Shown one piece after another: positions 1 to 64,000 of a stretch of 64,000 nt of DNA; positions within the stretch are counted from its first letter, which is position 1; the number at the start of each line of letters is the position of its first letter. The stretch is from Medicago truncatula (taxonomy: Eukaryota > Streptophyta > Magnoliopsida > Fabales > Fabaceae). The notes beneath the pieces are model-generated. The model was not told the DNA's origin, ran no database searches, and worked only from the letters and a program-made list of their open reading frames with translations. The DNA lies in contig NC_053047.1 in assembly GCF_003473485.1 (NCBI RefSeq), positions 33,280,972 through 33,344,971 of the forward strand, given 5' to 3'. A program made the position numbers and the translations under genes.

Positions 1-2
1 CG

Positions 3-236
3 AGACCTGTCTACCAGGAAATTCTTGTTGACCAAGAGTGGACCAGACATCCTCCCGACCCATTGCAGGTCATCAGCAACATGAGAGACAGAGTGGAGCA
101 TGTGATGCAGATTCCAGAGGTGGTTTCTAATCCACTCTTCTTCAACATCTTAGAGGGCATCCAAACCGATTATAACGTGTTTGACGATCAGCAGGTTCCG
201 AGGAGGAGGTATAGGAGTCATAGTCCGCAGGAGTAG
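3..236 (+). CDS. 3' end of an unidentified gene (partial)
   Basis: The window opens inside an open frame (phase set by base 3) of 77 codons ending at TAG 234-236. The peptide is hydrophilic and ends in a basic tail with RRRYRSHSPQE as its last residues; it contains NPLFFNILEGIQTDYNVFDD just before that. I do not recognise the family. The composition recalls C-termini of plant-mobile-domain or transposon-associated proteins, but this is only an impression. The first coding bases lie outside the window, so the product cannot be named. The next 300 bases are AT-rich and noncoding. Confidence 0.4.
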   Translation, partial: RPVYQEILVDQEWTRHPPDPLQVISNMRDRVEHVMQIPEVVSNPLFFNILEGIQTDYNVFDDQQVPRRRYRSHSPQE

Positions 237-544
237 CAGCAATAGGGTCTTAGTTTATGACTTGTTTTATTATGGCTTTTTGGATGTTTATATTATTTTG
301 TTGACATTTTAGTTGTACTACTTTTACATTTGCACGGTTGGGCTTATTTATGACATTTACGTTATTTTTCGTTAAAATTGTGTTTCTAAAATTATTCGTT
401 CTCTAAATTATGAGTTCTAGTTGAATCAATGAATGGTTGTACCAAAATTATTATTGAATAATTGCATGTTCACTAAACAAGGAATGAAGGAACAAAGGCA
501 GCAGCTACTGCCACTGCCAATGCCAGTCTGGTCTGCAGCGTGCA

Positions 545-775
545 TAGTAGAAGCACCAGCGTGAGTTAACTCACGCTAGTGTTAAAACTAGCGTGACTTA
601 ACTCACGTTACTCATTGAAGTTTTTGGTGCATGCTTTGTACCAGAGACAGAACTAGCGTGACTTAAGTCAAGCAACGTGACTTAAGTTGCGTTTAATTTT
701 GAACTAGCGTGACTTAAGTCAAGTAACGTGACTTAAGTTGCATTTCATATTGCACTAGCGTATGTTAAGTTACGT
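545..775. repeat. Patch of short palindromic repeated words
   Basis: This patch repeats a word of the type ACTAGCGTGACTTAAGTCA, followed by variants such as AACGTGACTTAAGTTG, with a period of about 55 bp in its second half (about 651-750). At 558-577 lies the perfect 20-bp palindrome AGCGTGAGTTAACTCACGCT. It codes for nothing obvious. Similar arrays of palindromic words occur inside LTRs elsewhere in this window, so the patch may be part of an LTR or UTR of a decayed element. Confidence 0.6.
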
Positions 776-826
776 AAGGGTAAAAAAAAATATTACTTTG
801 GGAATGAGCAGAATTCATTTGGTTAC

Positions 827-1709
827 GAGTAAATAGTCAATTTCCCCCCTGAAATTGTAAGTTTCATCAATTACCCCCCTGAAATTAACAAAACTTCAAT
901 TACCCCCCCTGAAATTTCACAATGTTAGTCAATTTATCCCCTCCGTCAAATTTTTCTGTTAGTGAACATGACGTTTTGCAAATACCCCCCTGAAGTTTTG
1001 CACTTATGTGCAAAATGTCCCCTAAACTTAAAAATTTATATTATTTTTTTCTTAAAAACAAACAATTAATAGTTAAATATGAAAGCTAACTATTAATTTT
1101 GATGTTTGGAAAAACTATATACATATATACATCAAAATAGGGAAAAATGTGTATTTTTAAAGTGACAACAATGGTTATTTCTAATAGACAAATTTTATTT
1201 TTAGAGGTTTATAAAAAAATTAATAATCATATTTAAATTTATATTTTCTCCTTCACCATCTTAGTCTTTTAACTCCTCCAACTCCTTCAACAATTTGCTC
1301 AAACCATTTAAACTACACAACCTCCAATATTAATCCACAATTCATCCCATTATTGTCACTTTAAAAAATATATATTTTTCCCCATTTTGGAGCCTATTTT
1401 GATATATATATATATGCATGTAGTTTTCCCAAATTCCAAAATTAATAGTTAGTTTTAATATTTAAATATTAATTGTTTGTTTTTAAGAAAAAATAATATA
1501 AAATTTTTAAGTTTGGGGGCATTTTGCACATAAGTGCAAAACTTCAGGGGGGTATTTGCAAAACGTCATGTTCACTAACAGAAAAATTTGACGGAGGGGG
1601 TAAATTGACTAACATTGTGAAATTTCAAGGGGGTAATTGAAGTTTTGTTAATTTCAGGGGGTAATTGATGAAACTTACAATTTCAAGGAGGAAATTGACT
1701 ATTTACTCA
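827..1709. mobile_element. Fold-back MITE with about 345-bp inverted arms
   Basis: The left arm (about 827-1172) opens with GAGTAAATAGTCAATTTCC and the right arm (about 1348-1709) is its near-perfect reverse complement. The symmetry covers runs of CCCCCTGAAATT, the word GACGTTTTGCAAATACC and an AT-rich inner stretch. Only about 175 bp of spacer remains between the arms, so a single strand could fold into a hairpin of nearly 900 nt. No coding capacity is seen. This fits a non-autonomous DNA transposon. The target duplication is not clear, since the outermost bases differ between the two sides. Confidence 0.85.
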
Positions 1710-2875
1710 TTTACCCATGTGATGACCAAAGTATAGTACCTAGACCTACTTTTCCAACTGCTAATAAATGTGAAATAAAAAAAAAAACTACTCAAACAAT
1801 TTTATGCTTCCCTTGGAATGTCAATCAAGGAGGCTATATTTAGATTTTATTGTATATCTATGTCTATATGAATTTGGATCTCTGCAAAAAATATAGATTG
1901 AAATGAATGTTTTTTTTGTTGTTGAGAGGAAGCTTACTTAATATGAAGGTTGTTTAGCCTTTAGCGGGTAGTCAACAAGCAATAAGGGACACCATTCATA
2001 TTAAGGAGTCAACAACATTTTCTATTGCTTGTGCTCCTTAAATACAAGTTTCTTCTATTGTACTAGTATTTCTTTAAAGAAAAACTGTAATTAGATGCTA
2101 TGTAGTTGATCTAAAAAGGATTGTCTTTGGCTTAATAATCACTCCAAGACAGATTCATAGTAAAGCCACCAAGACAATCAATTACCTTAGACCTCCATAA
2201 TAAAATCAAATGTGTACTTTTTTTTAGAGGAAAATAAAACGTGTGCTTAAAAACAACCTTTTGAAAAAAAAATGCCATGACATTGCAACATGAACCTCTG
2301 TAGATTGATTTATGGTAATTATTTGCCGGAGTTTGATTTCATATTTGTTGCACATCAAATAAGATAACTGTAGATTGTAAAATGCTCCATAAAAGAAAAC
2401 AGTTAACTGACACGTGCAATGTTGCTGGCTAATTAGATATAAATGTGACAATTGGGTCCAATGGGAGGCTAACTACATTTGGATGTGACAATTGGGTCTT
2501 CTAGCATTTATGAACTGACATTTGTAACAAGTATTGTTAGCAACATTTTTTCTTGAATTTATTACACAGTTGAATTTCATGTAGTCTTTAGTTTCAAAGA
2601 GATAGATGAGATTAAAGAATTGATTTCCTTCAAATTGAAACCATATGTAGTAAGTAGAAGGTGGGATAATCAAACATCATGCAAAGCACATAATATTACG
2701 AAGCATAACATCTATACAAACCAAAACATTAGAAATCTTCCATGATGATTGCAGTATGCATACAAGATGAGAAAACCTTAAGTTGAGAAGATGAGAGAAA
2801 ACTCATCATGCAAGTTATTTCCAATCATTAATACAATAAAATTGTATCTTCGAAAAGCAAAGCACCGTCCTTTCT
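1710..2875. other. Intergenic, downstream of RFC3
   Basis: AT-rich sequence without a supported gene. The last part holds the RFC3 3' UTR, with candidate poly(A) signals such as AATACAATAAAATT (about 2829-2842, read from the + strand). Small open frames at 2224-2451 and 2473-2673 have no coding character. Confidence 0.5.
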
Positions 2876-5800
2876 TCAGCCGAATGTTGCGATGAGGAAG
2901 GACTTGTAGACGCTCATAAACTTAGCCACAAATGCTGAATACGTAGAGAAAATAAAATATAATCAGCAAGCAAATATTGTATAGACCCATGACTTATATA
3001 CCAATATATACATTCACCTTGTATAAAGCAATTGCTATAAACAAGTCTAGAGTCAAAAAATATAGAGGGTCTATATCAGAATTTCGTGCAAACCGCCATT
3101 TTTGTCACTGAATTTGCATTCTCTCTGCTATTTTGTCTATTGAAGTAAATGATAATAATTAGTCCCCAACATTTGTAATATTTGTCCAGTTAGTCCCTAA
3201 CATGTTAAATCTATCAAATTAGTTACTTATGTTTTGTCAGTAAATAATAGCATGGACTAATATGGCGAGTGTGACAAAATATTATGGACTACTTATTTTC
3301 ATTTACTTTGGAGATAAACTAGGAGAGAATGTGCAAATTAAGGACGGAATTGATGGTTTATTCTTTATTTGCAATGGTCAGCAAGCAACAAGCTCATAAG
3401 TTTATAACCATGCACCCAACTATTTCACACATTCAGATCAAAGTACCTTCAATGTGAAAAATTGCCTTCTGTCCAAGGCGCATCCTATGCTCCTGGTTAA
3501 ATGAGGGGAAAGAAGAATCAGCATCTCATTACTTTGAAAAATGAGGTAAAATTGGAAACACGAATCTTCAACTATTAACTTGTCTAATATCAAGCAAATG
3601 AAGAATAGATTTGTTGCATAAGCTATCAAATTAGGTAACACATATACAGAAGGCCCGAGTTCATGCTGAAGGCACTGTCATAAAGACTGCCGCTATTGAC
3701 ATGAAGTATCATATTTTGATAATGCACTTACATAATATGCTGCCCAATGGCAGACTTCATGCTTCAGTTCCGCATCAAGTTTCCTCAATAGCTCATAAAG
3801 AAGTCTCTGAAGCAAAAATTACAACGTCAGAGTCGAGTAAGAAAAAAAAATCAAAGAAAAGCCCGCACGTTGGGACATTGTGCAACAACACATTTACCTT
3901 CAAAATGATCTCGGGAGGAATGCAATTGGTCAGCAGCTCATACAGCTTTCCTCGAACTTGAAACAACCTAAAGCGTAATAGCATATTATGAGAGACGAAA
4001 CATGCATAGCACATAAATGAAATGAGAAATTAGTTGACAACACAAACAAGTAGGCAGTTATAAAAACTGACAAGGTTGAATGAAACGTTTTGTTAATCAT
4101 GAAGGATGAGAAAAGTGTTAACTGTATCAAAAACAAACCTTTTTGGGCTCTGTTCCTTCATTATGTCAGATGCAATTTCAGAAATATATTCCTCCCAGTC
4201 CATTGGGGGAATTGTTTGCTTGTCGGTGAAAGGATACCTACAAGCAACACATGAGCTGTCAGTAGTCTTCCTTAAAGAAAAGCTTTGAGAAGAGATGAAG
4301 ATCTGAGATTATGCATCCCAGATTAAATTGGAAGCTTGTGGAGCTTACTGTTGGACACGACAAGTCTCAAATGACAATATGGCCCTCCTTAAATTCCGAT
4401 TTGATTTCTCTGCTATGCGAGCAGCCAAACTAGAAGGAAGTTGCAGCCCTTCTTTCTTACCAATGAACTGTAAAACTTCAACAATCTGCCACATGGATTT
4501 CCAAATATTCAATAAAGATGAGCATTGAACTTATAGAATGCATATGCTAGACAAGATCAGTATATATACAATGACCATTAACATTCAACTTATAGAGTGG
4601 AAATGCAAATCAATGTTCATTAACAAAAGGAAAATGATAACTTGTGCCCTAAGGGCACATGTTAAGGTGCTAAAGATAGAAATTATGTGTTGAAAATAGT
4701 GCCAATTTATTTCTCGCAAGCTTAAAATTTAATGTTTCTCAATAAATACTTGCTCCTTGTAGCAACCTTAAAATATGCCCTAAGGGCACATGTTAACATG
4801 ACCCTTAACAAAAATATTTCAATAATTAAGCATATAGAATCCTTGGAAGAGAACTTGACCAAATCGCAAAAAGTAATATCACTGCCGTAACCCTTCAGTA
4901 TATCTAGAAAAGCATTTTATAATCGGAAACCCAACCTTCCTATCCAAGTTTCTTAATCTGCATTTTTTAGTATTCCTGGCAAAGATCTTCTGTCATAATC
5001 AACATTCTTAGGAGAAATGATCTTGGAAGTGCTAAAAGGTGCCGGTTGGTTTCAGCACATAAAGAATCTTACAAAGGATTGGGGGTCAATATTAAGCATG
5101 TTCTCTGGGAAGCCAATAAGTACGTAGAATGTCTTGTTAACTTGGGTGGCGAACAAACTACTCCTCTGGTAGTCTATGATCATTCACCGACTTCACGCGT
5201 TCAGTTCTTGAATTTTGATGTTTTGGCAATAGCTACTGCCCGTATGGTTTCCTTACAGTTTTCATGTTTTGAGCTTAGGCCCTCCCTTGTTTAAAAATAA
5301 AAATTATGAAGCATGGACTTATCCTACTATCATCTTGCAATAGTAGCAGCAAGCCACCTCACAGAACAACATTCATCTACTGGAAATAACGAATAAGCAA
5401 TAATAATAACATTGTAAACGATGAAACTACTTACTACTCACAATCACAACCCTACCAGAGTAAACAATTGCCTCGATGCTAAAAAACAAGGGGAAAAAAA
5501 ACATAGGAAACAGATTCCATTATTTCCTTGGACACTACAGAAAACTTAAAATTTATTTACCTGTTCTTCACTTGGTGCATTAATTCGCACATTAAGACAA
5601 CGGGAGCGGATTGCTTCTGTGACTCTTGAAGAGCTATTGCAACATAGAACTAATCTGCAATAAGCGCTGTATTTCTCCATTGTTCTGCGGAGAGAATGTT
5701 GAGCTTCTCTAGAGAGTTTGTCAACATCATTAAGCACTAGTACTGATACAAAATAAAATCTAAAATCAGCTTGACAAAGCTGAAGCAAACTATAAAATAG

Positions 5801-7663
5801 AAACAAAATAATATGAATTCTAGTAAATCTTGTAGTTATAATGCAAGCCAAGGTGGAGAGGTTTCTTATTTGATATTTCACATAGCGATAAAGAAACGGA
5901 GCCTTAAAGCATTACACAAGTAAAACAGACACTACCAGACCAAACAACATTATACACAATCAAAGAGATAATGTTTCACAAGTCATAAGAATTGAAAGAT
6001 AACATTCAATTGTGCAAAAAGCTCCACTATTTGTTGGCCATGAAGATTCCTTCTTTTATTATCTTAAAATAACACAAGTGTAGTTTAAGTTTAACAACAA
6101 AAACAGCCGGTTACCTTTAAATCCTTTCTTCCCTTTAGTATCAATGGGTCTATTCTTAGCCATTTCTTTGATTATTTCTTGAACAATGTATCTGTCCTGA
6201 AAGCCTGCATCACTTGGAGTCATTTCGATGTGGTTCGCACTTGATAATGTAGTCAGCTCTAAATCTATAGATCTACTTCCAGCCTGAAAACAGTGCTCAA
6301 GTACTTCAAAATAATAATAAATAGCCAAATAAGACACCAATGATTCAGTTCACTATACAGAGAAAATGTAGTGCACATAATATTGGAATTTCCAAGGATC
6401 AAGACAATGATATTACTAAGCAAAAAAATCTAAATAAATGTTTGTTTATTCTGAGTAGAAGGCATTCATTTTGAGGCATCTCCTATAATCAAAAGAGTTG
6501 TGGAAACCCAATTCCACTGTCAAAAGTATGATATGATAGAAACAGGTACCAAACAGTTCTGGAAATAGCTCACCACCAGAATATTGCAAGAACACACAGA
6601 ACAATGGTTTCAGGAATTAAAAAGGAAATAAGATGTAGAACAAAGACACAGGACATGGTTCCTACCAAGATTTGAGAGCTTGGTTCTCTCCCATCCAATA
6701 ACCACTCAATAACTTCTAGACAACCAATTATGACTTGCCTTTTTCCTATTTATTCTTACTAACAACACACAATTAATTAATAAAAAGTGTAACTACCACA
6801 AAACTCAAGGTCATTTTTGGCCTTCTAGGCCTCTGCCTCTCCTCCTACAGCAATGTTTAATGAATGTCTAACATAATACTATGTAAAAACAAATCAGTGG
6901 TAAGTTGATATCAATAAGGTTTCTCATTCTATGGAACTCTTCTTCTCTCTCAATATACCGGAACTGTTTAACAATTAGTGGTCCATACCATAATAATATT
7001 CAGGCAGACATTGCTCACTAAGTAAGGGTACACATAAAATCTCCAAAGCTATACCAGTGTAAGAGTGCTTCCAATAAATAAAAATTTGCAATAACACAGA
7101 AAGAAAAGGGGAGTGTGAAAAAGAATGAAGCTTACATCCACTTTCCATGCCCTATTTTCCACCTTCACCTGAAACATCAAAGATAATTATAAGAACACAT
7201 GAAAAGAAAAACAACAAAACATCTTACTAAAATTGCTTTGGTGCTCACACAAGGATTGCATTCTCAGGGAATATGCCAAAATAAAGATTCTTTCAAAATT
7301 CAGATTCACTTTCTTTAAAAAGTAATCAGTGAAACGAGTGACAAAAACAGGGTTTAAAAAAAATACCTTCTCAGCACCGGGTCCAAACATTTGGCGGAGA
7401 AGAGCCATGATGAGTGTTTTCTTGCCAGCGCCTGATGGGCCATAGAACAACAAATGAGGGCAATCATGTTCAGTAACCTGCAACAAGAAATCCAATCCAA
7501 ACAGAAATTACAACTTTAAAAATATAAAAGACAAATTTGATTGATTCAAATACAAAAGGAGAGTATGCACGAGAGTTACCAATTTCTTGAGATTTTGAGC
7601 GATGTCGCTGTGAACCATAGCATGGTCAAGAGTTTTGGGACGGTACTTGTCAACCCACAACAT
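2876..7663 (-). CDS. RFC3: Replication factor C subunit 3 (RFC3; human RFC3 / yeast Rfc5 type)
   Basis: Small ATPase subunit of the RFC clamp loader, which opens and loads PCNA onto primed DNA in the nucleus; small subunits are shared with the alternative loaders. Exons on the - strand: 7663-7580, 7477-7367, 7168-7136, 6283-6115, 5742-5561, 4485-4349, 4237-4139, 3967-3898, 3806-3732, 3492-3447, 2934-2876. All joins keep phase with GT-AG borders and give 354 aa, the length I recall for the Arabidopsis protein. The start [13 protein letters not shown] is the family start. Walker [10 protein letters not shown] is at residues 41-49, the Walker B region LVLNDVDKL near 134-142, and the SRC motif (arginine finger) at 179-181. 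The protein ends in FLIATFG. It looks intact. Introns hold a fold-back MITE (3088-3363) and a LINE relic (about 5040-5300). Confidence 0.96.
3088..3363. mobile_element. Fold-back MITE in the last RFC3 intron
   Basis: The left end, from GCAAACCGCCATTTTTGTC through TTTGCATTCTCTC to TAATTAGTCC, is mirrored by the right end, which reads in reverse complement GAATAAACCATCAATTCCGTCC through GTGCAAATTAAGG. The arms are about 80 bp and diverged, and no protein is encoded. It is a typical legume MITE of the 'rest of the frame as noncoding' type. It sits between RFC3 exons 10 and 11 without touching splice sites. Confidence 0.7.
5040..5300 (+). pseudogene. LINE-type RNase H domain relic in an RFC3 intron
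   Basis: The + strand reads [15 protein letters not shown] followed by [20 protein letters not shown]. This resembles the C-terminal part of the RNase H-like domain of plant non-LTR elements (pattern HTLREGNQCADFLAKLG...PLVVYD). Only this end is recognisable; the catalytic core is missing and the following reading frame drifts. It is antisense to RFC3, inside the intron between exons 5 and 6. Its origin is inferred from the motif only. Confidence 0.55.
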
Positions 7664-7984
7664 CTTTCTTCTCAATAACTTCTCCCGCTTCTTTCTTCAA
7701 TTACACACACACACACACTAATCAGACTCACTATGTTTAACAAAGGCCATTTCCTTGTATAAAGGGGTGTCAATGGGGCAGGGGTAGTAAAGAAACACTT
7801 AAGCAGACACAATAATAATATGAAAAAATGGAAATGATTGAATATAGCCACATTCGCTGTGTGTCGGTGCTACATAGAGATAGTAAGTATCTATGAAGAG
7901 CCAACACAGACACCAAACACACACTGAAATAGTGACGTGTCGACACTGTTTACTCGAGAAAATGATATAATTGAATATACTCCT

Positions 7985-8490
7985 ATAAAGCACGGATTCT
8001 GACACGACACGGACACGAACATGTAAACACTGCTAATTTAAAATATAGGACACCGACACCGATGCATACATATTTATAAAAAAAATCTAAATTGAGAATT
8101 AAAATATATATGTGTACATCGAATTTAAGCAATTTGGTTCATTACAAAAAAGCTCTTAAACAAAATACGACAATTTTTCACCTCCTTTCATTCCTCTACT
8201 CAACTGAAAAGCTAAAAATGATGCTATCAAATTTAATTTCCAAATCCCCATCATTAATAATCACTGCTTCAACACATCTTTAACCCCCATAAAAGTGTCT
8301 GAGAAGTGTTCAAAGAGTGTAAAAGTGTGTCGAAGCAAGAAAATAAAGTTTTTTTTGGGACACTTCTTTGACACGTGTACAAATGTCGGACACCAGGACA
8401 CACCTAATGCCATATGTGTCCGTTCTTAATAGATATAATCGCATGTGTCGGTGTCAGACATTGTCGGACACCGGGCATGCATGTTACTGT
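7985..8490. repeat. Interspersed repeat with GTGTCGGACACC words
   Basis: Both ends are rich in variants of GACACCGACAC / GTGTCGGTGTC, for instance CGACACGGACACGAACATG at the left and GTGTCGGTGTCAGACATTG at the right, with an AT-rich core. It interrupts the RFC3 upstream block relative to the CTF8 copy. A shorter relic of the same word set is at about 28525-28600. It is probably a non-autonomous DNA element common in legume genomes; no coding is seen. Confidence 0.55.
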
Positions 8491-8986
8491 CCTACTCCTC
8501 ATCCCCGTGGAATCAGATGAAATCAATCATACAATAATTCAAGAAATTATGATTTTTTTCCCACTAATAAATAAAGCTTATGACTAAATTTGAGTAGGAA
8601 AAATTATCAAAATGCTTAATTCTGCAAGAATTTCGCAAACAACTTCAATCTAAAATGAAATCAACGTTGCAAACATAGACATCTCAGCAAACAAAAAATT
8701 GAAGAAAAAACAAAGATAGTTGATCGAACGGAAAAATTGAAAACAAAGTATGTAGAATCTGTATCTTGGAAGTTTGATTTACCAAAGACGGAGATGGAGA
8801 GAGTGAGCAGTCGAGCTCGAGCGGAACAGAGGAGCGCCGGGGTGGAAGGCTGCAGATGCGACGGTCTAGGGTTCTCACTTCTTTTTTTTTGGTTACAAGG
8901 GTTCTCACTTCTTCATGCTCAACATAGATTTATTTGTTTTATTTTTTATTTATTAAAAAAATAATTAGTTAATAGGAAATTATGAA

Positions 8987-8998
8987 TTCCCGCCAAAA
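8987..8998 (-). promoter_or_regulatory. E2F-like site upstream of RFC3
   Basis: The sequence TTCCCGCCAAAA (reverse TTTTGGCGGGAA) fits the E2F consensus WTTSSCSS on both strands (TTTGGCGG and, with one flanking base, ATTCCCGC). Plant S-phase genes, including clamp-loader subunits, commonly carry such sites. It lies about 100 bp upstream of the putative leader. Confidence 0.6.
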
Positions 8999-9009
8999 TT
9001 AAGAATCTA

Positions 9010-9021
9010 TTGCGCCAATTT
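9010..9021 (-). promoter_or_regulatory. Second E2F-like site upstream of RFC3
   Basis: On the - strand the core is ATTGGCGC, which matches WTTSSCSS. It is 12 bp from the first site, a spacing like that of paired E2F sites in other S-phase promoters. The CTF8 copy keeps a GCGCC core at the equivalent place. Confidence 0.5.
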
Positions 9022-9049
9022 TTTAGTTTTTCTATGAAGGAATTTTTGC

Positions 9050-10584
9050 ATGGTCTATGATATTATCATATATTTAAGTGTAACTACTCAGACTAATAAT
9101 TCGAATTAGGTAAAATTATAATGAATGAAAAAGTTTATATGTGAGTGATTTAATATTTTTGAATAAGTTAAATTACCTGTATAAAAGAAGAATAGAACTT
9201 AAGATTTTTGGAGGAACACATTCTAAGTTCTCAAGCCAACATTATTGGATCAACCTAAGTGGGTTGTCTTACTAATTACTATCAATATATTTCTTCGAAT
9301 TGTAAATTATTTTTTGTAATGGAGAAATTATATTATGATTCCGTTCATTTTTCAAGAGTTTTTATTGGTTCGAAAGAGTTTAGCAGGAAAACACATATCC
9401 TCAGTATTGAGAAGTTGAAAATTGTGCGAGCCTTAGCATATTAAATGTTCTCACATATATCATTTCAGTTGTACTTATGTGACACAAATTTTTTTAACCT
9501 ACATAAATAGTAAAATAGTTTTACATATACATCTTGTTAGATTTTAATATGCTAAATTTAAATATATAATGATAATATTTTCTAAAATATCAAATTTTTT
9601 TTTTCTTTGCAAATAATTATATAGTCTCGTATTGTTTAAAATCATTTCTCATTTAATGTAATAGTGTTTGATCTCAATAGGACTCACTGTGATTTCAATT
9701 TTGACTGAAATATTAGGGTTTGAATAATCGTCTTTTCGGCAAGGGTTTTAGAAGTGCGGATAATCCTAAAAAGTTTTTTTGTACAAGTTATATGAAATTA
9801 TAGTGTTAGAGATTTTCTTTTCTACGTACTATAGTGTTAAAAATTGAATATTGATGGTGAGAAATATGTTATTTGCACATTACACCAATGGTAATGACAC
9901 ATAAAACTACTTTGGTAGATAGATCAAATGACAAATAACCTTTGAAACCAACACACAAGTGGAATGATCGAGGTTGGAAACCCGGTCACAACATTTGACC
10001 TTGCAATTTCGGCATTTTTCTCAATTAAGTTAGGACTTATGGACGATCGTCTCCACATTTATTTAGGGTTAAACTTGAAAGATGTTATTTATTTAGACTG
10101 ACAGTGTAAGTGATTGAATATTACATGGTGAGGAATAAACTTAATAGAAGGTGAGAACTTGTCACAACCACATCTTGAAGTCAGATAATTGCATGGTAAT
10201 TGAACTGATAGAAACACAGTTTTGTTATACACTTAAAAAAATTTCCAATCCCCAACACAATTTCCTTCTTCAATGCTTTTAGAAATTCTTTTTGAACAAG
10301 TGCTTTTAGAAATTCTGATAATAAATTACTAGCAATTTACACTAAAACAGATGTTAAAGATAATGACAAATCAAACACCTCTTAACAATATATTACAACA
10401 ACTTTTGCCATTAAATCATGTTCCACTCATAAATGGTTTCTAAGATTACAAATATGTATGAATGACACATAGAAGCTTCCTAAATTTTGCTTGCAGTGTA
10501 GAAAAGAGGGATATGTGTGTCTCCTTGAACTTCTCCAGATTTCTGGTCCAACATGAGTTTATTGAATGACAACGACGGTGAATG
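9050..10584. other. Intergenic between CTF8 and RFC3, with one arm of a diverged inverted repeat
   Basis: No gene is supported. Stretches at about 9620-9770 (around TATTAGGGTTTGAATAATCGTC) and 10050-10140 (around GATTGAATATTACATGGTGAGGAATAAAC) are the reverse complement, with divergence, of about 12540-12680 and 12424-12504 in CTF8 intron 1. The order is conserved, so one element of roughly 500 bp is present twice in opposite orientation. Confidence 0.55.
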
Positions 10585-12966
10585 TCACACAGCTTGATTT
10601 GAAGGAGCAGAGCCTGTCGTGATAGACTTTTGTTTTTCTTTAGATGTAACTGGTGGTTCTTGAGAAAACAAGAAAAAGAAGCACAACATTAGTAGTGGGC
10701 CTCCAATTTCACGAAACAATGGTAAAGATAGCACATGGCGACAGATGAAATGTATAAATAAATGCAAAAAATACATGGGACAAAATTATTGTTGTTCTTA
10801 ACCAGAAAGCGCATCAATTGCGTACGTAATACAGTTAACATAGGAAACAGCCACAAATACATGTAATAATAAACAGAGCCAAAAATATAAAGCGAGTTTC
10901 CTAACCAAAACTTTAGCATATTTTAGATGACATGATTGCCAAATTCCCTTTCAATTGTTCATAATAAACAGAGGACTAAAAATGAAAAATTATTCGATAT
11001 TTTTCAGAATTTGTATTCTCTACTGTCACAAAATCATATATCTCAATTGTTAGATAAAGATCAAATGACTCGTTATTTGGTATGTCTTTTGAAGTCTAGT
11101 TTGGTACGTAAGAATCTGCCTGTTGTTCAATCTTCATTCCTCAGGTCATGTTTTCTAGATTGTGTGACTGTGCTTTACATAACAGTAAGGTTTGTCTTCT
11201 AGTTAGCCCAAAACCAAAACTGCAGTAGGTTTCCACCTTTTTAGAATTAAAATGATTTCTTAATGCTAATGAAAACAATACTAGAATATTAACAGAACAT
11301 TAGATAGCAACAAGACTTTGGCAGGTTCTCATGCATATTCCAATTCTAGTAGCCATTTTCAAATTTCGGAAGTGTCGTATATTGCTTCTGAATTGTTATC
11401 AACAGAATGAAAAACAAATTCCAACAGGGGATATTGAGATTATAGGACAGTCAGATCTTACTAGAAATGATGGCCCTTGGTCTGGTCTTGAACAGAATTT
11501 TCTGTCGAATGATTCCAACAACCCGTAACTCCACCTGACCGCAACTGTCTCCATCTGGATGCTTGACTTTCTTGAGCACCAACAACGGCTTCTTCAAGGA
11601 GACCTTTGACCCTGTCAGTTCATGGTACCCAATAGTTAAAGTGTAGACTTCCTGAAAAACAAAACAATGGACACAATATATTAGTTTGTTTTCCTATTTA
11701 AGAAAAGGTGACAGTGGATTCCAATCTATGTAAAGACTATATCATAAACTCATACAAATTCGGATTCACTGCATTGAAAAAACACAGTTACACACATCAA
11801 TTAGTATTGTCTGTCATTTAGAGCTCGAATCTACTCATATTACACCTTTTCACCAAATCGTCTTTAAATAATTGTTATCATTGATTTGAGATCAAACAAC
11901 CAAGATAGATAACTACATCATGCAATTCTGTATGGAAGCTAAATCAGGACTCTTATAGTTTAGGACAAAGTTGATACTATATTTTTCTCATCATTAACAT
12001 CAATCCAAAACAACTTTTTCCATTTATACGAACATAGGACACTTGTGAAAATGTGTCCAATATTTCCTAGTGTTCTTTTTTGGTTACAAAAATAACTAAC
12101 CAAACAGGAAAAGAAAAGAAAAGAAAACAAGCCAACACAAGCAAACTACTCCCTAAGGTAGAAAGTTTCTGGCGTCCCTGCGAAGAAGATTGACAAGACC
12201 AGCAACTTTTGGACAGAAATGATATAAAATTAATTGTTGGTCTATCCGAATTAAACTAAGCAACTTTATCTTAAGAACCCTTTAAGCTTTTGGACAGATA
12301 ATTAAGAATATCATTATACATTTTTTACTCTAAAATATTATAATTATATTTTACAAAATAAAAGCTTTATTTCCATGTCAAAGTAACACCCACTTCCATG
12401 TCAAAGTAACACCCACATCAGTATGTTTATTCCTCGCTATCAAACATTCAATCTCTTACACTATCAATAGTCCATATAAAATCACAACATCTCAAGTTTA
12501 ACACTAAATAAATTTTATTCACTTTTAGTCTCTATTTCAAAAGCTTTGTAGGATTAAACCCCACTTGAAAAACCTTAACCAAATTGACGATTATTCAAAC
12601 CCTAATTTTTCAGTTAAAAATTGATATCACAATAAGTCTCCATTGAGGTCAAACACTTTGAATAAGAAATAATTGTAAACAATATGTGAATATATAACTA
12701 TTTGCAAAGAAAAAGATAATAACCAATAATCATGATAGAGATGAGATACATAATGAGATCATAATTTGAGTTGTTAATTGGTAAAATGATGGAAAAGAAT
12801 AGTGGCAAGTGGCAACCTGAGAAGAAGGACGGCAGAGAGTGCCAATTTGAAGGTTGGCAAGGGAATCCTGAAAACCAGGCTGTGGTTCAACAACTCCTTG
12901 CAGTTCAACAATGCCCCATTCCACACAGTTTCCTTCCTCACAATTGCACTGTACACGAATCTGCAT
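10585..12966 (-). CDS. CTF8: CTF8, chromosome transmission fidelity protein 8 (Ctf18-RFC subunit)
   Basis: Small subunit of the alternative clamp loader Ctf18-Dcc1-Ctf8-RFC, which acts on PCNA at forks and in sister-chromatid cohesion. Exons on the - strand: 12966-12817 (50 codons, MQIRVQCNCEEGNCVEWG...), 11651-11462 and 10658-10585, giving 137 aa. Exon 1 carries ELQGVVEPQPGF and IGTLCRPSSQ; exon 2 carries EVYTLTIGYHELTG, KKPLLVLKKV and the family hallmark ILFKTRPRAI. The donor A|GTAAGATC at the end of exon 2 joins in phase to PPVTSKEKQKSITTGSAPSNQAV. If that intron is retained, translation stops at 11451 after IISSKI (116 aa). An upstream in-frame ATG at 13008 would add 14 residues; the inner start matches the family. 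The gene is next to RFC3, a fellow clamp-loader subunit. Confidence 0.9.
12424..12690. repeat. Inverted partner of the 9.6-10.1 kb repeat, in CTF8 intron 1
   Basis: Contains TTTATTCCTCGCTATCAAAC and AATTGACGATTATTCAAACC, the reverse complements of blocks at 10050-10140 and 9620-9770. The two copies face each other about 2.3 kb apart and enclose CTF8 exons 2 and 3. The identity is too low for a recent insertion. Confidence 0.55.
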
Positions 12967-13562
12967 CTTTTTCCTCTCTTTTTCAACTTCCGATCGGTAT
13001 ACACACAAACTTATTTATAGTAACGTCTTTTGGTGCCAAAGATTCTTGCTTTTCCCGCGCTCTTATGTACTCCGTTTCCCTTTCCTAACCATGGAAATTA
13101 GGGTGTTCATATTCAAACCGATCCATTGAAAAATAGTGATACAATGGAATATTGATGTTTTTGAATCTTAAAGTGACACAGACTCAATCTATGAAGCACT
13201 GACAAAGACTCGAACAATGGACACGGCAATGACACATGGTCACTGGTAATAATTTGAAAAATTGAAAATGATTGAATATAACCACATGAGTGTTCTGAAG
13301 CATGGATAGCGGATTGTTGAAATTCCGCTATGCCACAATGCTAAGCTCCACTATAGTCACTATTTGAAAAATAATTTGTACTAAATAACTTATAGCAGAA
13401 CAATAACATATTGTCCTCCTAATTCTGCTACGTAATATCTGCTATTTAAGAACATTGAAATACGTTCCCCATTGGTGTATCGGGGCTACATAGGCAGTAA
13501 GTACTCCTCCACTCCCCATCGCCATGAAATCAATTATACAAAAATTCAAAAACAAAAAAATT

Positions 13563-13877
13563 GGGTAAACCACCATATTAGTTCTTGACTTTGTAGAGCA
13601 CTCTCAAATAGTTCCTTGAGATTATGGACTCTACTAAACTGTCAAGTTGATCCCTATATTTTAATCACTTACTATCGATTTGGTCTCTATATTTAACCAA
13701 TTACTTTCAATTTAGTCCCTAATTTTACTATCGGATTTGGGTCCACAACTCTCAAATGACTAATATGTGTAAAATTTGACAGAGTCGGATTTTTTTTTTT
13801 TTTTGATATATTAATAACATCAGGAACCTGTTTGAGAGCATCTTACAAAGTTAAAGACGAATTTGGTGGTTTACTCT
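13563..13877. mobile_element. MITE upstream of CTF8
   Basis: The left end GGGTAAACCACCATATTAG, followed by ACTTTGTAGAGCACTCTCAAA, is mirrored by the right end, whose reverse complement is GAGTAAACCACCAAATTCG with ACTTTGTAAGATGCTCTCAAA. The arms are about 60 bp and the core has the repeated phrase 'rest: TTAGTCCCTA / TTGGTCTCTA'. It interrupts the block shared with the RFC3 promoter, so it came after that duplication. Confidence 0.75.
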
Positions 13878-14226
13878 ATAAAGAATTGTTAAACAGGTTG
13901 ATTTGGACAGCATTTAGTGAACATTTTCGATCTAAATTCAAAGTTGCAAAAAAGACACATAGCATATACTACATAATTAAAGCAAATATAATTATAAATC
14001 TAAGCATCGAAAGCAAAAATTGAAAACGAAGTATGCAGAATCTGAATGTTGGTAGTTTGATTTATGCATACCTTTACCGATGACGAACGGAGCGGAAGCA
14101 GAGACGGAGAGAGGAGCGACGGAGTATGCGGTTGAGGATGCAGTGATGCGGTCTAGGGTTCTTCTCAGTTCTCAATAAAACCTTTTTTTTTTCGATTGTT
14201 AGAGGGAAAAGTTTGTGGGAAATGAG

Positions 14227-14238
14227 TTCCCGCCCAAA
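14227..14238 (-). promoter_or_regulatory. E2F-like site upstream of CTF8
   Basis: TTCCCGCCCAAA, a near match to the E2F consensus (TTCCCGC core without the leading A/T), at the position colinear with the better RFC3 site at 8987-8998. A second GCGCC core lies in TTTTTGCGCCATTTTT at 14265-14280, colinear with 9010-9021. Confidence 0.45.
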
Positions 14239-14280
14239 TTGAGAGTGAATGTGTGAATTATTGCTTTTTGCGCCATTTTT

Positions 14281-15505
14281 GCTTTGTTTGGTTTTACTTA
14301 ATTAAATTATGGATATGTTAACGTGTAAATGTCAAATATTTCAATTTTCGATTCATTCATTACATAAATTTTTTAAGAAAAAAAACTCTTTTGAAGGTCT
14401 TAAATAGTGTCTCAGAAACACTCGTTAACATTTTCATTAAATTATTCTTATTATTGTGTCATCATCACACCTCAAATGTAAGAATTAATTGTTGTTGGTT
14501 CGATCCCCGGCATGCCAAGTCCTAACCCGTGTAAATCATAAAAAAAATTATTATTATTGTGAGTTTAATTTGTAGGAAGGGATGGTGAAAAAAGTTTCAC
14601 ACTCAACACATCAGTGGCAATCATTTGTGTGATTTTTGAAGTCGTCATAACAAAACTCTAACGTTTATACTTTATATGTCTCATTTTAAATGTTGTTTAA
14701 CGATTGTGCGTAATTCTTAAGAAAATGATTAGGTAGATTGATTTCAATGTTAAAATTAATATTATTTAGTAAAATATTTTTATTAATCGTTGTTAATGAA
14801 GTAGTTAAATCGAGTGAAATTCAATAAGAAAAGTATATTAGTGGAAATAAAGAAAAGTTGCATTGGTATTTTAAAAAGACAATTATTTTTGACGCAACAA
14901 AGAAAATGCTAAATGCAAATGAAGTAATTCTTCAAAAAAAAAAACACTCAAATTTTATTACTTTTGTATTGAGCTTTTGACATTTAAAAACATCATATTT
15001 AATCATCACGTAATAAAATTTCTTCAAAAAATTCATCACATATCAAAATCTAATTTGTGGAGATTTTTTTTATAATGATCTAAACATGCTGTCTACAAGA
15101 AAATCATTTAAGAAATAAATGTTACTTTGACAACATCAAAATCATTCATATTTCAGTATAATTTGGATAATTAACGGATGAATATATGTGTTTGCACACT
15201 TGAAAATCGTAGGTTATGACATTTAAAATTATTGTCAATTGTGTCCGTTGATCAATAAATTGCAACATCTTGTTATATTCGTTGATTATCTAAGTTATTG
15301 TTAAAATTTGATATCAAATTTATGTATAGCTACTATAACATGTTATGTCACTCAACAAAATTAGGTTTGTCTTATACTTTGACACACTATTGTTTTTCTT
15401 CTGTCTTATTGTATGACTCACGAAATTAGTAATTGTTTTTTCTCTCTCATATTATATCAATCAATTACTAATTCTTAACGAGTAACCTTTGTCTTGGTGG
15501 AAATT
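14281..15505. other. AT-rich intergenic sequence
   Basis: No open frame, RNA gene or clear repeat boundary could be supported here. It ends at the 5-bp target duplication of the Copia fossil (15506-15510). Confidence 0.4.
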
Positions 15506-15510
15506 ATTAG

Positions 15511-15817
15511 TATTGAGAAGATGAAACTGATAAGAAAGAGAGAAGAAAAGGAGAGAAAAATATGAAAAATGAATGATTATTCTCATTAGCTTGGAAAGGA
15601 AGATACAACAGTCTTGTATAGACTTATCAAATGAAGCTATACTATAAGCTATTATGCACTGGTCTACACTAGATAGTAACTAACTATTTGACAGCTCATC
15701 AAAGTTTGTTACAGGTTCTAGACTAGTAACTTGTGCTGCAAGTAATTGAAGCTTTGCTTGTTTCTACTTCTTCATTTAGCAAGTTTGTTTCTATCTCTTT
15801 TGTATTATCTTTTAACA
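15511..15817 (-). repeat. 3' LTR of the Copia fossil
   Basis: 307 bp. On the + strand it runs from TATTGAGAAG to TTTTAACA, i.e. TGTTAAAAG...CTCAATA on the element's own strand. The partner LTR matches over the whole length with about ten substitutions and a 3-bp length difference. Confidence 0.95.
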
Positions 15818-17547
15818 GCCTCCCACAAGCTAGAGCATGGTATATGTTTATCATTCCCAACTTGCATATGAAAGAGTTGAACTTTGGAGGTGGAAGTGCT
15901 TTGGTTAAGAAATCTGTCAGTTGCTCATCGGTTGAAATAGGGAGAAGCTTGAGAACACATTTATGCAATTTCTCTCTGACCAAATGACAGTCAATCTCAA
16001 GATGTTTTGTTCTCTCATGAAATACTGGATTTGATGCCATGTGAATAGCACTTTGACTGTCACAATAAAGAACTGGCTGCTTGATACACTTGAGATTGAG
16101 ATCATTCAGCAAGTACAATATCCATTGAAGCTCACATGTTGCAACTGATAGAGCCCTATACTCAGCTTCTGAGGAGGACCTTGAAATGGTTGGCTGCTTC
16201 TTTGCCTTCCAAGATATGAGTGAAGAACCCAGAAAGAAACATAAATCAGTGGTTGATCTTCTTGTATCTACACAACCTGCCCAGTCTGCATCAACATAGC
16301 CTAAAATTTGTGCTTCTGATTTTCTTGGAAATATAAGACCAAGACCAGGAGCATTTTTGAGGTATCTTAGAATTCTACATGCAGCTTTATAATGAGCAGT
16401 GATAGGAGCATTAAGAAACTGGCTCAACTGTTGAGTAGCTAGTGAGATATCAAGTCTTGTAGTACTTAAGTAAAATAATCTTCCAATGAGCCTCCTGTAA
16501 CAAGACACATCTGCAAAAGGTTAGCTTGTGTCTTGATGCAATTTTACTGAAGTGTCTAAAGGTGTAGGAGCAGGCTTGGCACCTAAAAGACCTGAGGAAT
16601 CAAGCAAGTCCAAGCAGTATTTTCTTTGGAAAACATAGATTCCTTCTTTGGAATGAGCCACCTCTAATCCCAAAAAATACTTGAGTATCCCTAAATCTTT
16701 GATTTTGAATTGATTGTCAAGGATGTACTTGATTCTTTGAAACTCAATGACGGAAGTACCAGCTAATATAATATCATCCACATACACTAAAAGTGCTGTG
16801 AAATCATTGCCATGTTGAAGAGTAAACAAAGAGTAATCGACAGTGGATTGACAATATCCTTAAGCTAAAAGCAATGTGGTTAGCTTCTCATACCACTTTA
16901 TGCTAGCTTGTTTTAAACCATAAAGGCTTTTCTTCAGTTTGCAGACTTTACCAGATGAACTGGTTACACCTTCTGGAATTGTCATGTAAACAGTTTCTTG
17001 TAGATCTCCATGAAGAAAAGCATTATTGACATCTAGTTGGTGCATGTGCCAGTTATGAATAGATGCAATAGCAAGAAGAGTTCTCATTGTAGTCAATTTT
17101 GCCACTGGTGAGAATGTATCAAAAAAATCAAGACCCTCTACTTGATTGCAACCTTTAGCCACCAATCTTGCTTTGTATCTTTCAATAGAACCATCAACTT
17201 TGTACTTGATTCTATATACCCATTTGCAGCCAATAGGTTTTACATTGGGTGGTGTATCAATAGTGCACCAAGTGCCATTGTTAGCTAGTGCCTCTAATTC
17301 ATTATTCATTGCTCTTAACCAATGTTCAGACTGACATGCTTCTTTATAGGTTTTGGGTTCAGTACTTTGTGTGACAGAAGTAGAAAAAGCTTTATGTGTA
17401 GGTGATAAATGATGAAAAAATGAAAAGAGGATATAGGATAAGAAATACCTGAGTTGATAGATGATGGTAACTGAGTAGAGGAATTTCATACACAATCCTT
17501 CAAATAAGCTGGTTGAGACCTGATTCTAGTGGATTTGTGAAGAGTAG

Positions 17548-18355
17548 TGTTGAGATTGTCTTCAAATTTGTGGTCTGGAAGAACAGGGAAATCGTGACAC
17601 AATTTTGGGACCGTGACACGATTTCGGATGCCGTGAGCTAGGGTTGCAGGGGTGCAAATCGTGGCACGATTTGGGAAAATCGTGACACGATCGTGAAACT
17701 TGCTCGTTAAGTATCCTTGATAAGGACTGGTCGTTCCTTGGGACGGACGCAAATCGTGACATGATTGGGAAAATCGTGACACGATTGGAACAGAGGAAGA
17801 CTAGTACTTAAGTGTTCTTGTGCAGATTTGAAGAAAGAGGTTGGAAGAGAGAGACTTGGGAAATCAAAGGGGAAGCTCTAGGGTTTAGGGTTCTTTGATT
17901 AGAGTATCTCTTGGGTTGAAAACATGGGAAACACCTTGTAAAGAGAGAATCATTGAGTGTCTTGGTGAGATTGGGAAAGGGGTAGAAATTAGGGTTTGTT
18001 CATAGTGAACTTGTCAAGCTAATTTCTTGTAACCTCTTGTATCCCTTTTGTAAAGAACTCATTTGATAGTGGATTGGAGAGTACAATCTCTCCTCCAGAG
18101 TAGGTCAAGTTTGGACCGAACTGGGTGAACAATCTCTTTGTGTTTATTGTTTTCTTCTTCCCTCCTTGTTTATCTTGTGATTGTTGCTTTGTGTTTCACA
18201 CTTGGTTCCTAGATTAGATCTAGGTGGTGTTTTGTTGTTTCTTGCTTGCACAATAAACTTTGTTCGGTGGTTACCACTCTCCGTCGCTCCACACATCATT
18301 ATTCTTTGTATTGGTGTGGTTCGATCCGGCCTTGGAGGCTCGGGGATTCACAACA
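17548..18355 (+). mobile_element. Solo LTR nested in the Copia fossil
   Basis: 808 bp with inverted ends TGTTG...CAACA and an exact 5-bp target duplication AGTAG on both sides (17543-17547 and 18356-18360). Its 3' end (ATTGGTGTGGTTCGATCC...GGGATTCACAACA) and the phrase GACCGAACTGGGTGAACAA resemble the LTR material at 62.1-63.3 kb, so it belongs to a related family. The left part carries a run of ATCGTGACACGATT words. It is younger than its host element, and no internal region remains. Confidence 0.92.
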
Positions 18356-19831
18356 AGTAGGTAAATTAACAGAAGAAGATGTAATATTGGTAAGAGGAGA
18401 AGGAGAGTTATCAGGTACAGGTGAAGGACCAAAATTGGTTTGATATTTGGAAAGAGGTGAAATATCAGAAACATTTTCAGATGAGGACTCTAGAAGTACA
18501 TTTGTCTGATAGTTCCATAGAATGTTTGAAGGATTTGACTAATAAGGCAAAATACATTCATGATGAGTGACATTTCTGAAAACAAAAATTTGTTTTGAAT
18601 GAATATCTAAAAGAACAACACCTTTCATGCCACTCTTGTAACCCAGAAAATTGCATTTTCTTGCTCTAGAAGCAAGTTTACTTCTATGAGCATGTAAAGT
18701 AGAATCATATGCTAATGAACCAAAAACTTTGAGTTGATGTAAATCAGGTTGTATTTGATGCATAAAAAAATATGGAGATTGATTTTGTAAAACAGGAGTA
18801 GGCACTCTATTCATGATGAATACTGCATGAACAACATCATAAGACCAAAAACTTTTAGGTAAATGTGATTGAAAAAGTAAAGCTCTAGTGATATTTAAAA
18901 TAGATTGATGTTTTCTCTCAACTCTAGCATTTTGCTGAGGTGTTTCAACACAACTTGTTTGATGTAAAATGCCTTTGGATGCATAGGAATGGTAAACTCC
19001 GGACCATTATCACTTATGATAGTTTTCACATTGCAATTAAATTGGTTTTCAGAAGGTGAATTGAAGGTAACATTGTGCTGTCTTTCATATTGTAAAACCA
19101 TGGAAAATATTTTGTTCATGGAGGGAAGAGGATCCATTAACAAAATCTGTGATTTTACCATACCAAAAATGTCATTCAAACCAATAAGAAAGCGAATTGC
19201 ATAAAGAAAGTGTGATTTCTCCTAGCATTTCACATGAACAACGCACTCTACAAGTGCAATTTGGTATAGGCATGTATATCTCCAATTCTTCCCAAAGAAT
19301 CTTCAATTCAGAATAAATCGTTGTAACAGTTTTGGAATCGTGTTGTAAAGAGTAAATCTCTTGCATCAATTCAGAGATTCTTACCAAATCACCTTGTGCG
19401 AATCGTTCCTTCAAATCCACCCAAACATCACATGCATTTTCCATGAAAACGATAGATTGAGCAATTGAAGGTGAAACCGAATTCACAAGTCAAGAGTGAA
19501 AAAGCATGTTGCAACGATTCCAGGCACGAAAAAGAGGATCAAATTCATCAACAATCGGAGAAATGGATCCATCAACGAATTCAAATTTCATTTTCCCACC
19601 CAAAGTTCTACGCATGGAACGAGCCCAAGAATGATAATTGGATCCGTCAAGAACCGGATAAACGGTGACTGAAGAAGGACCATCACTTGGATGAACAAAG
19701 TAGGGACTGGAATGATCGGTAGGATCATCAAAAGAAGAGGAACCAACGTCTTTGTTGTGTGGCGCCATTGATGAAGATTGGAAAAAGCTTGCGGAAGAAG
19801 CGTGTTTAGATCGTAAGGCTAAATGATACCA

Positions 19832-20141
19832 TATTGAGAAGATGAAACTGATAAGAAAGAGAGAAGAAAAGGAGAGAAAAATATGAAAAGTGAATGATTA
19901 TTCTCATTAGCTTGGAAAGGAAGATACAACAGTCTTATATAGACTTATCAAATGAAGCTATACTATAAGCTACTGTGCACTGGTCTACACTAGATAGTAA
20001 CTAACTATTTGACAGCTTATCAAAGTTTGCTACAAGTTCTAGACTAGTAACTTGTGCTGCAAGTAATTGAAGTCTTGCTTGTTTCTACTTCTTCTTCATT
20101 TAGCAAGTGTGTTTCTATCTCTTTTGTATTATCTTTTAACA
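19832..20141 (-). repeat. 5' LTR of the Copia fossil
   Basis: 310 bp, partner of 15511-15817. The primer-binding TGGTATCA lies directly inside it (19824-19831, - strand), and the target duplication ATTAG lies outside at 20142-20146. Confidence 0.95.
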
Positions 20142-20674
20142 ATTAGTTGTATTATTTTCATTATACTACATCTTCATCCAACACTCAATTCAGATATAAC
20201 ATATAATATAACACAAGTTAGCAATGAACACATTAAAGAATATATTTGTAAACTTCACAATTTACTCTATCCAGATACAATTTACTATTATTTAGAAAAA
20301 TGTCAACCAGCTGCATCAACCAACTCTCTTCACCTCCTATAGCAAATTTGCATATGTACGACATCATGCTAACTTGAAAGCAAAGTTTCAATGTAATTGC
20401 ACATCTTAAAAATACAACACGGGAGCATCTTTCGACAAAAACCTCCGCTAAAGATTGTTACCTGTTAAAGAATGGGGGAAGAACATACAGGAAGGTGAAT
20501 TCAACTCACTCATCTTAGGTGAGAATTTTGAAAGAAGTTTTATTTTGCCAACCCTTGCTTGAAAATGGAATGGGATGGCTCTCTCAATTTTGGTATCTTG
20601 AATCCATTTTCCCACTTTTCTTACTAAGCACATCCTAATGTTTTTTCACTGTTTTCTATTCTATAAATGAAGGA
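20142..20674. other. Intergenic, 3' of the DnaJ gene
   Basis: The first part is ordinary AT-rich sequence after the Copia target duplication. The last 100-200 bases probably hold the DnaJ 3' UTR, given the stop at 20675. Nothing else is supported. Confidence 0.4.
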
Positions 20675-23600
20675 TTAGGTTCTTTTCTGAATAGACTTTG
20701 CTATAGATTTCAAAATCCAAGTTATAAATAGAACAACAAAAATGGAATGTGGGACTGAATAGTTTTGGTGGCCAAATCTCCACATCAGTGTTGATGTATC
20801 TTGGCTAATTGATGCAAACCTTTCGTCAGAATTTCCTCTCCTGTACATAAGCAAATAGGTAAGAGTCTAATCCATTATTCATGAACAATTTCTTCATGGA
20901 AGATTGAAAACGGAAAACAACGATGGGTTTAGTCAAATCACATTGGCACCGTGATTATGTTGAAACTCTAAAAATGTAGCTTTTGTCAAAATCAAGGTGG
21001 CACATTGTGGTTTCCTTCAAATTCACCGTTGATCCAAACATGCACTAAAAACATGAGGACTTTTGTAATTAAAAGTGAAAACGAGAATTAGAAACTGAAA
21101 ACATTTTCGCAAATCAAACAAGCCTAAGTTTTTTCAAAAAGCTTCATGAGTCTTCATTTCATTAGGAATGAAGGTACATGTGTAGATTTCTTACTTTTTT
21201 CAAGACAACTTACATAGCCCAATTCTATATATTCATGCAAAAAATTTCATGATTGTTTATATCCAACCAGAATTAGCACATATAATACCGTTCTATTGAT
21301 GCCTACCTTAAGAAATTCTTGATTGATCCCCATAGAGAACTTGCAGTTTCAGTTTCCTCGCTTGAGGCATCACTTCTTTTATCCCTCCACATGGAATCAT
21401 TGAATTTTCCTTTACGCTGCCCTGGAAAGTGCATTTGCAAAAAATCTTGAATAAGTTTTTTCTTGTATGTTCAGTAAAATTTTAAAAAATTAACTTTCAT
21501 CCAATAGTGTCGAAGTAAAACGAACTATTACCAGTGTCATCAGAAGACCATGAATGACCTTGTCTAGATGCTCGAAGTGAAGCTAACTGTTCAACAAGTG
21601 AGCGTTCCGTGCCACTAGAACATGGATTTGAGGAGAATGAAGGAAACCACTTCAGTTTTTTTGAAGGATATAAGGAAGTAGTAAAGATGATAAGAAAAAT
21701 ACAAACCTGATATCATTAGGAAGAAGAACATTTACGACGAAGTAATGATCGCCGCGAATAGATGGTCTGTTCATGTCTGGAACTCCTAAACGTGATAACT
21801 TCACTGAATGTCCATGTTGAATCCCGGAAGGAATCTGGAGGTCCTTAAAACCTTCAACAGTTTCAACCTGAAATAACAAAAGTCAAAACAACACTCATAG
21901 ACATTCAGTAGGCAATGAACAAGGCTTAGTGTTATGAAAGATTAAAGCATTGAACTATACTCAAAAGATCCTTCAAATTCTAGTTCTAGTCAAATCCTAA
22001 TCAAATAACATATTTAAGATAAGATTTTAAAAGTAGGAAAAGATCCTTAAATAACTAAAATCCTTTGATGACAAAGTTATCATAAAATCCCCAAAACTAA
22101 GGAAAGATCCTAATATAAGATAAAATTCTAAAAGAACATAATTATCCAAATCAACAAGTTTCTCAATTTTGCACCATTAGTGTTGCCATTTTTGGGTTAA
22201 TTAAGTAATACCTTTTTAACAGACCCCAGTATTGCCTCGGTGAAGTCAATGTTAATCTTTGAGTATAAATTGAGACCCTCTCTCCAAATTCCTTGCTTTC
22301 TATCAACATGGAGGACAACAAAAAGATCCCCAGTATAACGCCTGAAACAATGCACCAAACTAATAGTCAGCACTAAGCAATTTGATGAGTTGGATTACAG
22401 TGATTCTGACAATCTTTCTGCTTCTGGTTGCAAATCAGTAGTCCAATAAAAATGAGACTTTTTTCCTGTATTTTTTTAGGTTCTCTTTGGCCTCAGATCA
22501 TGTGATATAATTTTCCATCTTAGCACAAAATCAACCAGAACAGTTTTATGGTAATGTGTAAAAATATACTTGTGGTATTTTAGCATAGGTTTTTATAATC
22601 AAAATTCACAGTTAAAAATAAATTAATGAAATAGGGAAGTTCCTCATATTTGTAATGACAAGTATTTTGGCTCTTCAATGGTGGCTTCATGGCAAACTAG
22701 TTAGAACATTATCTGAATATCAAGAATTTGTTGTGGCAAGCTGATCATTCATATATAGAAAACATTTGACATTTAGGCCCTATTAAAAGAATAGATAAAA
22801 TAAAGTCAAATTGCTTTCATGTAAGCTATAAGCTATTTTTATAAGCTATCCTGGAGAATTTATAGAAATAAGTTAAAAAGTGTTAGGTGTCGGGTTTGGG
22901 CCTAAGCCCAACTAATGTACTAAATAGGGGAGTTGGTTACATTTGCCGATGTGGCTAGTTTGTTAGAGGGGAATGACAGTTATATGAAGAATAGGGATAG
23001 CAATAGAGGGGCATTCATCACTTTTCAGTTACAGGCTTAGAAGGTTTGAGCAGATAAAGTCCTTTCAGTTAGGGATCTTCTTCCCTACTGCATTGCCATT
23101 TTTCATCATCAATAATACAGTTATTCCAGTATTAATTTCTTTTTCCTATATTTTGTACGTTGCTGTACTTATGGTATGCAACAAAAACAACTTAAGGACA
23201 TGGCGTAAGTCGTTGCATAAGTTCTCCCAAACAATCTCACAAGGGTTTATACCATTAGACAATCTCAAATAGGCCCATCCGAACAGACCCTTACTTAAGG
23301 GTGATGTGAAAAAGGACTATTTTGCAGTCTCTTTTACAACTTCTATTTCTCTTTTACTATATATAACTAGAATGCACCCCACAAATCACAGTATAATCAA
23401 GTCAATAAATAACATTAAGCAAGAGAATGTACACGTGCTGCTAGTTCATGTATTATTAAGCAAGAGTTAGGTCTGTGCTGCTAACCTCCTCTTATCAAAA
23501 TTCCCTTCTCCTCGAATTTTCATTGTGTCTCCATCACTGACGCCAGGAGGGATGACCACATCCATTTTTCGTTTAGCTTGCACAAGACCGCTGCCATCAC

Positions 23601-26600
23601 ACTTTCGACATCTATCCGTGATTATCATGCCAAGACCACCACACTTAGAGCAGGTAGAAACCTGAATATCACATGGCATCATTAAATATACTCTTGTTAT
23701 AATGTCTCAGATAATTTAAATATAACTGGGAAAAAATATAGTCACTCACTTATTAAATCTATATAATTTAAATCACCTGAGACATCATTCCAAACGGTGT
23801 TCTCTGGGTTTTCTTCTCTCCTCCTTTTCCACCACAACTTGTGCATTTTTTAATGCCATTCTTTGATTTAGCTCCTGTACCATCACAAGTATTACATGTC
23901 TCATAACAGGAAATTTCAATCTCTCTCTTTACTCCAAAAACGGATTCTTCAAAGCTTAGACGAAGGTCATGCCTGCATTGTAGAATGTATAAAATATACT
24001 TGATTAAGTATTCATAATGTACATGCACTAACCCATTTAAATAGACATAGACTATACTAAATAAAACGAGTCTGACTAATAGGACCAATACAACTATAAC
24101 CATAATAATAATAACAAATAAATTATTTACAACATAGAACAAAATTAATTTAATGATGTGCAGTGCTGACAAGTGAAAACTTAATTTTTTTTTCTTCGTA
24201 AAAATAGACGAAATTTACCGAATATCATTGCCACGGTTTCCACTGTTTCTCATATTGAAGCCGAAGCCCCCTTCATCACTAAATAGTCCATCCGTACGAC
24301 CAAAGAATGCATCGAATAAATCAGAAGGATCAACCTGATCAATACAAAATAAAACAGGAACAGTTTTAATTCTGTATAATTACATCACCATATCAAAGTC
24401 TTGAGTTCATTTCGACATTGCAGAAGGTAAAATACTTGAATATAGACATACATACCTCTGAGGCATTGGTTGGTCCTCCATTTTCTCCTTGTAGACCTGA
24501 CTCACCAAAGCGATCATATAAAGACCTTTTCTCATCATCTGATAGGACCTATTTGCATACTTTGTTACCAAGTGAATAAAAAGAGACGAGCAAATATGGC
24601 ACATAAAAGTTATATCCACTGAAAAAGACAAGCATCCATAAATTTCATTCATCCAGCCTTGTTTACTAGACGGAGGAAAGATTACAATGGCAATGTTCAG
24701 ACCATAAGCAAATGAAATAGTAGAACAGAATATATCATTGTTTTGTAGCGGTGGAACTTATAAGAAATTACCTCGTATGCAGCACTAATCTCCTTGAACT
24801 TCTCTTCTGCTCCAGGATTTTTGTTCATATCTGGATGGTACTGGTCCCAAAATATAAACATTATTATAAACCAACTATTCCAAAAGCTTATACTGTTAGA
24901 TAGAAGCTTATATTACAGTGTGGACAATTTTCCCCTTAATAGATTAGCAACAAGATTTTTTTTTTTAATTGCAAGGCCACAAAATCCCAAAAGTTGAAGT
25001 AATGGGTAAAGGTGTGTGAACGATTTTATATCTAACAAACACAACCTAAGTTATATTATAACCAGAAATATAAATGTGCCAAATGGCTTATACACATTTT
25101 CTTACAGCTTTTGAAGTGCTAATTTCAGTTAAGTCTGATAATATAAAGGTTTTAACAACAATCTCAATTTCCAATTACCATGATTGTCAAACTCGAGAAT
25201 CTCCATAAACTTGTGGGTTCTTTATAGAATCGCATGAGTTTACTCAATACAAACATAATGTTTAAAACATTTATTATAGTATATAAGTAAACACAATTTA
25301 ATCAAATGTGGAACCAAATTTAAGTATTCTGTAAGCAACCAATAAATTATACCAAGACAGCCCAACCTATGTCCATGCGACTATGCGAGCCAACTCAAGT
25401 TTAAACAGAAACAATTTCATATGAGTGTTAAATGCATTTTATAGCCAGAGTCGTAAACTTACATGATTCTACGAGTTAACTTGAGAATTTGACAACCATG
25501 ATGATTACTAATGGTAATAGGTCTTGGTGGACAATGGTAAAGAGGATACAATCATTAATAACGAAGTTATTTCACACGGATTAACGAAGAAGGAAGGAAC
25601 CATATGTAAAGGAAAGGATACTACAAGAACAGCTAAGAAGAAACAACAACGACAATCAAAGTCTTGTCCATTAAGTGGGATTGCGGTAGTTCTAAATAGT
25701 GGTCTGCAACATAAAAGTTTTAGAAGTCTCTACAACAGCATCACAACCGCAATTGGCCACAATATCATGCTTCGTAGCGTAAGTGCGACCACAACAACAA
25801 TTCAGAACCATGTCCTATATAGATCAAATCATATCGAAAGGTAGACTATTCAACTTCAAATCTTTCTGTTAGTATTAGGCCTGGACAGCAGTTATTTAAT
25901 GAGGCAGTAGCGTTCAACTTCAAATCATATCTATATAGATAAAATCATATCCAAAGATAGACCATTCAACTTCAAATTGCGGTTTGACTTGCAGCATTCC
26001 TTGATCTTCCTTTACCTCTAACCAAAGGTGAATCCTCCATATGAGCTACCTCCTTAATGATGCTCGTATGGGTTTCAAACTTTCAACCTTGCTGCACACA
26101 TACCCAAACTAACTTAGAAGAAATTTTACCAACAGAAGATACCCTTACTTGTCCCTGGCGATATCATTCTTAATCTTATATTGTCTTGTGAGAGCACTCG
26201 TCTAACATAACATTCTTAACTCTACAACACCTTTCTGATTTTATCATTCGCTTTTTACTACTCAACGTTCAGTTATACATCAGAGCGGGTCTTGTAAATG
26301 TGTGGTAAAATTTTCCTTTGAGTGATACTGTTCATCCCAATTATACTGTCATTTTCATGCATCCCCCTCTATCTCCCCTTCATTTTTGTATTCTTTTTAC
26401 CTTTATCTATTGTCTTTTTCTTAGTTTAGATTAGAAAATGGTTACTAGTAATCAAAGCATCCCAATCAACACAGGCTAAGTAAAGACAGAAAACATAGTT
26501 GAGATTAAGATAGTTGTTTCTAGAGGAAACATATTTTGACTACAGAGTACAAAGAGATCCTAGCAACCAACATTTTAAAAAATGACGCCCTCAAAGCCAC

Positions 26601-28046
26601 ATTCTATAAAGATAACATTGTTTCATCTTCGTGTAATCAGTAAAAGGTCTACTTGTTTTGTGTCGGGTCGTGAGCATTGTTGTCAATGGCGGAAGACCAA
26701 AAATACGCCATATAAACACACCATTGTGGCTTTCAGTAATGCCAAAAATACGCCATAAAAATAAATCTCCCACGCCATTCTGCCAGAATGGTGCCATGGC
26801 TGCAAACTAACAGCACTAGTTGAAGGGGAGCCTAAAATATCGAGGGATCATCACACTGGATTCATTCAGCTCATTCTTATTTCACGTGAAACTAACCACT
26901 CACACTTGAACTCCAACAGTTTGTTAGGTTTTAAAATGTGAAATGGAAACAAAATCAATTTTTAACCAGCACTACCTAGAAAGCTATTTTCACTACAAAT
27001 TCTTGCATTCTACTAAACCAAGTACATCTCGTATAAAATAGAGAAAAATGAAAACGCAATCCACAATTTTTACAAAGTTCACATCAATAAGCTATCATGT
27101 AGAGTGTATGGAAATACACTGAAAGCAACTTATAGACATGTTGTAAAAGGTGTTTGCATAAGCTCTTTGAAACAGTCTCATAAGTACTTATACTAGTAAA
27201 TAATTAAACTCAGATAAGTCAATCTAACTAGACCCTTAGCCTAATAATATACTAGAAATTACGGGTTCAAACTTGCGAACGAGCATATCAAATGTATCTA
27301 CAACCATTTACTATCTGAGTTGAACTTAGATAACCATTTAGGGCCCGTTTGGATTGGCTTATTTTGTAGCTTATGCAAAGAAATAAACTTTTACCTTAAT
27401 TCATAATTTCTCACTGACAAAATTGTATCTTCATAAGCTGTTTTTTTCATAAACTACCTTGACAAGCTTATGAATACATAAATGCTTATTTATTTGTATA
27501 AGCTGTTTTACATAAGCTCAAAAATAAGTCAATCCAAACTAATCTTCAATTTAACAAAGCAATGAAATCAATAAGCTAGAAATTAACTGAAAATTATAAT
27601 TTTAAGCATAAATTTCACAGAAACTCAACACCCCATATTCCAATTCCCCACCTTTTACACATTTTCTCAAAAATAAACACGACCCATCAAAATCACCACT
27701 CAAAAAAACCAAAACACAAAAAAAATTCCAAAACCCATTTAAAAAAAACAAATAAAAATCAAACCTTTAGAGCAAGTTTCCTATAAGAACTCTTAATTTC
27801 TTGCAACGAAGCATTGTTGCTGACATTCAAAGTAGAGTAGTGATCTTTTCCACCTTTGGCTCTGACCACTGTTGCGAAACGGGAGCGGTTTCTTGTGGAG
27901 GAGAGAGGGAAAGGAGTTGTGGTTTTGAAGGTGAGGTTTGAAGGGGTGGCAATGGTGAAAGGGGAAGAAGATGGTGGTGAGAGGGTGATGAATGGCATTG
28001 AAAATGGGGTTTGGATATGGAGTATAGAACATAGAATTTGAGACAT
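20675..28046 (-). CDS. Plastid-type DnaJ (type I / class A J protein)
   Basis: Co-chaperone that stimulates Hsp70 ATPase and holds unfolded clients; chloroplast targeting is inferred from the Ser/Thr/Pro-rich first 60 residues. Exons on the - strand: 28046-27765, 24840-24772, 24548-24456, 24334-24219, 23972-23777, 23661-23486, 22341-22212, 21867-21707, 21614-21532, 21421-21307, 20840-20675; all join in phase to 528 aa, close to the 517 aa I recall for Arabidopsis At3g17830, which it resembles most. J domain at about 68-135 with HPD at 96-98; four CxxCxGxG zinc motifs (C212, C230, C256 and C270 start them); the C-terminal client domain follows with GDLFVVLHV and RRPSIRGDH-like [12 protein letters not shown]. 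The last exon adds a hydrophobic stretch ([13 protein letters not shown]). If the last intron is kept, an in-frame TAG at 21303-21305 ends the protein at 474 aa. Intron 1 is 2.9 kb. Confidence 0.92.
22881..23183. mobile_element. Probable short solo LTR in DnaJ intron 6
   Basis: Runs from TGTTAGGTGTCGGGTTTGGGC to GGTATGCAACA with TG...CA ends, flanked by AAAAG and AAAAC (imperfect 5-bp duplication). It splits an older MITE-like sequence of the CATAAGCT family (about 22776-23291), whose halves read on across it (AAGTTAAAA... and ...AACTTAAGGACATGG). No internal region; family probably Copia, not certain. Confidence 0.55.
27341..27545. mobile_element. MITE in DnaJ intron 1
   Basis: The left end GGGCCCGTTTGGATTGGCTT pairs with the right end, which is AGTTTGGATTGACTTATTTT in reverse complement; the core has repeated CATAAGCTGTTTT words. 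About 200 bp, noncoding. The same family is seen at 56483-56744 in MED7 intron 1 and, interrupted, at 22776-23291. It is likely hAT-derived. Confidence 0.7.
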
Positions 28047-28232
28047 GGTGATGATGTTGACGATGTTGTGTTTTTGTTCATATCAAAGGAGTTGTGAATT
28101 TAGTGATGATAATTGGTGGTTATTGGGGGCATAAGAGGGGTTTAGTGGTTAGAAGGCGTAACGAATCACGGACGCACTATACCATAATATATCGACATCA
28201 ATAATAATTTAAGAAAGTGATATAATTTATAA

Positions 28233-28511
28233 GGCTAAAATATGATTTTAATCCCTGTAAATATGTTTCGTTTTGATTTTAGTTCCTGTAAAAAAAAATT
28301 GTTTTTGGTCCCTGCAAAATTTTTTGTTTTTGCATACGTGACACATTATAACTAAACCAATTTTGTAGTTTTTGGTCCTTGCAAAATTTTTTGTTTTTAC
28401 AGGGACTATTTTCAAAAACAAAAAATTTTGCAGGGACCAAAAACATTTTTTTTTACAGGGACTAAAACCAAAACGAGACATATTTGCAGGGACTAAAACC
28501 ATATTTTAGCC
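28233..28511. mobile_element. MITE upstream of the DnaJ gene
   Basis: Terminal inverted repeats GGCTAAAATATGATTTTAAT / reverse of ATGGTTTTAGTCCC...ATTTTAGCC, about 120 bp each, with repeated GTCCCTGCAAAATTTTTTG. It is flanked by TAA on both sides, consistent with a PIF/Harbinger-type 3-bp target. It lies about 190 bp upstream of the DnaJ start codon, so it may touch the promoter. The larger fold-back at 36304-37383 shares its terminal words. Confidence 0.8.
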
Positions 28512-31077
28512 TAATTTATAATTATAGGTGTTGGTGTTGCATCGGTGTCCGATGTCGAAACGTGTCCGACTTTGAGACACACCTAATCTAATGAGTGTTT
28601 GTACTTCATAGTTTGGGGCATAAGATGCGTTTAGCGTGTTCATTTGAGACCATTAGAATTTTAGTTATATATGTTAATTGAAATCGGTAGATTACATCGA
28701 AAACAACACAAATAGTGTATTGTTAAATCGAAAAAGATGAATTTGCGAACAAACTCAATACATCATAAGACTTACAAATGGCACAAGGCTTTACAAATGT
28801 GACAATTAAAGCGATTGGTATATCTATGTATTCTAGATATGTAACATAGATGCGCATATCATCATTTGTTGGATTTATGATGTGGGTTTAATATAACCAT
28901 ACCTATCAATTTGAACGGAATAAACACCTAAACAAAACATGAAAACCAAGTTATGTTGCACCAAGACGGAAAAATCAAACTACGCCGCACTTAAGTGACA
29001 AAATCTCAAATTATAAAGAATCAAGTATATGTGAACAACACTTATAGAGATTTTGGTAAAAAAAATTATATAGATGCTTGTAAAAAAGACATTTATACAG
29101 ATAACATATCGGAGAAAAAGAAGATGCAGATGGATGATTACATGCAAATAAATGATTCAAAATCACCATCTATCCAATAGACAAAAAAGAAGTTAAAGAG
29201 AAATAATAAAAAATAGGATCGCCTTGTGCCATTTGACTTTTATATGTCTTCAAAATCTTTTACAAAGAGGATCACCCGCCTACCACATATAAAAAAACAT
29301 GTTTTTCCATTGCCAAAAAATCTCAAAATACTTTTGTCAAATCCATCAAACACAATTATCCATAATTTTAAATGTTTTTAACCAAGGTTTTTAGATATAC
29401 TTTTCTTTCTGAATCATTACCTACAATGTCGCAATTCATAATCACCCACTAATGACAATTAACCATCTTTCTCTCAAAAAAAAAAAAAAGAAGACAAATT
29501 AACCATAATTTTGAAGGTTTTAAACCATGTTTTTAGATATAACTTTTTTATTTTTTACAAATCTTATTATTTTTTTATATAAACTTGAACATAAATTATG
29601 GTTAATGAGTTTCATACATATTTGAACACAATTTGGATTATTTTTGGACTCTTTTGTACCTATATTTGATTACAGTGACTTTTTTATTGGTCTAGACGAC
29701 TTATGATTTTTACCCTTGAGGGGATTTCCACGTTAAAAATCTATGACTACTTGTGTCTTATCTGCTTTCACCGCTGTCATATATTTGTTGCTGCTCCTTA
29801 GAGATTCTTGCAAGTTTAGGGAAATTTATTTCCACTGCGCATTGGTGTGTTACCATATATATGTGTTAATTTTTCATCAGAGTGGTATCAATTTAATGAA
29901 TCACCGTTTCACACGTTAAAATTGTAAGGATTGAGCAATCATCCATTTAAATTTGATGGAAAAAAAATCTTGTTCCTTAAGTTAGTCTGTAAGTTCTAGT
30001 TTGAAAGAAAATAAAAATAATCAAATCAAACCAATGTATATTTAATCGATTGGAATTTTTTTGTACTGAAATGAATTGCTTTCTTTTTTTTTAATTTATT
30101 TTACTTTTAAACTATGTTTTATGAATTGTTACATAACAGAAAACAAAGACATGATAAGAATTTTCTTTGTTTTATAGTTTTCATTCACCTGAGATGATCA
30201 TTGTCAATTTTCCTGACATTTTCATATATTTTGCGATGTCTCTGTCAATTAAGTTATATTCACATGACACTTTATTTCTTATTAATCAATATTTTATTTT
30301 TGAAAAGTTGTTAATCATCAATATTTGGTATTCAGATACTTAAAAAAAAGGGACTACGTCTTTTCTTAATTCATCAAACCAATGTAGTCTAATTAAATAA
30401 TGCAAGTCCGGTCAAGTTTAAAAGTTTTTATAATGTAATTTTGTTTCTTGTGTTTTGGTCTTTCATCAACAATATTTATAGGCTGCAATGGGGACAAGTG
30501 TTAATATATTTTATTTCTACTCTCCTTCTTATCTTCAAACCCATTTCTTTCTACGTTGTATTTGTTGATTTCAATGATAAAATAAGTTTCGCTTATTATT
30601 GTAATATTCTCTCATTAATTCTAATTGGTAACATAAAAAAAAAAAAATTGTAATTGGTAAGGTAGTTTGATAGTTTTCTTTTTTTGAGAAATAGTTTGAA
30701 TAAATCTGAGACAAATAAATAATGTAAATAAAACAATTGAATTCACTCATGTTGATTTAAGATCTTAGAGTATACTCTTTTTCAGAAGTTTACATTTAAT
30801 TGTCATCGATGTCAATTTGATAGACTAATATAAAACCATTATAGTAAGTTTGTGGGAGTAGTTTATATTAGGAATCATTCGTTTCCAAAAGTCAATGCTA
30901 CTCTGTTCTCATTGCTGTATATTGAAAGGAAATCACCTAGAAAATCAACAGCTATAAACCACACCCAAAACTCATGAATTCCAACACTTTAAAAGTACAT
31001 AACTTCGTACCATAAAATTCATCAACCACAAAACCTCATCATCACAAAGAAAAAAATTCAAAAACCTCATCACCAAT
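28512..31077. other. AT-rich intergenic, left part of the tandem duplication
   Basis: No gene is supported. From about 30000 onward the sequence is paralogous to 34180-34420 and then to 36260-38960, interrupted there by mobile elements. The last 100 bases are the NHL 5' UTR, with CACCAAT directly before the start codon. Confidence 0.55.
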
Positions 31078-31713
31078 ATGGGTTGGGCCGCACGCATTTG
31101 TTGCACATTATGTTGTCTTATAGTCCTCTTCGTAATTACAATCATCGTCTTTTGGATAATAGTCTCCCCTTCAAGCGTGAAATTTCACGTAACCGATGCA
31201 ACTCTCACCGAGTTCAATCTCACAAACAACAACTTATATTACAATTTCAAAGTGAATGTCACAGCAAGAAACCCCAACAACAACATCATAGTCTATTATC
31301 GAAGAATCAAGGCGATTGCTTGGTACAAAGACAATGATTTCAGTCATATAACTTTGACACCCTTTGATCAAGGACACAAGAATACCACTTTTCTTGGACC
31401 TATAGAATTTAAAGGAAATGCTTTCATCAAACTTGGACGTCAACAACTTAACGAGTATTCTGAAGAGACGCGTCTTAGGATTTATAAAGATTTGGCTGTT
31501 GATTTTGATATTCGAATTAGAGCTAAGTATGGAAGCTTCTATAAGAGTGGTCGGTTTAATCCACCGGTTCTGCAGTGTCGTCGTTTGAGAGTTCCTTTGG
31601 TTTCTTCTTTCAATAGTAACTCGTCATCATCACCATTTTTTTTTAGTACCAGAAGATGTAGCAGTGGTGATTTCTTTACAGACCGTGATATAAATAAAGC
31701 AGCAACAGTTTGA
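31078..31713 (+). CDS. NDR1/HIN1-like (NHL) protein with LEA-2 domain, copy A
   Basis: Intronless, 211 aa. NHL proteins are small plasma-membrane proteins linked to defence and stress; the exact function here is unknown. A cysteine-rich N-terminus (RICCTLCC) leads into one membrane segment at about residues 10-30 (LIVLFVITIIVFWIIV). The LEA-2 part follows, with the hallmark NVTARNPNNN at about 60-69, then VYYRRI, AWYKD and PFDQGHKNTTFLGP. Several N-x-S/T sites fit an extracellular side. The tail is rich in Ser. The start is supported by the identical CACCAAT|ATGGGTTG context in copy B. It is one of a tandem pair 7.9 kb apart with 38971-39606, equal in length and highly similar. Confidence 0.93.
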   Translation: MGWAARICCTLCCLIVLFVITIIVFWIIVSPSSVKFHVTDATLTEFNLTNNNLYYNFKVNVTARNPNNNIIVYYRRIKAIAWYKDNDFSHITLTPFDQGHKNTTFLGPIEFKGNAFIKLGRQQLNEYSEETRLRIYKDLAVDFDIRIRAKYGSFYKSGRFNPPVLQCRRLRVPLVSSFNSNSSSSPFFFSTRRCSSGDFFTDRDINKAATV

Positions 31714-32070
31714 TATCTTAAGGTGGATTATACAACTTTTCTTCATATTGCACCTCACGAAATTCATGTTGTGAGTCACTTCATTTGTTTTGTTTTAAGA
31801 AATATTGTATTCAATTATTTTTAATTTCGTTTTACATGCTGTATGTTCTTGCCTTCTTTTTTTATTTAATTTTTATATATATATTGAAACACTTAGACCT
31901 GAGCACAAGTTTACAAGGATAAGCTTCTTATAGAAGTTACAAAACTTTGATGGAGCCAAAGTCTTCTACATATTGCAGAACAAGCTATAATCCATATGAG
32001 ATTTTATTTGTGTTGAAGGGATTACTGTGGTTTTGTTAATATAATTCATTTTGACTTGTTCAAAATAATA

Positions 32071-32327
32071 CTCCCTCCGTTCCTCAATAAATGATCTAGT
32101 TGACTTGACACACATACCAATGCATATGTTTTATCTTTGATATCTTCAATTCTCTACTAAAAAAAATTATAAAAATATAATATTTTAAAAATATTCATCG
32201 AGACGAATCCAACAACATCTTACATGATATTATTTATCTTTGTGAATTAGTATAAAAGTATGGTCAAAGTATGTCAAATCAATAATGTATATTGTCAACT
32301 GGGTCATTTATTAAGGGACGGAGAGAG
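32071..32327. mobile_element. Stowaway-like MITE
   Basis: 257 bp with terminal inverted repeats CTCCCTCCGTTCCTCAATAA and TTATTAAGGGACGGAGAGAG, flanked by TA on both sides (32069-32070 and 32328-32329). This is the classical Stowaway (Tc1/mariner) pattern. It is missing from the paralogous place near 40670 in the second copy of the duplication. Confidence 0.88.
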
Positions 32328-33388
32328 TAAATATGAGATCTATATGGTTGTGGTAACATAGTCGAAACAAGTAGCGAATAACCGCCGTTACATGAGACCT
32401 AAAAATAAATATATAACTTGTTAGCCAAAATCGGAAGACATGTGATTCTGTTGAAGGTTAGATGAGTGTGAATGCAACCAATTACGAATTAGACGGATCT
32501 TTGTCTACTGACGTCTACAAAGGTCGTTGAAGTATTAGAATTGGTCAAAATTCAGTAGAACTTGATAATTGGACAATTTAACTATGCTCCATGTTTATAA
32601 CACCACTAACCAAAGAAAGCTAAGAGCATGAAAGCATGTTCTAAGAGAGTTGCACACATGTGGATAAGAGCAATGGAAAAATGTCACGAAACTAGAAAAT
32701 CGAGTCAAATGTGGGCACAACGTATCCCCCAACAATAGAAGGATTCACCCATTATACACGTAAATAGCAAAGCAAGAGGTGTGTTACTTAATGTGATTTT
32801 ATTTTTGAGACCATATTAGACATTTTTGTTACATAAATTATAATTTAGTTTCTCAAAATTAAGAAAAGATGATAGTTTGGCCGGAAGGAGATAACCCAAT
32901 TTGAGAGGGGAGAACTCGTCATGTGTGTGTTACATATTTTCCGATAAAGATTAGTCAATATTAAATAGAGTCGAAGATTTTGTATTTGTAACATGATAAC
33001 AAAAATATTAAGATGTTAGTTAAAGTGTTGTAACTTTCTTCAAGAGCGGTTGTGTGATCGCTGATCCTAGGCCAACTACAACAAAATATGATGTAGATTT
33101 CACCATTTGAGTTGATTTTAGGATAACACCCCTTTCAAAATTCCAACCGAGGTTATTTTCTTAGGTTACAAGGCTTCATGATCATCGATTGACCCCATCG
33201 AGGGCAAAAAATTAATTATAACTTCATAAAAAATAGGGGAGGTCATGCCAAACTTTGATAGGCCTGAGCCTGACCTACAATTTTTTTTACAGGCCTGAGT
33301 CTGGCCTATGGCCTTTCGTATGCCTATTTTTTTTTGTCTGGTCTGGCCTATTTAAAAGCCTGACCTGGTGATGCTCGTATAATAGTTG
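32328..33388. repeat. Downstream flank of NHL copy A, paralogous to 40680-41560
   Basis: Noncoding and duplicated: for example AAAGCATGTTCTAAGAGAGTTG, GAAGGAGATAACCCAATTTGAG and CATTGACCCCATCGAGG have close counterparts at about 40955, 41205 and 41515. The end (33240-33380) is filled with AGGCCTGAGCCTGGCCTA-type words, a decayed interspersed repeat. Confidence 0.7.
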
Positions 33389-33389
33389 C

Positions 33390-34140
33390 CTATTTCCCAT
33401 GTATACTCGGTGCAAGTATACATTGTCGCAACAAGTGATAAAGAGTAAGTATAGTATCGATCCCACGAGGATTGTTGTGGATAAGTTCTAAGTACTTTCA
33501 AATACTAAATTTTTTTAAGATCCAAAACGATAAATAGCAAGGACAAGGTTTTATGATGCTAAAGTAGTAAAATGCAGAAGTAAATAAAGCATGTAAAAAG
33601 GAAATAGAGATTCAAGTGAAAAAGTGTGGTTGAGGAATTAACTTGGTAAAGATAGAGATTCACAAGATTTAGAAAGTTACAACTCTAAGATGGAAGCTAT
33701 AGCTTCATACAACTTCCCGAGGAAAGATGTAAAGTGTTATAACTTCGCATAGCTTCCTGGCAATCTAGACCATTGGGAGTGGTATGCACGCAACCTTCAT
33801 GTTAAGCCCGTGAAGACTACCGGTCGAAGTACAATCACATAATCTTGACATGCAATATTGTTAGGTTAGGTCATCAACATTTTCCACCCAAGTGTTATTC
33901 TGCGAAGCCTTTGGCCTATGACAGAAGTCCTAGTTAGATCTTAGCTCTTAAATCTTCTTCCAAGACCTAGTACTTGTGAAATTAGTCTCTATTTGTCGCC
34001 CGGTTCAAATGGGTTCATCCAAATCAACAATAATTTAGAGGTCTCATCAATTCAATCTTTGGTCCTACTTTTGAAACACTAATTTGGATACCTAGAAAAT
34101 GTGGTTAATGATGTTCTAAGTAAATTATACTGAGTAAATG
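33390..34140. repeat. LTR-retroelement-like repeat, copy 1
   Basis: Contains AGTATCGATCCCACGAGGATT, CAAGTGTTATTCTGCGAAGCC and TTCAAATGGGTTCATCC. A second copy with the same order is at 58390-59050. On the - strand, the phrase CCTCGTGGGATCGATACT is common in Gypsy-type LTR or flanking sequence of plants, so I read this as a fossil piece. No coding part remains. Confidence 0.55.
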
Positions 34141-34435
34141 ATTAATGAATTGCAAAGTTAATTTGTAAGGAATAGTTTGACAAAACAAAAACATAATCAA
34201 ATCAAACAAATGTAGATTTAATTGATTGGACATTTTTTTAACCGAAAATTGAACCAAAGTGAATCGTTACACCCCTATAAAGTGCTTTACAAATAGTTTT
34301 TTTTCTTCTTTTAAAATATGTTCTATGAATTGTTACATAGCAGAAAACAAGGACATGCTAATAATTTTCCTTATTTTATATGTTTCATTCATCATCATAG
34401 TCGATTTTTTCAACAAATTACATTCAAATAAATTA

Positions 34436-35888
34436 GACTTAATACATTGTTTAGTCCCTTAACTTAATTATTTTTTCGAATTGATTCCTTAACTATTAAA
34501 CGTTTCAATTTGGTCTTTATCTTTGTTTTCGCCATCAATCTGATCCTATTTTATTAATTTTAAACATCTCAAAAAGAAGACCGTTGAATATAAGAGATCC
34601 ATTGCATCTAATGGTGTATCACCAACGCCTAATTTATATTACTTTCTTCATCTTCTTCCTCATCTTCTTTTTCATATAACATTCATCTAACTCAAAAACA
34701 ACATATAATCTCATCACTACATCAATGTCGTAACCAACAACAACTCTAATGTACAAACCTGGAAGCTTTTTATGTTTTATGTACAGTTAATAAAAGAGAG
34801 AAAAAAATAAAAGAAACAGAATAGAGAGAGACAGAGGATCGCAGTGGAGAAAGAGTGGCTTGCGGTGGCTGGTGCAGGGCGGCGCTCGCGGTGGTGGTTG
34901 TCTTGAGTTGTGCAGTTACAGTTACTGGACTGAGCTGTGTGTGTGTGTGTGTGATTTCACTAATTTTTGAAGATTCTAACTGTTTCTTTTTCACTTCTAT
35001 TTTTGGTTTCTACCTCCATATTTTGGTTTAATTCTTAAAACCTATAAATCGGTAACTCTTAACTTTAATTGTTTTCATTTACTGTGTTTAAGAAATTTGG
35101 GAAAAATTGAAATTGGGGAATATGGTTTGGGATTTGGAGGGTTTGATTTTGAAATTAGGGTTGATTTTAGGATGAATTGGTGAATAAATTGAATTTTGAT
35201 GTTGTTTGTGGTGAATTGAATTTGAATTAAAAAGTTTATGGTATTGGAAGAGATTAGAGTTGAAATTGAAAGATACAAGAGCTTTTTTCCCAGCTAGTAA
35301 ACCTATCTTACAGTTTGATGATAGTGTGAATTTTTTTTTGAAACCCATCTTACAAGAGCTTTTTTTTTGGATCTGAATTTTTGATGCATTACATTCAAAT
35401 CAATTTTAAGATTAAGTCCTAAAAACTTGTTATGCACTTTTCCTTTTTGTTTCGTTGAGATTTATTTGGTTATGTGTTTAGTGTGATTTGAAAATATATG
35501 GATTATGTTTCCTGAAGATGCATGTAATCGGTATATAAAAATCTATGTTCACTTTTTTAATTTTTTTGTTAACGGTATGGAAAGAATTCTTGAACAATAT
35601 GAGAGATGTTCATATATGGAGAGGCAACTTGTTACAATTGACCGGTCACTAAGAAATAGAAAGTGGAAGATGAAAGAAGCATAGCATTAGGTATTAGTGA
35701 TACAACGTTAAATCTGATGAACCTCCTTTATCCAACGGTCTTCTTTTTAAGAGGTTTAAAATTAATAAAATTGGACCAAATTGATAATGAAAACAAAGAT
35801 AAAAGACCAAATTGAAACGTTTTATAATTAAAGGACCAATTTAAAAAAAAAAAGAATTAAGTTAAGGGACTGAATGATCAATTTAGCC
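34436..35888. mobile_element. Mutator-like non-autonomous element with captured-looking core
   Basis: 1,453 bp, with a perfect 9-bp target duplication AATAAATTA (34427-34435 and 35889-35897). Inverted arms of about 200 bp share AGTCCCTTAACTTAATT at the ends, CAATTTGGTC, and ACCGTTGAATA / TCCAACGGTC. The core is not symmetrical: 34780-34960 is GC-rich by local standards (GGTGGCTGGTGCAGGGCGG) with a TG run, and reads like a gene leader on the - strand. Target length and arm size fit MULEs, which often carry host pieces. No transposase. The paralogous sequence at about 59080-59110 is the empty site. Confidence 0.85.
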
Positions 35889-36303
35889 AATAAATTATTA
35901 TTGATATTAAAGACGTACACTTTTTTTAGATGATTTTTTTTTAACAATCCGATTTTAAGAAGAATTCCTATACGAAAGTCTAATTCAACACATTGTGACT
36001 TAGATCATAATAGTTGGTAAAACCGGTGATTAGTTAATAACTTGATATAATTCATTTTTGCTTCTTCAAAAACAAATATGATTACTTTTGCAAATTCATA
36101 TAATTTCAAGATAAATAGAAAACTAATTTGAGTGAAACAATTTTTTTTTTAAATGGACGAAATGATAATCACTAAAAATATAAGTAGAAGATTTGAGATT
36201 CGAATCCAAATTACGACATTCAACTACACAATTTTGTTATTTTTGCCAATCAAGACCTATGAATGAAGTACACTTTATGTATTGTTAATCAATATTTGGT
36301 ATT

Positions 36304-37383
36304 GACTAAAATATGTTTTTAGTCCCTGCAAATATAACGATTTTGGGTTTTGATTCTGGTAAAAATATTTCTTGAAATCAATCCCTGCGAAATTTTTTGT
36401 TTTTTAAAAAGGTCCTTAGACCCGCTTTCTTGCTTATATGTCTTATTTTTGCATAGGTGTCACTTGCTGACTGTTTAATTGTGCACATGTGGCAGCCACG
36501 TGTAACTGATTTCATTTTAATTATTTAAAATCAATTTTTTAAAAAACAAAAAATATATTTTCGAAATAAAAATAAAAAACTGAAAAAAATGAAATTAATA
36601 AAAAAAACTGGAAATTAATTTTCGATATAAAAAAATTGAAAAAAACAAAATTAATAAAAAAAATAAAGAAACAAATTAGAAAAACAAATTCAAAATAAAA
36701 AAAAGATTTTCTGTTTTTTTTCAAACTTAAACAGGTGTTTTTTTTTTTAATTTTTTCCTGGAAATTAATTATTGTAAAATAAAAAAAAATAAAAAGTTAG
36801 ATAACATTTTTCTAATTTTTTTTTAAAAAAAGGAAATTTATCTTCAGATTTTTTTATCAAAAATAAAAAGAATTTATTTATTTTCAGAATTAAAAAATTG
36901 AAAAAAAAAATTTCGAAAAATTAGAAAGACTTGACAAAAAAGAATTTTTCATTTTTTTCGAAATAAAAAATATTTCTAAAAAAAAAAAGGGAAATTAATT
37001 TTCAAAAATTACAAAAAATAAATTCAAAATTTAATTTTTTTGAAAACTTTAAATAAATTTTGGAAAAATTAATTACCGTATTTTTTTAAATTTATTTCTA
37101 TTTTTAAATGTTTTATTTTAATTTCAAATATATATTTTTATTTTTAAAAAAAGTTTATTAAATAAATAAATTAAAATAATTACCGCGTGGCTGTCAAATG
37201 TACAAACTTACACAGTCAGCGAATGCCACGTAGGCATAAATGTGTCAAATCATCAATAAAGTGGGGGTCAATGACTATTTTAAAAAACAAAAAAATTTGC
37301 AGGGATGGATTTCAATATTTTTTTTACCAGGGACCAAAATTCAAACTCGCCATATTTGTAAGGACCAAAAATATATTTTAGTC
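36304..37383. mobile_element. 1.08-kb fold-back element with extremely A/T-rich core
   Basis: Ends GACTAAAATATGTTTTTAGT and ATATATTTTAGTC form inverted arms of about 240 bp that include CCCTGCAAATAT, CACATGTGGCAGCCACGTG and TCAGCGAATGCCACG. The centre (about 36530-37170) is almost pure A/T with repeated AAAATTAATTTTC. The duplicated region near 30330 (GGTATTCAGATACTT) lacks it. It shares terminal words with the MITE at 28233-28511. No coding. Confidence 0.8.
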
Positions 37384-37608
37384 TTTTGATATTCTAGACT
37401 TAAAAAAAGAGACTACTTTTTTTTTTAGGAATCTTCGGTCTTTTTTTTTAACTAATCAAACTAATGTAGTCTACTAAATCTAAATGCAAGTCCGGTCAAG
37501 TTTAAAAGTTTTTATAATGTAATTTTTTTTTCTTCTTTTCTTGTGTTTTGGTCTTTCATCAACAATTTTATATTTTATTTCCACTCTCGTTCTTATCTTC
37601 TAATCTTA

Positions 37609-38523
37609 GGGAAATTCTATGGTGAAGTCGTTAAAATGACTTTTCTGGTGAAGTCATTAGAATTACCAATTATAATACATCTGTGTATTTAATTCATGCC
37701 ACATCAAATTTTAGTGCGCATTGTACATTTGCTTATATGGTGTACCACTATATTTTTACTTATTGCAATTGTGTCCTTGATTAAATTAAAATTAAACATT
37801 TTTTTTTTATTATTTTTTACCAATCAACCTTGAATTAAATATAAACAAATAAATTATTAATCAATGAAAAAACTAAGTGAGATTGAAAAAAAATAAATGA
37901 AATTGGGGAAGGATTAGATACAGGATTATGAACCGGTTCAAAGCAAGCAGAAGAACATGATTTCCAGCGAACATGATTAGATACAGGATTATGCGATAGA
38001 ACAATCTCACTTAGTTTTTGAATGATACAAACCGGTTCAAAGCGGAATTGCATTTCGATTTCAAACTGCATGGAAGAACATGATTTCGATTTTGAATGGA
38101 AGAATTGGATTTCAAATGGATTTCGATTTTGAGATGAGGAACTCAAGATTTTGAATGGATTTCAATTTCGATTTCGATTTTGAATTGGGTTAAGAATGAT
38201 TTTTGTCAGTGATGGTCATGTCTTCCATTTTGGGAAGAAGATGAAGAAAAATGAATAATATGCAGAACGTGAAGAAAGGTTGAACAAATTGAAAAGATGA
38301 AGAACAAATAATGATTTTATTTTTTTAGAAATTATAAATAAAATAAGTTAATAAATCAATTAATATTTTGTATGAGGACTGATTTGTGATAAAGTAAAAT
38401 TTAGTGTTACAGTGGTCCATCACAAAGACACTAGCTAACATGACATGAACAACTATGCTATTGGTTAAACAAAATGACTTTTTTAAAAAAGTCATTTTTT
38501 TGACTGCACCATAGAAGCTCCCC
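37609..38523. mobile_element. TIR element with 8-bp target duplication (hAT-like)
   Basis: 915 bp. Ends GGGAAATTCTATGGTGAAGTC and, reversed, GGGGAGCTTCTATGGTGCAGTC, flanked by TAATCTTA (37601-37608 and 38524-38531). The core holds two copies of TTAGATACAGGATTATG and of ACCGGTTCAAAGC plus runs of GATTTCGATTTTGAATGG. No transposase. An 8-bp duplication fits hAT. The paralogous position near 30535 in copy A has no insertion. Confidence 0.82.
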
Positions 38524-38970
38524 TAATCTTATTCTCTGTTTATCGTCTTTGTTGATTTCAACGATAAAACGATTTTTGTTTAGTGTTAAAATATCCTCTC
38601 ATTAATTGTAATTGGTAAGATAGTTTGATGTGTTAAACTACAATAAATTAGACTATATTACCGAAAAAGTATATATTTTGTTGGTATTATAAAGTAACAA
38701 TTAATTTGAGACCAATAAATATTTTAAACTAAACAATTGTAATACGTGGGAGTAGTTTATATTAGGAATCACTTGTTTGACAAACAAGCAAGCAACAAAC
38801 AACATCATGAATTCCAAAAGTCAATGCTACTCTCATTGCTGTATATTGCAAGGAAATCACCTGGAAAATCATGAATTCCAACCCTTTAAAAGTACACAAC
38901 TTTGTACCATAAAATTCATCCACCACAAAACCTCACCATCACAAAAAAATTCAAAAACCTTATCACCAAT

Positions 38971-39606
38971 ATGGGTTGTGATAATTGGGCCACACGCATT
39001 TGTTGCGGATTTTGTATGGCTGTAGTCCTCTTCGTAATTGGCATCATCGTCTTCTGGATAGTAATCTCCCCCTCAAGCGTGAAATTTCACGTAACTGATG
39101 CATCTCTCACCGAGTTCAACCTCACAAACAACAACTTATTTTACAATTTCAAAGTGAATATCACAGCAAGAAACCCCAACAACAACATCATAGTCTATTA
39201 TCGAAGAATCACCGCGATTGCCTGGTACAAAGACAATGATTTCAGTCGTGCGAGTTTGTCTCCCTTTGATCAAGGACACAAGAATACCACTTTTCTTGGA
39301 CCTGTAGAATTTAAAGGAAATGCTACCATCAAACTTGGACGTCAACAACTTAACGAGTATTCTGAAGAGACGCGTCTTGGGATTTATAACGATTTGGCTG
39401 TTGATTTTGATTTTCGAATTAGAGCTAAGTTTGGTAGCTTTTATAAAAGTGGTCGGTTTAAGCCACCGGTTGTTCAGTGTGGTCGTTTGAGTGTTCCTTT
39501 GGTTTCTTCTTCCAATGGTAACTCATCATCATCAACATTTTCTTTTAGTACCAGAAGATGTAGCGCTGATTCTTTCTTTTTAGACCGTGATATAAATAAA
39601 TATTGA
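38971..39606 (+). CDS. NDR1/HIN1-like (NHL) protein with LEA-2 domain, copy B
   Basis: Intronless, 211 aa, the tandem paralogue of 31078-31713. It begins MGCDNWATRICCGFC, has one membrane segment at about residues 16-33 (VVLFVIGIIVFWIVI), then the LEA-2 core NITARNPNNN, VYYRRI, AWYKD and PFDQGHKNTTFLGP, and a Ser-rich tail. The frame is open 69 bases further upstream, but the start chosen has the same CACCAAT|ATG context and gives the same length as copy A. Differences from A gather near the N-terminus, around RASLSPF, and in the tail. The role is inferred from family only: membrane-anchored, stress or defence related. Confidence 0.93.
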   Translation: MGCDNWATRICCGFCMAVVLFVIGIIVFWIVISPSSVKFHVTDASLTEFNLTNNNLFYNFKVNITARNPNNNIIVYYRRITAIAWYKDNDFSRASLSPFDQGHKNTTFLGPVEFKGNATIKLGRQQLNEYSEETRLGIYNDLAVDFDFRIRAKFGSFYKSGRFKPPVVQCGRLSVPLVSSSNGNSSSSTFSFSTRRCSADSFFLDRDINKY

Positions 39607-39825
39607 TATCTTTATGTAGATTTAATACAACTTTTCCTCATATTGTACATCTCAAAATTCATGTTGTGATTCACTTCCTTTGTTTAGTTTTAAGAAATAT
39701 TGTCGTTTCATTGGTTTTAGTTTCTTTTCACTTCATGTTCTTGCCTTTTTTTTCTTCCTTTTTGAATCGACAAATAATACCAAAACATTTAAATTCGAGC
39801 ACAAGATGTATCCGGATAAAAGACT

Positions 39826-40580
39826 ATGCACCAAATCAGCAAAAATATCCAGACACTTCGCCAACACTTCAAATTTAAACACGGAGAAGAAAACTGGAGT
39901 TGAGGCAGCAAACGCCGCATTACTCATTCCATAGAGCAGCAGCAGCCCAAGAGACCCGAAATTTACACACCAGTTCGCGAAATCCACCTGGCTGCAAGCG
40001 CAAGAACCAAAACCGAGTCGAAACAACAATCTACTACTGTGTTTCAGCAATAGTAACCAAACTATAGCAGGTTAAAAAACCAATTCTGCCTTATCTAGAC
40101 ACCTTTATAAGACTCCCACAAAACTGAATTCTGATGTTGACTATTCTAGACCGAAAAAGGCCACAATTACCTCACCATGCAATTCAACAGATCCCACTCC
40201 TATTCGTAATACATGCACAAAGTTGAATTACTTATAACATGGGAACCAATGCCAAGCCAACGCATAAGTTTTATCAACCACGTCTTCTACCAAATAGGTG
40301 ACAGGGTTACTTGTCAAATAAGCATCAGATCACAGGTGCTTATTTTGCACATACCCTCCCCCTCCCCGATAAGCGATTGAAAGGAGATAAATAAATCTGG
40401 TGGCACCAACGAGACGAGCCCCAACCATCTTAAAACCTTGTACCAAATTTCTGATGCAAATCCATAGTGTAGAAACAAGTGAATCAAATTTTCCATTGAC
40501 TCTCCACGCAGCTAACGACCACTTGGATCCAAGTGCGAGATAATCCCCCTCCGAAGCAACTTAACTCTTGTTGGAATTTT
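39826..40580 (-). pseudogene. LINE 3'-end relic (zf-RVT region) inserted beside NHL copy B
   Basis: On the - strand the sequence reads ENLIHLFLHYGFASEIWYKV, then LRWLGLVSL and PPDLFISF, which matches the zinc-binding region found after reverse transcriptase in plant L1-type LINEs (pattern ..HLFLHC.FA..VW..VL.WLG). Downstream pieces such as ALAWHWFP also fit. The frame is broken by stops and shifts, so it is dead. Comparison with copy A near 31900 shows the insertion between CACAAG (about 39806) and AAGGATAAGC (about 40585). Confidence 0.7.
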
Positions 40581-41570
40581 ATCAAGGATAAGCTTCTATA
40601 AGAAGTTACAAACCTTTGATGTAGCCAAACGTATCCACATATTGCAGAACAAGCTACATTCCATATGAGATCTACCAGGTTGTGGTAACATAGTCGAAAC
40701 AAGTTGAAAATAAGTAGATTTAACTGTTAGAACTATAAAAATTAATAACATGTTAGCCAAAATCGGGAGACATGTGATTTAGTGTCAGGTGAACTCCTTT
40801 CAATCTATTGAAAGTTAGACGAGATTGAATGCAACCAATTAGAAGTTGGTCGGATATTTCTCAAATAGGTCTACTAACGTCTACTAAAGTCGGATAATTG
40901 AACAATTTAATCGTGCTCCTTGTTTATAACACCGCTAAGTGAAGAAAGCTAAGAGCATAAAAGCATGTTCTAAGAGAGTTGCGCACATGCGGATAAGAGC
41001 AATGGAAAAATGTCACGAAACTAAAAAATCAAGTCAAACGCGGGTGCCACGTATCCCCCAACAACATAAGGATTTACCCATTATCCATGTAAATATCGGA
41101 GCAAGAGGGGTTGAATATGTTACTTAATGTGACCATATTAGACATTTTGGTTACGTAAATTATAATTTAATTTCTCAAAATTAAGAAAAGATGATAGTTT
41201 GGCCAGAAGGAGATAATCCAAGTTGAGAGGGAAGAACTCGTCATGTGTGTCTTACATGTTACCTGATAAAGATTAGTCACTATTAAATCAGATTTTGTAT
41301 CAGTAACATGATAACAAAAGTATAAAGATGTCAGTTAATTCATATCAAATGTGGTAACTCTTTTTTCAAGAGGGGTCGTGGGATCGTCGTTCGCATGACA
41401 ACTGCAAGAAAACATGATGTAGATTTCATTATTTGAGTTGATTTTAGGATAACACCCCTTCCAAAAATCCATCCGAGGTCATTTTCTCAGGTTATGAGGC
41501 TTTATGATCATCCATTGACCCCATCGAGGTAAGTATAATGTGTAACATGTGAAGTTGTAACCGATGAAAT
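40580..41570. repeat. Downstream flank of NHL copy B, paralogous to 31910-33230
   Basis: Noncoding sequence in the same order as downstream of copy A, lacking the Stowaway MITE found there. No gene. Confidence 0.7.
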
Positions 41571-42176
41571 TAATTATAACTTAAAAAAAGAGGGCAACAA
41601 ATTTCAAGACAATTTGAATAAGACAATTTCTAGTCACATAAAAAAAATACTGATTACACCTCGATAAGATCAATATACCCTTAAAATAAAATAAGTTTTC
41701 AAGTGTATTTAAAGCCATGCAGCGCAAAAATTTACATATTCTTTTATCTAAACTGGGTTAATGTAATTGATAAGTGACTTTACCTTAAAATAGGGACCTA
41801 AAGTGAAGATGAAAAACTTTTGGGGACTAAAAATTGAAGATTTTTTTAGAAAAACTAAAATAAAAAAGTGACATATTTATAGGGACAAAAAACATATTTA
41901 ACCCTATATAAAATATTATAACAATATCTCTCATAATTTTTTTTTCTTTTTAACAAAATATGAATTTAAAATAAATTTTTAAGTGATAAATGCTTAAAAT
42001 TCACATTTAATTCATCTTTTTACAAAAGTTAAACTTTTACATTTTATAGTATTCTAAACATTTTTGAAAGATAAAATATTCTATTCCCCTAAAAAAAAAA
42101 AAAATATTCTATAATTCCTAAAAAAGAAAAAATAATTCTAACGTAAAAAAAATTCAAAATTTCAAAGAATGCAATC
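41571..42176. other. AT-rich spacer with a MITE end
   Basis: Nothing coding. At about 41780-41910 lies one end of a MITE-like sequence (TTTATAGGGACAAAAAACATATTTAACCC) related to the elements at 28233 and 36304. Confidence 0.4.
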
Positions 42177-44950
42177 TTCTTATATATTAAAGTTAACAAG
42201 TAAGCCCTAATTTTAACCTAAATCCTATTGCATAATTTTACTGTTTTAACCCTAATGTTTACACCTAATCTCCTATTTTCATGAACAATCTTCTTATATA
42301 TTAAAGTTAACAAGTAAGCCCTAATTTTAACCTAAACCCTATTGCATAATTTTACTGTTTGAACCCTAATGTTCACACCTAATCTCCTATTTTCATGAAC
42401 AATCCTAATGCTCTCTCCTAATCTTCTTATATATTAAAGTTAACAAGTAAGCCCTAATTTTAACTTAAACCTTATTGCATAATTTTACTGTTTTAACCCT
42501 AATGTTCACACCTAATCTACTATTTTCATGAACAATATTCTTATATATTAAAGTTAACAAGTAAGCCCTAATTTTAACTTAAACCTTATTGCATAATTTT
42601 ACTGTTTGAACCCTAATGTTCACACCTAATCTCCTATTTTCATGAACAATCCTAATGCTCTCTCCTAATCTTCTTATATATTAAAGTTAACAAGTAAGCC
42701 CTAATTTTAACTTAAACCTTATTGCATAATTTTACTGTTTTAACCCTAATGTTCACACCTAATCTACTATTTTCATGAACAATATTCTTATATATTAAAG
42801 TTAACAAGTAAGCCCTAATTTTAACTTAAACCTTATTGCATAATTTTACTGTTTTAACCCTAATGTTCACACCTAATCTACTATTTTCATGAACAATATT
42901 CTTATATATTAAAGTTAACATGTAAGCCCTAATTTAAACCTAAACCCTATTGTTTAATTTTACTGTTTTAACCCTAATGTTCACACCTAATCTCCTATTT
43001 TCATGAACAATCCTAATGCTCTCTCCTAATCTTCTTATATATTAAAGTTAACAAGTAAGCCCTAATTTTAACTTAAACCCTATTGCATAATTTTACTGTT
43101 TTAACCCTAATGTTCACACCTAATCTCCTATTTTCATGAACGATCCTAATGCTCTCTCCTAACCTCTTATATATTAAAGTTAACAAGTAAGCCCTAATTT
43201 TAACCTAAATCCTATTGCATAATTTTACTGTTTTAACCCTAATGTTCACACCTAATCTTCTATTTTCATGAACAATCTTCTTATATATTAAAGTTAACAT
43301 GTAAGCCCTAATTTTAACCTAAACCCTATTGCATAATTTTACTGTTTTAATCCTAATGTTCACACCTAATCTCCTATTTTCATGAACAATCCTATTGCTC
43401 TCTCCTAATCTTCTTATATATTAAAGTTAACAAGTAAGCCCTAATTTTAACCTAAACCCTATTGCATAATTTTATTGTTTTAACCCTAATGTTCACACCT
43501 AATCTCCTATTTTCATGAACAATCCTATTGCTCTCACCTAATCTTCTTATATATTAAAGGTAACCCGTAAGCCCTAATTTTAACTTAAACCCTATTGCAT
43601 AATTTTACTGTTTTAACCCTAATGTTCACACCTAATCTCCTATTTTCATGAACAATCCTAGCTCTCTCCTAATCTTCTTATATATTAAAGTTAACAAGTA
43701 AGCCCTAATTTTAACATAAACCCTATTGCATAATTTTACTGTTTTAACCCTAATGTTCACACCTAATCTCCTATTTTCATGAACAATCCTAATGCTCTCT
43801 CCTAATCTTCTTATATATTAAAGTTAACAAGTAAGCCCTAATTTTAACTTAAACCTTATTGCATAATTTTACTGTTTTAACCCTAATGTTCACACCTAAT
43901 CTACTATTTTCATGAACAATATTCTTATATATTAAAGTTAACATGTAAGCCCTAATTTAAACCTAAACCCTATTGCTTAATTTTACTGTTTTAACCCTAA
44001 TGTTCACACCTAATCTCCTATTTTCATGAACAATCCTAATGCTCTCTCCTAATCTTCTTATATATTAAAGTTAACAAGTAAGCCCTAATTTTAACCTAAA
44101 CCCTATTGCATAATTTTACTGTTTTAACCCTAATGTTCACACCTAATCTCCTATTTTCATGAACAATCCTAATGCTCTCTCCTAACCTCTTATATATTAA
44201 AGTTAACAAGTAAGCCCTAATTTTAACCTAAATCCTATTGCATAATTTTACTGTTTTAACCCTAATGTTCACACCTAATCTCCTATTTTCATGAACAATC
44301 TTCTTATATATTAAAGTTAACATGTAAACCCTAATTTTAACCTAAACCCTATTGCATAATTTTACTGTTTTAACCCTAATGTTCACACCTAATCTCCTAT
44401 TTTCATGAACAATCCTAATGCTCTCTCCTAATCTTCTTATATATTAAAGTTAACAAGTAAGCCCTAATTTTAACCTAAACCCTATTGCATAATTTTACTG
44501 TTTTAACCCTAATGTTCACACCTAATCTCCTATTTTCATGAACAATCCTATTGCTCTCACCTAATCTTCTTATATATTAAAGGTAACCCGTAAGCCCTAA
44601 TTTTAACCTAAATCCTATTGCATAATTTTACCGTTTTAACCCTAATGCTCACACCTAATCTTATATTTTCATGAACAACCCTAATGCTCACAGCTAATCT
44701 CATATTTTCATGAGCCCTAATTTTAACCTAAACTCTGTTGCATAATTTTACCGTTTTAACCCTAATGCTCACACCTAATCTTATATTTTCATGAACAACC
44801 CTAATGCTCACACCTAATCTCATATTTTCATGAGCCCTAATTTTAACCTAAACCCTGTTGCATAATTTTACCGTTTTAACCCTAATGCTCACACCTAATC
44901 TTCTATTTTCATGAACAACGCTAATGCTCAACCTAATCTCCTATTTTCAT
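42177..44950. repeat. Satellite array, 114/133-bp units with 1,023-bp higher-order repeat
   Basis: About 20 units start with TTCTTATATATTAAAGTTAAC and continue with AAGCCCTAATTTTAACCTAAA, TGCATAATTTTACTG and TTCACACCTAATCTCC. Units are about 113-114 or 132-133 bp; the long form has an extra block CCTAATGCTCTCTCCTAAT. Variants repeat at a distance of exactly 1,023 bp: the 'AACATGTAAGCCCTAATTTAAACC' type at 42919 and 43942, the CTAACCTCTTATA form at 43160 and 44183, and GGTAACCCGTAAGCC at 43560 and 44583. The last 350 bp (44600-44950) are shorter, decayed units. The units contain ACCCTAA-type words like degenerate telomere repeats. No coding. Confidence 0.95.
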
Positions 44951-46274
44951 GGACAAAGTAAATCGGCATCGCTTTATTTCCCCTATTTCTTCAAAACAAA
45001 TCGCCCGATTTCTTCAACAAAACAAATCGCCCTATTGGAATAAAAAGGTTTTGAAAGATTATAGCAACATTTTTTTTTTGTTAATATTACACTTTTCATC
45101 CAAATTAGAACTGAACTCTCTTTGTTAAATATTTAACACAAAATGCACCTGAATTTTGCAATCTATATAAACAGGTGGAAGAAACATTTCAACAAATAGT
45201 TAAAGGGTATCATTTACGGTAAATGCCAAATATTCGATAAAAGGAAAATTATTTAAATTAAACATTTTACATGTTGAGGTTAAGAATGAACTATTTTTAG
45301 GTACATAATATAACATTAACATATAATTTTTACAAAAGAATAAAGTAACATTTTTTCAAAAAAAAAAAGAAAAATATGAAGTAACATACCAATAATATAA
45401 TATTGACATATAATTTTAACAAAAAAATGAAGTAACACACGATTGATAAAAATTAATATATTTTTGGTGAATAAGCGTGGTGTCTGAGTTTCGAATTCCA
45501 ACATCTACATATATTTGGTGCCGCACGGGTGGAAAGTTTAGGTAAAAGCAAATACGAATACCCTCACTTCAGAGTTCAGAAACGTGTTATTCTTTCTTCT
45601 CCCGCCACACTTTCCGCCGCTTCACCTCCCACCACCACCGCCACTGCCGCGTGCCGCCTCACTTGTCACCACCAATCCAACAGAAGGGTAAAAACGAAAA
45701 TCAGAATTGAAGGTTAGTTTGAAAATTGCTCCTCCTTTCTTCTTATCTAATTGCTAATCACTTATTATTCTTTGCTAATTTCACTGTTATTCTGCTTATT
45801 TCACTGTATTTGCAAATTCTAAAATTTCATTGTGTGAGTATAATCTTGTTGCTAATTTTATTGAAAAAAATAAAATAAAATTAGTATATCATATGTTGTG
45901 TTTAATTTCACTGTTAGTTTGAAATTTTGATATTTCCCTCAATGCCTAGAATAGTGTATACATTTATTTTATTTGCTAATTACTAATTATCTAGTAATTT
46001 TATTTACCTGTTTAACCTCAACATTGTATATCTATGTAGTTCAACTTCAAAGCTGTGGAATTGTTCAAGAACAGTCAGAAATTTCAGGTTCTACATTTTT
46101 TCAATCTTCCTTTATGCCTCCTGAGGGTCCGCATTTACTATGAGAGCCGGGCTTCCAATTTCATAGAGACGGCCTTGCCATATCCATGGTCGTAGCACAT
46201 CTTAGTGCTGCCTGCCTATTTCCATTCTCTATGGATTCCAAGGATTCATTCATCTTTGTGCTTTCCAATTTGTT
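44951..46274. other. Upstream region of the PPR gene with a possible leader exon
   Basis: AT-rich up to about 45500. At 45529-45717 is a small GC-richer open frame (MESLGKSKYEYPHF..., Pro/Thr/Ala-rich) ending near a donor-like TTGAAG|GTTAGT at 45711-45712. It could be a leader exon of the PPR gene or part of another transcript. Its coding status is unknown. Confidence 0.35.
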
Positions 46275-48209
46275 TTGGAGCGATTCTATGTTTGTTTCCA
46301 ATCTCAAGGGTTTCAGTCACTGCACACAATGATCACAATAATCTTTTCTTCTTCTACAAGCTTCATGAGGTATGTTGTTCCTATTTTCTTTCACAAAAAC
46401 CTCCTTCCTTGTTTTTGCTGCTCCTTCTACTCAACTTCAACCCTATTCCCTCAAATCGATAATATCGATCGCGAAAACGCTTCTTCCTTATTCAACCGTA
46501 TGCTCCATATGCATCCCGCCCCACCCATCTCTCAGTTTAACAAAATTTTAGCTTCCCTTGTCAAATCCAACCATTACCCCACCGTTGTTTTGCTTTGTCG
46601 AAAAATGGAATTAAACGACGGAGTTAAACCTAACTTAGTCACTTTCAACATCTTGTTGAATTGTTACAGCCACTTAGGTCAAATGAGTTTTGCTTTTTCA
46701 GTATTGGCGAAGATTATCAAGATTGGTTATCATCCAGATGTTGTTACCTTCAATACACTTATAAATGGATATTGTCTTAAAGGTGAGAATGATGAGCTAT
46801 TGCGCTTTTATGATAAGGTGGTAGGTTTGGGATTTCAGTTGAACCAAATTAGTTATGGTACATTGATTAACAAATTATGTAAAGGTGGAGAGACAAGAGA
46901 AGCCCTACAGCTGTTGAGACAGGTTGATGGTAAATTGGTTCAGCCTCATGTAGTAATGTACAACGTGCTTATTGATAGAATGTGTAAAGATAAACTTGTT
47001 AACGTTGCTTTTGATTTATATTATGAAATGCTTGCTAAGAGGATTTCTCCTAATGTTATCACTTACAATACTCTACTTCATGGCCTTTGCATCGTTGGAC
47101 AATTGAAAGATGCAATTAGTTTGTTTAAGATAATGGTATCGGAAAACATCAACCCAACTGTGTATACCTTCAATATATTGGTTGATGGATTTTGTAAGGA
47201 AGGAAAGGTGAAAGATGCTAAAGTAGTGTTAGCCGTGATGATGAAAGCAGGAGTTAAACTTAACGCTGTCACTTATAGTACTTTAATTCGTGGCTTTTGC
47301 ATTGTTGGTAAATTGAAAGAAGCAGTTGATTTGTTTAATAAAATGATATTGGGAAAGGTTAACCCGAATGTGTATACTTTTACTATATTGGTTGATGCTT
47401 TTTGTAAGGAAGAGAAGATTGACAAAGCTAACTATGTGCTCAATGTGATGATGGAAAAAGACGTGACACCTAATGTTATCACTTATAGCTGTTTATTGTA
47501 TGGATATTGTCTAGTTAATGAAGTGAACGAGGCCAAGAGAATATTCAAAAGTATGACTCAAAGGGGAGTGACTTTTGACGTTCTTAGCTACACTATCATG
47601 ATTAGTAAATTTTGTAAGATTAAAATGGTGGATGAAGCCAGGAAACTTTTTGAAGAAATGCAGTCCAAACAAATATTTCCTGATGTGGTAACTTACAGTT
47701 CCCTTGTTGATGGTTTGTGCAAATCGGAGAGAATTCCTAATGCTTTGAAGCTTGTCGATGAGATGCATGATAGAGGTCAACCACCAAATATATTTACTTA
47801 CAGTTCTATATTGGATGCTTTATTGAAAAAACATCAGGTTGAAGAAGCAATTGAATTATTTAAAGAATTTAAAGACAAGGGTATTCAACCAAATGTGTAC
47901 ACATACACTATTTTTATTGACGGATTGTGTAAAAATGGAAGACTAGAGGATGCATGGGAAGTTTTTGAAGATCTTTTGGTCAATAGCTACAATCATAATC
48001 GTAACAAATATACTTGGACCGTTATGATCCATGGATTTTGTAGAAAGGGCTTGTTTGATGAAGCTTTGACATTGCTGTCAAATATGAAAGACAACAGTTG
48101 CATTCCAGACACCGTAACTTATAAAACAATTATCAGTTCTCTTCTTGATAAAGGTGAAAAGGATAAGGCAAGGAAACTTTGTGAATTGATTGCGAGCGGT
48201 GTACTATAA
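46275..48209 (+). CDS. P-class PPR protein, restorer-of-fertility-like
   Basis: Organelle RNA-binding protein, probably mitochondrial. A single open frame of 644 codons without introns. After a leader of about 80 residues there are about 16 tandem 35-residue PPR motifs to the C-terminus, of the form VxTYNxLIxGxCxxGxxxxAxxLFxxMxxxGxxPN (e.g. VITYNTLLHGLCIVGQ, VVTYSSLVDGLCKSER). The pattern and the lack of E or DYW domains place it in the P class; the motif wording is that of RFL proteins, which process mitochondrial transcripts and include fertility restorers. Inner ATGs at 46329 and 46365 fit the family start better (FMRYVVPIFF... as presequence), so the first 18-30 codons may be leader. No breaks. 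RFL genes usually occur in clusters; only one is here. Confidence 0.93.
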   Translation: MERFYVCFQSQGFQSLHTMITIIFSSSTSFMRYVVPIFFHKNLLPCFCCSFYSTSTLFPQIDNIDRENASSLFNRMLHMHPAPPISQFNKILASLVKSNHYPTVVLLCRKMELNDGVKPNLVTFNILLNCYSHLGQMSFAFSVLAKIIKIGYHPDVVTFNTLINGYCLKGENDELLRFYDKVVGLGFQLNQISYGTLINKLCKGGETREALQLLRQVDGKLVQPHVVMYNVLIDRMCKDKLVNVAFDLYYEMLAKRISPNVITYNTLLHGLCIVGQLKDAISLFKIMVSENINPTVYTFNILVDGFCKEGKVKDAKVVLAVMMKAGVKLNAVTYSTLIRGFCIVGKLKEAVDLFNKMILGKVNPNVYTFTILVDAFCKEEKIDKANYVLNVMMEKDVTPNVITYSCLLYGYCLVNEVNEAKRIFKSMTQRGVTFDVLSYTIMISKFCKIKMVDEARKLFEEMQSKQIFPDVVTYSSLVDGLCKSERIPNALKLVDEMHDRGQPPNIFTYSSILDALLKKHQVEEAIELFKEFKDKGIQPNVYTYTIFIDGLCKNGRLEDAWEVFEDLLVNSYNHNRNKYTWTVMIHGFCRKGLFDEALTLLSNMKDNSCIPDTVTYKTIISSLLDKGEKDKARKLCELIASGVL

Positions 48210-49924
48210 GAGTGTAATTAGGTAAGATGGTTCTCTTGTTACAAATTGTTATTTTGAATTTACATTTCAACTTTATGACATTATTTTGATTTTGTTTTTG
48301 CCTCACGTAATGAGATACAGAATTTTGTTATTGTTGTTTCTGTGTAGTGTGCTTATACTTAAGAAACTGAGAAGTTTTAGCTTGAGGGGAGGTGATAGAA
48401 TATAATTTTTATCGTTGTCCTGGGATTTTACAAACTGTGCTACTCTTGATTTAGCCAATTTCTTATTCTCAATAGTTAATATCTTGCTACTCTAGATTAT
48501 AGAAAAACCACTTCAATAGAAAAGGAGAATATGCGTGGAATCTGATGGGATAATGGATCGACCACTGGTGAAGAGACTGAAATCTGATAGAGATATCCCA
48601 AATTGATAGGCAGACGCTGAATAATAATTATTTAGCCTACCACATTAAGAATCTATAAGTTCTTCACTTTTCATATACATCTATTAGTTCTGTATGCATG
48701 AGACATGTATAAAAGTAAGTTTCAGAGTAGAGAGAATTTGAGAGAAAAGGAGAAAATTAAAGAATTTGAATTGTGTTATTTTCAATCTGATAAATTGTGC
48801 ACCAATCATATTTTATAGATGGTAGTTGAAGCTATCACTAGCAGAGCGCAGTAACAGTAAACTATGGCTAACACTGCAGAGTGCAGTGTGGCTTGACTAG
48901 CAGAGAGAGGAGTCAAGGAAAAAAGTGATTTCTGTTATTGACTCGGAACCATTAGTAGTTTCAATTTCAACAGATCTAAAATATAAGCCAGGACCATCTG
49001 CGCTATACAGAATAGAACTCACATCTCTATATCCTTCCATCACCCTGAACTCTCATTTTATGTGATGAAATTTTTCAATATCCACATATGATGTATGTCC
49101 TGAGTAAACTTGCATTCTTTTTTTTAATGCAAAATAATCACCAACATATCCACTTGCTGATTTGTTGCAAATAGCTTAAAGTGGTTCTGTAATAAAGTGA
49201 TTAATTGTCACATAAATAACTGACTTAGAATTTTCCTTAGAATACTCGTGCTGCTGCATAATGATTCTAATTTTACTAAGCTTAACTGTTTTAGATCTGA
49301 GTTGTACACACAACAAGCACAAGCATGTCACTTATATTTCTGTGTAACGAGTAAATAAGCAGGTCATGAAGTTGTTACGAGGAACACAACTTAGATTTTA
49401 GATCTTGAATACTTGTAAGAGGCATGATTTTATTTGCTGCACAATTGCTGATTTTGTTGTTTTAGATGTGTCTTGAATTTTGGTTTAAATTGTATATAGA
49501 ACTTTACAAATACAAACTTCATAGTCTTTGTATCAGTAATTAGCAATCTTTTTGGTGGGAGTGATCTGGTAAATTTTGATACAACAACTTTGATAGCCTT
49601 TGTATCAGTAATTAGTAATGGTGTAACGGAGAAATTTTTGGCGATTCTCGAAAGTGAGTGGAGATAGCAATTTAAGGGAAGCTTTAGCTTTGTAACTGCC
49701 TAAGTGAGTTATCGTTTTTATTCTTGCCACCTGCTTTGTGTTTTTTGAACTTTTATATATTTTTGTCCTTCTTATGAATTAACTTTAATAACCTAAAGTT
49801 ATGTGGTGTTTTAGTTAACTATGAAAATTCAATATTTGCATTGTATGTGTAGTTTTTATAATCTATTCTGGTTTTTATCTGAGTCAAATGAATTGACAAA
49901 AGCTTTCCTCAATTTTTTTGCTAG
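48210..49924. other. Region 3' of the PPR gene
   Basis: AT-rich. The PPR 3' UTR begins it. At about 48530-49020 is sequence resembling retroelement LTR (GATGGGATAATGGATCGACC, CAGAGTGCAGTGTGGCTTG), but no ends or duplication could be found. No gene is supported. Confidence 0.35.
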
Positions 49925-50088
49925 ATCAGACCTGAACTTCAATATCCAATCCATCTGGAATTTGGTAGAGTCCTATATGGGAAGAATGGCATAATTAGTG
50001 AGGGTGTTCTTTCAGAATGTAAGCTGGTACTGATGCGTGGAGGGCCCAATGAGAAACTTGGAGCTGACAAGTTGATAAATTGTCGCAG
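49925..50088 (+). pseudogene. Exon-like block of an unrecognised gene
   Basis: Bounded by a good acceptor (TTTTTTTGCTAG|ATC) and a perfect donor (CGCAG|GTGAGT). The open phase reads IRPELQYPIHLEFGRVLYGK, then NGIISEGVLSECKLVLMRGG and PNEKLGADKLINC. The family is not recognised. Further on, 50400-50610 holds peptide-like pieces (VVPDNPSERMTDLPATRN; ALVGAVSQMGMSLSSIEHRP) interrupted by stops. It is probably the remains of a gene, or exons of a gene whose other parts I could not see. Confidence 0.4.
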
Positions 50089-51529
50089 GTGAGTATGATG
50101 AGCTGTTCAGTATGTAAAATATAGCAGTGTTATAGCACTGTAACTAGTGAAATTTGAACAAAGTGCTATTTTCTGTGATTCGTGATTGACATCATATTGT
50201 AGGACATTTATTGATAATTACAATTGCAATAAGCAGATGTTTTGCTTTTTGTATCGTACAGTAGCCTTTATTGATTTTCTTAACCTAATCATGTGTGTTC
50301 GCACTTGACATTAAGTTTCTACATTGATGTAATTTTCTTCCAATGTTGCCAATGCTTAAAAAATGTACACAATATTTGGCACTGACAAGTTTGATGATGA
50401 CCACTAGGTTGTTCCTGATAATCCTTCAGAACGTATGACAGACCTCCCAGCAACTAGGAACCTGGCATTAAAATAACAAGATTGCCTTTGGAACTGGTGA
50501 CCATTGACATGCCCCAACTTCGACGCAAAATATGGCATTGGTCGGAGCAGTTTCACAGATGGGGATGTCCCTCTCTTCTATTGAACATAGACCAAGGGCC
50601 TTAACTGGTGATTAGTTAATAGTTACACACATTCATGGAAACGTGTGTTGAAGCATTCGCTCGCGAGCAACTCAGGTAATAAAATTTAATTTCAGTTAAA
50701 CGGGTTTGCCACGTGCATTCATCAAAATTCAATTGCATAAAGATATAAGTAAATATATGATTGAATATTATTTTAAATGACAACTTTTTAGTCTTTCCTA
50801 TCGTACTATATTTACACATTATAAAAGAAGACAGACTATGCAGTGGGGTCACTATCACTGTAGTTTTTGGTTGAAGTCATATGTTGTTTACTTGTTAGTT
50901 TTTCAAGTTCTGACATGAAATTATTTTTCTTCCCATTTCCAAATGAACTACTTTACGTGCTTCAATTTTTTTCAATCACTGCTAAATTTTAGTGGATAAG
51001 AAACAAATGAATCTAAAAATTTTATGATCAACCTAATTCTGTTTGCAAGTGAACTGCATTGTTTGGATCATATTTTACATGGAACTTATGTTGCTGTTGG
51101 AAAAGAAGTTGTATTTGTTGATGAATGCATGATTTGGTGAAAATGCAAAAGTTGATGCCTCTGTACTGTTGCCATTTTCCTGCTATCACTATAAAGCCAA
51201 GGTGAAGTCCTAGGGGCCGTTATGGTTGCTGTTATGGAGGCTGTGATAGGAATTTGCCATCAAGTCTTCTGGTCTTGAACTGTACAAAGATGGCAGGTAT
51301 TCACAAGGATTTCAAAGCTCTACAAAGATGGTGGCTTGTTGTGTAGGTCAGGGTTATGGACTTTTTTTTTCTTTGTTTTTTTTGGTTCTTTATCTAAATC
51401 TCTATGGCCGGTCTTTGCTACATACGATGGTATAATAGATGCTTGTTTAAAGAGGATGATACTGCAGTGTCGTTATTACTTCTAGCGTGGCATTTACAAG
51501 ACTGATTTGGTCTTTTCTAACTAATCCAG

Positions 51530-51875
51530 GGACTGCAAGATTTGGAGGACTTGAACGGAATTATGACGGAGCATTTCAATTTGGATTTTATGGGAGTATA
51601 GGATGGTAAAATATTTTCATACAGAGATTCATGCTTTCCTTGTTGGTCTCAAGTTGTGCTGGCAAGCTGGCTTTTCAGAAGGTTATATGCTATTCTGATT
51701 TTCTTGACGTGGTTCAGTTAGTATCAATGGGCATTCATCTCTTTCACCATTATGCCAAATATGTTGGAGATTATCAGAGCTTACATGAAGAAAGATTGAA
51801 ATTTTTCTCTCCATCAGACTCTTCATGAGGGAAATTCTTGGGCATGATATTCTAGCAAAATAGATATAGTATTTA
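51530..51875 (+). pseudogene. LINE-type RNase H domain relic
   Basis: The + strand carries FGGLERNYDGAFQFGFYGSIGW, then KLAFQKVICYSDFLDVVQLV and HLFHHYAKYVGD, and in a shifted frame TLHEGNSWA. This follows the order of the RNase H-like domain of plant non-LTR elements (GLKLAW..GFRKVICESDSLDAV..., HTLREGNSCAD). It is broken by frame shifts and a stop and is dead. It is a different fragment from the relic at about 5040-5300. Confidence 0.65.
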
Positions 51876-53274
51876 ACATCTGACCATAGCATAAGAAATG
51901 TTAAGGATAGAAAGTCAAAATTGTACCAATTTGATATAAAGAAATAGAACACTATATTCACTTGTAATGCCATGAACACAACAAATCCATTTGCATTCTT
52001 ATTTGAGGTATGCAGCTTAACACATTCCTTGAGTTCTTATTTATTAGCATATAGAACATGACAATCACATTAAAAAGAAGACCATAAGATTAAAATTTAT
52101 ATGTTTGATTGAAATCATCCACTGTTTCACTCGGGGAACTGAGGCCTAGTAACATGAGAATGCAAGCTATCAACATAAGGGGTTGTGGTGGTTTCAACAA
52201 ATCCATTTGTGTTCTTCCATCAACCTTTTCTTTTTGGTTACCAAGTCCTAATAAAGGATACTCCAACAATGTTAAGCTCGTAGACCGTAACCAAGGTATC
52301 TATACATTTACAGAACTCCCAGAAATGTAACACTGCAAGGTTCATGGCCAAATTTAATTTTTCAATTTACTTATATAGAGTGTTCGTCGATTGATCTTTG
52401 TCATTAGCACACTGAGACAAAAGTGCTTGGTCATGTGAGCCTTTTTGAAGCCTACCATGATTATATTTGAAATGTTATCCTCTTTTTAGCCAAATTGAGC
52501 CGGTAGGTTTAGATCTTTTTGTTCGGTGACAAATTATATTACAAGCTTAGAAATTTTTAGGATTTATCCCAAATTGTAGTTCTGATTTAGGCATTGAAGA
52601 ATGTTGCTAAATAATAAGTTTGGGGGGTTGCTATTGGAATTTACAACTTACCAAGTTTGGGGTGGTGGTACTAGAGAACAAAGAAAGAACATTATCATGA
52701 ACAATATGATAAAATGTGTATTAAAAAAAAAAGAGAATAGAATGAAAACGGGACAAAACATTGAAAATATGAGTAACTTTAAACTCAATTGTCCCAATTG
52801 TTATAAATAATCTCTAGTACCCTTACAAGAATTGTTGTTCCAAAGGTGAATGATGGATTAAATTTGTGCTTTAACTTCCGTAGGAGTGCCTAACTCAAAA
52901 TTTTATGTAGCCTACTTATCCAAATATTATCCCACCTTCACCTAAGCCCCGTTATAACCCTTTAAGACCTCAAAGTGTGCATTGACATTGATTTTGATTG
53001 ACGTTTAGAAACTTTTCAAGCGTATGGTAATATGTAGATTGCATGTCGACTGTGTGTGAACCCTTTCATATTGTTGCGTGGAACATCGATCATTCGAAAC
53101 CCAAAATATAAAAACATCGTTTGTGTTTGTTTATTAACAACTAACCATAAGGTGCTTAATTTAAAATTAGAGGGGGTGTCTTTGTTATTTACTGAAACCT
53201 TAAACGAGGTTAGTGCAATTTTCCCTTAAGGTTGCCATGATTGTCTTTGTTTATTGACCATAACTAACTATGCT
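51876..53274. other. Intergenic, 3' of MED7
   Basis: No supported gene. Small frames (52109-52330, 52601-52810) have no recognisable family. The end contains the MED7 3' UTR. Confidence 0.4.
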
Positions 53275-56200
53275 TTAATGGCCATCAAGTGTTGCCAATG
53301 ACTCGTTAAGGATTCTTCGAGCTTCTTCTCTCCTCCTAAAAAAGTAAAGAGAAGGTAGGTTAAAAAAGACTAATCTCAAGAGCTTAATAAATACCATACA
53401 TATCATAAAACAATTATTATTATAATATAAAAGAGAAGCATTGTCTTTGGCCATGGCAAAACTGGGCAAAGAAGGGAGAAATGGTTGCTCCTATCAATTT
53501 TGGTGAACTAACTATACAATCTCATAAATTAGACCAATCAAGTTTCCAAAGCACTATTAGTATTACAGTCATTTTATTTGTATACAGCAAACAATACACC
53601 AGGAACCGTCTTTCAAGTTATGGGAAAGGCCAATGTGAGATGCTATGATTTCTGGTTGTCAAAGTAAAATGACTGTATTTCATTAGAAAAAGTTTGGTAA
53701 CAGGTATGGCAGATGATGTTTCCATTATCAATTTTAACAACATTATTAAAAATTGCAGTTTATAATCTTTCATCCACAGTTTAAAATGGAAAAGTGACTG
53801 TAGCAAATAAAATTTTATTTCAACATATAACTCTAGATTCAAGAAATCAACTCTTTCAATAAAAATAAAAAAAGAAAAAGAAAAAAACTAGTAAGCAGCC
53901 ATGGGTGTATGAACCTATGAAGGAGGACCAAGCCTTAAATTCGTCAGGTTTTGCATATGTTATCAAAAAAGTACAATCTATATAAAGGAAGCCTTCCATA
54001 ATTAAAATATGAATAACAAACTTTGACTTTATAATGAACTGTATTCTATATCAGTAACTTATGTTCTAGCTATTAGGCAGGATGTAACTAGTCCTCATGA
54101 AAATGTTGCAACAGTAGGAAGACATGTAGAAATACGAATTAGGATAGGCTTGTGCTAGTTAGTTGTTGTATCTGGTGAGTCAGTTAAGGTTGTTGTTAGT
54201 GTTAGTTATTTTATCTTCTCTTGTATTTCTATTTAGGGAGATCAATAAATATGACTTCCCTGAATAAGTTAAGTTTGTTTACTGGTTTACCCAGTGTGAA
54301 GAAGTTAGAGTCTTGTGTTACCTTTCACCATTTTCAAAAGAATGAACTAACTTGTGGATTTAGTAACCCATGAAGGTTACAACTTACAAGCATACCAACA
54401 AATTTGCAAAAGGTTCTGAAACCATAGCCAATGAAATTAAAAAACGAAATCAGGAAAAGTATTGCAGACCTATTTATGTCCTCCACGGCTTGTTTACGAC
54501 GCTCTATCTGAAGTTCCAAAATGTGAATCAAAGTTGCTCTTGCCTATAAAGTAAATACATGATATAACGAAAATTTCAGAAACGGGAAAAAGACCAGAAG
54601 CATCCAAATCAAAGGCAAGTTTATATACTTATAGCTGTCTAGAATATTGTTTACCTGATGAGGACGCAGTGAATTCAAAAGGTGATGCAAATTTTTGAAC
54701 ACAGTTGAAATTTCTTCGACTCTCCTTGCATATTGTGATGGTCTCTCAATAAGAATATCAGCAAGCTCCAAAATGTGTAGTTGCAATTCTCCATTAAGTG
54801 ACCTCAGCTCTTTCTTGAAATCTATAGAAGGTAAGATGTTAGCTATAAGGAGTAAGAAGTTATCTAGTAGAGACACTATGCATTGGCTTCTGTGACCAAT
54901 TCAGCATTTCCTCACGTAAAGAACTATGAAGTTAATAATGCCTAAAATATCAGGCACACAAGTCTAGACTATACACCGTCACATATTAGGTTGCAATGTT
55001 TTTTTCTTTAGACAAAAAGGCTGGAGCTAAAGGTGCTCCAACCCATGTATAAAGATTACAAAAAGAGAAGGACCTAAATGAAAAATGCGAAACAAAAACC
55101 AAAAGAGGTTGGTTAATCAAAAGAAACACTTATTATATAGACAAAAAAGTGAAAAGATAGTGATCCAGAACATCCCAAAATAGCGGTTTGTCCAAATTTC
55201 ACTATGCAACAACAGTGAAGTGCCGCTATAGCAGCTATTTGACAGCACTTTGCTTATCATTGAACAATAGTGATTTGTTCAAATTCCGCAATGCTATAGA
55301 ACCGGTGTTTGACAACACTACAAAGGATAATACTGAAATACATAATATAATTAAAACCCACACTATCTGTAACAACTCATACGGTCACTTCACAACATTT
55401 TCAAATTTAACTGAGCATAAAAAACAAACAAAAAAGCATAAGATAGCCTACCAATATTAGGTCCTTTAGAATAGAGTTGGCGTACCCCTTGTTCTTCCAA
55501 GCTTGGTAGAACATCACTAGTCTGTGTAAAAATAAATAAAGAAACAAAATATTAACACGACATGATCACACCAAATAGGCTTCTGCATAAAATCTCAAAC
55601 ACATAAACAGATATTTTTGGATAATTACATCACAAACTAATAGGAAACCCTGTTTTGCAAGACTGAACTCAACCTATCTCAAGGTTTGTGGTTGGATGAG
55701 GCACATGATTAATAAAACCCTAGACTGAACTCAACCTGATCACGGATATAAACAGCAAAAAAATCCAGGTTTGGTGGTCCAAAATATACGCAAATCTTAA
55801 CTACATTACCCAAATTAATGATATCATTCCTAAAATGTCCTTTTATCAATTTAGAGTTTAATATTCCAATAACCTTTGATTCTCATGAAACAGATTTCAA
55901 TAAAGGGTGGTTTGGAGAATGTGTTAATCTTTTTGATTAAATCAAGAAAACTAAATGATACTAACTCATTTTCTTAAAGGGTGAGGTAGTCCTGTATTCG
56001 AGACCGGAGTGTGTGTGTGTGTGTGTAGGGTCTTGTTGATGTACTCCCACTGCTTTTTATAAACTACTTAAATGTGGTATTATTGTAATTTGCTTTTAAA
56101 ACTTTAATTTCTCTCTCTTCACAATTAATGACCAATCCTTGTCTCCATCAAAACTATCGAAGATGTATTTGAGAAGTTTCAAAGGAAAAAAATAATGCTA

Positions 56201-57210
56201 TGAGATACTTTTGGGACTTCGGGTACCTATCCGGTAGTATCAAATGTGTATTGGTATCAGATACATGTTGGACCAAGTACTTTTCCCATTTTGAAGTCTT
56301 TGGGCTTCATGGATGGCATCCGATCACAACAACAAAAAAATGACATACCAAACAACTAGATAGTAAATAGAACCCATGTTTAGATGACAATATTTTAACA
56401 GCTTTTGAAAGGGAAACCTTTCAACCTCATGGGTCTAACCATTCCCTAAACCCTGCCATGATGGGAGCTTTCTCTAGCACTAGTCCCGTTTGGATAAGCA
56501 TCGTAATTAAGCGTTTCTAAGGTAAAGGGTTATTAAATAAGCACTTACGTATAAGTTATTTCTCTGATCAAACAAAACACAGTCAAATTGTTTTCCTATA
56601 AGCTGTTTTCATAAGTTATACCGGAGAGCTTATTGAAATTATCTTAAAATAGCTGATGGACATGTCATAGGTTGTTTATTTAAGACCACCCAAACACTTT
56701 GAAAGATAAGCTCATAATAGGATTTTCATATGTCAATCCAAACGCAGCAAAGTTGTCATCATTAAAACAACTTTTGAAGCAAATAAAAGCACTTTTGGGT
56801 TTCTTTATATACCAAAAAGCTCCAAGCTTTTAGAATAACGCACATGCCAAAGGTAAAATAAGGTAAAAATAGATACTAATTTTCCATTAAATGACACATA
56901 AATTAAAGCTAACTTTTCATTCTGCACAATTTCCTCTTCCAAAATGTATATTCAAGTGTCATAGTAATAGCAGGGCTTATCTCAGCAACATTGTCTGGAA
57001 TAAATAGCTATTTAAACTACCATATAGTAATTAGAACCATAATAATATCAAAATTGCAAGGGTAAAAAACCTCACAGTGTAACTGCCTCCGAAACAGATA
57101 TAAGTTCCTTCAATTGGTGGTGGAGGCTCTGGAGCAGACTCAGGGTCTTGCACATAATCTTTGTAAAGCCTGTAATAAGGTGGTGGTGGTGGGTATGTTG
57201 CCGTTGCCAT
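53275..57210 (-). CDS. MED7: Mediator of RNA polymerase II transcription subunit 7
   Basis: Subunit of the Mediator middle module, which pairs with MED21 and bridges activators to RNA polymerase II in the nucleus. Exons on the - strand: 57210-57076, 55521-55452, 54821-54655, 54543-54470, 53335-53275. They join in phase to 168 aa, the length I recall for Arabidopsis MED7a/b. The N-terminus MATATYPPPPPYYRLYKDY is the family signature; then come PPPPIEGTYICFGGSYT, DVLPSLEEQGVRQLY, the helical core DFKKELRSLNGELQLHILEL and FKNLHHLLNSLRPHQARATL, and the C-terminal helix RRKQAVEDINRRREEARRIL, ending TLDGH. No odd residues. Intron 1 holds a MITE (56483-56744) and intron 2 a MITE-like piece (about 55160-55320). 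Confidence 0.96.
56483..56744. mobile_element. MITE in MED7 intron 1
   Basis: From GTCCCGTTTGGATAAGC to ATGTCAATCCAAACGC, with internal ATAAGCTGTTTTCATAAGTTAT and CATGTCATAGG. It belongs to the same family as 27341-27545. Ends are imperfect and no clear target duplication is visible; noncoding. Confidence 0.6.
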
Positions 57211-58080
57211 AACAAAAAATTTCTAATCAAAAACCTTCAAAGATCATAGATATATCTCAACTTCAAGATCTGCAACATTGAATTAAAAATAATGAGACAT
57301 GAAGAGTGCATGGAGATTTAACCATAACAGGCACGGAAATTGCACAACAGAGCTTAAATACAATCCAATTTCATTGTTTGCATTGATGATGACTAGTATG
57401 GATGTCCATGGTTCATAAACTGAATTGAATTCTATTAACGGTTCAGTTCAGTTTTCAAAAACCACTTTAACAAAAACTGGTTAATTTGTTAAATCAGTTC
57501 CAATTCAGTTCAAAACCACTTTTGAAATAAGACTAGTTAATTTGTTAAATCAGTTCATTTAAACCAAATTCAAACCTGTTTTCTTTTCAAACCAGATTTT
57601 CTTAACACATTCTCAATCTCTCTTCATTGAAGAAACAGACTTTTTTATCAGTAGCATCGGAACTAAAAAAGATTCATCTACAATTTTTTTTTTATATCTC
57701 TAGAAATAAAACAAAATCACATCCAATTTCATATTTGTATTGTTGTTGTTGCATGTAATGGAAACAAAATATGTAAAGAACTTGACCTTGATGAAGACAA
57801 CAGCCAAGGTTTAAGCTCTTTTCCGGCGCGGTGGTTGCAAGCTCCGGCGTGGTGGTCACCGGCGAAGGTTGTCCGTTCCTGATATTTTTAAATGGGTTTT
57901 GTAGAGAAGATGGAGGGGACTCTTTTTATGGTGATGGATTTTCAAAAATGAAGATGGTGGAGCAATGTAACGACCGCCGGAGACACACTGAAGGAGGGAG
58001 GAGGCGGAGGCGGAGGAGGCGGAGGCGGAGGCGGCTAGGGTTTGTTTGAGAATGAGAGAGTTTTCCAGATTTCTTTGGTG
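57211..58080 (-). promoter_or_regulatory. MED7 upstream region with GC-rich putative leader
   Basis: On the - strand, transcription would run through CAAACCCTAGCCGCCTCCGCC and further C-rich sequence (58040-57780), typical of a plant leader with a telo-box-like AACCCTA. The + strand has a run of GGAGGC/GGC units at about 57993-58036. From 57390 to 57640 there is a repeat-like stretch with two copies of GGTTAATTTGTTAAATCAGTTC-like sequence (about 57479 and 57534). A small + frame here (57831-58049) is most likely noncoding. Confidence 0.5.
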
Positions 58081-58389
58081 AAGAGATAGAAAATTAACTT
58101 TAAAATAAATATGGTGTGTGTGGAATAAAGTTAAATAACAAAAAATAAAATAAAAAGAAAATTATAAAAAAAATACTCTAGGTTTGTACGAGATAGAAAG
58201 GGGTATAGACTTTTTTTATTGCAAAATTAGTGTAACATAATAAAAATAAAAATAAATAAATTCTTTAAAAAATATATAAAAAATAATAATAATAGTCGAA
58301 ACAAGTAGCAAATAATTGCCGTTACATGAGACCTAAAAATAAATTCTTTAAAAAATATATAAATAAATTCTTTTGTTAATATACTAAGT

Positions 58390-59243
58390 TTGATCAAGCA
58401 ATAAGTAATAAAGAGTAAGTGGAGTATCGATCCCACGAGGATTGACATGGATAAGTTCTAAGTACTTTCAAATACTAAGTTTAATTATTTAAAATTCAAA
58501 AAGAGAAATATTAAGGACAAGGTTCTAAGATACTAAAGTAGTAAAATGCAGAAATAAATAAAGCATGTAAAAAAGAATTAGAGATTCAAGTGAAAAAAGT
58601 GTAGCTAAGGAATTAACTTGGTAAAGATAGAGATTTACAAGATTTAGAAATTTACAACTATGAGATAGAAGCTATAGCTTCATACAACTTTCCGAGGAAA
58701 TATGTAAAGAGCTATAGCTTCACATAGCACTCTGCCTTCATGTTAAGCCCGTGAAGACTACTGGTTGAAGTACAAACACAAAATCTTAACATGCAACATT
58801 GCTAAGTTAGATCATCAATATTTTCCACCCAAGTGTTATTCTGCTAAGCCTTTGGCCTATTACAAGAGTCCTTGTTAGATCTTAGCGTCTAAAGCTTCTT
58901 CCAAGACCTAGTACTTGTGAAATTAGACTCTCTTTATTTGTTGCCCGATTCAAATGGGTTCATCCAAATCAACAATAATTTAGAGGTCGCATCAATTCAA
59001 TCTTTGGTCCTATTTTTGAAACACTAATTTGGATATCTGAAAAATGTGGTTAATTATGCACACTTTTCAACAAATTACATTCAAATTACTATTGGATATT
59101 AAATATGTACACTTTTCTTAGATGATTTTTTATTTTATTTTAACAATCCGATTCTAAGAAGAATTCTCAGAAGAAATTTAATTCAACACATTGTGAATTA
59201 GATCTCATAATAGTTGGTAAAACAAGTGATTATTTAATAACTC
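58390..59243. repeat. LTR-retroelement-like repeat, copy 2, plus NHL-region flank
   Basis: Repeats 33420-34435 in the same order (AGTATCGATCCCACGAGGATT, GTGTTATTCTGCTAAGCC, TTCAAATGGGTTCATCC) and then continues into the sequence that follows the Mutator-like element at 35890-36050 (AACAATCCGATTCTAAGAAGAATTC). It therefore shows the join without that element. It stops at about 59243, where retroelement gag sequence begins. Confidence 0.7.
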
Positions 59244-59773
59244 GATTTTGTTACCACTCTTTCCCCGATTACCTCTACCTTCACCATTCCCTCTTGAAAC
59301 ACTTAGGCCTTCACTGTTTTCATCAATTCTCAAGTCCTTGAACTCGGTCAACTCCTTGGTTCTCAAAGTCGCTTGAACTTCTTCCAAGGTAACAGTGCCT
59401 TCTTTACCATAAAGCATGATATCTTTGAAAGATTCAAAAGTCTCGGTAGGGTACACAACAAGAGTATAAATTTATCTTCATCCTCAAGATGCACCTCAAT
59501 ATTCTCCAAGTCATCAAAGATTTTGTTGAACTCCGTAAGTTGCTCCATGATGGCCTTTGACTCCACCATCTTGAATGAGTAGAGTTGTTGCTTTAGGAAT
59601 TGCCGATGAGCCTAAGACTTTGTCATATACAAAGACTATAACTTTAACTACATCGATGCCGCGTTTGGTTCTTTCGCTACATCTCTCAAAACTTTATCCC
59701 CGAGGCACAAGACAATGGCACTCTTGGCCTTGTCTACCATCTCGATCTTCTCCGCTCGTGACATGGTGACCGA

Positions 59774-61805
59774 TGTAACACCCCGTTACCCAAATGCAAT
59801 AAAATAGCATAAATACATCAGAGTAATTTCACAACGGCATGTTACACATCATTTTAAAATTCTTAAATAGAAAATAAAACTATTTAAAACAAATCAACTT
59901 ATTATAACTGAAAACATAGCAGCGGAATAGTTTTCAGAATCCATCTCATCATGAATATCCAACAAAAGTCTATGGCATTAAAGGCCTTAACATAATCCCA
60001 TATCATAGTTCAAAGACAATAAAAAAAAGGCTCCACATCACAAGTTCCAAAATTTGATACATGGAAAGGAAAAGCAACAACAACGAAGATAATCAATATT
60101 CCCATCCCACGTATCAGAGCCCTAGACACGACAATGAGCCACCACCTACTACTCAGGATCACCTGCAAGTTACCCATAGGAAGGGCAACATTTTCAAGCA
60201 GAAGGGGTGAGATTCACAACAATAAATATAGATATTAAAATCATCAATTGAATCTAACACCCTAATCAACAACATATTATCTTGTAACATATAAATGTAT
60301 GAGTCACAAGTAACAACAACATCAACATCACACCATAACCACAATGAGAATAATATATAACACATATTCAACACCAACATCATCCATCAGATAATAACTG
60401 AAATCAACAACCAAGACTCATGCTAATGACATGACCACTGCTAAGACACCATCTTAGACTTCTTATATGAAATGCAATTATGCATGTGGTACCAATCAGG
60501 ACCGAGGCCCTCACCGCTTTTGAATGGTTAAAGCATTCATCAGGACCGAAGCCCTCACCGCTGTTGAGCAACTAGTACTCCAGGACCGAAGCCCTCACCG
60601 CTGTTTTATGCATATGCAATGGACCTACTTGTGTATATCTACATACAACTGACCATGCAATGCAACTCCATATGACTCCACTTAAACCACATGTATGACT
60701 CAATAATTAGCATACATTCAACCATCATCAGTATTCAATAACGCAGCACTCCAATCAACCAAAACAATGCATAATTATATATATCCATGCTCAAAACAAC
60801 AACATCAAACCATTATTATTCAAGCAAGCAATTTCAACAATCAGGGACTGAGCAGCTCGCCTCGCGAGCACATCTGCTCGCCACGGCGAGTTCACAAAAC
60901 ACTAGCTCGCCATGGCGAGTTCAAGGCGAACTCGAGGCGAGTGAAAATTAGGTGCTCTCGGGAAAAATGATATTTTCTCACTCAAACTCCAATTCTAAGC
61001 TCCCTATTCATCTTTTTAACCTAAAACTTCCTCCATTCATCTGTATTATCATCTAGGTACCTTAAACCATCCCCAAAACATCTTATAACAACTTTTCAAA
61101 AATCAAGTTTTATCTGGGCTTACTCGCCATGGTGAGTTGGACTGCTCGCGAGGCGAGTGGTGATGTTGTTCACTCGCGAGGCGAGACATGAATGCTCGCG
61201 AGGCGAGCGATGAACATCAGTACGGGCAGAAAACTGGTTTTTCCCCAAAATCGCACTTCTCTTCCATTCACTCCCCAAATCAGTTTACAGATGCAAATTA
61301 ACTTTCTGTGTGCAACTAGAACCTATTTCTAACATCAAATTCAGGTTTACAACTTCAAAAACTACAATTTCATCATAGACCCAAATTCCCCAATTTTTAC
61401 CAAAACCTGTTAAACTCAAAATCAGACTTTAAATTCTACACTATTGAAGTAAACCCCACCCTTACCTTAGAAATTGAAGAAGAAATGCACAGCAATGATC
61501 AACTCTTGGTTCTCTCCTCTTGTTCCTGGTTTTCTCTCCCTTGGCTTGGTTTCACGTAAACTGCTTCTGACATCTATTTCCCAACTTCCCTCTAACTTAA
61601 CTCCCTAATATTTCCACTTAACTCCCCATAAATTCTATTAATTACTATTATTTCCCAAACTCCAAAATAATTACCATTTCATTCTTATTTTAATTATTAT
61701 TAAATAAACCATATACTAAAATAATACACCACATAAAACATCCAAAAATCACATATATATATAAATACATGCATATACTCCACATAAAACACCAACATCA
61801 TATAT

Positions 61806-61859
<54 letters not shown>

Positions 61860-61904
61860 TCCTCATAGTTTAAAATTAATTAAATAAATAACTAGGGCGT
61901 TACA
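59774..61904. mobile_element. 2.13-kb solo LTR-like element nested in gag of the Copia fossil
   Basis: Ends TGTAACACCCCGTTACCC and AACTAGGGCGTTACA give the TG...CA and TGTAAC...GTTACA symmetry of an LTR. It has an exact 5-bp target duplication ACCGA (59769-59773 and 61905-61909). Inside are three copies of CAGGACCGAAGCCCTCACCG (60500-60600), arrays of CTCGCGAGGCGAG-type palindromes (60848-60945 and 61125-61210) and a TA run at 61810-61858. No coding. Probably the solo LTR of a Gypsy-type element; the family is not certain. Confidence 0.82.
61810..61858. repeat. TA microsatellite
   Basis: About 24 TA units without interruption near the right end of the 2.13-kb LTR-like element. It may form a cruciform, and its length is prone to assembly error. 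Confidence 0.95.
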
Positions 61905-62079
61905 ACCGATAACACATCTTCACCCTTCAAAGCTTTCTCACACTTTTGTTGTATTAAAACCGCTTCCATCTTTACCTTCCATAACCCAAATCATTATCTC
62001 CGGTAAATTTCTCAATATCCCACTTCGAACTCGTGGTACCTGATTATCCTTTGATCCTTGCCCCACGGTGGGTGCCAAT

Positions 62080-63335
62080 TGTTGTGAATTCGATGAAAAT
62101 CACACCAATAAAATACTTGATGTATGGAGCAAAATAATCAAGCAACCAATATCAACGTGGGAACAATTATAAACTCAAGCAAAAGTAGAAAACAGCGAGA
62201 GAAAGAAAGAGAGAACACACAAAATTTGTTTACCCAGTTCGGTCCAATACTGACATAGTATGGGAGAGAGAGCAGTCCTCCGTTCCACTATAATGATGAG
62301 TAACTTTACAAAGAGATATCAAAGGGGTACAAGAATAAGTCTCCCGTTTAGAGAAATCTCTCTCTAAACCCTAGTTTGTTGTTTGTTTCTGTTGTGAATT
62401 CGTTGAGAAAACCACACCAATAAAAACTTGATGCGTGGAGCAAATTAATACCAAGTAATCAAATCAAGCGTGTAGCAAATAATCCAAACAAAAAATAAAA
62501 CAGCAAGAGATAAAAGGAAGAAGAACACAATAATTTGTTTACCCAGTTCGGTCTAATGATGGCCTAGTCTGGGGGAGAGAGCAGCTCTCCGTTCCACTAT
62601 AATGATATGGGTTTCTTTACAAAGAGATATTGAGTTACAAGAATCAGTCTTCAAACCTAATTCTACCCAAGTCCCAGCCTCTTTCCGTGATTAAGAGACT
62701 CAATCCTAATAATGCTTTGTTCAAGGTGAATCAAAACAATCTCAACCTTAGTGTTGTTGCCAAGAGAAATTCTCTATAAACCCTAGTTTGTATGTTGGTT
62801 TCTAAACCCTGTTTTTCTACACACTTTATCATCTGATACAAGGCTTATATTTATAGTGGAAAGTAAACCCTTAAAAAACTGAAACAAATCTATGCTGAAA
62901 GTACGTTTTATTTTTATCTTCAGCGATACCATCGTGGCATGATGCGGCTTCATCGTGGCACGAAATTTCCAGTAGCTTCCTTAGAATCTTGCTTCAACAA
63001 TTGTGGCACGATGCTTCTCCATCGTGGCATGATTCTCTAGATTTCTGATTTTAAGTTAACTCTCACAGTTTCTAAACCCTTGTTTTCAGCCTCTCTACCT
63101 CAAGGTTTACTCTGACAAAAGATCTATATTTATAGTAAAAGTATCCTCGAAGAACTGGAACAAATCTGAGCCCGAAAATACGTTTATGTTTTATTTTCTG
63201 CTAGTAAAATCGGCAACCGATTTCCCTCCTTCGGCAACCGATTTCCCTCCATCGATTTTGCTTTTTCGACCACCGAATCGGCACATTCAGAAATCCATTT
63301 TGAGTCACTTTCAGAACAGTATATGTTTATCAACA
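62080..63335 (-). repeat. 5' LTR of the truncated Copia-type fossil (interrupted)
   Basis: Ends TGTTG...CAACA. The left border is marked by the leader ATTGGCACCCACC on the - strand. It contains the primer-like phrase ACCCAGTTCGGTCCAATACTG and, to the right of the nested copy, three ATCGGCAACCGATTTCCCTCC-type words. About 580 bp without the insertion. Confidence 0.75.
62390..63067 (-). mobile_element. Solo LTR inserted in a related LTR
   Basis: 678 bp from TGTTGTGAATTCGTTGAG to TTAACTCTCACA, with the exact 5-bp target duplication GTTTC (62385-62389 and 63068-63072). Its first 300 bp are similar to the host LTR (both have ACCCAGTTCGGTC and CCGTTCCACTATAATGAT), so it is a related family inserted into its kin. 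It carries CATCGTGGCATGATG-type palindromic words (62934-63035). Confidence 0.88.
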
Positions 63336-63759
63336 TATCACTGTTAAGTAAAAATGCCATGCTTAGGGATTGGGCCTATAACTTTCTGATTCCTTGCTTC
63401 ACTAAAATGTGGAATTATTCAATATATATATACCATAAACCAAAGCAAAAGAAAAAGTGGGAAAACCAAACCCTTTGTGAAGTAGAAGACACGCATGAGC
63501 AATATTCTTTCAAAACTTTGGAAAAGAATCATTAAGCTATGTTCTATAAATGTTGTCGTAGGCTTCGAATTAAATAATCACACAACATTACTAAAGCATA
63601 GTATCATCAGAGGTAAGAACTAATATATGTTTAAATACCATTTTCATTGTTCAAAAATATTTATGTACGAGTAAAAAATAAATATAAAGTCTAACTGTAA
63701 TATTTTGTTTTTTCATGCAAGTCTTGATTAATATTTTGAGAATCAAAGTATATAAAACA

Positions 63760-64000
63760 ATGGAAGCGTTGGGAGTAATTTGGGAAGTTGCAAAATGTTT
63801 GTTCAGTTGCACAAATGCACAAGCTGCCTATATTTATAAATTACAAGAAAATCTGGAATCACTGAACAAAAAATGGGATGATCTTCAAAACAAGGAAAAG
63901 GATGTGCTAACAAAAATTGATAAAGATGAGAGCACAGGAGTGATGAAAAGGACAAATGAAGGGATTGGTTGGCTTCAGGAATTTCAAACACTTCAAGAGG
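63760..64000 (+). CDS. CC-NBS-LRR resistance protein, N-terminus (partial)
   Basis: The frame is open from ATG 63760 to the window end (80 codons). It reads MEALGVIWEVAKCLFSCTNA, then YIYKLQENLESLNKKWDDLQ and KRTNEGIGWLQEFQTLQE. This is the coiled-coil N-terminus of CNL immune receptors of the RPS2/RPS5 kind (pattern ..YI..L..NL..L......L......V..WL..V). The NB-ARC and LRR parts would lie beyond the window. The start is preceded by a TATAAA-like stretch (63751) and an A-rich context. An LTR fossil ends 425 bp upstream. Function, intracellular pathogen sensing, is inferred from family. Confidence 0.88.
   Translation, partial: MEALGVIWEVAKCLFSCTNAQAAYIYKLQENLESLNKKWDDLQNKEKDVLTKIDKDESTGVMKRTNEGIGWLQEFQTLQE

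Follow-up and report, generated by a model that had tools for sequence, protein, structure and literature searches.

In a 64-kb window of the Medicago truncatula genome (the whole stretch of DNA analysed here), the genes for RFC3 and CTF8 are adjacent on the minus strand, and the stretches that precede the two genes are diverged copies of each other in direct orientation. We refer to the RFC3-side copy of this promoter-leader module as P_a (7786-9040, minus strand; the low end is approximate) and to the CTF8-side copy, colinear with it in alignment, as P_b (13189-14300, minus strand). An old local duplication of a promoter-leader module in intergenic DNA is the most likely origin of this arrangement, and RFC3 and CTF8 are possibly under shared E2F control through the module.

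Clamp-loader genes and extent of the duplicated module

The RFC3 gene (hereafter RFC3a), for a clamp-loader small subunit, spans 2876-7663 on the minus strand. Its coding segments, 11 of which were compared, run from 7663 down to 2879 against a protein probe and comprise 348 codons without a stop. We take the product to be RFC3, the probe being a plant RFC3 protein. RFC-type AAA+ and lid domains are present, with Pfam scores of 35.9 (PF13177), 53.3 (PF21960) and 28.2 (PF03215) for cut-offs of 27, 27 and 23.8 bits, respectively. CTF8 exons 1 and 2 (12966-12811 and 11654-11463, minus strand, together 11463-12966) are the sole genome matches for this gene, and their product carries the Ctf8 domain PF09696 (39.1 bits, cut-off 22). 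A candidate last exon, an ORF read by eye, would end at about 10585. Domain tests for subunits of the CTF18-RFC clamp loader were thus positive for both products. A search for CTF8 relatives in viral contigs found none. Another local duplication, in inverted orientation, relates 9594-10143 to 12720-12422.

The initial annotation had described the two genes as neighbours on one strand with diverged colinear copies as 5' regions, each bearing private insertions. Both genes are found at these positions, and the chained alignment of P_a and P_b scores 284.8 bits, as against a mean of 45.6 for random window pairs (n = 284). Two of the 284 pairs outscore P_a/P_b, both lying in repeats, and the fourth-highest pair (184.8) is the P_a/P_b module itself, drawn by chance. 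Aligned blocks include 8723-8781 with 14006-14064 (88% identity over 59 bp), 7813-7853 with 13247-13287 (90% over 41) and 8517-8545 with 13524-13552 (90% over 29); the five blocks named in the annotation are all present. Not one of 300 shuffles reaches the observed score for the intron (8540-8722 versus 13878-14005), for the promoter region (8875-9040 versus 14165-14300) or for the flank of an element shared by the two copies, the 29-bp block included. The private insertions are also confirmed, at 7892-8490 in P_a (plus strand; boundaries and likeness to the family of the shared element judged by eye) and at 13563-13877 in P_b (plus strand; inverted ends 77% alike over 53 aligned bases, outer ends placed by eye).

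Alignment of 7664-9100 with 12967-14300, which had been proposed as a check, shows that the homology is real but limited to about 7786-9040 and 13189-14300. Toward the start codons, similarity between 7664-7757 and 12967-13187 is not significant (51 of 500 shuffles score as high), and it is borderline when 7678-7795 is used (15 of 300). Past the E2F-type sites, beyond 9040 and 14300, it is again not significant (178 of 300). An extension of the module to the ATGs or beyond its outer limits was rejected on these shuffle tests, one of them borderline.

Promoter-type motifs, predicted leaders and splice donors

Both copies contain an E2F-type site, TTCCCGCC (8987-8994 in P_a and 14227-14234 in P_b, plus strand), near a predicted transcription start, and a telobox-type leader start, ACCCTAGACCG (8862-8872 and 14149-14159, minus strand). 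In the motif scan each sequence occurs twice in 64 kb, once per module copy, these identical runs having been chosen after the alignment had been inspected. According to PMC1794593, the E2F motifs nTTCCCGC and ssCGCCnA are enriched in DNA-replication genes. These motifs, together with the leaders and donors described next, give the module the appearance of an S-phase promoter.

The predicted 5' leader exons (8783-8872 in P_a and 14072-14159 in P_b, minus strand) lack ATG and are GC-rich: 63% when measured on 8782-8871 and 58% on 14071-14159, which places them in the top 0.06% and 0.34%, respectively, of 6391 windows of 90 bp. Each leader ends at the highest-scoring donor of its region, at 8782 in P_a (score 5.6, 16 GT sites) and at 14071 in P_b (score 10.1, 14 GT sites). 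The P_b donor falls inside, and the P_a donor below, the range of 6.3-10.7 given by 20 reference coding donors scored on a matrix built from those same donors. The conserved 59-bp block represents the predicted 5'UTR intron start on the minus strand of each copy; its distance from the top donor is 1 bp in P_a and 7 bp in P_b.

The initial annotation further held that the duplicated promoter and leader drive the two genes. The duplication itself is well supported, with the motifs, an ATG-free GC-rich leader and a top-scoring donor in both copies; that the module drives both genes, we infer. Several observations speak against function of both copies. The P_a donor scores under all 20 reference donors, and between telobox and splice donor the alignment of the two leaders is no better than chance (135 of 300 shuffles). 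Furthermore, additional E2F/TATA-like sites lie 50-90 bp from the CTF8 ATG, the candidates for a close promoter being an E2F-type GCGGGAAA at -92 and TATAAA at -53 (13013-13062, minus strand). Since CTF8 has these nearby sites of its own, it may not need P_b, which may be redundant.

RFC3 paralogs and mobile elements

The genome harbors a second intact RFC3 gene, RFC3b, whose product is identical to that of RFC3a at 338 of 348 residues (Ks 0.46). Its promoter is compact, E2F-bearing and unrelated to P_a. This compact promoter, with TTTTCCCGCC, is common to RFC3b and to an RFC3 exon-1 fragment at C2:19.375 Mb and is absent from RFC3a. The fragment was rejected as an outgroup for polarity because it has both promoter and intron start in common with RFC3b. 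A search for a remnant of the RFC3b promoter upstream of RFC3a gave no significant score (76 and 62 of 300 shuffles; 132 and 206 of 300 when the last 20 bp were left out), and the 150 bp before the RFC3a ATG contain no match to WTTSSCSS. As RFC3a thus has no recognizable compact E2F promoter, P_a is its best promoter candidate, although a GCGGG that partly matches an E2F site, at -25, counts against this assignment. Homology between RFC3a and RFC3b ends 10 bp before the ATG and at its opposite end passes the stop codon (2876) to reach 2618. That RFC3b is intact under an unrelated promoter implies a recombination between promoter and coding part in one or other of the two RFC3 lineages. C2 carries a third, broken RFC3 that stands closer to RFC3a than does RFC3b; in it, part of the intron of the module is joined to an RFC3 coding segment.

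Part of the similarity between P_a and P_b does come from a mobile sequence. A dispersed MITE-like element accounts for the GATTGAATATA block and the GCTACATAG end; it is found in both copies, at 7790-7877 on the a-side (plus strand; left end degenerate and uncertain) and at 13188-13493 on the b-side (plus strand; interrupted by another dispersed repeat at 13306-13458, outer ends placed by eye). It is nevertheless very improbable that the whole similarity results from a common transposon inserted twice: besides the element, both copies have its flank, the intron and the promoter region in common, and genome searches with these parts gave no dispersed copies, though they missed the diverged partner as well. 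A common transposon was therefore rejected as the cause of the module and accepted for this one block. Apart from the two copies themselves, DNA searches with parts of the module found only two fragments, each about 100 bp long; what proved dispersed was the MITE-like element together with an insertion, and the intron start is found at four genomic places. The P_a promoter region, 8440-8720 and 13455-13570 each retrieved only themselves in the genome. Since these searches failed to recover the known partner, diverged module copies elsewhere may have been missed. As a polarity marker the truncated element in P_a gave mixed results, with 229 of 500 shuffles reaching its score against the CTF8-side copy and 58 of 500 against a third genomic copy; against another genomic copy the number was 4 of 500.

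Origin of the duplication and its possible role

We propose that an ancestral module comprised an E2F-type site and a telobox-type leader marking the transcription start, together with a GC-rich untranslated first exon, its splice donor and the start of a 5'UTR intron, and that this intron part would already have borne the MITE-like element when the module was duplicated. A local duplication in direct orientation would have placed one copy upstream of CTF8 and the other upstream of RFC3a, and private insertions would then have entered each copy. Transcripts may begin at the telobox leader, and splicing may then remove the intron with the element and join this leader to the coding exons of RFC3a; for CTF8, splicing from the P_b leader to the coding exons is perhaps an alternative. 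Because transcripts of both genes would start in this way, E2F would drive both subunits at S phase. We give this reading as a whole, from direct duplication through later insertions to transcription from both copies, roughly even odds (about 0.5). The module may have been copied for co-regulation of both genes; a possible alternative is an old duplication in which other coding sequence took the place of the original.

Among competing explanations, one with a real if lesser claim is that the duplication is genuine but a single copy functions, the other being a relic; most likely CTF8 would then use its own compact E2F/TATA promoter, with P_b redundant, and RFC3a would use P_a. The sites at -92 and -53 of CTF8 and the missing WTTSSCSS match before RFC3a favor it; against it, E2F-type and telobox-type sites and a donor as strong as 10.1 persist in P_b despite much divergence in the module. 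Rather unlikely is an insertion of CTF8, with its compact promoter, upstream of RFC3a through staggered-break repair in which the flanks were copied, the module being originally that of RFC3 and P_a and P_b marking the ends of the insertion. The two copies do flank CTF8, which has no match elsewhere in the genome, and the nearby inverted duplication attests to local rearrangement; however, a tandem duplication would give an identical layout, and since RFC3b and the RFC3 fragment carry a different promoter, the module is not general to RFC3 in this genome. We regard it as no better placed that CTF8 and its promoter were duplicated in tandem, that the copied coding part was then lost and that the RFC3a coding region came to sit behind the orphan promoter. 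This would agree with RFC3a-RFC3b homology that stops just short of the ATG yet continues past the stop codon, but there is no CTF8 remnant near RFC3a, a genome search finding only CTF8's own two exons, and either of the RFC3 promoters could be the ancestral one.

The locus can be compared with several known systems. It resembles the S-phase promoters through which E2F regulates plant replication genes in having TTCCCGCC near a telobox-type leader start at replication genes; it is set apart, as far as sequence indicates, by one promoter-leader common by descent to two unrelated neighbors. In plant genomes, local duplications arise by break repair. Here, too, direct copies flank a segment and a further inverted duplication lies nearby, but the copies are old, with much divergence between them, and what was duplicated is a promoter-leader module. 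Pack-MULE- or Helitron-type transposons capture gene fragments, and a pair at C6:12.28 Mb similarly joins an RPS6-like leader to a CTF8-type leader intron start, whereas no such transposon was recognized around the RFC3a and CTF8 copies in searches of a general kind. Titles and abstract openings among the literature matches listed do not describe the locus.

A bolder and rather improbable extension is that RFC3a took the promoter of CTF8, so that RFC3 would be made for, and in step with, CTF18-RFC while RFC3b serves the canonical loader; labor would then have been divided by promoter copying and not by protein change. If both copies of the module work, the locus would offer a clean case of two unrelated subunits of one machine with control in common via a copied promoter-leader. 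RFC3b, nearly identical in protein under its unrelated promoter, would provide a built-in comparison, and a division of RFC3 paralogs between clamp loaders by promoter alone would become testable.

Duplicated upstream regions of RFC3 and CTF8

Within the window (C6:33280972-33344971 of a 430-Mb genome), RFC3 (hereafter RFC3a) and CTF8 are both encoded on the minus strand; the ATG of RFC3a is at 7663 and the gene extends to 2876, and the ATG of CTF8 is at 12966. The initial annotation regarded the upstream regions of these two genes as diverged copies, and this is confirmed by blastn, by a chained score and by shuffle tests. Three strong colinear matches link the two regions, with a chained score of 284.8 bits against a mean of 45.6 for random window pairs (n=284). 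Two of these 284 pairs score higher, both of them strong repeats, and the fourth-highest pair (184.8) is the same promoter-leader module, drawn again. Alignment extends between the blocks once private insertions are removed: one later insertion in the RFC3-side copy, P_a (~7892-8490), and two in the CTF8-side copy, P_b, namely a dispersed repeat at 13306-13458 and, at ~13563-13877, an element whose ends are inverted.

Comparing P_a with P_b, none of 300 shuffles matched the real score for the intron, for the promoter region or for the flank of an element shared by the two copies (one of the blocks included). No alignment above chance was obtained for the leader exon (135/300 shuffles), nor any similarity above shuffles outside 9040/14300 (178/300 and 279/300, at two lengths); ATG-proximal sequence was not significant (51/500), an earlier test having been borderline (15/300). 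From this pattern, the duplicated unit is delimited to ~7786-9040 versus 13189-14300. The proposed duplication of a promoter plus leader is well supported.

Transposable elements and dispersed copies

A common transposon as the sole cause of the similarity, an explanation raised in the initial annotation itself, was rejected. The block containing GATTGAATATA is part of a dispersed element, with ends (assigned by eye) like CTATGAAGCAC...GTGCTACATAG. A shared flank, AGTAAGTA...CTCC...CCCC...ATGAAATCAAT, adjoins this element in P_a and P_b, so the element was probably present before the promoter-leader duplication. Used as genome queries, the flank and the P_a promoter region (8835-9045) each returned a self-match only; since the known diverged partner was missed too, these searches rule out copies that are close or dispersed but could overlook diverged ones.

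The intron start including the donor (13980-14082) occurs at four genomic places: P_a, P_b and, at C6:12.28 Mb, both arms of an inverted pair (locus L006, G000:C6:12275000-12284999; arms ~5082-5574 and ~6880-7363 in locus coordinates). The arms, ~500 bp each, 80% alike and spaced by 1.3 kb, are both mosaics of a leader exon shared with an RPS6-like gene on C7 (locus L039; gene label by eye) and 100 bp of CTF8-type leader intron start with its donor. This pair probably represents transposon-captured fragments.

A second local duplication, inverted, relates the CTF8 3' flank to CTF8 intron 1 (9594-9866 and 10057-10143 versus 12720-12428 and 12513-12422; 73-79% alike), and its 9590-9790 part has no third genomic match at E <= 0.001. 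The first copy of a 310-bp direct repeat (15511-15817 and 19832-20141, 96% identical) overlaps an ORF at 15723-16520 (minus strand) resembling a Copia-type retrotransposon polyprotein (label by eye). Self-comparison of the window also reveals a large tandem array at 42172-44950, and a MIR2617 microRNA precursor match (54.8 bits) lies at 59771-59852 on the minus strand.

Other RFC3 copies and the age of the module

A second intact RFC3, RFC3b, is found at C6:10.067 Mb (loci L048/L049, from G000:C6:10067358). It is identical to RFC3a at 338 of 348 residues (Ks 0.456, Ka 0.014), exon-edge residues being excluded and the better-agreeing codon being used among alternative readings. Both intact genes appear to be kept by selection. 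RFC3b has a compact promoter unrelated to the module, with TTTTCCCGCC ~40 bp upstream of the ATG. This promoter is common to an exon-1 fragment at C2:19.375 Mb; a TATATA match is present in the fragment only, not in RFC3b. No remnant of an RFC3b-type compact promoter was found upstream of RFC3a (76/300 and 62/300 shuffles reach the score).

A broken RFC3 copy with stops lies at G000:C2:23.695 Mb (locus L050, ~7165-10000). Over the 1364 columns retained for good local alignment, its p-distance is 0.127 to RFC3a and 0.189 to RFC3b, RFC3a and RFC3b being 0.159 apart. Part of the module intron is present in this copy, matching P_a at 72% over 89 bp and P_b at 71% over 85 bp; immediately after it comes sequence that matches 6173-6094, an interval partly within the RFC3 coding segment 6283-6116 and partly past it. 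As the intron piece is fused to RFC3 in this copy, the module-RFC3 association probably predates it.

Predicted promoter structure and putative co-regulation

TTCCCGCC (8987 and 14227) and ACCCTAGACCG (8862 and 14149) each occur twice in the 64-kb window. From ACCCTAGACCG to the splice donor, the leader has 63% GC in P_a and 58% in P_b, and no ATG in either. The top-scoring GT at the leader end (best of 16 in P_a, best of 14 in P_b) lies 1 bp and 7 bp, respectively, from a conserved 59-bp block. These donors score 5.6 (P_a) and 10.1 (P_b), compared with 6.3-10.7 for the 20 reference donors of the two RFC3 genes, from which the matrix itself was built; on this scale P_a has a rather weak donor. 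Judged by sequence, the module reads as a predicted E2F-type promoter, followed by a first exon that is untranslated and then by a long intron.

According to PMC1794593, the E2F motifs nTTCCCGC and ssCGCCnA are enriched in replication genes, and the telo-box, AAACCCTA, is associated with ribosome genes. Rfc2-5, Dcc1 and Ctf8 are described as partners of Ctf18 in yeast and humans, and CTF18 as raised in Arabidopsis E2Fa-DPa plants (PMC2806904). Close to the CTF8 ATG lie GCGGGAAA (-92) and TATAAA (-53), so P_b may be redundant for this gene. Putative co-regulation of RFC3 and CTF8 through the shared module is plausible.
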